Positions 1 through 64,000 of a DNA stretch of 64,000 nt are shown in pieces. The position numbers and the translations under genes were made by a program. Below the pieces are notes generated by a model that ran no database searches, had not been told where the DNA came from, and worked only from the letters and a program-made list of their open reading frames with translations. The DNA is from Beroe forskalii. Lineage: Eukaryota; Ctenophora; Nuda; Beroida; Beroidae. The DNA lies in contig WFMF01000024.1 of NCBI GenBank assembly GCA_011033025.1, positions 806,001 through 870,000 of the forward strand. Direction: 5' to 3'. Each line of letters begins with the position of its first letter. Position 1 is the stretch's first letter.

Positions 1-510
1 CTACCCCCTGTTCAGGCTACCAGCCCCCCTACCCTTCCCCCACTAACCACCCCTTGTTCAGGCCACCAGCCCCCCTACCCCCACTTACCACCCCTTGTTC
101 AGGCTACCAGCTCTACCCCCCCCCACCACACCCCTTGTTCAGGCTACCAGCCCCCTACCCCCCCCCCCCCCCCCCAATTACCACCCCTTGTTCAGGCTAC
201 CAGCCCCCCCCCCCCCCCCCCCCCCCCCAATTACCACCCCTTGTTCAGGCTACCAGCCCTCCTACCCCCCCCCAATTACCACCCCTTGTTCAGGCTACCA
301 GCCCTCCTACCCCCCCCCCACTAACCACCCCCCTGTTCAGGCTACCAGCCCTCCTACCCCCCACTTACCACTCCCCTGTTCAGGCTACCAGCCCTCCTAC
401 CCCCCCCACTAACCACCCCTTGTTCAGGCTACCAGCCCCCCTACCCCCCCCCCACTTACCACCCCCCCTTGTTCGGACTACCAGCCCCCCACTCACCACC
501 CATTGTTCAG
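1..510 (+). repeat. Minisatellite of repeated splice-acceptor units
   Basis: About twelve imperfect copies of a 41-53 bp unit. Each has a C-rich pyrimidine tract, then TTGTTCAG, then GCTACCAGCCC. The last copy (501-520) is the boundary of the terminal exon that follows, so every upstream unit looks like a 3' splice site plus the first bases of that exon. Homopolymer C runs (for example near 160-175 and 205-228) vary in length between units. The open frame from position 54 through the array begins at TTG and is probably intronic read-through, not protein. The array may continue left of the window. Confidence 0.75.
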
Positions 511-707
511 GCTACCAGCCCTCGTACCCCATGGGAGGACCCTACGGTATGCCTGGGTATGCGGGATACTACACCTACCCCGGCCCTCCTGCTCAACAGT
601 ACGGTCAGTACCCCGGGCAGCAATACCCACCTCCGCAGTACGGCCAGCAATACCCGCCCGGCCAATACCCGCCCACCCAATACCCGCCCTACACGGGCCC
701 CAAGTAA
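511..707 (+). CDS. Terminal exon of a gene with a P/Y/Q/G-rich C-terminal tail (partial)
   Basis: After the acceptor TTGTTCAG the frame encodes 65 residues ending at TAA (705-707); the first base of the initial Gly codon comes from the previous exon. The tail starts GYQPSYPMGG and continues with repeated Tyr-Pro-Pro and Gln-Tyr motifs, including PPQY, a PPxY-type WW-domain ligand. Such low-complexity tails occur at the C-termini of several adaptor and trafficking proteins (ALIX-type and WBP2-type are examples), but composition alone cannot identify the protein. No upstream exon lies in the window. Real coding is supported by the clean stop, unlike the degenerate array before it. Confidence 0.6.
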
Positions 708-1654
708 CAAGGTGACGCGGTCTTTTAGCTGGCACCCTGCCAGAATAAACATGATGAATCATCTTCTGTGTTGTGAATAGTCTACATAGTGCGTATAGTA
801 ATCGCTGATTTACTTTTATACTGTCCCGTGCGCAGCAGTCAGGATTAAACTGCTGACTTCAAGGAAAATAACATAAATAGCAGTGAAGCTGCTTTTCTCT
901 TGAAAATGTAAATTTAAAAGACACTTAAACTTGAACGTGGAATTGAAAACCTCATTGGATTGGCAATTAAACGTAATAAGAAATGATTTGCCAGATATTT
1001 GGTTATTTGATTTTGTTACATCTGTTTGGCTTGTCACACTCTTACTGATGTGTCGCCACCTCTGAAATCGCTGTCTGAAATTTCCACGAAACCGTCATTT
1101 GTACGTGCGTGATATTTATTTGTATATCCGATCGGAAATTTCAGAATGGACCTCATTTCTTGAAGTGGCATCACCTGTGTTACCAAATAGCAGTCTCAGA
1201 CAAAAATCTTCAATGACTGGTCTATGGATATCGATATTCAATGTCAGTTTTGTCCACGCGTATTCTCGTATTGTACTGTAAGTGTCGTTAGTTCGAGCTT
1301 TGATACAATCATTCTGAAATTTACCAGTCCTGCGGTGCCATTTATGTAATTGTACGTAGAAATATACTACTAAATCGGTATCACCTACAAATGGCGATCA
1401 TGTGAAAATTTGGGGTTTTCTCAGTATCAGATCTCGCGACATTTACTTTTTGTTTTAAAATGAACTTTGAACTGAGTAATAACTTTGTTAGTTTTTGATT
1501 CATATTCACATATTGTAGTATTGAGAAGTTTCAAGCATTAACAGATCTTGTCTTTACATGAAATTCAGTTGATACGTTGATATTTCAGTTTAACTGAATA
1601 CACATTGTAAAAATTTTCTTTGAATTGATTTTTTAACTTTGTGATGAGCCTTGA
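708..1654 (+). other. Probable 3' UTR
   Basis: AT-rich sequence without repeats or long frames follows the stop codon. An AATAAA at 744-749 lies only 37 bases after the stop; the one at 1655-1660 is more typical of a roughly 950-base UTR. No other gene is visible here. Confidence 0.4.
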
Positions 1655-1660
1655 AATAAA
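1655..1660 (+). promoter_or_regulatory. Candidate poly(A) signal AATAAA
   Basis: Canonical hexamer followed within about 15-25 bases by a T-rich stretch (GGTTTTATTTTG), as expected for a cleavage region. From 1661 to 1864 I see only CG-containing unique-looking sequence. Confidence 0.4.
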
Positions 1661-1864
1661 TCAATACTGGTTTTATTTTGTATGATTGTTACCGTGGTGT
1701 CTCACTGTCTCGACCTTTTGAGGCCTGGCGTTTTACTTTTATGCCGCGCTTGGGTGATTTTTTTAAATCTAATGCGCGTTGCATTGAAACTGAATTATTA
1801 CTTTGCGCGCGGTGCGGTCAACCGCAGCAAAACGAAAAAAGCACCCAGGCGCGCGGCGTAATAC

Positions 1865-2233
1865 GTGACTGTGAGACACATGTGTAAAAAAAAGTGTGTT
1901 TAAATGGTATCGGTATTTTGCTCAATTCTTGTCGTACGTATGCTGTTGCCCTAATCAGGGTAGGTCTCCCATATAAACGGGAGCCTTCATTATCTATGAC
2001 AATGACGTCACTCAGAAAAATATAATTAAGCGCACCTAGCGCTTTAAGTTAAAGCGCTAGGTGCGCTTAATTATATTTTTCTGAGTGACGTCATTGTCAT
2101 AGATAATGAAGGCTCCCGTTTATATGGGAGACCTACCCTGATTAGGGCAACAGCATACGTACGACAAGAATTGAGCAAAATACCGATACGCCATTTAAAC
2201 ACACTTTTTTTTACACATGTGTCTCACAGTCAC
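1865..2233. repeat. 369-bp near-perfect palindrome (foldback)
   Basis: Two arms of about 183 bp are reverse complements around a single G at 2048. The left arm starts GTGACTGTGAGACACATG and the right arm ends with its complement. The only clear length difference is a 2-bp insertion near 2191. The inner end reads CTTTAA-G-TTAAAG. Parts of the arm (TGACGTCACTCAG, TATATGGGAGA) recur singly near 2356-2390, 3791 and 4132, so it is assembled from a dispersed repeat family. It could be a foldback transposon or an inverted duplication of one copy. Confidence 0.85.
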
Positions 2234-2235
2234 AG

Positions 2236-2335
2236 TTTAAGGACTAGGGTTTAAGGGTTAGGGTCAGGATTAGGGACAAGATTTGTTAGGGTCAGGATTA
2301 AGGTTATGGTTAGGTTTAGGATACAGAAAATTAGA
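2236..2335 (+). repeat. Degenerate TTAGGG-like interstitial repeat
   Basis: Irregular runs of TTAGGG, TCAGGATTAGGG and TTAGGTTTAGG. A similar stretch lies at about 4040-4105. Both sit next to the TGACGTCACTCAG repeat, so they are probably the interior of that mobile family rather than a former chromosome end. Confidence 0.5.
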
Positions 2336-2940
2336 AAAATTGATGTTTAGATCTGTGACGTCACTCAGAGCCGTTTATATGGGAGAGATACCCTAATCAG
2401 TGCCCTATTATGCGCGCCGTCGTTCCTCCTTAGCGCGCGCGTAAAGCACATGGTTTAAAAAGGTGAAGCCAGCCGCTTCACCTAACCAGGTGGTAAAACG
2501 TCACTCCTTGCCTAGCTCCCCTTCGCGCGAACTCTTCCCCTAAGCCATGCCAGCAGAGGCGTGTGCACGAGTTGCTTAGTACGAATACCCCTGTTTGCGT
2601 TGGCGCAGCGCGCTTCCTCAGAAGCGCGGCGCTTAGGAAGTGTACGCGCGCGGCTTCCCTAATTCTTGCTTCTTAAATCTGAGGAAGCCGCGCGCCGCTT
2701 CCTTTGCCCGCGCAAATGTTACCGTTCAAATGTGGAGCGTTGTGCGCGCGCGGGTTCCTAAGCCCGCATAGGTGTGTACTGTACGCGCACAGCGCTTCCC
2801 TGAGGAAGCACTTCGCGCGACGATAACAGGGATATACGTGTTTAGCAAGCGGGGTAGCATCCGGGGTAGCATCCTACGACATCCTACGACATACGACGAA
2901 GACACAGACAACTGACAAGCTTCAAAACATAACCATTGTC
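2336..2940. other. GC-rich, CpG-dense stretch without a recognised gene
   Basis: Contains another TGACGTCACTCAG copy (about 2355) and many short GCGCGC and GAGGAAGC/GCTTCC motifs in both orientations between about 2460 and 2820. No frame above about 60 residues looks coding. It may be a decayed element or CpG-rich spacer. Confidence 0.4.
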
Positions 2941-2978
2941 GCTATTTGAACGGCACTATTGTTACCATTGGCACCAAT

Positions 2979-3520
2979 AGAGGGGAGTGGCACCAATGGT
3001 GCCAATGGCACCATTGAGATGGCACCAAATTAAGCTGGGACTCATTGCCACTGGCAATGGGCCAGAAAATTTCTGGCAATGCCTAACGTTTTCTGGCTCA
3101 TTTTAAATCAAATCTGAGTCTGGGTGCTGGCCATTCAAATGGCGCCATTAGCACCATTGTTACCATTGTCACCATTTTAATGGTGCCAGTGGCACCAATG
3201 GTAGCAATAGAACAATTGATGCCGATACAATGGCACCGATGGCACCAATAGGTCCAATGCCACCAATGGTGTCAAATGTTCCATTGGTGCCAATGGCACC
3301 ATTGTCGCTATTTGAATGGCACCACTGCTACCATTGGAGCCAATGGCACCATTGTTACCATTTGCGCCAATGGAGGGGAGTGGCACCAATGGCTCCATTT
3401 GCGACAATGGTGCCGTTGGCGGCCAATGGCACCAATGTTACCGTTGGTGTCATATCAATGGTGCCATTGGCACCAATGGCATCATTGTCGCAAATGGCAC
3501 CATTGGTGCCACTCCCCTCT
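2979..3520. mobile_element. Foldback-like element filled with GGCACCAATGG repeats
   Basis: Perfect 25-bp inverted termini lie at 2979-3003 and 3496-3520; the left one begins AGAGGGGAGTGGCACCAATG. The interior is a dense irregular array of CACCATTG/CAATGGTG words able to form many hairpins. A third internal copy of the terminal motif is near 3373. Related repeats spill left to about 2940, so the true boundary is uncertain, and no target duplication is clear. Open frames on both strands here only reflect the repeat. Confidence 0.5.
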
Positions 3521-3745
3521 AAGTCTAAATCTAATGTGGGAGCTCATTATGAATGCTGATTCATAGAATAAGGGGCCATCCAATTCCATAATGATAAAGG
3601 ACGCCCGCAAAATTTTGCCATTTTTGATTTAACACCCCTCCCCCTTGTCCAAAAACGTCCGTGATCCAGAAACCCCTCCGGCATCCCACCCCGGACGTCC
3701 GCATTTTTTTGAAAATCATTTGGTCATGGTCATCGTTTTTTGCTA

Positions 3746-4152
3746 GTGTCCCACATAACTCTGGGCCCTAATTTATTATCTATGACTATTGACGTCACTC
3801 AGAAAAATATATTTCAGCGCATCTAGCGCTTTTAGTTTTAAGGTAAGGATCAGGATTTGTTACCCATATGTGTGCAGACCGCTGGATTGAGAAACTAAAA
3901 GGCCTCGATAAAGACGCGCGAAATTGTGTGCTTTTGACGGAATTTATATGAAAAGTTGAAGCGCCCAGAGGAAATCCGCGCGTCTTCATCGAGGCCACTG
4001 TCAATCGAGCGGTCTGCACACACATGCTTAAGGTTTAATATTAAAAGGCAAGGATAAGGTTACGGGTAATGGTTAGGGTCAGGTTTAGTGTTAGGATACA
4101 AGTATACAAAAAGATTGAGGTTTTGATCAGTGACGTCACTCAGCCAGGACAC
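3746..4152. mobile_element. Insertion of the TGACGTCACTCAG repeat family
   Basis: This block interrupts the older MITE. It shares ATTATCTATGAC, GACGTCACTCAGAAAAATAT and a TAGCGCTTT word with one arm of the 1865-2233 palindrome. It ends with TCAGTGACGTCACTCAG, and GTGTCC/GGACAC may be its termini. The ends are approximate and no target duplication was confirmed. Confidence 0.45.
3869..4022. mobile_element. 154-bp MITE nested inside the previous insertion
   Basis: Inverted ends TGTGTGCAGACCGCT (3869) and its complement ending at 4022. Homology extends inward about 45 bp through GGCCTCGATAAAGACGCGCG on the left and the matching CGCGCGTCTTCATCGAGGCC on the right. It is flanked by the TTAGGG-like interior of the host repeat. 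It has no coding capacity. Confidence 0.6.
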
Positions 4153-4395
4153 ATACCTCATTTTTGAGCCCGAAAATTCACGATTTTCTAGTGAAATACC
4201 AATCAAATCGACCTAAATTTTATAAACTGCGGACGTCCGCATTCTGACCATGCTCCACATGTTACGTGTCCGTAAGGCTCCGTAACATGGATTAACTGCA
4301 TTTGGGGGCCAAATACCCCTTCCCCTACATCCGCAAACGTCCATTGGCACTGACCAGGCTTCCCCTTAATTTCGGACGTCCTTTAAGTTCATGGA

Positions 4396-6113
4396 AAAAA
4401 TCGAAACAGTCCAACTTCATCAAATTCAAGAATCAAATCATTTTTGATAATGTTCATTGTAACAAATCATATTCATTTTCATAAACTCAAATGTCATGTC
4501 AGTTTCCCATGTTCTTGGGGGTTAACGTTTAATAAGGTATGACCCTCATTTGCTTGGAATTGGAAAGAATGCCTCGCTTGATAGAATATGCCATGAAAAC
4601 ATCTGCACCTCTTCAGCTGACGAAGTCATGGCACATTGATACCGTTTTAAATACCAATTCATACTTTCAATCATTAAGCCGGCTAAGGTACACTGTCATA
4701 CCACTACACCATGCAGGCAGAGTCTGATCATCATCAATGCAACATGATGGCAAGATATAGTGGGATATAGTCGGGTAGAGCATCGTCAAGCTGAAGATGC
4801 TGATAATCCTCATTTAGAATGTCTTCAACTCCCTCCACACGTCTACACGATACATCGACACTCTCACAGAATATGACTTCAGCCAAGAACACTAGGTAAG
4901 GTCTCAAGTCACAACGGATACTCATACAGTCCATTGCGTAGTTAACTGCATATACTAAGAAACATGTACGAGAGTCTGATTCGACATTATTCAGGATACT
5001 CCTCCTCAAGTTCAGACGATCAGGGAGAAAACACGTTCGCAAACCGTCACGTGATATAACTCAACAAGGTGATTTATAATCTTTATAAACTTAAAGCCTA
5101 TAACTTCTTGACAGTTATTACTTCTTGACAGCTTCTTGATACAAACTTTAGCAATCCCGATTTCTCAAGACGTCGGCAGTCAACTCATCTCATCAACCTA
5201 TCTCTTATCGGATAATCCTGCGACTCTGAGCTTCAAGTGACAATCTGGTCGGAAACGTCTCCAGAATCCTGTAAAAAGGAAAGGTGACAGACCGGTTCAT
5301 ATCACTAAAGTTATAATATTTTAAAATTAGAAAACAGCTCAGCAGTCATTTCGAATTCCCAAAATTTGAGGTCACAATTCACCAGCTCAACAGATCTATT
5401 TTGTAAAGAGTTTTTCGTACAATGAGCAAATTGAGATATCATAGAGCCCTGTTTTACAAAAGTATCTGTATAACACTCACCGGTTCACTCCTCAGCGATA
5501 GCAGACAGCCTCAGCCAGTTTGAAGTTTCAATCTCATATCAGCTAGCTGCAATAATTCTCTTGACAAAGCTTCCCGTGTGCTGTGTTATTAACACTGTTA
5601 ACCTCGGGCAGACATGAGTTATAATACCAACTAAGAACTGCCTTACATTATAAGGGAGGGGGGAGGGGAGGAGGATGAAATTTCGGAGAACATTTGAAAA
5701 ATATTTTGGGATTTGATTGTATGACTTAGCCAGAATAGCCAGGACATGTTACTTTTCACCGACATTTTGTTACGAAACGTGCCTTAAACATAAGTGGCGC
5801 GAACGGTAGGATAAGAAGAAAAAGAGTACAAAGATGACCACATCTTCTGATTCTTCAGAAGTTCAGAAAGCTCATTTGAAGATGAGAAGAGGCACCGCCA
5901 CAGATAGGATGCATCAATGAAGAACGATCAGACCAGTCATAGACCAGGACTAAAAGTGGTAACATAATTGTCTTTAATTATTGAAATACAGTATAATTCT
6001 CTAGACTTTGAAATTGAAATTGTAAAGAAACGCGCCCTAAACAAATACTGTCAGCATTCGACAGAACAACTGTCAGCATTCGACAGAACAACTGTCAGCA
6101 TTCGAATGTAATA
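4396..6113. other. Spacer without a recognised gene or repeat
   Basis: AT-rich sequence. It includes a short direct repeat CTGTCAGCATTCGA three times at about 6050-6105 and a purine run near 5653-5675. Apart from the minus-strand frame at 4734-5042 nothing looks coding. Confidence 0.3.
4734..5042 (-). CDS. Unrecognised open frame, possible single exon
   Basis: An open frame of about 102 codons ending at TGA. Its first codon is TTG, so as a protein start it is doubtful; the first internal ATG encodes MDCMSIRCDLRPYLVF. Composition is balanced, with acidic stretches such as EDILNEDYQHLQLDDALPDY, and it is not low-complexity. That makes an exon possible. I recognise no family and no clear splice sites. 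Confidence 0.2.
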   Translation of the reverse strand: MRTCFLPDRLNLRRSILNNVESDSRTCFLVYAVNYAMDCMSIRCDLRPYLVFLAEVIFCESVDVSCRRVEGVEDILNEDYQHLQLDDALPDYIPLYLAIMLH

Positions 6114-6545
6114 TGTGCTTGACCTATTTTCCTCAGGGACTTTCCCCAACTAAAGCGCGAGTTCACCTCAGCTATAAACAGTAGCTGACAACAAGGCTAA
6201 CTGAGTAACTACTATCATACCTAAAATCTTCAGACAAATGCTCGACACGGGTTTGATTCACGAAATCTTTCGTCTAGGAGGAAAGGGGTACGCGAACCAC
6301 ATGAACATAACCCTGCACACTAAGTTTATTCTCCTCCCAAAACTACTTGAGAACAACAGAACCTCTTTGGTCCTTGACTTATCACCAGCCTTCTTCGAAT
6401 TCATATTCGGAGTTAAGAGAGGGAGACTGTCTCTACTTGGACGTAACTATCGTTTTCAACAACAACATGAGCAGAATATATTATGAGGCCTCGGACTCAG
6501 TGGAAACGTGGGGCAAACCGGGACGAATCTTCAAGAGTTAATAAG
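6114..6545 (+). pseudogene. Unrecognised coding module X, copy 1
   Basis: Sequence from TGTGCTTGACC (6114) to about 6310 recurs at 7567-7780, including ATGCTCGACACGGGTTT. From this ATG (6238) the frame reads MLDTGLIHEIFRLGGKGYAN. A second frame further on reads GDCLYLDVTIVFNNNMSR and ends at 6541, suggesting a frameshift or splice between the halves. The conservation of both halves suggests a former gene; the product is unknown. Confidence 0.3.
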
Positions 6546-6763
6546 ATTGTAGCTAAATTATTCTGTAGATTTAGCTATAGTAGCCAAGGTTTACTGATTT
6601 ACAAGGAGTACTACTGCCAGCATTCGGAAGTCAGCCCCGGGAGACACAGCCACCAGTCAGCCCCGGGGATGCTCAGATAACAGAGAGCAGTACAGGGTCC
6701 CACAATACCCTCACCAAAACCTACACAATCCACATTATCCAAGACACGGCGCTGGAATGAAAG

Positions 6764-6900
6764 ATGAAAGATAACTTGTTGCCTTATCAACTCCAAACTA
6801 ATATCTCACTTGACATAAGAAACATGTTTTACAATAAAGATACACGGGCGTTGACAATGAAAGCTTTTGACATTGACTCAGTGTGGGACACCTGTGTCCC
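6764..6900 (+). pseudogene. Unrecognised coding module Y, copy 1
   Basis: Frame MKDNLLPYQLQTNISLDIRN continuing through MFYNKDTRALTMKAFDIDS. A diverged copy at 7440-7562 reads MRDNPLLNQLQNDISFDIKS and has a stop inside. Differences are mostly conservative at protein level, suggesting a real ancestral exon. Family unknown. Confidence 0.3.
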
Positions 6901-6931
6901 CCATAGCTCCATAGTTCATGTCCCTTTAACT

Positions 6932-7160
6932 AAAGGATGTAGGTAAGTTCATAAGGTAGGTAAGTTCATGAGGTAGGTAGGTAAGTTCATAAGGTAGGTA
7001 AGTTCATGAGGTAGGTAGGTAAGTTCATAAGGTAGGTAAGTTCATGAGGTAGGTAGGTAAGTTCATAAGGTAGGTAAGTTCATGAGGTAGGTAGGTAAGT
7101 TCATAAGGTAGGTAAGGTAGGTAAGGTAGGTAAGTTCATGAGGTATGTAAGTTCATAAAG
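6932..7160 (+). repeat. Minisatellite, about 41-bp unit
   Basis: Tandem copies alternating GTAAGTTCATAAGGTAG and GTAAGTTCATGAGGTAG. Each half-unit contains GGTAAGT, a consensus 5' splice donor word, so the array is a string of donor-like sites. Confidence 0.8.
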
Positions 7161-7439
7161 TTGCCATAGAGGTACAAGCTAACTGAACCCAGGAGTTTTG
7201 GGGTAGGTACAATACTATCACTTGCCCAAGTACAGATAGGGTTACTGCCACGTTAACTTGTAACCTACAGAAAGGGATTGATAAGCACCGGGCTGCACTG
7301 AAATAATGCGTAGCGTGACGTACCTAAAACCTATCACGTGACCCGGATAATGGAAGAACAGTGAGTGGAACAGAAGTCCAGAACTTCAGCGTTTTCTTCT
7401 GGAAGAAAACGCTGAAGTACTGGACAAGACACAACAATA

Positions 7440-7984
7440 GAATGAGAGATAACCCTTTGCTTAATCAGCTCCAGAATGATATTTCATTTGATATTAAAAG
7501 CATGTTCTAGAATAAGGGGAGATGTGCGTTGACTATGAAAACATTTGACATTGATTCAGCACAAACTGTGCTTGACCTATTTTCCTCAGGGACTTTACCG
7601 AACTACAGCGCGAGTTCACCTCAGCTATAAACAGTAGCTAACTAACAGTAGTTGACGACAAGACTAACCTTATGGCTACTATCATACCTAAAATCCTAAG
7701 ACAAATGCTCGACACGGGTTTCATACATAAAATCTTCCGTCTAGGATGAAAGGGGTCCGTGGACGCGAACAACATAACCCTGCACTCATAAAATAATGAA
7801 AGACATGATATGGAATAAGAGACAGCATAATGATGTCCAGATGAGACTTTCCAACATAGTATTACTGGGTCTCGAAAGAACACCTCACAGATTCACAGAT
7901 AGGTCCCTCGAAACTGGTGACCTTATAAGCAAAATTATTGACCACGTGCTGATGCCCTCTCGGAAACAGTGTCCCAAGTTCTAA
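7440..7984 (+). pseudogene. Broken copies of modules Y and X, followed by module Z
   Basis: Module Y copy at 7440-7562 with an in-frame TAG. Module X copy at 7567-7780, with TGA replacing a Gly codon in FRLGG. Module Z at 7796-7984 is open and ends CPKF-stop: ERTPHRFTDRSLETGDLISK is followed by IIDHVLMPSRKQCPKF. Diverged Z copies occur near 17020-17090, 33840-33900 and 34850-34950. X, Y and Z may be exons of one ancestral gene; no family is recognised. Confidence 0.3.
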
Positions 7985-8247
7985 ATAATTTCATTTTACT
8001 ATTTTAGTTCATTGTTATCTAAATCAAGAAATGAATCACAACTATAGCAAGATTCAGGCAATGAAACACTACCGCTGAAAGGTTGCTTCAACACAAAACA
8101 CGGTGCAACTAGTGTAGATTGTAGAACTTGAACTATTTCCAGCTAGATTACTATGGAATAAAACTTTATGAAATTAATTAACTATTGCTGTGTTGATTGA
8201 CTCAGTAGAGAGATTTAAATATGTTGTCATCAAAAATAAATGTAATT

Positions 8248-8417
8248 ATTATCACTTTGATGTGGATAACGCTGCTAAGCATTCTCAAGAGCTATCTCGG
8301 AGAGATCACCATAAGAAGATAGTGATGAGGGCAGAAGAATACAATGAAAGATTGCTCAGAGAACTGAGACGTGAAAAATATCAAGAGCAGCTCCACAAAA
8401 AGGAGTTGGAAAACTGA
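8248..8417 (+). pseudogene. MDNAA module, copy at 8.2 kb
   Basis: Equivalent of the MDNAA start codon is GTG here. The frame reads DNAAKHSQELSRRDHHKK, then EEYNERLLRELRREKYQE, and ends at TGA (8415-8417). The basic, glutamine-rich helix-like stretch is shared with copies at 8921, 13852, 24293, 32395 and 37737. Function unknown. Confidence 0.35.
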
Positions 8418-8920
8418 AAACATTTTCCTGATTTATGTAACAAGAGAGTCAGAGTTCTAGAGTTACATTTGTAAGAGCATGAGAGACACGTGGAATTGCA
8501 ATAACATAAGATTAGAGGCACTGAAGCGGTAAGAACCACATGGGTTGTACCTAAGTGTCAACCCATAAGTGTACCCGGCTCCCCTTCTCACCATACCCAA
8601 AACTTGTTCGGAAGGGACCGGAATAGAACACTGTTTTAAAAAAGCAATAGTCTTCTGTTGCTCCCACAATGCACACCCTGAAGAGCTGAGAACTGTTGAG
8701 AGCACTATTGAGAAATGAGAGCAATACGTATTCTTTCTACAGTGTAGAACCTGAACTATTTATATTTCTATAGCTCGATTACTATGGAATGAAATTTTAT
8801 AAATTTTACTAACCATCGCAGCCAATTGCCATGTCATGATTGACTTGGAAGAGAGATTTAAATGAGTTGTCATTTGAAAAAAATCTGTAATTATTACATG
8901 TAATTATTACCATGGATAAC

Positions 8921-9125
8921 GCTGCTGAGCCTTCTCAAAAGCTACCTCGGACAGATCACGAAGCTAACTAGCCTCATAAGAATACCACAAAAGACTGCCC
9001 ATAGAAGTGAGACGTGAAAAACGTCCAGAGCAGCTCCAGAAAAAGGAGTGGGAAAATCGAAAAAGTTCGTCTGACAAACGAAACAAGATATTTGTTATTT
9101 GTCAAATCAGTGAGATTAGAAGAGA
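8921..9125 (+). pseudogene. MDNAA module, broken copy
   Basis: ATGGATAACGCTGCTGAGCC starts the same module, but a TAG follows after about 16 codons. The downstream stretch GAAAAAGTTCGTCTGACAAA is an uninterrupted version of the site where an LTR-like insertion lies at 14023-16095, so it serves as an empty-site reference. Confidence 0.4.
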
Positions 9126-9221
9126 CATGTGGAAGTAATGCCACGTCAAAACTAGCAGGTGTCCACTGTCCCTGGCCCCCTTCTAACCATACCCCAAACT
9201 TGTTCGGACAGGGACCGGATT

Positions 9222-9820
9222 CAAAGACTTGTCTCCCCCTATAAACTTGTTTATAACGACTCGAGGGAGAGAGGGAACTCGGCCTCCGGCAGACCCGCCC
9301 AGCACAACCCAGGGACGGTGAACTCTGGCTACCCAGAGAACACAAGAGAGAAGTGGGTGTGATCTGGCTACCCAGAGAACACAAGAGAGAAGTGGGTGTG
9401 ATCTGGCTACCCAGACTCCAGAGAACACAAGAGAGAAGTGGGTGTGATCTGGCTACCCAGACTCCAGAGAACACAAGAGAGAAGTGGGTGTGATCTGGCT
9501 ACCCAGAGAACACAAGAGAGAAGTGGGTGTGATTTGGCTACCCAGAGAACACAAGAGAGAAGTGGGTGTGATCTGGCTACCCAGAGAACACAAGAGCGAC
9601 TGAGAGGTGAGTGTGATCTGGCTACCCAAAAAGCACGACAGAGATGGGTGTATTCTGGCTACCCAGATAGTACACGAGAGAGGGAGAAGTGAACTCCCGC
9701 GATCCGGAGAAATGGGAACAGGACTTTTTGTATTTTTTAATGGGATTTGTTTTTATTTTAGAATTTTTATATGATTTTGCAAGGTGCAAGCAGGGGCTTG
9801 CAAATTGTTTTGAGGGGGAG
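9222..9820 (+). mobile_element. LTR-like unit, first interior, 5' truncated
   Basis: Starts abruptly at CAAAGACTTGTCTCCCCC, the tail of the LTR seen complete further on. Next come a short leader and the 39-bp array (9324-9690: ACCCAGAGAACACAAGAGAG plus GAAGTGGGTGTGATCTGGCT). The interior ends with a polypurine tract TTTTGAGGGGGAG directly before the next LTR at 9821. The left junction replaces CAAAGACTGC of the host repeat (compare 16250), suggesting recombination at a short identity. There are no retroviral-type genes. Frames of 80-170 codons on both strands result from the period being 13 codons. Confidence 0.6.
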
Positions 9821-10104
9821 TGTAGAGTTAGATATAGTTTGAGTCATACTTAGGATTATTGGGCTTGTGCGCGCGTCTGAAAATCCTATTCAAATTTTAG
9901 GCAACGTATTTCTGAGTTGTTTTGTCTATGAAAATGAAATTGAAAGTTTTGTCCGAGTGAAATGTTTTGACGCTGCGCATTTTATTTTGGCTTCTAGGTT
10001 ATATTATGTTTTGTCCGAGAGTTAAAAGTTTCTAGTGACGTTTTCGATATATAGTTCTGATGATTACTCTAGTAGACTACCATTGCTGTTACCAAAAATC
10101 CACC

Positions 10105-11931
10105 CCCAGTGACAGAACACAGTCAGCACCTCGCCGATCCCAAATTTCAGGAGTACCAAATCACGTCTTCCATCACCGGCATAGTTTTTCCCGAAATTAT
10201 ACCTTATCAATTTTGTATCGTCTCACAGCATGAATCTACTTAGCGAGTGTGTTTCGTTCATTGATTTTTTTATGTACTTTAGAGGCGTAAGACGAACACG
10301 CAGACAATATAGAGCCCTGCGCGAGCAGGGCTCTATATAATATTTAAATGTCGACAGCGAAGCTGGAGACAATTAAATGATTTAGAGTGCGAGGCGAAGC
10401 GAAGATGAGCCGAGTGCTCTAAATCATATTTCTGCGGTGAGTTTGAGCCTCTAAAGTACTATTATAGTAGTCGAACGGTGTACACAAGACACACCCTGTA
10501 CACAACAAGCACACATTACCTTATATGGTAATAATAAAAAATGCTTGTTTACACAAAAACAAAAAGCGCATAACTCAGCCGTTTTTGAGCAATTTTGATC
10601 AAATTTTCAGGATATTACGGGCAAGATATGACCAATATAATCCTGGAGTAGCTAACATTTTGACCTCCAGAAATCGAGATATGACAAATAAACTGGTGTT
10701 TTGTTTTAAAGTTACCGCTTAATAAGTGGCTTTTCGGTCATAACTCCGCTTCTGGAGCTCAAAAATGAATCTAAACTTCACTGAGATGTTGCTTATATCT
10801 AGCTCTAAATATCCTGAAAGTTTCATCAAGTTTGCTCAAAAAAACCTCGGAGATATGCACGTTTTTGTAACGCAAATACAAAGGTCGCATAGATTAACAT
10901 TTAAAGTTGTAAGTCATAACAGACACATGATATAAAACGCGTGTAGAACACGACTCTACGCATATAGTACTACCCTTTAAATCGGTCAAAACTTGTCGTG
11001 AGACTACTATATAGCGATTACGTATTTCTGTGCGCTGGGTATGAAATACATGCCACATAATCAAAAGCCGAGGTATTTGTGGTGATTGCCTTGCTGATCA
11101 GATATCAGACAAGTATAAGAACCTTAGTTACGGCACTGACAATAGTGAAAGATGATAATTTTAAATTCACGTATAAACATTTTTCTTGTGTTTGAAAAAT
11201 GAGTGTAATTAAGCAAAGAGTTGTGAACTAATGACATCAAAATACCGTCAAAATGTCGTAGTCCATCGCAACGAAAAGTTTTGCAGCTATCAGATAATGT
11301 CTTCACACTCAGATCAGTGTTTTTCAACTTTCAGAGCGGTGACGTGATTTCAGATCACGTCTGCACGCTCAGATCAGCATTTTGCCACGCTCAGCGCGGA
11401 GACGTGATTTTCAAATCACGTCTCCGCTCTGAAAGTGGCAAAACACTGATCTGAGTATGAATACATTATCTGATGGCTGCAAAACTTTTCGTTGCGATGG
11501 ACTATGATATTTTGACGGTCTTTTGATGTCATTAGTTCACAATTCTTAGCTTAATTACGCTTATTATTCAAACACAAGGAAAATGCTGAGAGTGGTAAAA
11601 CGCTGATCTGAGAGTGCAGACGTGATATGAAATCACGTTTCATTCTCATAAGTCATTGCGGGAACTATAACGACATTTTCTGACCAATATCGATTCCAAG
11701 GCCGTGCCTACGTTTTTAAGATATGATAACGTGCCGTTCGAAATGGTGTATTCATGCAACGACGAAATTTGGTGAAATTGCCAATGTCATGAATGTTGAA
11801 TCGCCCTTTTGCGTCCAAAGCTATTATATAGTGATTATGATTATCGTTAATTTTTCGCCAAAATCACGTCTGGAGAAGGCCGACTTGTCGCCACGCTGAG
11901 CGTGGCAGATCAGCAGTGTTCTGTCACTGGG
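10105..11931. mobile_element. 1,827-bp non-autonomous DNA transposon with perfect 8-bp target duplication
   Basis: Inverted ends CCCAGTGACAGAACAC (10105-10120) and GTGTTCTGTCACTGGG (11916-11931). The target duplication AATCCACC is exact at 10097-10104 and 11932-11939. Removing the element plus one duplication restores the LTR sequence of the other copies. An 8-bp duplication fits hAT, P, Merlin and some other superfamilies; I cannot decide. The interior has a 13-bp-stem hairpin at 10308-10337 and a large inverted repeat at 11170-11585, but no transposase. Confidence 0.85.
11170..11585. repeat. Large imperfect inverted repeat inside the transposon
   Basis: Arms of about 160-180 bp (11170-11350 and 11405-11585) face each other. 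The left includes GTTGTGAACTAATGACATCA and CCATCGCAACGAAAAGTTTT; the right includes their complements. The loop contains further GACGTGATTT/AAATCACGTC words. It may be a nested foldback or a subterminal structure of the host transposon. Confidence 0.7.
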
Positions 11932-12004
11932 AATCCACCAAAGACTTGTCTCCCCCTATAGACTTGTTTATAACGACTCGAGGGAGAGAGGGTACCTACT
12001 CGGC

Positions 12005-12704
12005 CTCCGGCAGACCCGCCCAGCACAACCCAGGGACGGTGAACTCTGGCTACCCAGAGAACACAAGAGAGAAGTGGGTGTGATCTGGCTACCCAGAGAA
12101 CACAAGAGAGAAGTGGGTGTGATCTGGCTACCCAGAGAACACAAGAGAGAAGTGGGTGTGATTTGGCTACCCAGAGAACACAAGAGAGAAGTGGGTGTGA
12201 TCTGGCTACCCAGACTCCAGAGAACACAAGAGAGAAGTGGGTGTGATCTGGCTACCCAGAGAACACAAGAGAGAAGTGGGTGTGATCTGGCTACCCAGAC
12301 TCCAGAGAACACAAGAGAGAAGTGGGTGTGATCTGGCTACCCAGAGAACACAAGAGAGAAGTGGGTGTGATCTGGCTACCCAGACTCCAGAGAACACAAG
12401 AGAGAAGTGGGTGTGACCTGGCTACCCATAAAACACAGGAGAGAAGTGGGTGTGATCTGGCTACCCAGAGAACACAAGAGCCACTGAGAGGTGAGTGTGA
12501 TCTGGCTACCCAGAAAGCACGACAGGGATGGGTGTATTCTGGCTACCCAGATAGTACACGAGAGAGGGAGAAGTGAACTCCCCCGATCCGGAGAAATGGG
12601 AACAGGACTTTTTGTATTTATTAGTGGAATTTGTTCTTATTTTAGAATTTTTATATGATTTTGCAAGGTGCAAGCAGGGGCTTGCAAATTGTTTTGAGGG
12701 GGAG
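12005..12704 (+). mobile_element. LTR-like unit, second interior with 39-bp array
   Basis: Leader CGGCAGACCCGCCCAGCAC, then the 39-bp array (12045 to about 12572). Some units carry an extra ACTCCAG. Then CACGACAGGGATGGGTG variants, a spacer, and the polypurine tract TTTTGAGGGGGAG before the LTR at 12705. Same organisation as 9222-9820 and 14635-15428. No protein domains. Confidence 0.65.
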
Positions 12705-13051
12705 TGTAGAGTTAGATATAGTTTGAGTCATACTTAGGATTATTGGGCTAGTGCGCGCGTCTGAAAATCCTATTCAAATTTTAGGCCACGTATTTCTGAG
12801 TTGTTTTGTCTATGAAAATGAAAGTGAAAGTTTTGTCCGAGTGAAATGTTTTGACGCTGCGCATTTTATTTTGGCTTCTATAGGTTATATGTTTTGTCCG
12901 AGAGTTAAAAGTTTCTAGTGACGTTTTCGATATATAGTTCTGATGATTACTCTAGTAGACTACCATTGCTGTTACCAAAAAGCTATCAAAGACTTGTCTC
13001 CCCCTATAGACTTGTTTATAACGACTCGAGGGAGAGAGGGGGAACTAGGCC
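12705..13051 (+). mobile_element. LTR-like repeat, third copy of the tandem set
   Basis: TGTAGAGTTAGATATAG to about GGAACTAGGCC; uninterrupted. It is followed at 13052-13395 by CATCCCAAGAGAGACGTC and about 340 bp that also follow the LTR at 15429-15773. That downstream block is either part of the same element or a co-duplicated flank. Then the host sequence TTCTTCTCACAAACGAAAC resumes. Confidence 0.6.
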
Positions 13052-13851
13052 ATCCCAAGAGAGACGTCGATCTTAGACGCTGGGTTCAGTGCGGTGAAGC
13101 CTGATTGGGAACTAGTTTTGTGAGTATCCCAGAGAGACTCAGATAAATAATTCGTGTGAGCGTGAAGATTAATTGTGATTAATATTAACGGATTATTCAT
13201 TTGCCAATGAGCAGTACTTTGTTATGATTGAATATCTCATGTAATTTATATCGTTCCGTTTACAGATTTATGTTTCATTCATTTTATAGTGTTTTCCTGG
13301 TCAGATATTGGTTAAGGGAAGTTCCATCGAAGTATAAGTGATTGCCTGTATAACTGATTGAGCATAAAAGTAAGCCACTTATACAAAAAGTTCTTCTCAC
13401 AAACGAAACGAGATATTTGTTATTTGTCAAATCAGTGAAATTAAAAGAGACAATATGTGGAAGTAATGCCACGGGACAAATAGCAAGTGTCCACTGTCAC
13501 CGGCCCCCTTCTCACCATACCAAATACTTGTTCGGACGGGACCGGATTAGAACACTGTTTTAAAAGGCAATAGTCTTCTGTTGCTCCCACAATGCACACC
13601 CTGACGAGCTGAGAACTGTTGAGAGCACTATTGAGAAATGACTGCAATAAATATTCTTTCTACAGTGTAGAACCTGTATTTATATTTTTATAGCTCGATT
13701 ACTATGGAATGAAACTTAACTAAATTTTACTAAATTTTACTAACCATCGCAGCACTGACAATTGTCAGGTCTTGATCAGCTTGGAAGAGAGATTTAAATG
13801 AGTTGTGATTTGAAAAAAAACTGTAATTATTACATGTAATTATTATAACAT

Positions 13852-14055
13852 GGATAACGCTGCTGAGCCTTCTCAAGAGCTACCTCGATATCAGATAACG
13901 AAGCTAACTAGCTTCATAGGAGTAGAAAGATACCACACAAGACTGCTCATAGAAGTGAGACGTGAAAAACGTCCGGAGCAGCTGCAGAAATCAGAATCAG
14001 GAGCGAGAAAAACGAAAAAAAGTGTTAATATCATAAATTACAATATTTTCCATTA
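13852..14055 (+). pseudogene. MDNAA module, copy at 13.9 kb
   Basis: ATG at 13852 (MDNAAEPSQELPRYQITK); the frame stays open for 67 codons to TAA. The last part (SVNIINYNIFH) comes from the insertion that begins at 14023, so the natural C-terminal part of the module has been displaced. No recognised family. Confidence 0.35.
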
Positions 14056-14284
14056 ATATAATTTCTTATATTATTTTATATCAATTTATTGAGTTCCATT
14101 ATAAGTTTCTGATCAAGTTATTACCAAATTTGACTCTTTGAATCCAATGATTGAATTCAATGATTCATTCTGGTGAGAAGGGTTATCTCCCCAGTATGAT
14201 GTTCCTCCAATGTTATTGTGAAGTGTTAGGTAACTAAGAGCGGTAATTGTGAGCTCTTCAAGATAGTAAATAGTGGAACTGATG

Positions 14285-14634
14285 TGTAGAGTTAGATATA
14301 GTTTGAGTCATACTAAGGATTATTGGGCTTGCGCGCACGTCTGAAAATCCTATTCATATTTTAGGCCACGTATTTCTGAGTTGTTTTGCCTATGAAAATG
14401 AAAGTGAAAGTTTTGTCCGAGTGAAATGTTTTGACGCTGCGCATTTTATTTTGGCTTCTAGGTTATATGTCTTGTCCGAGAGTTAAAAGTTTCTAGTGAC
14501 GTTTTCGATATATAGTTCTGATGATTACTCTAGTATACTACCATTGCTGTTACCAAAAAGCTATCAAACTTCAAAGACTTGTCTCCCCCTATAAACTTGT
14601 TTATAACGACTCGAGGGAGAGAGGGAACTCGGCC
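14285..14634 (+). mobile_element. LTR-like repeat (5' member of pair)
   Basis: TGTAGAGTTAGATATAG start. It contains CCCCCTATAAACTTG (TATA-like) and ends near GGAACTCGGCC. It is nearly identical to 15429-15773 apart from a small insertion, CAAACTTCAAAG versus CAAAG. Confidence 0.6.
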
Positions 14635-15428
14635 TCCGGCAGACCCGCCCAGCACAACCCAGGGACGGTGAACTCTAGCTCCAGAGAACACAAGAGAAGT
14701 GGGTGTGTTCTGGCTACCCAGAGAACACAAGAGAGAAGTGGGTGTGATCTGGCTACCCAGAGAACACAAGAGAGAAGTGGGTGTGATCTGGCTACCCAGA
14801 GAACACAAGAGAGAAGTGGGTGTGATCTGGCTACCCAGAGAACACAAGAGAGAAGTGGGTGTGATCTGGCTACCCAGAGAACACAAGAGAGAAGTGGGTG
14901 TGATCTGGCTACCGAGAGAACACAAGAGAGAAGTGGGTGTGATCTGGCTACCCAGACTCCAGAGAACACAAGAGAGAAGTGGGTGTGATCTGGCTACCCA
15001 GAGAACACAAGAGAGAAGTGGGTGTGATCTGGCTACCCAGAGAACACAAGAGAGAAGTGGGTGTGATCTGGCTACCAGAGAACAAGAGAGAAGGTGGTGT
15101 GATCTGGCTACCCAGAAAACACAAGAGAGAAGTGGGTGTGATCTGGCTACCCAGAGAACACAAGAGAGAAGTGGGTGTGATCTGGCTACCCAGAGAACAC
15201 AAGAGCAACTGAGAGGTGAGTGTGATCTGGCTACCCAGAAAGCACGACAGAGATGGGTGTATTCTGGCTACCCAGAGTACACGACAGAGGGAGAAGTGAA
15301 CTCCCGCGATCCGGAGAAATGGGAACAGGACTTTTTTTTATTTTTTAGTGGGATTTGTTTTGATTTTAGAATTTTTATATGATTTTGCAAGGTGCAAGCA
15401 GGGGCTTGCAAATTGTTTTAAGGGGGAG
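14635..15428 (+). repeat. 39-bp minisatellite interior with polypurine tract
   Basis: The longest of the three arrays, about fourteen units between 14700 and 15293. One damaged unit sits at 15074-15108 (ACCAGAGAACAAGAGAGAAG). The interior ends with TTTTAAGGGGGAG at 15416-15428. Because 39 is divisible by three, frames up to 227 codons on one strand and 131 on the other are open with 13-residue periods (REHKREVGVIWLP). These should not be annotated as proteins. Confidence 0.85.
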
Positions 15429-15773
15429 TGTAGAGTTAGATATAGTTTGAATCATACTTAGGATTATTGGGCTTGTGCGCGCGTCTGAAAATCCTATTCA
15501 AATTTTAGGCCACGTATTTCTGAGTTGTTTTGTCTATGAAAATGAAAGTGAAAGTTTTGTCCGAGTGAAATGTTTTGACGCTGCGCATTTTATTTTGGCT
15601 TCTAGGTTATATGTCTTGTCCGAGAGTTAAAAGTTTCTAGTGACGTTTTCGATATATAGTTCTGATGATTACTCTAGTATACTACCATTGCTGTTACCAA
15701 AAAGCTATCAAAGACTTGTCTCCCCCTATAAACTTGTTTATAACGACTCGAGGGAAAGAGGGGGAACTCGGCC
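15429..15773 (+). mobile_element. LTR-like repeat (3' member of pair)
   Basis: Directly follows the polypurine tract and starts TGTAGAGTTAGATATAG, the usual position and TG start of a 3' LTR. The shared region ends near GGAACTCGGCC, without a usual CA end. Confidence 0.6.
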
Positions 15774-16095
15774 ATCCCGAGAGAGACGTCGATCTTAGAC
15801 GAATAGACGCTGGGTTCAGTGTGGTGAAGCCTGAGTGGGAACTAGTTTTGTGAGTATCCCAGAGAGACTCAGATAAATAATTCGTGTGAGCGTGAAGATT
15901 AATTGTGATTAATATTAACGGATTATTTATTTGCCTATGAGCAGTACTTTGTTATGTTTGAATATCTCATGTAATTTATATCGTTCTGTTTACAGATTTA
16001 TGTTTCATTCATTTTATAGTGTTTTCCTGGTCAGATATTGGTTAGGGGAAGTTCCATCGAAGTATAAGTGATTGCCTATATAACTGATTGAGCAT

Positions 16096-17830
16096 AAAAG
16101 TTCTTCTGACAAACGAAACGAGATATTTGTTATTTGTCAAATCAGTGAGATTAAAGGGCCATGTGGAAGTAATGCCACTGGAAAACTAGCAGGTGTCCAC
16201 TGTCCCCGGCCCCCTTCTCACCATACCCCGAACTTGGTAGGGACCGGATTCAAAGACTGCTTTTCGATTATTTGATTTCTTGTATTTACCTACATTATTA
16301 ATGGGCATATCGAATCCCTTTCCATATTATCCCTTTCCATATTATCCCTTACCATATTATCATCCCTTTCCAGATTGTTGCATTCATTGAAGACGGCTCA
16401 CGACTGAGTCTTTTCGTTTCAAGTAGAAAGCTTGCCTTTCGCCAACGAACGAATATTTGAAGTTTTGAAATTTATCTCAAAATAGACAAATAAGAGGTGT
16501 TGATTGAAGGAGTTTCCGGATAATTTCCAGTTGGGGCCGATTTCTGCCAATCAGAGCCCTCTGAGGGAGACCCGTGACTCTTGCAGTCAGCTCCTCCCTG
16601 ATACCACAGTGGATTTGGTATCCCTCAAAGGGTTTTTTTTAAAGTACTTGCGAGACTAATTAGCAACCTCTTGTTGAAGACCTAAGATGGGGAACACAGT
16701 ACAGTAGTTGAGCTGGTATCGTGAACCCAGCGCCACCTTAAATCCCCTTTAATTTTGACAAAATATACAAATAAATGAGCGAAAGCCCACACTCCTACAA
16801 GGAGACTTGGCAATTCGCATAAGTGCCAAGATCAGCCCCTGCAGATTGAACTGTGTCACCACAACCTTTGAATAGCAGTCAATTTTTCCCAACCATAAAA
16901 AACACAAAAACAGCAAAAGAAAACAAAAGAATGGAAATGGACATTAAAAATGAACATGGACATTGAAAATGAACATGGGTATGGGCATGAAGAGAAACCC
17001 CACAGTCAAACAGTAATATTCCTTGATCTCGTACTGATGCTCTCTCTTGGGAGCAGTGTATACGCGTTCTAAATAATGTAATTGAAGTTTATAATTATCA
17101 CTAATTAAAGAAAGGAATTAAAGAATTAAGGTGGACAAAACCAGCACAACCAAAGTCAGGATTGGATGGACTGCGCTCAGCTTCGAGATCTGGAGATCAG
17201 GAGCTGAGCTGCTGAGTCTATATCATGGGTAACACTGCTTAGTATTCTCAAGAGAGTAGTATGTCATGCCCTCTTAAACCGCCAAGCATCGTTAAAGTCA
17301 CGTAATACACTGAAGAAAAACGGTGCAGTTTTCTGTATCTTTGAAAACGGGGTAGCGAGACTGAAACTGAAAGAGATAGTGAGTACCTATTTTGTTCAGT
17401 TCAATAATTAATAATATCAGAATTATGAAATATTCTTTTTCTATTTTTGGATATGGCTTGTAGTACCATCATATGGAACTTTGAAACTGAATACAGATTA
17501 TTTCAGTTTCATATAAAACTATATCATTAAGTATAAGAAATCTCAAATTCAGAATTAACAATTGGTCGCGCAATGATGTCGCCGATGAGAGCAGAAACCT
17601 TGAAGTACGCTTAGGAGTAGCGAACCCACCATTTCCACGTACAATAGTGGAGTGGGCAGGCCATCGTTTGTACGATGGAGACGAAGAGATATTGCTGTGA
17701 GGGAAGGGCTGGGTCAGTAGAAGAAGAAGAATTCACATGGTCAAATTACATTCGTAATGACAGACCCTATAATTATAAAAGTTTGAAAACAAAAGTTGAA
17801 TATTAGAAATGTATGGAAGGGCCAAAGAAA
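16096..17830. other. Decayed array sequence and dispersed repeats
   Basis: Holds a host-repeat fragment (GGGACCGGATTCAAAGACTG, about 16240) and CTTTCCATATTATCC repeats near 16318-16360. The block at 16495-16640 recurs at 34670-34790 (ATCAGAGCCCTCTGAGGGAG). A module Z remnant is near 17030. A decayed MDNAA copy begins ATGGGTAACACTGCTTAG at about 17226, with an immediate stop. No intact gene. Confidence 0.4.
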
Positions 17831-17844
17831 TACTTATGGTAAAG

Positions 17845-18015
17845 GGACACTTGACCCCCCGACATTACATCCCCCGACATTACATCCCCCGACACTACAT
17901 CCCCCGACATTACAACCCCTACTACAGTACTGTAAATCTATAGAGGAAAGCGGGGGGTCAAACGGCGCAGTTCGACGATTGCTGCGACATTTGACCACCC
18001 CCCCCCCGACATTGC
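17845..18015. repeat. Minisatellite of CCCCGACATTACATC units with inverted partner
   Basis: Four direct 15-bp-like units at about 17855-17925. GGGGGGTCAAACG (17952) and TTTGACCACCCCCCC (17990) are in inverted arrangement, then a last CCCCCGACATTGCATTCCCC. Open frames here are repeat artefacts. Confidence 0.6.
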
Positions 18016-18224
18016 ATTCCCCGATGGGTACCCAAAAGGGTACCCAAAAAAACAAACAGAGTACAGACCCGGACCTTGATGCACAAGAGTAAAAGGAGGA
18101 AATGGAAACAGGAAAATGGAAAAGTTGATCGGCACAAACTTGCACAAGTTAACAATCTGAGTCCTGCTCAGTATGAAATGGGTTAATGATCAAACGCCGG
18201 AGCGATAGTTGATACCAATAATAG

Positions 18225-18602
18225 TGCTTTTGTTACTTCAACATCCTATGTACTTGTCCAAACCTTCTAGATGAGCAGGGCATTGGATGAGTAGTATAAG
18301 AGGTAGAGGACTCAACATGATAGTAGGTACAAGCAGACAGCGGCTAATGAATAGCCACCCAGAAGATCCTGAAATTAACATCTTTTGTTAAAACCAGGCG
18401 GGCACCAGCGTGTTCATCACTGTCACTACTTTCATTAAAAGCACTACCGATGATAGTGCTTTTAATACTTCAACATCCTATGTACTTGTCCAAACCTTCT
18501 AGATGAGCAGGGCATTGGATCGGTAGTATAAGAGGTAGAGGAATCAACATGATAGTAGGTATTAGCTGAAAGCGGTTGATGAATAGCCACCCAGAAGATC
18601 CA
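18225..18602 (+). repeat. Two direct copies of a 148-bp repeat
   Basis: Copies at about 18225-18372 and 18455-18602 share TACTTGTCCAAACCTTCTAG and AATAGCCACCCAGAAGATCC. A third is at 35050-35175. They resemble, at greater distance, the spacer that precedes the MDNAA module in the large array (compare 37340-37430). Confidence 0.6.
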
Positions 18603-18999
18603 AAACCAGGCGGGCGCCAGTGTTTTCATCACTGTCAAGGATTGCCCCAGAGAATAGAAGGAAAACGGTGTTTAGATCCAACAACAGCAAAAGAACAGCT
18701 GCATACTGCAGGCAAATAGGTGGCACAATGTGTCCAAAATAAGAAGTGAAGAGAGCCCTAGACATCCATCATTCCAGCTATCTGGACCCCTGAATGAACA
18801 ATAGTAAGAACTATAAGCATTTAAATGTATTTATAGAAGTATGGAACACTGAAAAACAGCCCTACTTGCATCAATGTTCATATCAAACATTAACCGTTAT
18901 TGATGTGGATGAAAACTTTCTTTTATTTTTGAGTAAGAATCAACAATAGGGAAACCATGTATTACCCTTCCAGAAAATAGAAAACGCCGGAGCAGACAA

Positions 19000-19600
19000 C
19001 AGCAGGAGATCAGCAAGAAAGTGAGAGCAATATGTGGCATGGAAGCCACACCAGACTGGAGGGCTACACCATCATACCACACACCCCGGTTTACACAGAC
19101 ATTCAACAGTATCTGGACATCAGTATTCTGAACTATAGTCGAAGACACTTGGAGGTGAACAGGATAAGAGGCTCCATGAACCCCCTCAACCCACAGAACT
19201 TAGCTACCATCTCTGATAGGGCGGCAGGTATTCTCAGGAATCCCCAAGAGTTCGCATAAGAGTTCGCAAGGAGAGGAGTTGGAAAGGGGACTCCTTTAAG
19301 TGTTCAGGAAGAGCTCTTGTCATTCAGGACAAATGTCGTGGTGACGATTACTCAAACACTCAGGACTTGGAAAGTGGAAACCCCAGAGACTGGAGTTCAC
19401 CCATGGAAAAGGAAATTGCAGATAAAAATGGTGTTCAAACCTGCTCTGTCAGCAGTAGAGAGAGCTAGGGATGTTTATATTCCCACAGGAGGGAAAATAA
19501 GAAAGGGCTATAAGCATCAACACACGGCTGATACGCTGGAAAACAGCTTTACTGGCATTAATGTTCATTGGAAACATTAACCAATTTTCATGTGCATGAA
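19000..19600 (+). pseudogene. Module M, first copy of an unrecognised coding module
   Basis: Frame at 19032-19259 reads MWHGSHTRLEGYTIIPHTP and continues IRGSMNPLNPQNLATISDRA. After a frame change, EELLSFRTNVVVTITQTLRT and KMVFKPALSAVERARDV follow to about 19580. The same order of peptides recurs at 20980, 21640, 23340, 36235 and 36940, so it descends from a real gene. Frames are broken in most copies. No domain recognised. Confidence 0.35.
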
Positions 19601-19674
19601 ATCTTTAGCAAATTTCAATAGTAATAGGGCAACAATCTAAAGCTATCCCAAATTTCACATTATAAATTTCAATA

Positions 19675-20600
19675 AAACGAGGAGATGTGGGGGACTCGAG
19701 GCCTCCCAGATATCACTTCTGTGAAAATTGTAACATTGTTCTAGAAGAGAACGAGGGCGCTGGTGAATTAAGTAAGTTAGCAGGGGAATCAACGTTGGGG
19801 TAGGCACTGGCTGACAACCAGTCGAATGGGCACCAAGGAGAGATAGCCACGAATTAGCATCTTTGGCTCATATCAGATAGACACCAGGGTGTTCATTACT
19901 ACTTTGACAAAGGCAATAGTATAACAATAGTACTAATGTTTATAATAGAGTAATAACGAGGGAGGAAGAGATGCATAAGAGACATACCCCAAACACGTTT
20001 GGAAGAGACCAGATTTGAAGACTGCTTTTTTAGATTATTCAACTTCGTTACTGTATTTATTTATTTATTTGTATATTTCGAATTCTTTTCAATATTATTT
20101 TTTTACTCTGAAAGTCTGAAGTAGTACTGTGAATTTTGTAATAATTTTGTAATAATATTATCCTCTGACTCAATTTGAGAGCTCTGGAGCTCTAACCCCA
20201 CCAAGTGATCACATTCAAGGTTTGAACAGGCATGGAACCTTTTTCTGCTGTCATAGTTACAAACATGAACAAGCAATTGAACTCAAGTCATAACAATTCA
20301 GTTTAGAGAAATGATGGCAAACCTTAGTGGTGCTAAATGCCAAGCGATATAGGGAGACAGTCATCAGTCAGGACCATGTCCCTACCGTTGCTGTGACTGT
20401 TATGATGCAGTTAGCACAGAGAATATTCAAAGTCAATAACTGGGTATAATAGCTAATTTGGATTAAGAGTTGCTGTATGTCAATAACTGGTTGTAGATGG
20501 GTGCATTTCCAGTTATAAATTTCTAGTTTCCAGCTAACCAGTATCATACTAACATTAGTAGTGAACACTTCGGCATTGAAGTTCAAGTTTATCCAGTTTC
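19675..20600 (+). repeat. Array spacer and truncated unit (copy 0)
   Basis: AATAAAACGAGGAGATGTGG, then CTCGAGGCCTCCCAGATATC, the spacer that also precedes MDNAA modules at 23815 and 37230. The unit is cut short: the MDNAA module is missing, and only a stretch like its 3' part (AGACCAGATTTGAAGACTGC, about 20010) remains. Confidence 0.5.
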
Positions 20601-20619
20601 TTTTAATTTTAATTGATAA

Positions 20620-22600
20620 TACCTCGGGAGAATAGCAAGAAAGAGAGAGCATGAGGCATGGAAACCACACACCCCGGTTTACACAGACATTCAACAGTTT
20701 AAGATTCAACAGTATCTTAAACTATGAAGTCGAAGACACTGGGAGGTGGACAGGAGGCTCCATTTAAACCCCCTCAACCCACAGGACTAACCTACCATCT
20801 CAGATAGGGCGAGGGATATTCTCAGGAATTCCCAAGAGTGCACATTATTATCCGAGCCAGAAGAAGAGTTTGGTAAGGGGACTCCTAAGTCTTCAGGTAG
20901 AGCTCTTGGCATTCAGGACAAATGTCTTGGTGACGATTACCCATACGCTCAGGACTTGAGTTCATCCAAAGAAATGGAAATTGCAGAAAAAAATGGTGTT
21001 CAAAGTACATGCTTTGTCAGCAGTACAGAGAGCTATGGATGTTAATATTCCCACAGAAGAGGACTTAGACAGGGCTATAAGCATTAACACACGGCTGATA
21101 CACTGGAAATTGGAAAACAGCACTACTTTCTTTAAAAATATATCAAAATATGAATATCAACAAAATATCTGTATGATATTTCTTAAAAATATGTTATTTT
21201 GAATGGATTATACAGACCAAATTAGTCGAGGACACTGGGATTCGAGGTGAACAGGATAAGAGGCTCCATAAACCCCCTCAACCCACAGGGCTTAGTTACC
21301 ATCTCGGATAGGGCGACGGATATTCTAAGCAATTCCCAAGATTGTACATTATTGTCTGGTCCTGATTGCCAGAAGCTGCACACAGTTAATTAGTTAAATT
21401 ATTTAATAAGAGACGAGAGTCGGGCTGAGTCGACCTCTGATCAACATCTCCAAGAAGACACTGGAAGGTGAACAGGATAAGAGGCTCCATAAACCCCTCT
21501 CGACCTACAGGACTTAGCTACCATCTCAGATAGGGCGAGGGATATTCTTAGGAATTCCCAAGAGTGGGCATTATTATCTGGGCCAGAAGAGGAGTTTGGC
21601 AAGGGGACTCCTTAGAGTTCAGGTAGAACTCTTGCCATTCAGGACAAATGTCTTGGTGACGCTTACCCAAGCGCTCAGGACTTGGAAAGTGGAAAAATCA
21701 GGGACAGGAGTTCACCTAAGGAAGAGAAAGAACTGCTGCAAATTGCAGACGAAAATGGTGTTCATTTAATGTTTCATTTCCTGCTTGTAACTTCTGAATA
21801 AGATGGTATTCCTGAAGGCCAGCACCCTGGTCTTCTCTAAGAGTGATATCTTAGCCAAGCACAGAAACGAAACCTCGAGGCTGGAGGTTGTCAGCAGTGC
21901 TAACAAATCTTTTTGAGGGCAGAATTTCAGTCTCGTCCAAACGGATCGTAGAATTATATACGCTATGGATAATGAATTGACTGTCGTTAACTGGTTTTGG
22001 GAATCAGAGGTACAATCGAAGCAGTTTGAAGACTGCCTGCTAGATAACGTTAAACTGGAAGCAACCCAAAACATAACTTATCTGAAGGATCTTATTGAAA
22101 TACGATCGAGTAAATAGCATCTGGATACTCAACGGATTATCTGGGATAAGGAATGTCCAAAAGAAAATTCAATAAAATAGGTACTTTCTTGTATTTTCTC
22201 AGTATTTTATAGCGCAGTCAATATGAGCTTGCACTGACGCTCACATCATAAGCATCAACACACGACTGATACACTGGAAAACAGCCCAACTTGCATCAAT
22301 GTTCATATCAAACATTGACCAATTTTTATGTGGATGAAAACTTTCTTTAAATATTTTTTAGAAAGAATCAACAGTAGGGCAACCATATATTACCCTTCCA
22401 GACAACACCAGGAGATCAGCAAGAAAGTGAGAGCATGTGGCATGGAAGCAAAAGCAGAGGGCTATACTGTCATCATACCACACACCCCGGTTTAAACAGA
22501 CATTCAACAGTATCAGGACATCAGTATTCTGAACTATGATACCTAGTCGAAGACACTTGGAGGTGAACAGGATAAGAGGCTCCATGAACCCCCTCAACCC
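20620..22600 (+). repeat. Amplified partial copies of module M
   Basis: Successive truncated copies at about 20620-21130, 21220-21365, 21460-21770 and 22380-22600 carry AGGATAAGAGGCTCCAT, ACTTAGCTACCATCTC-type words and GGAATTCCCAAGAGTG. The copy at 20981-21124 keeps an open stretch (HALSAVQRAMDVNIPTEEDL). The rest are frame-broken. A unique insertion lies at 21765-22250. Confidence 0.5.
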
Positions 22601-23040
22601 CCTCTTTACAAATATATCAAAATATGAATATCAACAAAATATCTGTATGATATTTCTTAAAAATATATTATTTTGAATGGATTATACAGACCAGATTAGT
22701 CGAAGACACGGGGTAGTGAACAGGATAAGAGGCTCCATGAACCCCCTCAACCCCCTCTTTACAAATATATCAAAATATGAATATCAACAAAATATCTGTA
22801 TGATATTTCTTAAAAATATATTATTTTGAATGGATTATACAGACCAGATTAGTCGAAGACACGGGGTAGTGAACAGGATAAGAGGCTCCATGAACCCCTC
22901 AACCCCCTCTTTACAAATATATCAAAATATGAATATCAACAAAATATCTGTATGATATTTCTTAAAAATATATTATTTTGAATGGATTATACAGACCAGA
23001 TTAGTCGAAGACACGGGGGTAGTGAACAGGATAAGTTTTC
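22577..23040 (+). repeat. Three tandem copies of a 153-bp unit
   Basis: AGGCTCCATGAACCCC begins each unit, and TTTACAAATATATCAAAATA recurs at spacings of 153 and 152 bp (ACAAAT at 22608, 22761 and 22913). Units are almost identical, so expansion was recent. A diverged fourth piece is at about 23125-23240. Confidence 0.85.
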
Positions 23041-23229
23041 TTTTACGAATTTCGATAACTGTTTTAAATCAGACAGACATTAGTATCTTAAACCATGATA
23101 AATAGTAAATCAAATTTATCACGCCCTTTCTTTACAAATATATCAAAATATGAATAATGAATATCAACAAAATATATTCTGTATGATATTTTCTTAAATG
23201 TTTATATGAATGGATAATACAGACCAGAT

Positions 23230-23680
23230 TAGTCGAAGACACACAGGTGAACAGGATAAGAGGATCCATGAACCCCCTCAACCCACAGGACTTAGCTACC
23301 ATCTCGGATAGGACGATGGATATTCTTAAGAATTCCCAAGAGTGAGCATTATTATCCGAGCCAGAAGAAGGAAGGCAGGAAAGGGGACACCTTTAAGTGT
23401 TCAGGAAGAGCTCTTGGTATTCAGGACAAATGTCTTGGGGACAATTACTCAAACACTCAGGACTTGGAAAGTGGAAACCCAGAGACTGGAGTTCACGGAA
23501 AAGGACTGCTGCAAATTGCAGACAAAAATGGTGTTCAAAGTACCTGCTTTGTCAGCAGTAGAGAGAGAGCAATGGATGTTAAGTAATATTCCTCAGGAGG
23601 AGAATCAGACAGGCAACAAGCATCAACATACAGTTGATACACTGAAAACAGCATGATTAATTAATGTTCATTGCAAACAT
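23230..23680 (+). pseudogene. Module M, copy before array unit 1
   Basis: Open from about 23342 to 23656: SVQEELLVFRTNVLGTITQT, then KMVFKVPALSAVEREQW. Same peptide order as the other copies, but a single-base gain after EREQ shifts the end of the frame. Unknown family. Confidence 0.35.
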
Positions 23681-24292
23681 TGACCAATTTTCATGTGCAT
23701 GAACATTTTCTTTAAAATTTATAGCAAGATTCAACAATAGGGCAACAATCTAAAGCTATCCTAAAATTAAACATAAATTTCCAAATTTTTATTCTGGGAT
23801 AGAATCTTTGATAAAACAAGGAGATGTGGGAGATCCAGGGCGTCCCAGAAATCACTTCTCTGAAAAGAGTAGAAATATTCTAGAAGAGAACCAGGGCACT
23901 GGTGGACTAAGTTAGTTGGTAGGTAACTCAATGTGGGGGTAGGCACTGCCTGACAACAAGTGAACGGACACCCAGGAGAGATAGCCGTAAATTAACATCT
24001 TTTGCTAAACTCAGACAGACACCAGGGTGGTCATAACTACCAACTGGTGCCCTATGACAATGAGAGAATGGGGTAGTCATGTGCTGAAGTGTAACACGCA
24101 GCGTGAGGGACCATGTGACCAGACCTAAAACAGGAAAGCAACAAGTGGCAGAGAATCAGTAGCTGTTTACCGGTTCGGTTGTTTGAAAGTTTGAAAACCG
24201 GGTTGTTGAGCGCTGTTTCATGCCTTGATTGAATTTAAAGAGATTTAAAAGAGTTGTCATTGACAAAATCGGTAATTAACATCATTATTATG

Positions 24293-24585
24293 GATATTAT
24301 GGATAACGCTGCTGACTGCTATCTCGGACAGAAGTATGTAACGAGAGGAAAAGAATAAAACGAAAGACTGCTAAGAGAACTGAGACGTGGAAACCGTCAA
24401 GAGCGGCTCCTGCAGCAAAAGGAGTGGGAAAACCGAAAAGTTTTCTGCCATAATAGCAATACTATTACAAAAGTACTAATTAACATGATAACAAGGCAGG
24501 CAGAGAGGCATTCGAGAGAGTTTAGGAGAGACTTCCCCGAACTCGTTCAGAAGGGACCGGATCAGAACACTGTCTTTTAAATTAT
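24293..24585 (+). pseudogene. MDNAA module in array copy 1 (stop-interrupted)
   Basis: ATGGATATTATGGATAACGC; MDNAADCYLGQKYVTRGKE, then TAA where copies 2 and 3 have TAC (Tyr). Downstream the frame continues NRQERLLQQKEWENRKVF, then MITRQAERHSREFRRDFPEL. One substitution separates this copy from an open one. Confidence 0.45.
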
Positions 24586-24741
24586 TCAATTTCGTTACTT
24601 TATCTATTAATTTGTAAACAAGCATAACATAATTTGTATATTTCGAATCCTTTTCAATATTATTTTTTACTATGAAAGTCTGAGGTAGTACTGTGAATTT
24701 TGCAATAATCTTGTAGTAAAAAAGCTCTGCCTCAACTTCAG

Positions 24742-24910
24742 ACCCGAGCTCAGCCCCAGGCTTTACCCAAAGATCTATCACGCTATGCCACACCAAGCAA
24801 TCACATGGAGTTTGAACAGGCCAGGTTTCTATTAAACAAAGATACCCTCGAATTTGGAATAAAAGTAACAACCTACACGAAGCATGAGATGTCACGCTGT
24901 TACGAATAGG
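24742..24910 (+). pseudogene. Acceptor-preceded terminal exon, copy 1
   Basis: The acceptor TCTGCCTCAACTTCAG is conserved in three array copies. The frame after it, QALPKDLSRYATPSNHMEFE, continues QARFLLNKDTLEFG and ends MSRCYE-TAG. Copy 2 (32838-33012) keeps the same length and frame and ends MSRCSE-TAG. Copy 3 is shortened. Conservation of acceptor, frame and stop supports a genuine last exon. No family recognised. Confidence 0.4.
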
Positions 24911-25409
24911 CAATTTGAGAGAAGAGTCATTGGGTTTTTCAATTTCCCCAACAAGATCATAAGTGAACTGTTATGGGACGTTTGGTTAAATTTAAACGTG
25001 TAGTAATTGGAACTTTAGTAAATTGGCAAAGGTAACATTGCTAAGTGAGCAACCTTCAGTGACGATGGGGTAACAGAGTAATGACGCGTATTTGAGTGTG
25101 TTATATTTCACCATCACTGAATTTGAGAGTATGTAGTGGCACTGCTGAAGCAGTGGAGTACTGAGAGCTCTATAGTTAGCGCCCAAACTATAATGGAACA
25201 ATTTGCCAGCTTGAGGTTACTACATGGTACCGGACGCCACCAGTTTCCATGTGCTGAGAGATCTTATGCTCTGCCCTGTCTTTTGTTCTGCTGCTACGAT
25301 TCAAGTATTCAAACAGATGCATCGTCCAGCTTCTAGATGCTGGGCTCCCTGCCAGCTGTGAGGGGCAAGCCAGTCCTTGAAGTGAATGGAGGCTTTCCAG
25401 CTTGTGACT

Positions 25410-25592
25410 TTAGACGACCCACTGAATGACTTTGACTCTTGGGTACTGCCCACCCACGAAGCATCAGAAGACAGCTTCATAGCGGTTGACGTGAATACAG
25501 ATGTCACTGCAATAGAGAACGTTCCAACAACCAGGGCACATGCACAGGAAAACAGAAAAGGGTCAGAGTTGAGAAACTTGGTCCAGTGGTAA
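25410..25592 (+). pseudogene. LDDP module, copy 1a
   Basis: After an AG (TTTAG, 25408-25412) the frame reads DDPLNDFDSWVLPTHEASED, then SFIAVDVNTDVTAIENVPTT, to TAA near 25592. All four copies (also 28219, 34355, 38419) keep TAG-ACGA at the start while the sequence upstream differs, as expected at an intron/exon boundary. Third-position changes dominate. Acidic; no recognised domain. Confidence 0.4.
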
Positions 25593-25599
25593 CAATACA

Positions 25600-26189
25600 A
25601 GATCTTGCTTCGAGAGCAACCTCTGCAGTATAATTGTTGTGCACGGCAAAGTTACATGCTAGAGAAAAGTCATTATCACACTAATGAAAAATTATTGAAA
25701 AAGAATCATCTATTTTAATTTCTGTCTACTGTACCCCTCTCATCTTGGCAACACATTTGTAAGGGTCTGTACGCAGCGAAGTTGTCAAAATTGAGGTTAC
25801 CTGCTAAAGTGACGTCATTATTATAAATGCTAATGGTGGTACATAGATGAAACAGAATCATCCATTTTAATTCCTTGCTACTATGATTTTCTCTCTGGGA
25901 CGCAGGATTGTTGTTAAATTCTAAATTACATACTAGATTGATGTCATTATCATAAACGCATATGGTGCATTAGTTGAACAGCGTCGTCTATCTTAAATCC
26001 TGGCTACTATGATTTCCTCTTTTTTTGGATCACCTCTATGAGTCTATGGGACGATGTTTTTCTAAGGTGGCAAGTTACCAAGTAATTCTTGAGTCAAGAA
26101 GTAATCTTGAGAACTAAGTCAACTTTTAAGCCAATACATGATATGTATCGAATAAATGGAGGAACTTGATTGCAATAAATATTATGGGA
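25600..26189. other. Spacer with three diverged direct repeats
   Basis: AT-rich. ATGAAACAGAATCATCCATT and AAAAAGAATCATCTATTTTA-type words recur about every 120-180 bp (25690, 25850, 25980), each followed by a TTGCTACTATGATT-like word. No coding signal. Confidence 0.4.
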
Positions 26190-26197
26190 CGATTCTT

Positions 26198-28095
26198 GGC
26201 AAAATGGTACCACAGGAACACGACAAAAATTAGCCTCCATTAGCCTCCATGGAGGCTGAGTGGAGGCTGAGTGGAGGCTAAGTGGAGGCTAATTTCAAAA
26301 ATTAGCCTCCATGGAGGCTAGTGGAGGCATGAGGCTAATTTTCGTAAAAAAGCCTCCACTATGGAGGCTAATTAGCCTCCACCCAGCCTCCACTAGGCTC
26401 CACTAGCCTCCACTCAGCCTCCACTCAGCCTCCACTCAGCCTCCATGGAGGCTAAATTTTTGGTTTAGCCTCCACTCAAGATTTAGCCTCCATTAGCCTC
26501 CACGGAAAATGGAAATTTAAAAAGTCATTTTTTGGATTCTATGGAAGCTATTTTGACAGTGCTAGTGGAGGCTATAGCCTCCAAATGGAGGCTAAAATCA
26601 TGAAAAAACACAGATAATATGCTAGCCTCCACAAAATTATATTTATGTCATGTTTTTACAAAAAGAGTACATTTTGTAACATAGACCAAAGTCTAGTATT
26701 AGGCACCACTAGGCCTCCACTAGAATCCACCCAGCCTCCACTAGGCTCCACTAGGCTTCACTCAGCCTCCACTAGGCTCCACTCAGCCTCCACTAGGCTC
26801 CACTCAGCCTCCACTAGGCTCCATTCAGCCTCCACTAGCCTCCACGCAGCATCCACTCAGCCTCCATTAGCCTCCACTCAGCCTCCACTAGGCTCCACTC
26901 AGCCTCCACTAGGCCCCACTAGCCCCACTAGGCTCCACTAGGCTAGTGGAGCTAAGTGGAGGCTGAGTGGAGCCTAGTGGAGGCTGAGTGGAGCCTAGTG
27001 GAGGCTGAATGGACAGTGGAGGCTGAGTGAGCCTAGTGAGGCTAGTGGAGGTTGAGTGGAGCCTAGTGGGAGGCTGAGTGGAGCCTAGTGGAGGCTGAAT
27101 GGAGCCTAGTGGATGCTAGTGGAGCCTATTGGATCCTAGTGGAGGCTAGTGGAGCCTAGTGGTGGCCAGTGGAGCCTAGTGGAGGCTGAGTGGAGCCTAG
27201 TGGAGGCTAAGTGGAGGCTAATGGAGGCTGAGTGGAGCCTAGTGGAGGCTGAGTGGAGCCTAGTGGAGGCTGAATGGATCCTAGTGGAGGCTAGTGGAGC
27301 CTATTGGATCTTAGTGGAGGCTAGTGGAGCCTAGTGGAGCCTAGTGGTGGCCAGTGGAGCCTAGTGGAGGCTGAGTGGAGCCTAGTGGAGGCTAGTGGGG
27401 CCTGAGTGGAGCCTAGTGGAGGCTGAGTGGAGCCTAGTGGAGGCTAAGTGGAGGCTGAGTGGAGCCTAGTGGAGGCTAAGTGGAGCCTAGTGGAGGCTCA
27501 GTGGAGCCTAGTGGAGGCTGAGTGGAGCCTAGTGGAGGCTGAGTGGAGCCTAGTGGAGGCTGAGTGTAGGACAGTTGGAGCTGTCTGAAAGTTTGAAGCT
27601 ATATATTGTTTTTCACATTAGTACACATAAATCACCATTTTCAGCAAGAAATTTGTGTTTTGAAGGCTTATTGATTTAGGCTCCACTCAGCCTCCACTTA
27701 GCCTCCACTCAGCCTCCATTAGCCTCCATTAGCCTCCATATGGAGACTTTAGCCTCCACAAAAATGACTTTTTAAATTTCTGTGGAGGCTAATGGAGGCT
27801 AATTCTTGAGTGGAGGCTAGTGGAGGCTAAACCAAAAATTTAGCCTCCATGGAGGCTGAGTGGAGGCTGAGTGGAGGCTGAGTGGAGGCTAGTGGAGGCT
27901 AGTGGAGGCTAGTGGAGGCTAATATAGCCTCCATAGTGGAGGCTATTTTTCAAAAATTAGCCTCATGCCTCCACTAGCCTCCGTGGAGGCTAATTTTTGA
28001 AATTAGCCTCCACTTAGCCTCCACTCAGCCTCCACTCAGCCTCCATGGAGGCTAATGGAGGCTAATTTTTGTCGTGTTCCTGTGGTACCATTTTG
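26198..28095. mobile_element. Merlin-like non-autonomous element with inverted satellite arms
   Basis: Ends GGCAAAATGGTACCACAGGA (26198) and its complement finishing at 28095; identity continues inward for about 60 bp. The flanking 8 bp are CGATTCTT (26190-26197) and CGATTTTT (28096-28103), a target duplication with one mismatch. The tip resembles that of the Merlin element at 53491 (GGCAACTTGGTAC). The interior is an array of GCCTCCACT words on the left and AGTGGAGGC words on the right, turning over near 26940. Frames such as 26645-26941 and 27149-27334 are repeat artefacts. No transposase. Confidence 0.75.
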
Positions 28096-28218
28096 CCCGA
28101 TTTTTCAATGAGATAAATGATCTCATACTGTTTACAGTAAAAACCACGGTACTCAACAGAGAGCTACAGGTAGAATGTAGATGATGCTGGTGGATCTCCA
28201 CTGGAGTCTCCAGGTTTT

Positions 28219-28503
28219 GACTTTAGACGACCCACCGAATGACTCTTGGGTACTGCCCACCCACGAGGCATCAGAAGACAGCTTCATAGCGGTTGACGTG
28301 AATACAGATTTCACTGCAATAGAGAACGTTCCAACAACACTGAGTCGACACAACCTCCATCTACAGAGCAGTGTATTCGTGATATTTAAAATACAAGAGA
28401 ATAAAATACAGCATAATTTGTGTATGAAAACAGGTCGAGAAAGGAAATGCCCGATTAACTGTCAGGAATCATTCGAAATGGGCGGGAAGAAGTTGTTAAA
28501 ATA
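28219..28503 (+). pseudogene. LDDP module, copy 1b
   Basis: Same exon as 25410, but six bases (Phe-Asp) are absent, keeping frame: DDPPNDSWVLPTHEASED. It then runs FTAIENVPTTLSRHNLHLQS, VFVIFKIQENKIQHNLCM and ERKCPINCQESFEMGGKK to TAA, 90-95 codons in all. Copy 3 extends equally far, which makes this the most informative form of the module. Confidence 0.45.
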
Positions 28504-29325
28504 AGGGATGTCCGTAATTAATTAACCTACATTCCCATATTCCATCTTGAAGGAATCACCTTTGTCAGGCATTGTCAAATATTAATCAGTCCTAGAGAAG
28601 TTAGAAAGAAAAGAGAAATGAATTGCTGAGTTGCAGGAGTGTGTTATTAAAGAATTACACAACAGGTTACAGCTTACGAGGACAAAAAAGAAGAGGTAGG
28701 GCAGCTCAGTCTGTAGCTGCAGTTATACCATAGTACTGCTACACTGCTACAAGGGTATTGGTTACTGTCATTTACTGCAGCAAAGTCTTCACTCAGAACA
28801 TCAATGCACGCATAAACTTGTAACACTAACAGTTCCAGGAACCCCTGACCCAGCAGCTGAAAGCATCAGCTCTGAGAAATCTCAGCTCTGCGAAATCTCC
28901 GGAAAGTAAATAGTATGTAATAAAGATATACGTCCAAAAAGATTCTAAACCTCTGTGGAGACCAGAACTTGGATACATATTTCGACGACTTGCTATCTGG
29001 AATAAAGGCTTGATAAAGGGTTGAGAGTTGGTCAAGCGGCGAATCATCTGATCTTGCCACGTGGATAATCAAACGCCAACCCGATGGCAAGAAATGGCCT
29101 TTTTTAATATAAGACAAGGGATAACCTGTACCGGCCTTTGACCATAGTCAAGAAGGGAAAACGAATGATTCAAAAAAGATAAATTGTAGAGCACAATTGA
29201 GGCAGGATTCCCAGTGTAAGATTTCTCTAACACGCTGCACATCACTCGAAAGATACGTCTTCTGGATGCATAAATAACTCATACAGTTAACATCCTGTTA
29301 ACCCCCCTTCATCAAGAAGAGGAGT
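28504..29325 (+). repeat. Array 3' block (shared with 38712-39182 and 39598-39960)
   Basis: GGATGTCCGTAATTAATTAA, GTTACAGCTTACGAGGACAA and CAGAACTTGGATACATATTT are shared with copy 3. The last of these is intact here but split by a solo LTR at 39183, so this copy is the empty-site reference. Frames across it are broken. Confidence 0.6.
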
Positions 29326-29369
29326 TCAGTGTGAGTAGTGATAAGACCTGGATAGAGGATGTAAAGTAT

Positions 29370-29560
29370 TCAAAATCGAAGACAGAACAAGGCTGACCGA
29401 ATGCATTGAAGTATGGAATGCAAGAAATCCTACCGTGGCTCTAACGTCCTGGAACAACCAAGACGAGGTGCCACCTGGATTCAAAACATTTTTCTCACCC
29501 TCCCACTGCACTTTCCGGAAAAACTGCTCTAGGGATATTTCCCCTTTGATAGGACCTTGA
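29370..29560 (+). pseudogene. ECIEVWN module, copy 1
   Basis: DRTRLTECIEVWNARNPTVA, then LTSWNNQDEVPPGFKTFF, with later frame loss relative to copy 3 (40340). A donor-like CTTGAGTAAGTAAATC follows at about 29558. Unknown family. Confidence 0.35.
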
Positions 29561-29828
29561 GTAAGTAAATCAACATAATGTATCACTTAAAATCATGCAC
29601 TTATCAAATAAAAAACAATTAATATTAATACAAAACAGTTTTTTTCAATCAGATTGTGGCGAATGATCATTGACTCATTGAGCACCTTGTTAGGGTTCTC
29701 TCACATCCTGTATTCCTGTCATATTCATAGTGATGATGTTATTAAACAGTGACAGTTTTCCCTCGCCTATTGTCTCAGCCTTCATCCCACAAAATCTGTA
29801 ATATCTGAAATGAAATTAAATATAATAA

Positions 29829-29935
29829 CATTTTCTTTTCTTTTCTTTTCTTTTCTTTTCTTTTCTTTTCTTTTCTTTTCTTTTCTTTTCTTTTCTTTTC
29901 TTTTCTTTTCTTTTCTTTTCTTTTCTTTTCTTTTT
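29829..29935 (+). repeat. (TTTTC)n microsatellite, copy 1
   Basis: About 21 perfect pentamers on the plus strand. It sits at the same place in the array unit as the less regular one at 40787-40915, downstream of a donor-like site, so it is probably intronic. Confidence 0.95.
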
Positions 29936-30765
29936 AACTTTCTTTAGTCTTTCTTTTTTTTGTGCGTTTTTTCATTTTCTTCTATTCTTTTGGTTTTTTG
30001 TAACTTCATATATCACCTCATATTCTGCAGACGGCTCCTCACCACGTCAGATTCCACCACCCTGGCACTGCACAAAAACAGTTAAACTTGCTCAGTTAAT
30101 CCCATTCACCACTTACTGCTTTACTGGTACAATTTTATTGAAAAGCTTCCATTTATTTGCACCCTCTCAGGGACAATTATAGAAATTGTGGACTCGATGG
30201 TAATGACATTGCTGTTGAAAAGAAATATTGAAGAAGACACGATGCTATGAGATCAACATGCTGATAAGTACTTCATGCGCCCGCCCAAGAACTTTTCAGC
30301 ATAGTGAGATAGTGGACACGAATGTAAAAAAAAGCTGGCAGCGAAATCCACATCAAAAACCCAGGTAAATGAAACAATTTATCTAAAACTCACAAAAACA
30401 ATTATACAGGTACAATCATGAATAATAATGACAAAGTTCCTTACAAAGTTCTTTACAAAGGTATTTACAAAGCTCTTTATACACGTGCAAAGCTTCCTCT
30501 TGCGCACATCGTCAATTTATTAATATTATCATTTTTCTTGTTCTCCAATACAATGAGGCCCTATAAGGCATCAACGAATTAATCATCGGTTCGTTGACAA
30601 CCTCAATTCTAGCAAATTCAGCTCAAGTTGCTCATGGTTCTCTTTTGGTGAAACAGCTTACACCAACATTGAGCTAATTGAGGCCTGAGTCCCATTGCAT
30701 ATTATATAAATTTAAATTTATATTCATTGAAGTCTATAGAACGAAATTTATATACCATACAACCC

Positions 30766-30978
30766 CTATAGCCCTATGGAGTGGAATAACCATATCTTCA
30801 AATCTAGAACATCATGACAAACCGTAAGGTTGACGGCGTATGTATTGTTATCCGGTTGAAGGATACTCTGCACGAAACGTTGTGTCCTATTCACAAGTAT
30901 TGTATTGTGTAATTGGAGAGCCAGACAAGGAGCCGAATAGCCGATTCTAGCTACAGCTTTCGGCGAGAAGCTGAACAT
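30766..30978 (-). CDS. NNTYAV exon, copy 1 (minus strand)
   Basis: ATG-initiated 70-codon frame opposite to the other modules: MFSFSPKAVARIGYSAP, then TQRFVQSILQPDNNTYAV, then CHDVLDLKIWLFHSIG. Copy 3 (42448-42681) keeps the frame despite a 3-base length difference (LQLHNTILVN versus LQLYTILVN). That argues for a coding history. The copy-1 end differs because of an 8-bp duplication after IG. No family recognised; two Asn-x-Thr sequons would suit a secreted or surface segment, but no signal peptide is clear. Confidence 0.35.
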   Translation of the reverse strand: MFSFSPKAVARIGYSAPCLALQLHNTILVNRTQRFVQSILQPDNNTYAVNLTVCHDVLDLKIWLFHSIGL

Positions 30979-31289
30979 AGTAACTTAGTAAGCTATATAT
31001 GCAATGATTAATTGCAGCAGCGAATTTTGAGTTTTATTTTAGACAGTGCAATAATTTATGCATTAGCTTATCGCAGGCTAAGCCCTAAGCATATTAATTT
31101 ACTAATCATATTGTTAACAAAATCCAATACGGTAATTCATTATAATCGTTACCTATAACATTTATATTAATAATCAATTTTCATTTTCACTGATAGAGAA
31201 CATTTTAAATGGATATAGGGGGCCGATACTAATCAATTGGCAAGTGAGTTCTTGTAACGTTTCGGATAAAACTGGCAAGGTTTTCAGCC

Positions 31290-31990
31290 CCAGGAAGGTG
31301 ATTGTTCCTGGGGGAGGGGAAGAGTTGTAGGATCCAGCACAGCTGGTGAAATTAAGAAATTACTGACGACAGCTGTGCCTTTGTACTAATGATTTAAATT
31401 TAATTTAATTTTGCTCGCTTTCGCAGTTGAAAAGACATGTTTAAAAAACCACCGCGGAGACTAGTACACCACCACCTGCTGAGACTTGGAATCCTCAGAG
31501 TCCTGTGACTCAGAGAATGGACAGAAAAAGGCCCTCCTGTCCACCTTAAAGAGAAAAGCATTATTGACCACCCAAAGCCAACCCTCAAAATACCATTAAG
31601 TCATTAAGGACCTCAATCAAGAGAGGTGATCACAATCGAGGTCACAGATGGTGATCAACCATCTACTTCGCCAGCAACATCCCGGAATATAACAACGTCA
31701 CGGATCAATTCAAGCCTCTCTGGACACCCAGAAGTCAACTGAGTAATTGCAACGTTTTGGATAAATTAACTGGCTATATTTTTACATTTTTAGCCCCAGG
31801 AAGGTGATTGTTCCGGGGGAGGGGAAGAGTTGTAAGATCAAGCACAGCTGGTGAGACTGACAACAGCTGTGCTTTAGTACTAAGTATTTAAATCTAATTT
31901 AATTTTGCTCGACTGTTGGAAAGGCATGTTTTTAAAATACAATTAACAGGACTGGTACAGATCTCGGCGCCAGGTGGTGGCAAATCTGTG
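31290..31990 (+). repeat. Twin CCCCAGGAAGGTGATTGTTC blocks, copy 1
   Basis: Two related blocks of about 200-330 bp at 31290-31620 and 31790-31985 share GAGGGGAAGAGTTGTA and AGCACAGCTGGTGA. The same twin arrangement occurs at 42975-43300 and 43390-43610. They close the array unit. Short frames such as VHLKEKRIIGDPKP near 43200 are partly open in copy 3. Confidence 0.5.
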
Positions 31991-32394
31991 AAATATGAAG
32001 TGCCGTAGGTAACTCAACGGGGTAGGCACTGCCTGACAACAAGTGAACGGACACCCAGGAGAGATAGCCGTAAATTAACATCTTTTGCTAAACTCAGACA
32101 GACACCAGGGTGTTCATTACTACTGAGTTCAAAACTACCAACTGGTGCCCTATGACAATGAGAGAATGGGGTAGTCATGTGCTGAAGTGTAACACGCAGC
32201 GTGAGGGACCATGTGATCAGGCCTAAAACAGGAAAGCAACAAGTGGCAGAGAATCAGTAGCTGTTTACCGGTTCGGTTGTTTGAAAGTTTGAAAACCGGG
32301 TTGTTGAGCGCTGTTTCATGCCTTGATTGACTTTAAATGAGATTTAAAAGAGTTATCATTGACAAAATCGGTAATTATTATCATTAAAAGATTA

Positions 32395-32682
32395 TGGATA
32401 ACGCTGCTGACTGCTATCTCGGACAGAAGTATGTAACGAGAGGAAAAGAATACAACGAAAGACTGCTAAGAGAACTGAGACGTGGAAACCGTCAAGAGCG
32501 GCGCTTGCAGCAAAAGGAGTGGGAAAACCAAAAAGTTTTCTGCCATAATAGCTTATAGCAATACTATTACAAAAGTACTAATTAACATGATAACAAGGCA
32601 GGCAGAGAGGCATTCGAGAGAGTTTAGGAGAGACTTCCCCGAACTCGTTCAGAAGGGACCGGATCTGAACACTGTCTTTTAA
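32395..32682 (+). pseudogene. MDNAA module in array copy 2
   Basis: ATG-initiated: MDNAADCYLGQKYVTRGKEY, then NERLLRELRRGNRQERRLQQ, to TAG at VFCHNSL-stop. An extra seven bases (AGCTTAT) cause the break. The remainder MITRQAERHSREFRRDFPEL is intact in another frame up to 32682. Confidence 0.45.
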
Positions 32683-32837
32683 ATTATTTAATTTCGTTAC
32701 TTTAGCTATTAATTTGTAAACAAGCATAACATAATTTGTATATTTCGAATCCTTTTCAATATGATTTTTTTAATATGAAAGTCTGAGGTAGTACTGTGAA
32801 TTTTGCAATTATTTTGTAATAAAAAAGCTCTGCCTCA

Positions 32838-33012
32838 ACTTCAGAAGCGAGCTCCACCCCAGGCTTTACCCAAAGATCTCTCACGCTATGCCCCACTAAG
32901 CGATCACATGAAATTTGAACAGGCCAGGTTTCTATTTAACAAAGTTGTCCTAGAATTTGGATTGATAGTTACTACCATGACGAAGCATGAGATGTCACGC
33001 TGTTCCGAATAG
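32838..33012 (+). pseudogene. Acceptor-preceded terminal exon, copy 2
   Basis: QALPKDLSRYAPLSDHMKFE, then QARFLFNKVVLEFG, then TKHEMSRCSE-TAG. Same acceptor CTCAACTTCAG as copy 1, with no frameshift between the two copies. Confidence 0.4.
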
Positions 33013-34560
33013 GCAATTTGAGAGAAGAGTCATTGTTTTTTATTTTCCCCAACAAAATCATAAGGGAAACTGTTTAGAGAATTGATGACAAATCTGAGGA
33101 GCGCTAAAAATAGAACCTGAGAATAAGGAGACACGTGTGAACTCTTATTAGCTGATTATGCGAGTTATGGGACGTTTTGTTAAATTTAAATGGGTGGTAA
33201 TTGAAACTTAAGTGGTAATGGTAACATTGCTAAGTGAGTAACCTTCAGTGACGATGGGGTAACAGAGTAATGACGCGTATAATTTGAGTGAGTTATATTT
33301 CATCATCACTGAATCTGAGAGTATGTAGTGGCACTGCTGTAGCAGTAGAGTACTGAGAGCTCTATAGTTTGCGCCCAAACTATAGTGGGACAATTTGCCA
33401 GCTCGAGGTTACTAAATGGTACCGGACGCCACCAGTTTCCATGAGCTGAGAGATCTTATGCTGTCATGCTCTGCCCTGTCTTGTGTTCTGCTGCTACGAT
33501 TCAAGTATTCAATCAGATACATTGTCCAGCTTCTAGATGCTGGGCTCCCTGCCAGCTGTGGGGGGCAAGCTAGTCCCTGAAGTGAATGGAGGCTTTCCAG
33601 AGAGATCTTTAATATAGTGAATAGTGAATTTCCTCAATAAAATCATAACAAATCATAACAAAAGCTGTTTAGAGAAATGATGGCAAATCTAAGGAACGCT
33701 AAAATATAGAAATCGACAGAGAATGGAAATACTTGTTTAATAAAAGTTAACATCAGAAAGAGCAGACGTTCACAAAGACACTGTATCGAGGAAGTGGGAT
33801 CTTTTTGTATAAAAGTTCAGACCTGATGGCCCCGACAGATATATGAACTTGTACCGACACTCCCTTTTGGAAGCACTCTATACGTGTTCGTCTAAATCAC
33901 CTTAAAATTTTTTGGAGTCTTGGGAATACTAAATACTAATCTGGAAGGTGTAATTAACCACCTTACGAGGCTGAAAAGTAATGAAGAGACCGAAGCTTAG
34001 CAAAAAAACAGAAAGAGGGGCCGGACAGTAGGCCATCGAAGGAAGAGGTTTCTTTTCTTGATCCTGTACATGAATCTCTAACCGAGGTTTTTCTTTGAGA
34101 GCTTCTATAAGCTTATATAACTTCATATAATCTGCTCGAATCACTGAATTTCTGGTTAACTTGGTCGAATTACTGGAACAGTGCATCGAAATAATGGTAT
34201 ATACTACATTGCCCCCCCATTGAATCATTGGTACCTAATCTGTGCCGAGCAGATAGATGATCCCAGATACAGTAAGAACCATGCCTCTCAACAGACAGCT
34301 AGAGGTAGATGGTGCTGGTGGATCTCCAGGCTTCCAGGGTCATTGGTCGTAATACTAGACGATCCACCGAATGATTTTGACTGTTGGGTGCTGCCCACTC
34401 CCGAGGTGTCCCCGGCCCCCCTTCTCACCATACCCCGAACTTGCTCGGAGGGGACCATTTTCGAACACTGTTTTACTGTACTTATAAATTTGTATAATAT
34501 TTTGAATCCCTTTTTCATATTAGACGGTTTCAAGTAGAACTGTGAATTTGGAAAGGAAGC

Positions 34561-35640
34561 CTTTTTTTTAAACTCGCCTCTCTCCCCAGTGCTTTCAATA
34601 TTTCTGAAAGTGGTTATTCTCTCAGTAACGACTTCTTTCCAACTGTATCCTATAAACAAATAAAGGTGCTGATTAAAGGAGTTTCCGGAAACTTCCAGTA
34701 GGGCCAGTTTCCACCAATCAGAGCCCTCTGAGGGAGACCCGTGACTCTTGCAGTCAGCTCCTACTTCAATACCGCAGTGGGGTTTTAAAGTATTTCAGGC
34801 AATATCACAATCGAATGAAACTTCATACATGATAACCTGAAGGAACACCTCACAGAAAGATCCTCCGAAGATAGTGACCATCAGTGGTGGGGTTTGTACC
34901 GTCGCTCTCTTCTGGCAGCAGAGTATTCGAGCAATTCAAATAATTTAAGCATTATGAATAATTTCTAATCTTTTTGGCAATAATAACAACATATATCTGG
35001 AGGATGTAACTCGAAACCTGTGGAAGACCCAAGGTCTCACAGAGTCACAGGGATCATTTGTCCAAACCTTCTAGATGAGCAAGGCATTGCATGGGTAGTA
35101 TAAGAGGTAGAGGAATCAACGTGATAGTAGGTACTAGCTGACAGCAGCTGATGAATAGCCATCCAGAAGATCCTGCCATGAATCAACATCTGAGCGATTA
35201 CATGGAGTCTTAACAGGCCAGCTGGCCAGGTTTCTATCCAACAAAGATACCCTGAAATTTGGAGTAATAATAGTCAAAACCGTGACCAACCATTTGAACT
35301 CAATGCTGCTCCGACTACGCAATTTCAGAGAAGACTCAAGGGCTTCTATAATTTCCTCAATAAAATCATAACAAAGCTGTTTAGAGTAATTACGGCAGAT
35401 CTAAACAGCCTTTAGAATGTAACTGGACAGAGAATCGAGATACTTGCTATCTGAAAGAGAGTGCACATTTTTATCCGGGCCAGAAGAGGACTCCTAATTC
35501 TCTAATTCTTCTGGAAGAGCTCTTGAGGTGAGATCGCATACACCAACCAAGTACAAAACGGGAGATTACGTAGTTCTGTTCTTGGACCCATTCAGAAACT
35601 ATGTGAACATCGATAGAATCAACGATGATCTTCTGACTAT
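34561..35640. other. Mixed fragments of dispersed repeats
   Basis: Includes the 34670-34790 block (as at 16495), a module Z remnant near 34850-34950, the 148-bp repeat at 35050-35175, and a broken piece of the acceptor exon (about 35185-35330). No intact frame. Confidence 0.4.
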
Positions 35641-37060
35641 TCTACTTTCTCTATTCTACACCAGGAGATCAGCAAGAAAGTGAGAGCATGCGGAATGAAA
35701 GCCACACCAGGGGGCTACACACCCACAGGACTTAGCTACCATCTCGAATAGGGCGACGGATATTCTCAGGAATTCCCAAGAATTGGCATTATTATCTGGG
35801 CCAGAAGAGGAGTTGGCAAGAGTCATTTGGGCATTTTGTTCTAGTCATTAATTAATCTTTCTGGCACCCATATGATAACATTGTATTGGATTCTAGAATC
35901 TTGGTAATCCAGCGTGGTGGCTGAAACAGCGTGGTGGTGCAGGGAGAGAAACCGGCAGCAGGTGGGAAGGCGACTGATGGAACAACGGGGAAATCTAGTG
36001 GATTCTGGAAATCTGTAGAGTATAGTAGAGTGCTATGGACGCTACGTGCGAGATAAACCCTAACAAATTAGAAACATTGTAGAAAATTTGGGCTGGAAGT
36101 GATATTATATCGCAAATCAAAGGCGATTTCTGGAAGATTTAAACATAAACCCCCTAAGCTACCATCTCGGATAGGGTGACGTATATCTTAGGAATTCCCA
36201 AGAGTGCGCATTATTATCCGGGCCAGAAGAGGAGTTGGCAAGGGGACTCCTAAGTCTTCAGGAAGAGCTCTTGGCATTCAGGACAAATGTCTTGGTGACG
36301 CTTACCCAAACAACCAGGTCTTGGAAAGTGGAAGACCCAGAGACTGGAGTTCACCCATGGAAAAGGAAATTGCAGACAAAAATGGTGTTCAAACCTGCTT
36401 TGTCAGCAGTACAGAGAGCTATGGATGTTAATATTCCCACAGAAGGACCTTTGGACAGGGCTATAAGCATCAACACACAGCTGAAATACTGGAAAACAGC
36501 CCTACTTGCATAAATGTTCATTGCAATTTTTACTTTTTAATGTGGAATGTGGATGAAAACTTTCTTTACATTTTCTAGGAAGAATCAACAAAAGGGAAAA
36601 CTCTGGAGCTGACAACACCAGGAGATCAGCAAGAAAGTGAGAGCATGTGACATGTTGACATGGAAGCCAGACCAGAGGGCTACACTGTCATCATACCACA
36701 CTGTCATCATACCACAGGACACAGACATTCAACAGTATCTTAAACCTGGACAACAGTATCCTTAACCATGATAAAATAATAATAACAAATAATCAAATTT
36801 ATGAATATCAACAAAATATATGTATGATATTTTTTAAATGTTTATTTGAATAGATAATACAGACCAGATTAGTCGAAGACACTGGGAGGTGAACAGGAGG
36901 CTCCAAGGAAGTTCACCCAAGGAAGAAAAAGGACTGTTGCAAATTGCAGATAAAAATGGTGTTCAAACCTGCTTTGTCAGCAGTACAGAGAGCTATGTAT
37001 GTTAATATTCTCACAGGAGGGAAAATTAGAAAGGACCATAAGCATCAACACACTGCTGAT
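35640..37060 (+). pseudogene. Module M copies before array unit 3
   Basis: Partial copies at 35640-35830, 36140-36520 and 36590-37060. The middle one has the longest clean stretch: EELLAFRTNVLVTLTQTTRS, then KMVFKPALSAVQRAMDVNIP, to TAG at 36513 (92 codons from GTG). An overlapping frame (LGIQDKCLGDAYPNNQ) is also open, so the true frame is uncertain. Between copies, 35840-36120 is unrelated sequence. Confidence 0.35.
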
Positions 37061-37736
37061 ACACTGGAAAACGGCATCAATTAATATTCATTGCAAACAT
37101 TGATCAATTTTATGTGAATGAACATTTTCTTTAAAATTTTTAGCAAGAATCAACAATAGGGCAACAATCCAAAGCTATCCTAAAATTAAACATAAATTTC
37201 CAAATTTTCATTCTGAGACAGAATCTTCAATAAAACGAGGAGATGTGGGAGACTCGAGGCCTCCCAGATATCACTTCTCTGAAAATTCTAGGAATGTTCT
37301 AGAAGAGAACCAGGGCAATAATGGACTAAGTTAGCTGGTAGGTAACTCAACGTGGGGGTAGGCACTACCTGACAACAAGTGAACGGACACCCAGGAGAGA
37401 TAGCCGTAAATTAACATCTTTTGCTAAACTCAGACAGACACCAGGGTGTTCATTACTACTGAGTTCATAACTACCAACTGGTGCCCTATGACAATGAGAG
37501 AATACCAGAATGGGGTAGTCATGTGCTGAAGTGTAACACGCAGCGTGAGGGACCATGTGACCAGACCTAAAACAGGAAAGCAACAAGTGGCAGAGAATCA
37601 GTAGCTGTTTACCGGTTCGGTTGTTTGAAAGTTTGAAAACCGGGTTGTTGAGCGCTGTTTCATGCCTTGATTGAATTTAAAGTGATTTAAAAGAGTTGTC
37701 ATTGACAAAATCGGTAATTATTATCATTAAAAGATT

Positions 37737-38261
37737 ATGGATAACGCAGCTGACTGCTATCTCGGACAGAAGTATGTAACGAGAGGAAAAGAATACAACG
37801 AAAGCCTGTTCAGAGAACTGAGACGTGGAAACCGTCAGGAGCGGCTCCTGCAGCAAAAGGAGTGGGAAAACCGAAAAGTTTTCTGCCATAATAGCAATAC
37901 TATTACAAAAGTACTAATTAACATGATAACAAGACAGACAGAGAGGCATTCGAGAGAGTTTAGGAGAGACTTCCCCGAACTCGTTCGGAAGGGACCCGAT
38001 CTGAAGACTGTTTATTTAATTTCGTTACTGTATTTACGTGTATATTTCGAATCCTTGTCAATAGTATTGTTTTACTCTGAAGAAATACTACAATTTTTTT
38101 ATAATTTTTTGAAGAGTAAGGTCTGCCTCAATTTCAGAGTTCCGTCCCAGGCTTCACCCAAAGATTTATCACGATCTACCTCGCCAGGCGATCACATGGA
38201 GTCTGAACAAGCGGTCTCATATAGTTACCATCATGACCAAGCATCAGCTGAATTCATGTAG
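37737..38261 (+). CDS. Intact MDNAA open frame, 174 codons
   Basis: The only copy open from its ATG (MDNAADCYLGQKYVTRGKEY). It passes through the basic helix-like segment (RELRRGNRQERLLQQKEWEN) and MITRQTERHSREFRRDFPEL, and runs on into the region of the acceptor exon (SQASPKDLSRSTSPGDHM), ending at TAG. The middle (about residues 95-130, hydrophobic, IVLFYSEEILQFFYNF) corresponds to intron-like sequence in copies 1 and 2, so read-through may be accidental. The leader upstream is strongly conserved, possibly a promoter. Unknown product. Confidence 0.35.
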   Translation: MDNAADCYLGQKYVTRGKEYNESLFRELRRGNRQERLLQQKEWENRKVFCHNSNTITKVLINMITRQTERHSREFRRDFPELVRKGPDLKTVYLISLLYLRVYFESLSIVLFYSEEILQFFYNFLKSKVCLNFRVPSQASPKDLSRSTSPGDHMESEQAVSYSYHHDQASAEFM

Positions 38262-38418
38262 TCATATGATCTGCTCGAATCACTGAATTTCTGTTGTTTT
38301 CCACTGCTTCGAAAGTTCGAATTAATGTCAGACTGATTTGATAAGCGAACTATCGAATTACTGGCTCTCAAGAGAGATCTAGAGGCAGATGATGCTGGTG
38401 GATCTCCAGGGTCATCGG

Positions 38419-38711
38419 TAGACGACCCACCGAATGACTTTGACTCTTGGGTACTGCCCACCCACGAGGCATCAGAAGACAGCTTCATAGCAGTTGACGT
38501 GAATACAGATTTCACTGCAATAGAGAACGTTCCAACAACACTGAGTCGACACAACCTCCATCTACAGAGCAGTGTATTCGTGATATTTAAAATACAAGAG
38601 AATAATAAAATACAGCATAATTTGTGTATGAACACAGGTCAAGAAAGGAAATGCCCGATTAACTGTCAGGAATCATTCGAAATGGGCAGGAAGAAGTTGT
38701 TAAAACTTTAA
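38419..38711 (+). pseudogene. LDDP module, copy 3
   Basis: DDPPNDFDSWVLPTHEASED, then SFIAVDVNTDFTAIENVP, then SRHNLHLQSSVFVIFKIQEN, ending KKLLKL-TAA. Against copy 1b there are synonymous changes, an in-frame Phe-Asp and one extra codon (ENNKIQ versus ENKIQ), all multiples of three. Coding past is likely; function unknown. Confidence 0.45.
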
Positions 38712-39182
38712 AACAAGGGATGTCCGTAATTAACCTACATTCCCATGTTCCATCTTGAAGAAGTCACCTTTGGCAGGCATTGTTAAATCTTTATGAGTCC
38801 TAGAAAAGTTAGAGAGAAAAGATGTATGCTGAGTTGCAGGAAGGTGTTCGTAAAGAATTACACAACAGGTTACAGCTTACGAGGACAATTTAGAATAGGT
38901 AGGGCAGCTCAGTCTGTACTGCGGTTATACTGTTATACCATACTGCTTCACTGCTACACTGGTATTGGTAACTGTCATTTACTGCAGTAAAGTCTTCACT
39001 CAGAACATCAATGCACGCATAATCATGTAAAAGTTCCGGGAACCCCTGAACCCAGCAGCTGAAAGCATCAGCTCTGAGAAATCTCAGCTCTGCGAAATCT
39101 CCGGAAAGTAAATAGTATGTAATAAAGATATACGTCCAAAAAGATTCTAAACCTCTGTGGAGACCAGAACTTGGATACATAT

Positions 39183-39588
39183 TGTAGAGTTAGATATAGG
39201 TTCAGCCATATATTTAGGATAATTGGGCTTGCACGCGCATCCAAAAATCTTACCCAAATTTTAGGCCACGTATTTCTCTTGAGTTGTTTTGTCTATAAAA
39301 AAGAAAGTGAAAGTTTTGTCCGAACGCAATATTTTGACGCCGCGTTTTTTATTTTGGCTTCTAGGTTAGATGTTTTGTCCAAGAGTTAAAAGTTTCCAAT
39401 AGCGTTTTCGATAAATATTTTTCAGTTTGATATTCTAGTACTCTATACTTGCTGTCACAAGAAGTAAAAAGATACCAGAGATTTTCCCTCCTATCCAAGT
39501 GTTTTCCTATTACCACTCGGGAAGTCTGGGGTTGAATTGATATTGGGGAGAACGACGACGACGGAGACTTCTAAATCTCCAGAATATG
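39183..39588 (+). mobile_element. Solo LTR-like repeat of the TGTAGAG family
   Basis: Starts TGTAGAGTTAGATATAG like the LTRs at 9.8-15.8 kb but is more diverged. The paralogous uninterrupted sequence at 28970-29000 (GGATACATATTTCGACGACT) shows the insertion point. ATAT is duplicated at 39179-39182 and 39589-39592. The length of about 406 bp suggests the family LTR is slightly longer than the 345-350 bp shared by the other copies. Confidence 0.7.
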
Positions 39589-40008
39589 ATATTTCAAAGA
39601 ATTGCTATCTGGAATAAAGGCTTGATAAAGGGTTGAGAGTTGGTCAAGCTGCGAATCATCTGATCTTGCCACGTGGATAATCAAACGCCAACCCGATGGC
39701 AAAAAGTGGCCTTTTTTAATATTAGACAAGGGATAACCTGTACCGGCCTTTGACCATAGTCAAGAACTCAAGAAGAGAAAACGAATGATAAATATTCGAA
39801 AAAAGATTAATTGTAGTGCACAATTGAGGCAGGATTCCCAGTGTAAGATTTCTCTAACAAGCTGCACATCACTCGAAAGATAATGGATGCAGAAATAACT
39901 CATACAGTTAACATCCTGTTAACCCCCCTTCATCAAGAAGGGGATTTCAGTGTGAGTTCAGTGTGGATAGAGGATCTGAAGTACAGGCTAGCTGAAACAA
40001 TTATCTAC

Positions 40009-40330
40009 GGGGCCATCCATAAAGGACGTCCGCAATGAGGGGGGAGGGGGAGTCTGGCAAATGCGGACGTTTGCGGACGTAGGGTGGAGGGGGGTGTTTG
40101 GACCAATGCGGACGTCCGCAATTCATGGATATTTTGGACGATTTGACGCTATTTCACTAGAAAATCATGAAGTTTCAGGGCCAAAAATGACGACCCAAAA
40201 AACTTTTCAAGTAAAATGCGGACGTCCGGGGGGAAGGAGGAGTTTCTGGATTGCGGACGTTTGAGGACAAGGGGGGAGGGAGGGGTCTGAAATGGCCGAA
40301 ATTTTGCGGACGTCCTTTATGGATGGCCCC
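40009..40330 (+). mobile_element. 322-bp MITE with GGGGCCATCC ends
   Basis: Inverted ends of at least 26 bp: GGGGCCATCCATAAAGGACG at 40009, and its complement ending GGATGGCCCC at 40330. They are flanked by TAC on both sides (40006-40008 and 40331-40333). The interior repeats GCGGACGTCCGC and G-rich runs. A degenerate relative is at 3572-4395. Superfamily not determined; the 3-bp flank could be a duplication of Harbinger size. Confidence 0.85.
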
Positions 40331-40333
40331 TAC

Positions 40334-40621
40334 ATAGAATACAACATCGAAGACAAAACAAGGCTTAACGAATGCATTGAAGTATGGAATGAAAAAAAAC
40401 CTGCCGTGACCCTTACAATCTGGAGTAAACAAGACGAGGTGTCACTCGGATTAAAACTCTTTCTCCTCACCCTTCCTCTGCACTATCCGGAAGAACTGCT
40501 CCAAGGATCAAGATTTATTTCCCTCCTTAGCACCATGAGTAAGTCAATCAACATAATGTATCACTTAAAATCATGCACTAATCAAATAAAAAAAATTAAT
40601 ACAAAACAGTTTTTTCACTAA
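40334..40621 (+). pseudogene. ECIEVWN module, copy 3
   Basis: IEYNIEDKTRLNECIEVWNE, then KKPAVTLTIWSKQDEVSLGL, then LPLHYPEELLQGSRFISLLS. The likely exon end is at CATGAGTAAGTC (about 40540), a good 5' splice donor. The MITE inserted just 3 bases upstream of the conserved part, so the exon's 5' end is disrupted. Unknown family. Confidence 0.4.
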
Positions 40622-40786
40622 GATTGTGGCGAATGATCATTATTAACACTTTTTTAGGGCGCTCTCACATCCTGATTCCTGGCACATTCATCATAGTTAT
40701 TATAATGTAATTAAACAGTGACAGTTTTCCCTTGTCTATTGCCTCAGCCTTCATTAAAAATCTGAAATATCTGAAGTAAAATTAAT

Positions 40787-40915
40787 TTTCGTTTCTTTTC
40801 TCTACTTTTCTTTTCTCTACTTTTCTTTTCTTTTCTTTTCTTTTCTTTTCTTTTCTTTTCTTTTCTTTTCTTTTCTTTTTTTCTTTTCTTTTCTTTTCTT
40901 TCCTTTTCCTTTTCG
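40787..40915 (+). repeat. TTTTC microsatellite, copy 3
   Basis: Pentamer run with interruptions (TCTACTTTTC, TTTTTTC), at the same position in the array unit as 29829-29935. Confidence 0.9.
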
Positions 40916-41210
40916 TTTCTTTTTCATTTCTTTCTAACTTAAATTTTCTTTTATTTGTGTGACATTGCTGTGCCCGATATTGAAGAAGACACGATGTTAT
41001 GAGATCAACATGCTGATAAATACGTTATGTGTGCATGGACTTTTCAGCATAGAGGACACGAATATTAAAAGGCTGGCAGCGAAATCCACATCAAAAACCC
41101 AGGTAAATGAAACAATTTATCTAATACTCACAAAAACAATTATACAGGTACAATCATGAATAATAATGAAACAAAGGTGTGCAAAGTTCTTTACAAAGGT
41201 TTGGGAGAAC

Positions 41211-41559
41211 CCGGGATGTTAAATACGTGAAAAAATCGCCAAAAAGTACGACGTATTGGCCTTTGAAGAAAAATACGCGTATTTTTCTCACAATACGTGA
41301 CTTGAAAATAACAACACGGATTCTGAATAGGGGTTGTTAAATACGGGAAAAAGTACGCGCGCATGCGCTACCGAATATAGTAAAACGATTGTATCGTTAA
41401 CATTTCGAGTGCGCGCGCGACCAATACATTCAGACAATGCCGTTTATTCGAAGTTTGAGCAAAATTTCAAAATTGTAGCCGAAAAAGTACGGCAGTTTCT
41501 GCCAAAAAATACGTATTGTACTTTTTGACGTATTTTTAAAAAATATGTATTTAACAACC
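41211..41559. mobile_element. MITE-like element with GTTAAATAC ends
   Basis: Left end GGGATGTTAAATACGTG and right end GTATTTAACAACC are imperfect inverted repeats. They are flanked by TTGGGAGAAC (41201-41210) and TTGGGGAGAAC (41560-41570), probably a 10-bp target duplication with one change. An inner GTTGTTAAATACGGG copy at 41335 faces the right end. AT-rich, non-coding, with GCGCGC words in the middle. It sits inside the non-LTR fragment insertion. Confidence 0.5.
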
Positions 41560-41570
41560 TTGGGGAGAAC

Positions 41571-41872
41571 TCTCTCATTCCTCCTGCGTGTCCTCTTGGT
41601 TAAGATTGGATATGCCGTGTTATAGTGATTGGTATAAATCTCTGCGAATTTGTTGTACTTATCATCAGCATTTTCGATACCTTCAACTTCTGCCCAGGTC
41701 TCCTCGTTAAGTAGCCTCGTTAAGTAGCCTCCACTATCGTTATAGAGCCTGTAATCGCAATTTTTGCTGTCGTTCCTCCGGTTCGTGGGTCGCGTGGTGC
41801 GGTCAAAATTATTACCTAAGGAAACTTTGATATAGGTTCCAAGGTGATCGGTGATGTCAAGAGCGATAACAC
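41571..41872 (-). pseudogene. Non-LTR retrotransposon ORF2 fragment (endonuclease end and linker)
   Basis: Minus-strand frame with ALDITDHLGTYIKVSLG, matching the terminal S/T-D-H strand of APE-type endonucleases. It is followed by a typical endonuclease-RT linker: LLNEETWAEVEGIENADDKY, then NKFAEIYTNHYNTAYPIL, then TKRTRRRNERVLP. The reverse transcriptase itself is absent. About 65 bp of direct repeat (GGTACAATCATGAATAATAA through GTGCAAAGTTCTTTACAAA) flank the insertion at about 41145-41198 and 41910-41965. Confidence 0.65.
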
Positions 41873-42447
41873 AAGAGCTTAAAATAACACAAAAACAATT
41901 ATACACTGATACAGGTACAATCATGAATAATAATGAAACAAAGGTGTGCAAAGTTCTTTACAAAATCATGAATAACCGGAATAACAATGACAAAGTTCCT
42001 TACAAAGCTCTTAATACACGTGCAAACTTTCCTCAGGCGCACGTCGTCAATTTATTAATATCATTTTTCTTGTTCTCCAATACAATGAGGCCCTATAAGG
42101 CATCAACGAATTAATCATCTGTTCGTTGACAACCTCAATTCTAGCAAATTCAGCTCAAGTTGCTCATGATTCTCTTTTAGTGAAACAGCTTACACCAACA
42201 TTAAGCTAATTGAGGCCTGAGTCCCATTGCATATATTTTATTAAATTTCTTTTAATATTTCATATTTGTTGCGTTGTTGATATTTTCTGTAGAGTAGTAT
42301 TATTATGTATTTTCATGTCTTATAATTCAGGTACAAAATGTGAACCATGTATATCTAAACATCCCAAGAAGTGGTAAGGCTTCTAATGTACCTCATGCTG
42401 GAGTTTCATTTGGTTTAATATAAATTTAAATTTATATTCATTGAAGT

Positions 42448-42681
42448 CTATAGAACGAAATTTATATACCATACAACCCCTATGGAGTGGAATAACCATA
42501 TCTTCAAATCTAGAACATCATGACAAACCGTAAGGTTGACGGCGTATGTATTGTTATCCGGTTGAAGAATGCTCTGCACGAAACGTTGTGTCCCATTCAC
42601 GAGTATTGTGTATAATTGGAGAGCACGACAAGGAGCCGAATAGCCGATACTAGCCACAGCTTTTGGAGAGAAGCTAGACAA
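42448..42681 (-). CDS. NNTYAV exon, copy 3 (minus strand)
   Basis: FSPKAVASIGYSAPCRALQL, then VNGTQRFVQSILQPDNNTYA, then CHDVLDLKIWLFHSIGVVWY to the stop, 77 codons. The displayed frame begins at TTG where copy 1 has ATG. Conserved in frame with copy 1. Unknown family. Confidence 0.35.
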   Translation of the reverse strand: MSSFSPKAVASIGYSAPCRALQLYTILVNGTQRFVQSILQPDNNTYAVNLTVCHDVLDLKIWLFHSIGVVWYINFVL

Positions 42682-42974
42682 AGTAAGCTATAGATGCAAT
42701 AATTAATTGCAGCAGCGAATTTTGAGTTTTATTTTAGACTTTTAGACAGTGCAATAATTTATGCATTAGCTTATCGCGGGCTAAGCCCTAAGCATATTAA
42801 TTTACTTATCATATTGTTAACAAAATCCTATAATTTATTATAGTCGTTATAACATTTATATAAATAATCAATTTTAATTTCCACTGATAGAGAAAATTTC
42901 AAATGAATATAGGTGGGCGATACTAATCAATTGGCAAGCGAATTCTTGTTATGTTTTGGATAAAACTGGCAACG

Positions 42975-43610
42975 TTTTCAGTCCCAGGAAGGTGATTTTT
43001 CCTGGGGGAGGGGAAGAGTTGTAGAATCCAGCACAGCTGGTGAAACTGACGACAGCTGTACCTTTGTACTAATTATTTAAATTTAATTTAATTTTGCTCG
43101 CCTTCGCAGTTGAAATTAAGGCATATTTTCAAACAATAAACACCACTGCGAAGAGTAAAACACCACCACCAGCTGACGAGATCATGAAGGTGGAATGGAC
43201 AGAAAAAGATTCTCCTGTCCACCTTAAAGAGAAAAGAATTATTGGTGACCCAAAGCCAACCCTCGAAACACCATAAAGGACCTCAATCAAGAGAAGTGAT
43301 CAGAATTGAGGTGACGGATCAAGTCAAGCCTCTCTGGACACCCAGAAGTCAACAAAGTTGTAACGATTTGGATAAACTTACAACGTTTTTAGTCCCAGGA
43401 AGGTGACTGTTCCTGGGAGAGGGGACGAGTTGTAAGATCAAGCACAGCTGGTGAGACTGACGACAGCAGCTGTGCTTAAGTACTAAGTATTTAAGTCTAA
43501 TTTAATTTTGCTCGACTGTTGGAAAGGCATGTTTTCAAAATGCAATATAAGACTGGTACAGATCTCGGCACCAGGCGGTGGTAAATCTGTGAAATATGAA
43601 GTGCTGATAG
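42975..43610 (+). repeat. Twin CCCAGGAAGGTGA blocks, copy 3
   Basis: Blocks at 42975-43300 and 43390-43610 mirror 31290-31985. A 60-codon frame at 43094-43276 (DEIMKVEWTEKDSPVHLKEK) is the better preserved version of 31430-31600, where it is frame-broken. Confidence 0.5.
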
Positions 43611-44600
43611 GCAGAATCTATGGCAAATGACCACATCGCAAAATCGCCGACTTGGTGCCGGCTAGGCGCGGAGGCGCCAATCAGCGCCGATGGAAAATCA
43701 ACCATTTTCCATTGGCGGTCGTCGGCGCTGATTGGTCAGGCTCGAGTAAGCATGGCGTGACTCACGCTCCTGATTATGCAGCTATGATATCTCAAAAGTC
43801 TGGAGCATTTTAAAGAGCTTATTTTCGAATATTTAGAGAAAGAGAAGTGATTTACTTCACTCAAAACTGCTTGCCGGGTGGAAATCTCCCCAAGGATGGA
43901 GAAGAGAATGAATGAAATTGTGACACATCTCTAAAGGCTCGAACAAAGTTAAACCAGCTCTACATACGTTATCAACCAGCGGATTCGGTCACTCCAGACA
44001 TAGGAAAGCAGGGAGAATTAACAGTACTATTTATTAAGTACTCATCAAGTATCTATATTTTATTATTATTATTAATTGGGTATTTACAACATACATTGGA
44101 ATGTTTTGAAAGAAAACACAGATAAGCTGCCATATGAAAGAGAGCAATGCCCCGGTGCAAGGCCTAAAATGTCCGGATTTTAATAATAATTCTAAATTCA
44201 GAAGGATTGGGAGGAGATACCATGAATTAATAATACCTACATTAGGACGGGTGACACAGGGGGTGAATGTTTACATCGAAAACACCAGGCTTGCTGACAA
44301 AGAGAAGGATTGACGCTGGGGTTCTTGCCGACGCATAGGAATGTGGGTTCAAATCCCCCTCAGGGTACTTCGACTTCTCGGATTAGCATTTTTTGTTGAA
44401 GTATTCAATCTTTTTTGGTGAGAAAGCACAATTGGGTGTGGTTTAGACGGTTTAAACAAAAAATACATTACGTTTCATCATAGATGCCCTTTATTAAAAT
44501 GTAATAATGAAAAAAGGATTATCAAATAATTATAAATTTTATAATTCAACAAGTGTGACTTTGGGCATGTTTGGGCATTTTTGAAGCTCAGCACCTGGCG
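43611..44600. other. Spacer with a GC-rich inverted repeat and a dispersed repeat
   Basis: Inverted repeat at about 43675-43737 (GGCGCCAATCAGCGCCGATG against CGTCGGCGCTGATTGG). The stretch 44120-44230 (CAGATAAGCTGCCATATGAA) recurs diverged at 61645-61815. GGGTTCAAATCCCC at 44348 resembles a B box but no tRNA fold was seen. No gene. Confidence 0.4.
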
Positions 44601-44624
44601 TTCTTCTCTAATAACCGAGTTACA

Positions 44625-44830
44625 TGTCTAAAGTGACATCTTTCTACTTTTCTAAGAGGAATTTAGTTTGACGACCAAGTCAGTGCAGGGCCCATATTCT
44701 ACAGGGATTTGTATTTCAATGAAAAACACCGACAAATTCCTCGTCAGTATGCAGTGTACACTCTTCCCCACACACCCGGATCATGAGGTCGCAAGTAGAC
44801 TTGAACCAGGAATATCCATCCAAGTCGCTA
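44625..44830 (+). pseudogene. IFYR module, broken copy
   Basis: DDQVSAGPIFYRDLYFNEKH, then RQIPRQYAVYTLPHTPGS, then stop. The acceptor-like CTAAGAGGAATTTAG precedes it, as in the 49.6-kb copy. Confidence 0.35.
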
Positions 44831-45241
44831 TATAGTTAATTAAATATGAGTTAAAATATATATTTATTAGTTGATTGTTATATTGTTATCTGGTTATTAT
44901 TTTACTTGATTCTATTATTTAATTTTTTATAAGTTAGTTTCAATACTCCTGTTCAACCCGAAATTATAAATTACAATTTGCGAAATTATAAATTACAATT
45001 TGCGAAATTTCAAAAGTCACATGAGATTATTACGTTCTATAGTCCAGGGCCTATGGCCGGACTCACGCCCAAGTTCTACATCACTTGTACAAATTATGGA
45101 CTTGGGGGTTGGTTACAAGGAGCCCTAAAGTGGCCCTACCTTGGTTCATGCTGGTTAGGGGAAGATCTCACTTTGAAATAAATAACAGTAGCCAAGTTCA
45201 TGATTAGACCAAATGAAATGTTAACCCTTGAAAGTATCCTC

Positions 45242-45430
45242 TGGGAATGACGAGCTATATAGCGGGCTAGGTGGTTAGCTGTACCTAGCATTAGAGTTAT
45301 AGTAGGACACTTCAACAAACCTCCTCCCGGCTTCAGGAACAAGAAAGATATACATTACACACAGAGTCTTGAGAATATACTATTATTCGGGGAGCCAGTC
45401 CAACAAGAAAATCCCAAAACAGAGTTATTT
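45242..45430 (+). pseudogene. FNKPP module, copy 1
   Basis: RVIVGHFNKPPPGFRNKKDI, then HYTQSLENILLFGEP. The second copy at 51234-51416 reads RVIVGFFNKPPLGFRNKKDM and HYTQSLENILLFVEPFQRRL, ending in TAA. Mostly silent or conservative differences. No family recognised. Confidence 0.35.
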
Positions 45431-46446
45431 AGTTAATTATCATTAATATTACATAATGGAACAAATTATGCTAATAATATGCTAATTAAGGTTGAAGGCA
45501 AAAGAGGGATTAGTGTTCATAGAGGTCAAATAGGGAGTCGACAGAGCTATCAGACAGCGCAAACCACGTTTCCTTGTCAAAGACCTAAACCATTTTCAGG
45601 TCCATTGACAGACTAGAAGGGAAATAAGAATTAAAGAGACATACGAAAGAGAAAAGAAATAAGAATTAAATAAGAATTAAAGTGATGCAAAGACAAGTTG
45701 CAGATGCAACAACCACACATCAGTTAAGATGAGATTCTTGACAGCTACTGCAACTAGCACCACTGCATACCATAAAAATTCATTTTTATAAAACCACGAG
45801 TTATAAAAACGCCCCTTCAAACAAGGAAAGTCGCATTAACGAGCTGCAAAGTGGTCACACAAGGCACTGTGTAACTTGTGGAAGCAGGGAAGGAAAGACA
45901 TGAGGTTATGGTGGTTCTCTGGGCATCTTTCTTGAGCATTGGGAAATCAGAGGAACCTGACGAAGTCATCTCACACTGGTCAACTATGATGTACAGACTG
46001 CATTGAAATTTTCATGGGACACTGAATTTCTGTTAACAGTGTTAACATTTAACTTTGGGTCTGAATTAGCTAAATTTTTGAATTAATAATTTTAAGTTTA
46101 TTTTATGATAGTTATAGCAGCTTTAAAGTTCGGGAGAACTTAAATTTTTTTGGGGTGAATATTATAAGGCGTCTTAGAAGTCCCTTAGGCGCCTTAGAAG
46201 TAAGACAAACTAACTTCAAACTAAAACAAGTATTCCTGAAAGAGACGGTTAGTTTCAACGGGCAGAGCTTTCACCAGGGAGAACAAAGCTCCCGAGAGTA
46301 TATTGAAGACAGCTTAGCCCGAAGGCTGAGCTCAGTGGTTGCTCCGACAGTGCTCCGTTTGAGAACTGAACTGAACTGTCTCAGCAGCTACTATATGAAC
46401 GTGTGTGACGTGTAGTGAGGCACTGCCACATAAGCACATATATCAG
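45290..46446 (+). repeat. Segmental duplication, left copy, part 1
   Basis: Matches 51260-52458 closely, from AGAGTTATAGT to GAGGCACTGCCACAT, with small indels and an 11-base difference (GACAGTGCTCC) at 46347. It contains an 86-codon frame (MNIIRRLRSPLGALEVRQTN, starting at GTG) that reads through an inverted-repeat arm, so it is unlikely to be protein. Confidence 0.75.
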
Positions 46447-46685
46447 CTCAACTGACTCAGGTGCACCTCACTACAGCACTACACGACACTGGCATTAGAA
46501 ACCGAAATGCACTACATTATACAATATACAATATATAAAATAATCTATTTTGTACGGTACACTTATGAGGGACTTCTGAGACGCCTTATAATATTCACCC
46601 CCCAAAAAATTAAAGTTCTCCCGAAGCTGCTATAACTATCATAAAATAAACTTAAAATAATTAACTCAAAAATTGCGAAGTAAAC
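46070..46685. mobile_element. Foldback-type element with about 115-bp inverted arms
   Basis: Left arm 46070-46200 (ATTTTATGATAGTTATAGCA, AATATTATAAGGCGTCTTAG) and right arm 46565-46685 are reverse complements. The duplicate at 52107 has the left arm only, because the duplication lacks the right half. No transposase. Confidence 0.65.
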
Positions 46686-48104
46686 AGTCATTCATCTCCT
46701 ACGTTCCCTCATCCTCCAGCTAAAGCAAGATCGGGAAACGATTCACCTGTAGTTACAAAAAATTAACCTTAATACCCTGCCATTTATATAGAAATAAGCC
46801 AGGACCACCAACAGACGAGGGTGAGGATGATGTCCCAGATTTATCGTCAGACCAAATCAGCGAACAAGAGTGTGCAGAAGATTCATCATCTTAATCTGGA
46901 GACTTCGAGTCAAATGAGGAAAAAAGACACAGCCACGCGAAACTACCAAGAAGAAGCACACTGGTAAGAACTAAGAAAAGCTCCTGATAGATACACAGGT
47001 GGACGGTAAAATTTGTTACACCAACAATCTATATATTTTCATCTACAAACTACAATCAGCAAGTCATTAATATACGAGCTCACTGATTGGCTGCAAGATG
47101 AGAACCCTCTTCTAGATCTCTCCTGCAGCCATAGCTAAGCTTGCTAAACGATGACAAAGAACTTCAGGAAGAAGCTCTGGCACGCCCCAAATGCCCTGGA
47201 GATGGCAAATATCAGTCAAACATAGAAGACTTCTCAGTTGGAATCAGCCTTAGAGGAATTCATTTACGTTGCTAAGTTCAACAAGACTATATAATTCACC
47301 ACCACAATTGCAGGACGATTGGCTATCCATATCATTCTATATCAATCGATATCATTTTATATCATTTTATATCATAAAAGGACAGCCGCTAGCAGAATGT
47401 CAACAATGTAGTGCTAACATTTGGTGCTAACATCACAGACTTGCAACAGGCAATCAAAAGCCAAAAGGGCAGGTTCAGAAGAAACCTCAGATTTATTATA
47501 ATTAACTTTATATTAACTTTATATATTATTAACTTTGGGCCTAACTTTATATTAACTTTTTAAGTATTAACTGTTACATATTAATTTTACATATTATTAT
47601 ACCCCAACATTCAACAAGTCCGGTGAACTCCACACTGTTGATATTCGTTTTTATTATTATATTATATTATCATTCAGATTAGTATATTTCCCCTTATATC
47701 CCTTTACTTTGATATAGTTAATAGTTATTCCCCCGTGAAAAACTCCCTTATATCTGAATATAATATACTCAACATACTCTTCCTTCTTAGGCTAGATGAT
47801 TCTTTACTCCTTATGATAACTGACTTTCCCTTGGTTCTGGCTTTCTGGGTACGGGTTCCGGTATTCTTCCACTCTAAATATCACACACCTAAAATCGTGG
47901 CAATCAACAACCAGCTGGATCCCCTCCCCCTATCTGCCCTAACACAAAAAGGAAAAGGGTTGAACCTGTTGTAGTTTTCGGAGTCTTGCATGGGAGCAAA
48001 AAGTTCCAGAAGCTAGAGTTCCCTGCTCTTCAGCCCACTCTCCGAACGAAGAGAAAATGGTATAAGACCAGATAACAAAGGCATTGCAGGAAGACCCGAG
48101 TGGC
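46686..48104. other. Region absent from the second duplicate
   Basis: AT-rich. It has TATCATTTTATATCA repeats near 47330-47372 and TTATATTAACTTTATA-type repeats near 47505-47560. No frame longer than about 80 codons and no recognised element. Confidence 0.3.
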
Positions 48105-48900
48105 AAGGTCAGCTCAGTAGAGAAATGTGGCCTTGCCCTCGAAAGACTCAGACTCTGGATTGAAATAATCACCCAGGAGCCGCCGCCTACTGGAGGACTC
48201 GGACCACAAGTATCAGGACATTGAATACGAGCAGTATTTCGAAGAGTACAGAGAGTTCAAAAGAGAGAAAGAGTCGACCATTTTCTTCTATATCAAGAAC
48301 AGGGCTGGTGAGTGCAACCGCGCCATCGAGGCCAAGGTTGATGCCATACAACAAGTGGTGGCAGACGAAGAATTTGAGGAGATGGGGAAGTGATAAGGGA
48401 TGCTGTAGCAGGCATCGTCGTAGAGTTGTGGTGGTTGTTTAATCTCGACAAGGCGGTAGACGACAAGTAATGCCTCCAGAGATCAGACTACTGAAGCACC
48501 CAAATCAACTGCTGCAACAACCAGAATGCAAGGCCCCAGTTTCAGATAGGTCATCCGACCTGAGTTTCATAATTCTTTTCATTTCCTATCTACCGAATAC
48601 TACAGTTTTCTAATAATAGGGTACCTCGTATCCTACGATCGTATTTTATTTTCAATGGTTTGAATTCTGAAATTTAGAAGAAGTGATTCGGGTAATAGCT
48701 AGGTGGGGTGCGCCAGACGTGAGCCGACCAACCGAGTCCCGAGGAGCACATCTGGTGACCCCCGCCAAGTCTCACACTGTGCCCACGAGTTACAGGAATG
48801 ATATCATTTTGGAAGGGATTTAGGGCCTGAGATATTAGATATAGCAGGAGTTACGAGTTCGAGTCTGAGCCCCATATGGCATATATTATATCATCATTGC
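48105..48900 (+). repeat. Segmental duplication, left copy, part 2
   Basis: Matches 52461-53235, including GAAATGTGGCCTTGCCCTCG, GGTACCTCGTATCCTACGAT and GAGCCGACCAACCGAGTCCC. It carries a 71-codon acidic frame ending at 48393 (YEQYFEEYREFKREKEST), broken upstream by TAA at about 48167 where the other copy has AAA. Confidence 0.75.
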
Positions 48901-49560
48901 CACGGAATGTTTCACTCAGTTAAACTTTTTCTCCATGAATTTATACTGTAATAATACATTAAATTTATCCATTCACGACTTAAAACTTTATCAAACTTGT
49001 ATTTAGCTATCAAGAGTACTGTGGTTACAAAATGGATCTTGTACCCGAACACCCAAATAGTGAAAACTGAAATAATTATGTGTATATCAATCAAACGGAG
49101 GGCGGCAAAGACAGGCACTGACTTTCTGTAAGTGAAAAAATTGCATAGATTTTTTTGCTAAGTTGATGACGTCATAATGACGCGATAATGACGTCACCAG
49201 AACTTCTCTTATAGCCTATTACCTAATTCTATCTTAGATGACCAATTCTACAGGCATAATATTAATTAAGCCCCCTTCCAGCAGGCGCCCCTGCCAATTT
49301 AATGTTAACTTCTGCCCAATTTGAATGAATCCTGCCGATTTATCATGCCTGCCAGGTGATCTAATTAAGGCAGGATTGTTCGCAGTATTATTCACCGATT
49401 CGGCAGGATTTGATACTAATTATTTATCCACTAATCCTGCCAAATTGGCTCAAACCATGCCCTCAACAACGCCATGTCCAGTAATTTCGCAGGATTCTCT
49501 GTTAATTTTGGACGTCTTCTTCTGGAGCATGATTTGATTAGGGTAACTACATTATAGCTG
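48901..49560. other. Spacer without recognised gene
   Basis: Contains CRE-like TGACGTCATAATGACGCG and AATGACGTCACC near 49164-49198. CCTGCC/GGCAGG words in both orientations run between 49270 and 49500 (CCTGCCAATTTAA, CCTGCCGATTTAT, GGCAGGATTTG), suggesting a decayed inverted repeat. Confidence 0.3.
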
Positions 49561-49589
49561 TTTCGAACCTTAAGTGACATCTTTCTAAG

Positions 49590-49830
49590 AGGAATTTAGT
49601 TTGAGGACCAAGTCAGTGCAGGGCCCATATTCTACAGGGATTTGTATTTCGATGAAAATCACCGACAAATTCCTCGTCAGTACAGTGTACACTCTTTCCT
49701 GCACACCTGCATTGTCGCAAGTGGACTTGAACCAGGAATATCCATCCATATCGATGCGTGGATCCCAAGAAGGTTCGAAGACAAAGATGGGGCTTTCATT
49801 GAGTTAATGAAAGTTAATGTAATACTGTAA
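49590..49830 (+). CDS. IFYR module, most intact copy
   Basis: After the acceptor-like TTTCTAAGAGGAATTTAG the frame reads EDQVSAGPIFYRDLYFDENH, then RQIPRQYSVHSFLHTC, then HIDAWIPRRFEDKDGAFIEL, ending VNVIL-TAA: about 78 codons, uninterrupted. Copies at 44680 and 49985 share the start but lose the frame. Probably an exon of an unknown gene. The first in-frame codon is not ATG, which fits an internal or last exon. Confidence 0.4.
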
Positions 49831-49979
49831 TAGAGTGAGCCAACTGAGAACCTTTCAAATTTTAGGAAAAAGTTGTTTTATTTGAATCTTTTTATTAATA
49901 AAATATGGGGGGTATACCATGATATATTATGGTTCCTCTATTGGTCAGTTAGCAGAGAGCGAATCACAACCGAATGTCG

Positions 49980-50227
49980 GATTGTTAAGACCAAGTCAGT
50001 GCAGGGTGCATATTCTACAGGAATTTGTATTTCGATGAAAAACACCGACAAATTCCTTATCAGTACAGTCTTTTACTTTTTTGTCTTTTACTTTACACCC
50101 GGATTTTGATGTCACCGGCAGACTTGAACCAGGACTATCCACCCATATCGATATTTGGATCGCGAGAAGGTTCGATAATGATCAAGGAGCTTTTGTTAAG
50201 CTGATAAAAATCCATGTGATAGACTGA
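49980..50227 (+). pseudogene. IFYR module, frame-shifted copy
   Basis: KDQVSAGCIFYRNLYFDEKH, RQIPYQYS, then a T-rich insertion disrupts the frame. Downstream, LEPGLSTHIDIWIARRFDND and GAFVKLIKIHVID-TGA continue the family in another frame. Confidence 0.4.
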
Positions 50228-51233
50228 GGCGCAATCAAATTTGAGAAAAAATGTTTTATTTGCGTCTATTATATATCATGTGGGGGCAGGTTAAGCATGT
50301 GGTATGTCTCATACCATGATTTATGGTTCTTCTATTGGTCAGTGAGGTTTGAAAAATTCTAACATGATCCACAATAAAAATGTGTAATACATTCCCTTTT
50401 GAAACACTGTGCATTCATTTTATGCAGAAGATTGATACCAAGGACTTAAGCGACACCATCCTATAAGCACACGGTCAAGTGAGAAGCAAAAACATCCACC
50501 TAAAAATTGACTGCCTACTCAAATTCCTGATAATGACGTAGTTCGGGGCACACGTGGTCATATTTGACAGTCATGTGACTGGAATAAGTCACGTGATTAA
50601 AATTGGGGGCTATTAAATATTAATGGGTTATTTGGGTCACGTGATCAATATGCTAATTATGCACATGTGGGTAACAAATGACATTGACAGCGATGACTGA
50701 TGTTTTTGATGATTTAGATGTGGAGTCAGATACAAGGATCTTGTCAAACAGGACTTTTGGAACTGTAACAGATTGAACCATTTAGACCGTGGAGCAGGGT
50801 TCCTGCTGGAATACTGGGCTAGGAAGGACCATACTGCTTCGCTCCTTACCCAGCCCAAAACCAGAACTGATCAGCCAAAGGAGGGCACACCCAATAATAA
50901 TTCAAATTTAATGGACAACTCCATTTAAAATGTTTTCATTGATACGACGAAAAGACAGGGAGATTTAACAGTAATCAAGTATGAAATATAACGGTTACAT
51001 AGTGTGTTATCAGTGAAGGTTTCAACCCATACAAGGAAAAATAGGGAAATGGATTGGAGGTCAAGGAGGAATTGCCCTTCCTGTCAAAAAACTCAAACAG
51101 AATATCAGAGACCGCAGCATAAGTTCCCTTTTGAAAGATCTTAACCCATTTCCATGCAAAATCCTCTGAGTATTTTATAAGATCTTAAGATTGTAGAGAA
51201 GTTTCAAGTCTTTAGATGTCAAGTAGGCCTTTT
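50228..51233. other. Spacer without recognised gene
   Basis: TCACGTGAT and GGTCACGTG words cluster at 50550-50645. No conserved frame. The right end joins the FNKPP module copy. Confidence 0.3.
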
Positions 51234-51416
51234 CACTCGAAGACATCTTGGAAGACATCCCAGCAGAGTTATAGTTGGATTCTTCAATAAACCTCCTCTT
51301 GGTTTCAGGAACAAAAAAGATATGCACTATACACAGAGTCTTGAGAATATACTATTATTCGTGGAGCCATTCCAACGAAGACTAAGAAAATCCCAAAACA
51401 GAGTTATTTATCATTA
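51234..51416 (+). pseudogene. FNKPP module, copy 2
   Basis: Open for about 60 codons: TRRHLGRHPSRVIVGFFNKP, then PLGFRNKKDMHYTQSLEN, then LRKSQNRVIYH-TAA. Starts after AGGCCTTTTCACTCG without ATG, so it would be an exon. Unknown family. Confidence 0.35.
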
Positions 51417-51939
51417 ATGCTTTTAAAATGTATAATGGTACACATTATGCTAATAATATACTAATTAACTAATCAAGGAAGGTTGAAGGAAAACGAGGGA
51501 TTAGTGTTCATAGAGGTCAAATAGGGAGTCGACAGAGCTATCAGACAGCGTGAACCACGTTTCCTAGTCAAAGAACTAAACCATTTTCAGGGCCATTGAC
51601 AGAGAAGGGAAATAAGAATTAAAGAGAAATACGAAAGAGAAGAGAAATAAGAATTAAATAAGAATTAATGTGATGCAAAGACAAGTTGCAGATGCAACAA
51701 TCACACTTTAGTTAAGGTGAGATTCGTGACAGCTACAGTACTGCAACTAGCACCACTGCATACCATAAAAATTCATTTTTATAAAACCACGATTTATAAA
51801 AACGCCCCTTCGACCAAGGAAAGTCGCAACGAGCAGCAAAGTGGTCACACAAGGCACTGTGTAACTTGTGGAAGCAGGGAAGGAAAGAAAGAGAGGTTAT
51901 CGTGGTTCTCTGGGCAGCTTTCTTGAGCATTGGGAAATC

Positions 51940-52008
51940 GGAGGAACCTGACGAAGTCATCTCACACTGGTCAGTGACCAGTGTGAGATGACTTCGTCAG
52001 GTTCCTCC
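51940..52008. repeat. Perfect 69-bp palindrome unique to one duplicate
   Basis: GGAGGAACCTGACGAAGTCA runs on to a centre at G51974, then its exact complement back to 52008 (34-bp arms). The left duplicate (45951-45990) has only one arm followed by ACTATGATGTAC. So the second arm was added by a local inverted duplication. Confidence 0.9.
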
Positions 52009-52474
52009 AGTGGTCACCTATGATGTACAGACTGCATTGAAATTTTCATGGGACACTGAATTTCTGTTTACAGTGTTAACATTTAACTTTGGGTCTGAAT
52101 TAGCTAAATTTTTGAATTAATAATTTTAAGTTTATTTTATGATAGTTATAGCAGCTTTAAAGTTCGGGAGAACTTTAATTTTTTTGGGGGGTGAATATTA
52201 TAAGGCGTCTTAGAAGTCCCTTAGGCGCCTTAGAAGTAAGACAAACTAACTTCAAACTAAAACAAGTATTCCTGAAAGAGACGGTTAGTTTCAACGGGCA
52301 GAGCTTTCACCAGGGAGAACAAAGCTCCCGAGAGTATATTGAAGACAGCTTAGCCCGAAGGCTGAGCTCAGTGGTTGCTCCGTTTGAGAACTGAACTGAA
52401 CTGTCTCAGCAGCTACTATATGAACGTGTGTGACGTGTAGTGAGGCACTGCCACATTTAGCACAGTAGAGAAAT

Positions 52475-52744
52475 GTGGCCTTGCCCTCGAAAGACTCAGT
52501 CTCTGGATTGAAAAAATCACCCAGGAGCTGCCGCCTGCTGGAGGACTCGGAGCACAAGTATCAGGACATTGAATACGAGCAGTATTTCGAAGAGTACAGA
52601 GAGTTCAAAAGAGAGAAAGAGTCGACCATTTTCTTCTATATCAAGAACAGGGCTGGTGAGTGCAGCCGCGCCATCGAGGCCAAGGTTGATGCCATACAAC
52701 AAGTGGTGGTGGCAGACGAAGAATTTGAGGAGATGGGGAAGTGA
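52475..52744 (+). CDS. Acidic, charged open frame, intact copy
   Basis: 89 codons from GTG: ALPSKDSVSGLKKSPRSCRL, then LEDSEHKYQDIEYEQYFEEY, then REFKREKESTIFFYIKNRAG, then AKVDAIQQVVVADEEFEEMG to TGA. No in-frame ATG and a TAG just upstream, so it would be an exon. A second frame (EKCGLALERLSLWIEKITQE) is also open over the first 30 codons. Paired copy at 48180-48393. One codon (Val) length difference keeps frame. Unknown family, partly coiled-coil-like. Confidence 0.35.
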   Translation: MALPSKDSVSGLKKSPRSCRLLEDSEHKYQDIEYEQYFEEYREFKREKESTIFFYIKNRAGECSRAIEAKVDAIQQVVVADEEFEEMGK

Positions 52745-53506
52745 TAAGGGATGCTGTAGCAGGCATCGTCGTAGAGTTGTGGTGGTTGTTTAATCTCGAC
52801 AAAGCGGTAGACGACAAGTAATGCCTTCAGAGATCAGACTACTGAAGCACCCAAATCAACTGCTGCAACTACCAGAATGCAAGGCCCCGGTATTTGATAG
52901 GTCATCAGACCTGAGTTTCATAATTCTTTTCATTTCCAATCAACCTGATACTATAGCTTTCTAATAATAGGGTACCTCGTATCCTACGATCGTATTTTAT
53001 TTTCAATGGTTTGAATTCTGAAATTTAGAAGAAGTGATTCGGGTAGGAGCTAGGTTGGGTGAGCCAGACGTGAGCCGACCAACTGAGTCCCGAGGAACGC
53101 ATCTGGTGACCCCCGCCAAAGCTCACACTACTGTGCCTATGATCTGTTACTGGGATGATATTATTTTGGAAAGGATTTAGGGCCTGAGATATTCGATACA
53201 GTATAGCAGGAGTTACGACTTTGAGTCTGAGATTTGAGAATTTGTCCGGGGGCCCTGTGCCCGCCCTGTTTGCCAGGGCTTAAAACGAGCTGATTATGAT
53301 GAAGTAGTTTAGTATAATACTCTGATTGATTGCCAGCCATTATGTTGATAAATTAGCCATAATTTTGTCATGACGTTCTTACTACACTGGATCAAGTCAG
53401 TTGAATACGTTCACCTGCAGGGGCGAACACCTAAGGGCGCATATTGTGGAATGAAACACATCACATACTTGTTTATATGTTATTTCAGTAGGCAACTTGG
53501 TACTCT

Positions 53507-55965
53507 GCCGACGGAGGCTCACGGACCCTTCCCGGACCCTTGACGGACCCTTCCCGGACCCTTCCCGGACCCTTCCCGGGCCCTTCCCGGACCCTTCCCG
53601 GACCCTTCCCGGACCCTTCCCGGACCCTTCCCGGACCCTTCCCGGACCCTTCATGGACCCTTCATGGGTCCTTGACGGACCCCTCGCGGACCCTTCCCGG
53701 ACCCCTCACGGACCCTTCCCGGACCCCTAACAGTCCTTTGCATGAACCTTGTCTTAATTTTCCCGGACCCTTCCCGGGAACTTCCCGGACCCTTCCCGAG
53801 AACTTCCCGGACCCTTCCCGGGAACTTCCTGGACCCTTCCCGGGAACTTCCCGGACCCTTCCCGGGAACTTCCCGGGAACTTCCCGGACCCTCCCGGGAA
53901 CTTCCCGGACCCTTCCCGGGACTTTCCCGGGTCTTTTTCCTAAGTAAAAGGAAACGATACCTATTGGTCAGGAATGTGTTACAATGGTGTTTTGCCGTCA
54001 TAAAACACTTCGCATTATTTCCCGAATCACATTTTACCGAAAGGACCCGGGAACTTCCCGGACCCTTCCCGGGCCCTTCCCGGACCCTTCCCGGGAACTT
54101 CCCGGACCCTTCCCGGGACTTTCCCGGGTCTTTTTCCTAAGTTAAAGGAAACGATACCTATTGGTCAGGAATGTGTTACAATGGTGTTTTGCCGTCATAA
54201 AACACTTCGCATTATTTCCCGAATCACATTTAACCAAAAGGACCCGGGCCCTTCCCGGACCCTTCCCGGGAACTTCCCGGACCCTTCCCGGGACTTTCCC
54301 GGGTCTTTTTCCTAAGTAAAAGGAAACGATACCTATTGGTCAGGAATGTGTTACAATGGTGTTTTGCCGTCATAAAACACTTCGCATTATTTCCCGAATC
54401 ACATTTAACCAAAAGGACCCGGAACTTCCCGGACCCTTCCCGGAACTTCCGGACCCTTCCTGACTTTCCCGGGTCTTTTTCCTAAGTAAAAGGAAACGAT
54501 ACCTATTGGTCAGGAATGTGTTACAATGGTGTTTTGCCGTCATAAAACACTTCGCATTATTTCCCGAATCACATTTAACCAAAAGGACCCGGGAACTTCC
54601 CGGACCCTTCCCGGACCCTTCCCGGGAACTTCCCGGGTCTTTTTCCTAAGTAAAAGGAAACGATACCTATTGGTCAGGGATGTGTTACAATGGTGTTTTG
54701 CCGTCATAAAACACTTCGCATTATTTCCCGAATCACATTTTACCGAAAGGACCCGGGAACTTCCCGGACCCTTCCCGGGAACTTCCCGGACCCTTCCCGG
54801 GCCCTTCCCGGACCCTTCCCGGACCCTTCATGGACCCTTCATGGGTCCTTGACGGACCCCTCGCGGACCCTTCCCGGACCCCTCACGGACCCTTCCCGGA
54901 CCCCTAACAGTCCTTTGCATGAACCTTGTCTTAATTTCCCTAATTTTCCCGGACCCTTCCCGGGAACTTCCCGGACCCTTCCCGGGAACTTCCCGGACCC
55001 TTCCCGGACCCTTCCCGGACCCTTCCCGGGAACTTCCCGGACCCTTCCCGGGTCTTTTTCCTAAGTAAAAGGAAACAATACCTATTGGTCAGGAATGGTG
55101 TTTTGCCGTCATAAAACACTTCGCATTATTTCCCGAATCACATTTTACCGAAAGGACCCGGGAACTTCCCGGACCCTTCCCGGACCCTTCCCGGGAACTT
55201 CCCGGACCCTTCCCGGGTCTTTTTCCTAAGTAAAAGGAAACAATACCTATTGGTCAGGAATGTGTTACAATGGTGTTTTGCCGTCATAAAACACTTCGCA
55301 TTATTTCCCGAATCACATTTTACCGAAAGGACCCGGGAACTTCCCGGACCCTTCCCGGACCCTTCCCGGGAACTTCCCGGACCCTTCCCGGGACTTTCCC
55401 GGGTCTTTTTCCTAAGTAAAAGGAAACGATACCTATTGGTCAGGAATGTGTTACAATGGTGTTTTGCCGTCATAAAACACTTCGCATTATTTCCCGAATC
55501 ACATTTTACCGAAAGGACCCGGGAACTTCCCGGACCCTTCCTGACCCTTCCGGGAACTTCCCGGACCCTTCAGGACTTTTCCCGGGTCTTTTTCCTAAGT
55601 AAAAAGGAAACAATACCTATTGGTCAGAATGTGTTACAATGGTGTTTTGCCGTCATAAAACACTTCGCATTATTTCCCGAATCACATTTAACCGAACTTC
55701 CCGGACCTTTTTTCAGGAACTTCCTGACCCTTCCGGGAACTTTTTCCGGGAACTTCCTGACCCTTCCCGGGTCTTTTTCCTAAGTAAAAGGAAACGATAC
55801 CTATTGGTCAGGAATGTGTTACAATGGTGTTTTGCCGTCATAAAACACTTCGCATTATTTTTCGAATCACATTTTACCGAAAGGACCCGGGAACTTCCCG
55901 GACCCTTCCCTGGAACTTCCCGGACCCTTCCCGGGACGTTCCCGGTTCTTTTTTCGAAGTAAAAG
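53507..55965. repeat. Left satellite arm of the Merlin element
   Basis: Alternating parts: runs of CCCGGACCCTT and CCCGGGAACTT, and a conserved unit of about 115 bp with AGGAAACGATACCTATTGGT, GTGTTTTGCCGTCATAAAAC and TATTTCCCGAATCACATTT. There are ten such units and a broken eleventh at 55960. A block with CAGTCCTTTGCATGAACC occurs twice (53728 and 54908), so the arm grew by internal duplication. Open frames (PGPFPDPSRTLP-type) are artefacts. Confidence 0.9.
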
Positions 55966-56115
55966 GAAACGATAGGAATGTAGTTAGGAATGTAATAATG
56001 GACTTCTTGAGTAATAATTTGGATTACACAGGACATTTAATACTGAATATTAACACTAAAATAATAATAATAATAATACATTTATCTACAATATTTAATA
56101 TTAGTTCATATCATA

Positions 56116-57057
56116 TCACTTAAAAACCCTCTGAAAAAGCTGAGGAAGATCAACATTAAAAAGTTTCCGAATACTTTTGTCTGTTCTTGTGATTCCAAAC
56201 TTCTTCTTCCACATGAATTCCAGGAGAGCAAGTTGCATTGCGTTGGAATCCCTCCGAGCATTGCCATGTCCCTGCTTCAAGTGCTTCTTAGCATGAAACC
56301 ACATGCCTTCGCATGTGTTTGTGTGAACACCAGTCACAGGGTCCACAAACCCTTGTCTGTGGTTGACGACAAAATGTTTGTATCCATGTTTACTGAGAGA
56401 TTTGTAGCCACCCCACTTATCAGTCAGGATTGTGGTTCCCGGAAGCACATGCTCTGCTATCAGCCAGAGTAGGGTATGGTGATCTCTCCTGTTGTGTGGG
56501 CATTCCACGAGGAACACTTCACCAGTTGTCCGGGAGATTCCGCCAAGGACCCACTTACCAACCACTCTCCTCCCCCGGTTGTACTTCCGCTTGCCAAACT
56601 TTGATTCGTCTATCTCGATGATGTGTCCAGGTCCTCCAATTCTGGTCGGGTTGCCGTTGTTGAGGATATCCTCTGCCATGCACTGCCGAATCCCCTTGAA
56701 GACAGACCGTACGGTTTTTGCATTCATTGATATCAATCGAGATGTGTCGCACACACTGGTGAAGTTGCAGAAGAACCACAGGAGCTTGAAGAAGATACCA
56801 AATGAAAGGGTACGGTTGGATAGGAGGCTGCCACAGCGTACAGATGTGAAGTGGCGACAACCAGGACACTCCCAACAGAAGCCATCTGAATACTTGTTGG
56901 CAGGACAGGTCTTCAGCACCTTGTACCGGTTGCAGGCGTCGCAGAATTGGTGAGGACGAAGGACTCCAATGTTGAGGGAATACTGTAGAGAAGAGCGTTC
57001 TGATGAGAAGAATCCAGACCTGCAGAGATCTTCGTAGGAAGGATGGTTTTGAGTCAT
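56116..57057 (-). CDS. Merlin transposase (IS1595/ISXO2-like DDE)
   Basis: 313 residues from ATG at 57055-57057 (A at -3). The frame is open five codons further to GTG 57070-57072, but a TAG lies upstream, so ATG is preferred. The N-terminus has a zinc-ribbon-like pair CDAC (Cys39/42) and CPGC (Cys64/67). The catalytic core has EIDESKFGKRKYNRGRRVVG (Asp150), ILTDKWGGYKSL (Asp213) and HTNTCEGMWFHAKKHLKQGH (Glu250), the DDE triad of Merlin elements; bacterial relatives often differ at the third position. Ends LFQRVFK-TGA. No stops or frameshifts, so possibly active. It would act in the nucleus, binding the element's tips and cutting and joining DNA. Confidence 0.93.
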   Translation of the reverse strand: MTQNHPSYEDLCRSGFFSSERSSLQYSLNIGVLRPHQFCDACNRYKVLKTCPANKYSDGFCWECPGCRHFTSVRCGSLLSNRTLSFGIFFKLLWFFCNFTSVCDTSRLISMNAKTVRSVFKGIRQCMAEDILNNGNPTRIGGPGHIIEIDESKFGKRKYNRGRRVVGKWVLGGISRTTGEVFLVECPHNRRDHHTLLWLIAEHVLPGTTILTDKWGGYKSLSKHGYKHFVVNHRQGFVDPVTGVHTNTCEGMWFHAKKHLKQGHGNARRDSNAMQLALLEFMWKKKFGITRTDKSIRKLFNVDLPQLFQRVFK

Positions 57058-57085
57058 TGTGATGATGGCCACCGTCGAGTTATTC

Positions 57086-57093
57086 TATATATA
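57086..57093 (-). promoter_or_regulatory. Candidate TATA box for the transposase
   Basis: TATATATA on the minus strand, 29 bases upstream of the ATG. It would give a very short 5' leader, as in some compact transposons. Farther upstream, ATAACATGTGATCATATTCA occurs twice in tandem (about 57192-57235). Confidence 0.35.
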
Positions 57094-57479
57094 CAATTCG
57101 GGCATGTGTTACATGAGTACTTATTGCATGGCTGATAGGTATGTTGTTTGTACTACAATTACCGTAACTTGATCCCGTGATAGAGATCGTATAACATGTG
57201 ATCATATTCATATAACATGTGATCATATTCATATAACGGCCATCAAATAGGATCAAATTACGTAGGGTCCTATGATGGATTGTCTGCAATCGGTGGACAA
57301 TCTCAAAACATTGAAACCCGAGCCACTTTGCGAGGGCCGAGGGCTCGCGCATTGTCGAATTCGTAATGTGATTTTGAGCAAAAGTGTATTCGGCCAGTCA
57401 ATTTCACTAGCCGGTACTCGACTACTTGACAATCAACTAGTCGGGGAATTCAGTTCATGGTTGATGAGAAATTCCCTAT

Positions 57480-57670
57480 AACCCAATTGGTAGTGGTACC
57501 GCATCAATTGGTACTTCACTAGTTGGTACTTTACTAGTTGGTACTCTAATAGTTGGTATTCGACTAGTTGGTAGTTGGTACTCGAATAGTTGGTACACGA
57601 AGAGTTGGAACTTGACTAGTCCGCTAGTTCGTACTTGACTAGTTGGTACTCGAATAGTTGGAACTTGGCT
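57480..57670. repeat. Minisatellite of ACTAGTTGGTACTCGA units
   Basis: About ten imperfect 16-20 bp units containing TAGTTGGTAC, immediately between the transposase promoter region and the right arm. The GGTAC core is also in the element's tip (CTTGGTACTC), so it could be internal transposase-binding sites or chance. Confidence 0.7.
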
Positions 57671-58543
57671 AGTCGGGTCCGGGAAGTTCCCGGGTCCTTT
57701 TGGTAAAATGTTAAAATGCGATTCGGAAAATAATGCGAAGTGTTTTATGACGGCAAAACACCATTGTAACACATTCCTGACCAATAGGCATCGTTTCCTT
57801 TTACTTAGGAAAAAGACCCGGGAAAGTCCCGGGAAGGGTCCGGGAAGTTCCCGGGAAGGGTCCGGGAAGTTCCCGGGAAGGGTCCGGGAAGTTCCCGGGT
57901 CCTTTTGGTTAAATGTGATTCGGGAAATAATGCGAAGTGTTTTATGACGGCAAAACACCATTGTAACACATTCCTGACCAATAGGTATCGTTTCCTTTTA
58001 CTTAGGAAAAAGACCCGGAAAGTCCCGGAAGGGTCCGGAAGGGCCCAGGAAGGGTCAGGAAGTTCCCGGTCCTTTCGGTAAAATGTGATTCGGGAAATAA
58101 TGCGAAGTGTTTATGACAGCAAAACACCATTGTAACACATTCCTGACCAATAGGTATCGTTTCCTTTTACTTAGAAAAAGACCCGGAAAGTCCTGGAAGG
58201 GTCCGGGAAGTTCGGGAAGGGTCCGGGAAGTTCCCGGGAAGGGTCCGGGAAGTTCCCGGGTCCTTTTGGTTAAATGTGATTCGGGAAATAATGCGAAGTG
58301 TTTTATGACGGCAAAACACCATTGTAACACATTCCTGACCAATAGGTATCGTTTCCTTTAACTTAGGAAAAAGACCCGGGAAAGTCCCGGGAAGGGTCCG
58401 GGAAGTTCCCGGGAAGGGCCCGGGAAGGGTCCGGGAAGTTCCCGGGTCCTTTCGGTAAAATGTGATTCGGGAAATAATGCGAAGTGTTACATGACGGCAA
58501 AACACCATTGTAACACATTCCTGACCAATAGGTATCGTTTCCT
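57671..58543. repeat. Right satellite arm of the Merlin element, inner part
   Basis: Five copies of the left arm's 115-bp unit in reverse orientation (ACCAATAGGTATCGTTTCC at about 57780, 57976, 58150, 58340 and 58525), separated by GGGAAGGGTCCGGGAAGTTC runs. The arm is interrupted at 58548 and continues at 61048-61440. Confidence 0.9.
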
Positions 58544-58547
58544 TTAA

Positions 58548-61047
58548 CCCATTAGTGCCCAAGGAAAAACTGGCAGAGTATTTTATATAACATGTTTATT
58601 TTCCGAACCACACTGGGCCACAATGACTAAGTTTAAAATCCCAATACTGGTACTTCAGTAGTTTTCGAGTTATGAACCTGTTGCTTTCGGGCAACACTGG
58701 GCTGTTGCCTTGGGGAAACATTACTTTATCTCTCAATATTTGGTATCTAAAAGTGAATTTATGGTTTATTCTACTGAGCAAGTAGCCACAGATGGAAATG
58801 GAAATCATATGCAATACTCACGGGAACCCAAAGCCTCAAAAAACGTACTGTTGCCCACAGGCAACACTGGGGAGAATGACATTTAACTATTTATTTCACG
58901 TTCTTGGACATTCATATCACGTGTGGACGGAAACAATATGCCTTTAACATATATAATCATTAAATATGGGATGATTTCCATAAATGCTGTTGCTTTTAGG
59001 CAACACTATGCCTGGATTTTACATAGCATCATGCGACAATATTTTTCAACTACCAACTACGAGAATGGTTATTTTCTTGCCTTATTTGGTGTGCTAGATG
59101 TCTATACTTCTATAGATGTGAAGTTTGGCATAAAATTTCAAAGATTATTGTTGCTTCTAGGCAACACCAGGATTCAACATGATAAATTTTGCTCCAAAAT
59201 ACATTTCTATAAAACTGCATGTTGGAATTTTATGCATTGGCAGGACCTTCTTTGCACTGACCCCTGGCTGTAGATTGAAAAGACAGATAATCTTCATAGA
59301 TGAGGCCATTGGGGTCCATTAGAAAACTGGATCGTAATAATTATTATTATTCAAATGGACTTTAGTTAACATAGAATTATGTCCCTTACTGCATGAGTTA
59401 CTGGATACGCCACATTTCTGATTTCTGCCTTGACATGACCGTTACCCCCATTGAAGCATTGAAGCGCACTCTATTTACATAACTCCGAGCTTGCAAAATG
59501 GCTCTGACTGACCTTCAGAGTTTACATTTTCCTTAAAAGAATGGTTAGATGATTGTGAAAAGGATCGTGGATTTATAGGCACCTCGTAGGTATACTGTAT
59601 AGCCAATAGTAATTATACACAGGTGAATAATGAATATTCGTTAAGTTTCCGTTGTGTGCTTGGGTTATGGATTGCCCCTTGAAAGTTGCAACTGGATGTT
59701 TACAGACACAGATAGGCTCAACATGGCCACAGTTAGGCATTTTATAAGGAGACTTTCGTCATTTCAGTAATTTGTGATTAGGTATGCAATGTCCCTGAAG
59801 TCTGAAAAGTGAAAGCTGAATAGACGTAATGTGTAGAAATGAGTGAAGGTTGTTTATAGACTCTTACAGGACATGCAAATGCAGGTGGAACCCACTTGAT
59901 GGTATTTTTGTCAGTTTTCTGCTATTGCTAGATCTCTCACCTGATCCAGTCGAAAACTCCACACTGTTACTACTCATAATCTGTACGTTCAGGGCTATGA
60001 AGAGTATTGCACCATCTATAGGGAGCTTTTAATTTTACTTGCCTATTGTGCACAGACCTTTTTTAACACCAATAGCAAATACCATTACAGTACATGCCAA
60101 TCATAATTAAATATATTTTTATAATGTTTTTAATTAATGTTGGTTCCGTTGAAAAATTAAGGACTCTGGTCAAGTTCTGAACGACCCAAAATACAAGTGT
60201 ATCCCAGTGTTGCCCAGAGGCAACAGATATAGTTTATTTTAACATTGCTGAACGAACAATTTAAACATTTATATCAGAAAGAACAATATGTTTATTTAAA
60301 TTGGCGTGCGTGTGGTAGGCCATGCCTCACAATATAATGGGGTGTCCTGGTGTTGCCCAGAGGCAACAAAGCAACAATTTTTATATATTTTAGCCTTTCT
60401 GAACGTGCAGCATACAGATTTCTATTACATAGTATCAGCCTTTTTGTTAAAAGCCGTTAATTTCGCTATTTTGGGCAAATTTTCAGCTTCTCCCAGTGTT
60501 GCCCAAGAGCAACACTTATAAAATGTTGCATATAACGTTCTTCTGCTTAGTGAATTTGCAATTTGGCTCAATTATAAAGCAATCAGACGATGCAAAACGG
60601 TCAGATAAAACATGATTCTGAGGTTTCTAGCCCATTTAGAACTGTTGCTTTTGGGCAACAGCCCAGTGTTGCCTAAAGGCAATCGGAACTTTGAATGCTT
60701 ATATCTCCTGACTGGTTTGGACTAATGAGTTCATTCTTTGACCATCTGAATGCCACGTCCAATGACCATTTAGGTGTATGCAGCAATAAAATCAAAAATC
60801 TGGTTTAGCTACCTCAATTAACCCAATTACTGAAGGTGGTAGAAAATCCTATCAAAAAATAAATGGTCAAATTAATTGGTCAATTAACTGGTTGCCTGAT
60901 GCCAAAAAGATATATTTCGAGATCAGGAAGTGTGTGAAATTTAATAGAGCTGGTGTTGTTGAAAAACGAAATTAATATCTCATTCAGAGAAGCCACAATT
61001 ACTCAAAACGTAACTGTTGCTTTTAGGCTACGTTGGGCACTAATGGG
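58548..61047. mobile_element. Nested 2.5-kb non-autonomous element, possibly piggyBac-like
   Basis: Inverted ends CCCATTAGTGCCCAA (58548) and TTGGGCACTAATGGG (ends 61047), 15 bp. TTAA precedes the left end (58544-58547), as for piggyBac, but TCCA follows the right end; about 15 bases of the satellite unit are missing there. The interior has about nine GTTGCC-spacer-GGCAAC palindromes (58680, 58855, 58990, 59152, 60213, 60354, 60497, 60650 and 61015), often with CCAGTGTTGCC resembling the tip. No transposase frame. Confidence 0.65.
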
Positions 61048-61440
61048 TCCAGGAAAGTTCCGGGAAGGGTCCAGGAAGGGTCAGGAAGTTCCTGAAGGAA
61101 GATCCCGAGGAAGGGTCCGGGAAGTTCCCGGGAAGGGTCCGGGAAGTTCCCGGGAAGGGTCCGGGAAGTTCGGGAAGGGTCCGGGAAGTTCCCGGGAAGG
61201 GTCCGGGAAGTTCCCGGGAAGGGTCCGGGAAAATTAAGACAAGGTTCATGCAAAGGACTGTTAGGGGTCCGGGAAGGGTCCGTGAGGGGTCCGGGAAGGG
61301 TCCGCGAGGGGTCCGTCAAGGACCCATGAAGGGTCCATGAAGGGTCCGGGAAGGGTCCGGGAAGGGCCCGGGAAGGGTCCCGGAAGGGTCCGTCAAGGGT
61401 CCGGGAAGGGCCCGGGAAGGGTCCGTGAGCCTCCGTCGGC
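61048..61440. repeat. Right satellite arm of the Merlin element, outer part
   Basis: GGGAAGGGTCCGGGAAGTTC array with GGTTCATGCAAAGGACTGTT (61238), the mirror of the left arm's block at 53728. It then passes through GGGTCCGTGAGCCTCC into the terminal repeat. Frames here are repeat artefacts. Confidence 0.85.
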
Positions 61441-61464
61441 AGAGTACCAAGTTGCCTTTCAGTA

Positions 61465-63000
61465 ACATTCAGGCTAAAATTAACAAAATCTATTTTTGCG
61501 CCCAAAACTATACCAACCCTTTAAGATCCAACCACAGTGAACACAGAAAGAATGAAATCGTGAGATTCCTTCTTTTTTTAATATAATTAAATATTAAGTA
61601 AGTATTTATTCATAAGGGTACACAATAATAACGTTCAGAAAGAAAAGGCAGATAAGCTGCTATATGAAAGAGAATAAGTCCTGCAGTCCACGTCCCGGTG
61701 CAAGGTACTAGGCACTTGCCAGGACAGAGAGGGACCACAAATCTCCAGATTTGAGGTCCGGATATTTAATTAACTACAACATTTGGACGGATTTGGCTGA
61801 GGTACCATGAAATAATACCATGTACAAATACTGGAAATGATAAGAAATGACATTGACTGATTGTTTTTAATACTCAGTGAGTTTCGCAGTCCTCACCTCG
61901 TAACATCTGTGCCAGGAACCCCTCAAGGATAGGGTGTGTGGAGAGAGTGCTAAAAGTTCTGTAGACGGGCCCTACTCAACTGGGATTTGTAGTTGGGATA
62001 CTCCACAAAGCACAGCAGCAAGCCAGCAGTCGATATCAGGATAATATCATGTAACTCTCGGAGTTAACCAGAATTACAGACGGAATTTCATCCAATGTTA
62101 CGAGGTTGAAAACCTCAATGGAACACTTGTAAAGAAGTATCCCTGCACATCCATAATATCAGGTAAAATTCCCACCAGAGAGAGGATGTGTGTAGATTAC
62201 AGGGCTTCACAAGGTTCATAAGGTTTAGGAATAAATAAAAACATATTATCAATAATAAACAAATAATTTAACAAACTCCCAAGTCCCATTATGAGGAAAG
62301 CAGGGTCAAATAACACTGATCATAATAAAGCATTACATAGTGTCTGATCAATAAACGTTATAATAAGTTAAAGGGTTTAATTAGTTGATAACCTGGTAAC
62401 TTGTTTAAGAAAGTAGAGGGAAAAGCGTTGCCCAGTACATCATAGAAAACAACATACGTTGCCTGGTAGAAGAATCAAACCGTTTTCAGACCATAACCTC
62501 CAAGATATCAATCAAAGAATTGTTTGAAAGAGGAGCGATAAGGAGATAAAAAGAAATAATGAGATTCGAAGACAGGTTGCAGGTTGCAGGTGCATAACCA
62601 CACACGGGTTGATGAGATTCTTAACAACAGGCTCACGGAACTGCAGCACATGACACCTTTAATAAGAGTTCTGATCACTCCCATTTGTGCATAAATACCC
62701 AAATCATTAGAAGCAAATAGAGGAAGTAACATTGGAAGTCCAAGAGGGAATTGACAGAGTCGTCAAGCAGTAAATTATATCAGTACGAAAAACCATAGAC
62801 ATCCCATGTTAGGAGGTAGGGTTAGATACAACAGTACTATAGTAAGATTGGTAGGTATATTAAGTTGTTTACGAAGATTTAAGCTCCGTAGAAGAAAACT
62901 AAAACTTTCAGAAGAAAAGATTTTATTTCGCATTTCGTTACACATATCTAGTTACAATAACTATCAAAGAAGCAAAGAGAATATTATCATAAATCATTTG
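61465..63000. other. Dispersed repeats, no recognised gene
   Basis: 61645-61815 resembles 44120-44230 (GATAAGCTGCTATATGAAAG). The block at 62515-62660 resembles 45620-45760 (GATGAGATTCTTAACA; GTTGCAGGTTGCAGGTGC). These pairs suggest diverged copies of the 44-46 kb segment. No coding frame stands out. Confidence 0.35.
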
Positions 63001-63029
63001 TAATCATTGATAAGCTTAAGTTTGTTAGC

Positions 63030-63440
63030 TGAAGGAGACATGGACGAGGACAACTGCATCTCCTCTAACACCCGCAGTCCGCAGACTCCCTTGACAGCTT
63101 GACACATAGTGATCAACGCAGTCACTTGACACGCAGTGATCTGATGTAGTGAACTGAATGCTCACAGCCCTGTATGGTGATGCCAGACCGCCGACGAAGC
63201 CGAACTCTTCTCGTCACTTCCATCCCCTCGGCGGGATGGGGCGTGCAGCCCCGACCTCTGGGTAGGTTCTACTTGTAATCTGAACACAATCATTCAAAAT
63301 ACAAAATATAAAACGACTAAATGAGAGAATAAATAAAAGACATGGACGAGGACACCTGCATCTCCTCTAACACCCGCAGTCCACAGACTCCCTTGCAGCT
63401 GACATTGACAGCTTGAAACATGGTGATCAACATGGTGATA
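63030..63440 (+). repeat. Direct repeat of about 100 bp
   Basis: ACATGGACGAGGACA and CTGCATCTCCTCTAACACCC occur at 63037 and 63341, each followed by CGCAGTC-CAGACTCCCTTG and TGATCAAC-rich sequence. A GC-rich stretch at 63185-63255 lies between them. Function unknown. Confidence 0.75.
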
Positions 63441-63536
63441 ACCATGGTGATCAACTCAGTGACTGACGCTAAGTCTGGTGGTGGAGAAGATAGTAAGAGT
63501 TGTGAGTACTTATATTTTCACAGACATTGAAAACGA

Positions 63537-63764
63537 ATGGAGTCTGCTGATGCTTCCACGCACATGTTGAGAGGCAAAATTATGTGCTGTGAAAAAGCAT
63601 CGAATGGGGGTTTCAAGGTCGCCATCCAACATATGAATTGTACTGCTTCACAGGACTATACTGTGGTCGGCAGTTTTACTCCGATAAAGGTTTATTTAAT
63701 CAGGAATGAGATCGTGTATCTAATTTTCACGAATATTGTCCTCAAGCTGACTTCAGAATATTAA
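63537..63764 (+). CDS. Small unrecognised open frame
   Basis: 75 codons with a true ATG: MESADASTHMLRGKIMCCEK, then ASNGGFKVAIQHMNCTASQD, then YTVVGSFTPIKVYLIRNEIV, to TAA. Composition is protein-like in the first two thirds and hydrophobic at the end (IVYLIFTNIVLKL). No homologue recognised and no copy elsewhere in the window. The rest to 64000 is AT-rich with no signal. Confidence 0.25.
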   Translation: MESADASTHMLRGKIMCCEKASNGGFKVAIQHMNCTASQDYTVVGSFTPIKVYLIRNEIVYLIFTNIVLKLTSEY

Positions 63765-64000
63765 GTGAAGTAGGTATAATGTAATTGGTATTATATATTA
63801 TGAACTAAAAAAAGATGGTACGCATTCCAAATATATTATAAAAATAATTCATAATGATACTAATTTATTCCCTTCCAATTATAAGCTAACGATGTATTAA
63901 TGAAAGCACTACCTATAATCTATGCTACTTCACATGACTGATGAATTACTATTTTATTAGATAAATTATTCTTATCATGAACTTAACATAACACTTATGA

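Follow-up and report, generated by a model that had tools for sequence, protein, structure and literature searches.

Long terminal inverted repeats (TIRs) with internal repeats are known in several transposon superfamilies and their purpose is largely open. Foldback and Phantom belong to superfamilies other than Merlin. Their inverted arms of short tandem repeats resemble those of the element described here, and according to one source these repeats are without a functional test (PMC3688188). Galileo, of the P superfamily, has long internally repetitive TIRs in which conservation between elements is limited to the outer ~40 bp, and its repeats were shown by experiment to hold binding sites of the transposase N-terminal domain (PMC3688188). 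Merlin elements are relatives of IS1595/IS1016 with duplications of 8-9 bp and TIRs of 24-462 bp (PMC8101967). That survey also records hits to the superfamily from three ctenophores, a few Merlin families with internal tandem repeats, one of them with a 52-bp repeat region duplicated in opposite orientation, and Merlin transposases without the Zn_Tnp_IS1595 domain except for a few proteins (PMC8101967).

The window analysed here is the whole stretch of 64 kb of DNA, and the locus within it is very probably a complete Merlin-superfamily DNA transposon that was inserted as a unit by cut-and-paste; this high confidence covers Merlin membership and insertion and does not extend to an accessory-site role of the arms. 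At its core the element is well preserved and typical of a known superfamily, sharing with the surveyed Merlin elements a DDE_Tnp_IS1595 domain, GG tips, an 8-bp duplication and a single transposase of about 310-320 aa (PMC8101967). From the outside in, the left end reads TTTCAGTA (53483-53490) followed by GGCAACTTGG, and the right end finishes with CCAAGTTGCC followed again by TTTCAGTA (61457-61464). The left TIR (53491..53535, plus strand) and the right TIR (61412..61456, minus strand) are identical over 45 bp with 3 differences within the first 60, and both tips begin with GGCAACTTGG, that is with GG as in Merlin TIRs. The 22-bp tip was found twice in the 64-kb window at up to 3 mismatches (maximum 0 over 100 shuffles). 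The two flanking octamers agreed at 8/8 positions, while left flanks paired with right flanks from other copies, 13 copies in all, never agreed at more than 6/8, a value reached by 4 of 156 pairings. The exact 8-bp duplication and the matching tips of about 45 bp in the original prediction were therefore recovered in full, and its length of about 5.5 kb without the nested element came out at 5,466 bp once 58548-61047 was removed. A perfect-tip TIR of 45 bp fits the 24-462 bp range, and with the arrays included the inverted arms come out longer. The DDE transposase would cut at the GG tips and the cut tips would be joined to a staggered target cut, duplicating 8 bp.

The landing site was a short dispersed repeat. 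With the duplication included, the flanks (57 bp left, about 69 bp right) are the two halves of one such repeat; the left half (53434..53490) ends with the left TTTCAGTA, the right half (61457..61525) begins with the right TTTCAGTA, and each has at least 39 further genome matches. Left-half matches began at 53434 or the adjacent base in nearly every row. Queries ended one base before the element on both sides, and 40 of 72 candidates were scored for the left half and 40 of 82 for the right. The joined form of the repeat was present at 44 genome places, each differing from it at 2 or 3 positions (control 0), and in all 44 the 8-mer region was single and unoccupied, reading TTTCGGTA in 41. A search for empty sites with a single TTTCAGTA had been suggested as a check. 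Unoccupied sites do exist, but the unmutated octamer was absent from all 44 joined places, so these are paralogous unoccupied sites and not an empty allele. Boundaries, duplication, unoccupied target copies and the intact transposase can be read directly from the DNA. It is very improbable that assembly stitched array arms of different copies together. Long arrays are prone to mis-assembly, and such an error would fit one locus (L047) where two tips of like orientation have the same flanks and another (L046) with a tip pair without a duplication. However, the duplication and the unoccupied target copies tie both outer ends, if not the inner array lengths, to one insertion.

The transposase is encoded on the minus strand (56116..57057) in an open frame of 313 codons (57057..56119) followed by a stop at 56116-56118, with no internal stop; the enzyme is presumed to be still functional. 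PF12762 (DDE_Tnp_IS1595) was the only Pfam family above its cut-off (49.9 bits, cut-off 27, E 4.5e-13), and that search gave no P-type transposase with a THAP domain. The catalytic residues D150, D213 and E250 were invariant across 21 aligned rows. C39, C42, C64 and C67 form a CxxC...CxxC pattern; C39, C42, C51 and C64 were invariant in the same 21 rows and C67 was variable. There was no zinc-domain match in Pfam, as in most Merlin proteins of the survey (PMC8101967), yet the cysteine pattern is present. The uninterrupted 313-residue frame, the Asp150, Asp213 and Glu250 triad, the zinc-ribbon cysteines and the relationship to Merlin/IS1595 had all been claimed from the letters alone and each was confirmed, the relationship by the protein-profile match. 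The original prediction did not state the minus strand of the transposase or that arrays fill the 5.5 kb. Comparison with solved-structure sequences gave no match up to E 1. Whole-chain matches from Foldseek were integrases with poor superposition and were used for the core only; the N-terminus, barely covered by the structure comparison, had no structural match. The N-terminal zinc-ribbon and helix-turn-helix part would read the element ends. A protein search with the transposase matched 323 proteins. Among the first 50 of the best 120, species-named matches were from Mnemiopsis leidyi (P0013, P0022 and P0048, 65%, 66% and 68% identical) and Bolinopsis microptera (P0039, 58%), and spider, rotifer and nematode proteins appeared only from rank 85 down in the best 120 of the 323.

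The family was surveyed in 216 Mb of genome on 1,134 contigs. With up to 3 mismatches allowed, the family tip had 131 genome matches (60 + 71; controls 0), and the element boundaries were common to other copies, as anticipated. Readable tip pairs were obtained from 13 copies in the fetched loci, which are not a random sample, and 10 of the 13 had exact 8- or 9-bp duplications: 8/8 in the window element, L040, L041, L042, L049, L050, L056, L057 and L058 and 9/9 in L053 (TTACAATTT). Flank agreement was imperfect in L039 (7/8) and L043 (6/8), and the L046 flanks agreed at 2/8. These 13 copies ranged from 129 to 7,966 bp in length, and a tip scan with word and duplication rules returned no tip pair for L045, L054 or L055. 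Intact transposase frames in L045 and L046 were 63.5% and 61.3% identical to that of the window. Beside L045 lies a nucleoside-transporter stretch with 16 protein matches (best 88%; the two species-named ones Mnemiopsis 62% and Bolinopsis 64%). Together with the species-named transposase matches, this points to a host that is probably a ctenophore but neither Mnemiopsis nor Bolinopsis.

Several smaller observations were made on the family. A second Merlin group (L056 4184-6919; L055 from 3874) has intact frames about 39% identical to the window transposase and arrays of 21-bp period in which TAGACGTCTA or TAGTGGAATTCCACTA occurs, and its tip has 139 genome matches at up to 2 mismatches. By hand count, 26 of 132 transposase rows start at residue 150 or 151, with at least two TAA stops. 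In L049, L050, L057 and L058 a half-transposase of this kind is enclosed by tips whose 8-bp duplications are perfect, so these copies with a dead half-gene apparently moved in trans. An outside flank, AAGTCCTCGGGC, is common to five family tips (L011-L014 on C186 and L021 on C270), indicating that tip and flank were copied together, either by duplication or inside another repeat; in L047 two of these tips point the same way at a distance of 6.8 kb.

The original prediction had called the element long for Merlin, and the length is due to arrays in the arms and not to extra genes: the 5.5 kb are mostly inverted 11-bp-repeat arms that start behind the tip. On the left (plus strand) about 37 copies of the 11-bp unit CGGACCCTTCC form a subterminal array (53522..53930), followed by inner compound arrays with periods of about 164-197 bp and 11-bp units inside (53858..55974). 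On the right (minus strand) are compound arrays that run opposite to the inner ones of the left side (57675..58547) and a subterminal 11-bp array (61048..61425), and 61171-61428 is 98% complementary to 53563-53820 over 258 bp. The arms measure about 2.5 kb on the left and 1.3 kb on the right with the nested element excluded, an architecture that is Foldback-like in appearance and does not imply membership. Between the transposase and the right arm is a 15-bp array (TTGGTACTTGACTAG, 57508-57673) that is off the 11-bp step, and the middle of L043 holds a 13-bp TCGACTAGTTGAC array. Compared with the surveyed Merlin elements (PMC8101967), two things differ: a 45-bp perfect tip here leads into arms of ~2.5 and 1.3 kb, and the 11-bp phasing is one in which the period, not the unit, is common to several lineages of one genome. 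A literature search that covered few subscription papers found no description of an 11-bp-phased arm architecture for Merlin.

The periodicity was measured over the terminal 350 bp of element ends in the fetched loci. The best shift was 11 or 22 in 24 of 25 ends, which are not independent and represent three tip groups. The exception was L047 (shift 10 at 0.39, shift 11 at 0.37); this end and the right end of L043 (0.43) were both below the control cut-off of 0.45. Strong periodicity was seen in 12 of 152 control windows from the 64-kb window, none at 11, 22 or 33, and in 24 of 260 control windows outside elements in the fetched loci, none at 11 and six at 22. A two-unit 22-mer had 35 genome matches at up to 1 mismatch (contigs C292, C201, C270, C700 and C880), all inside or within ~0.4 kb of a family tip, so the array is not a free satellite. 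Array stretches in L030 (C700) were 82-88% identical to those of the window, and L015 (C201) was 93% identical to the left 222 bp.

The analysis covered the surroundings of some 15 among 132 transposase rows, and six transposase groups. Four have 11-bp arrays, namely the window/L039-L044 group (shift 11 or 22) and the L045/L048-L050/L053/L057/L058, L046/L052 and L054 groups (shift 11); one, L055/L056, has a shift of 21 (at one end 43 scored slightly higher), and in the last, L059, no array was found in 3,001 bases. The idea that all Merlin lineages here have arrays was rejected, since L059 (35% identical) had neither a related tip nor an array in those 3,001 bases and the L047 end was hardly periodic. 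The array units of the array-bearing groups are CGGACCCTTCC, CCGTTAACCGA, GCACACCTGGG, AGTCTCGGAGA and about TTAGTGGAATTCCACTATCGAG, of which CGGACCCTTCC and CCGTTAACCGA may be related. The arrays thus differ in unit between groups and the ~22-bp tips in front of them are related: the eight tips compared all end in GG and all have CGA near position 20, and on visual inspection those of L054-L056 look like the window tip on the other strand. Palindromes were rejected as a common property of the units. With 2000 shuffles per unit and an arm of 7, the number of shuffles as good was 4 for the window 22-bp unit, 5 for L055, 148 for L056, 259 for the L045 type, 883 for the L044 type, 887 for L054, 1723 for the window 11-mer and 1971 for the L046 type.

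The most likely reading of the arms, which we hold with middling confidence, is that they are helically phased accessory transposase-binding sites. A unit of 11 bp, about one helical turn, would keep the sites on nearly one DNA face and so would suit a row of transposase molecules, and the phased sites would help load and pair the transposase on the element ends. Galileo is the best-tested likeness, with a conserved outer end and inner repeats that vary and are bound by protein (PMC3688188), although its transposase is of another superfamily and its binding is experimental while here we infer it. Speaking against an accessory role, the 129-bp L041 has a perfect duplication, so the arms may be dispensable, paired tips of the second type are separated by no more than 92 and 156 bp (C500, C259), and the array unit changes between lineages. 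Variable units and duplications kept by short copies with hardly any array, such as L041, would also be expected if replication slippage and gene conversion made minisatellites behind the tip that the transposon merely spreads, a possibility that we regard as a serious one, if short of probable. Other tandem repeats abound in this genome, and the survey read the tandem repeats of other Merlin families in this way (PMC8101967). Neutral origin fits poorly with an exact 11-bp step common to four of six groups (21 bp in one), with arrays that are always directly behind the tip and mirrored where both ends are readable, and with a shift of 11 in none of the 152 and 260 control windows. Accessory binding sites are somewhat likelier than neutral slippage. 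A bolder proposal, which we consider unlikely, is that the transposon end would be a two-part code consisting of a conserved ~22-bp tip that is cut and a helically phased array, with the unit turning over together with the zinc-ribbon/helix-turn-helix domain and each autonomous Merlin serving its own non-autonomous copies and ignoring those of its cousins. Related transposases, alike tips and different phased arrays in one genome make the choice between a binding platform and a neutral satellite directly testable.

The right arm is interrupted by a nested piggyBac-like element (58548..61047) with CCCATTAGTGCCCAA tips and without long frames of its own. It has a TTAA next to CCC...GGG tips, which we take to be a piggyBac-type signature; the TTAA is present on the left only (58544-58547), and directly outside the right tip lies array sequence. 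The nested 15-bp tip had 131 genome matches at up to 1 mismatch (controls 5 and 4), and 116 with TTAA in front (controls 0). An uninterrupted repeat variant with the same TTAA is found at 58356-58367. The right-hand remainder of the split array unit is gone, presumably lost when array units recombined. Within the nested element a short hairpin-like motif, TGTTGCCC..GGCAACA, is present in many copies. Tips of its type recur genome-wide at ~2.5 kb spacing, and a few pairs 5.7-6.2 kb apart could be full-length relatives.

The insertion had been described as recent and potentially autonomous. The intact coding capacity, perfect tips and duplication stood up, but the 1.66-kb transposase region matched in full only itself and the nested element has lost a flanking TTAA, which weakens the claim of a recent, possibly active element. 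With 40 of 54 genome candidates scored, no near-identical sister copy was found; the next long match was 76% over ~0.8 kb (C239), followed by C1002 (66%), C358 (69%) and C225 (69%), and short pieces of ~80-110 bp reached 83%. Codon positions 1-3 differed from C239 by 0.118, 0.072 and 0.51 over codons 161-313 and by 0.206, 0.135 and 0.524 over codons 44-172. These differences were used in place of dN/dS because synonymous sites were saturated (NG86 dS was 3.6 for one piece and undefined for other pieces), and as far as codon positions can tell they show long constraint on the lineage of the window transposase. This constraint, the perfect tips and the exact duplication would argue that activity is possible. 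We give an about even chance to the element being the sole remaining complete copy of a now immobile lineage. The single copy with its next long match at 76%, the broken C239 copy (85%-like) and the nested insertion with one lost flank are consistent with immobility, while no damage is seen in the frame, the catalytic residues, the tips or the duplication, and six residues depart from columns where all but two relatives agree, none of them catalytic.

Elsewhere in the 64-kb window there was no Rfam match, and three arrays of one 39-bp unit (TCTGGCTACCCAGAGAACACAAGAGAGAAGTGGGTGTGA) lie within 6 kb, at 9324-9681, 12045-12565 and 14681-15289.
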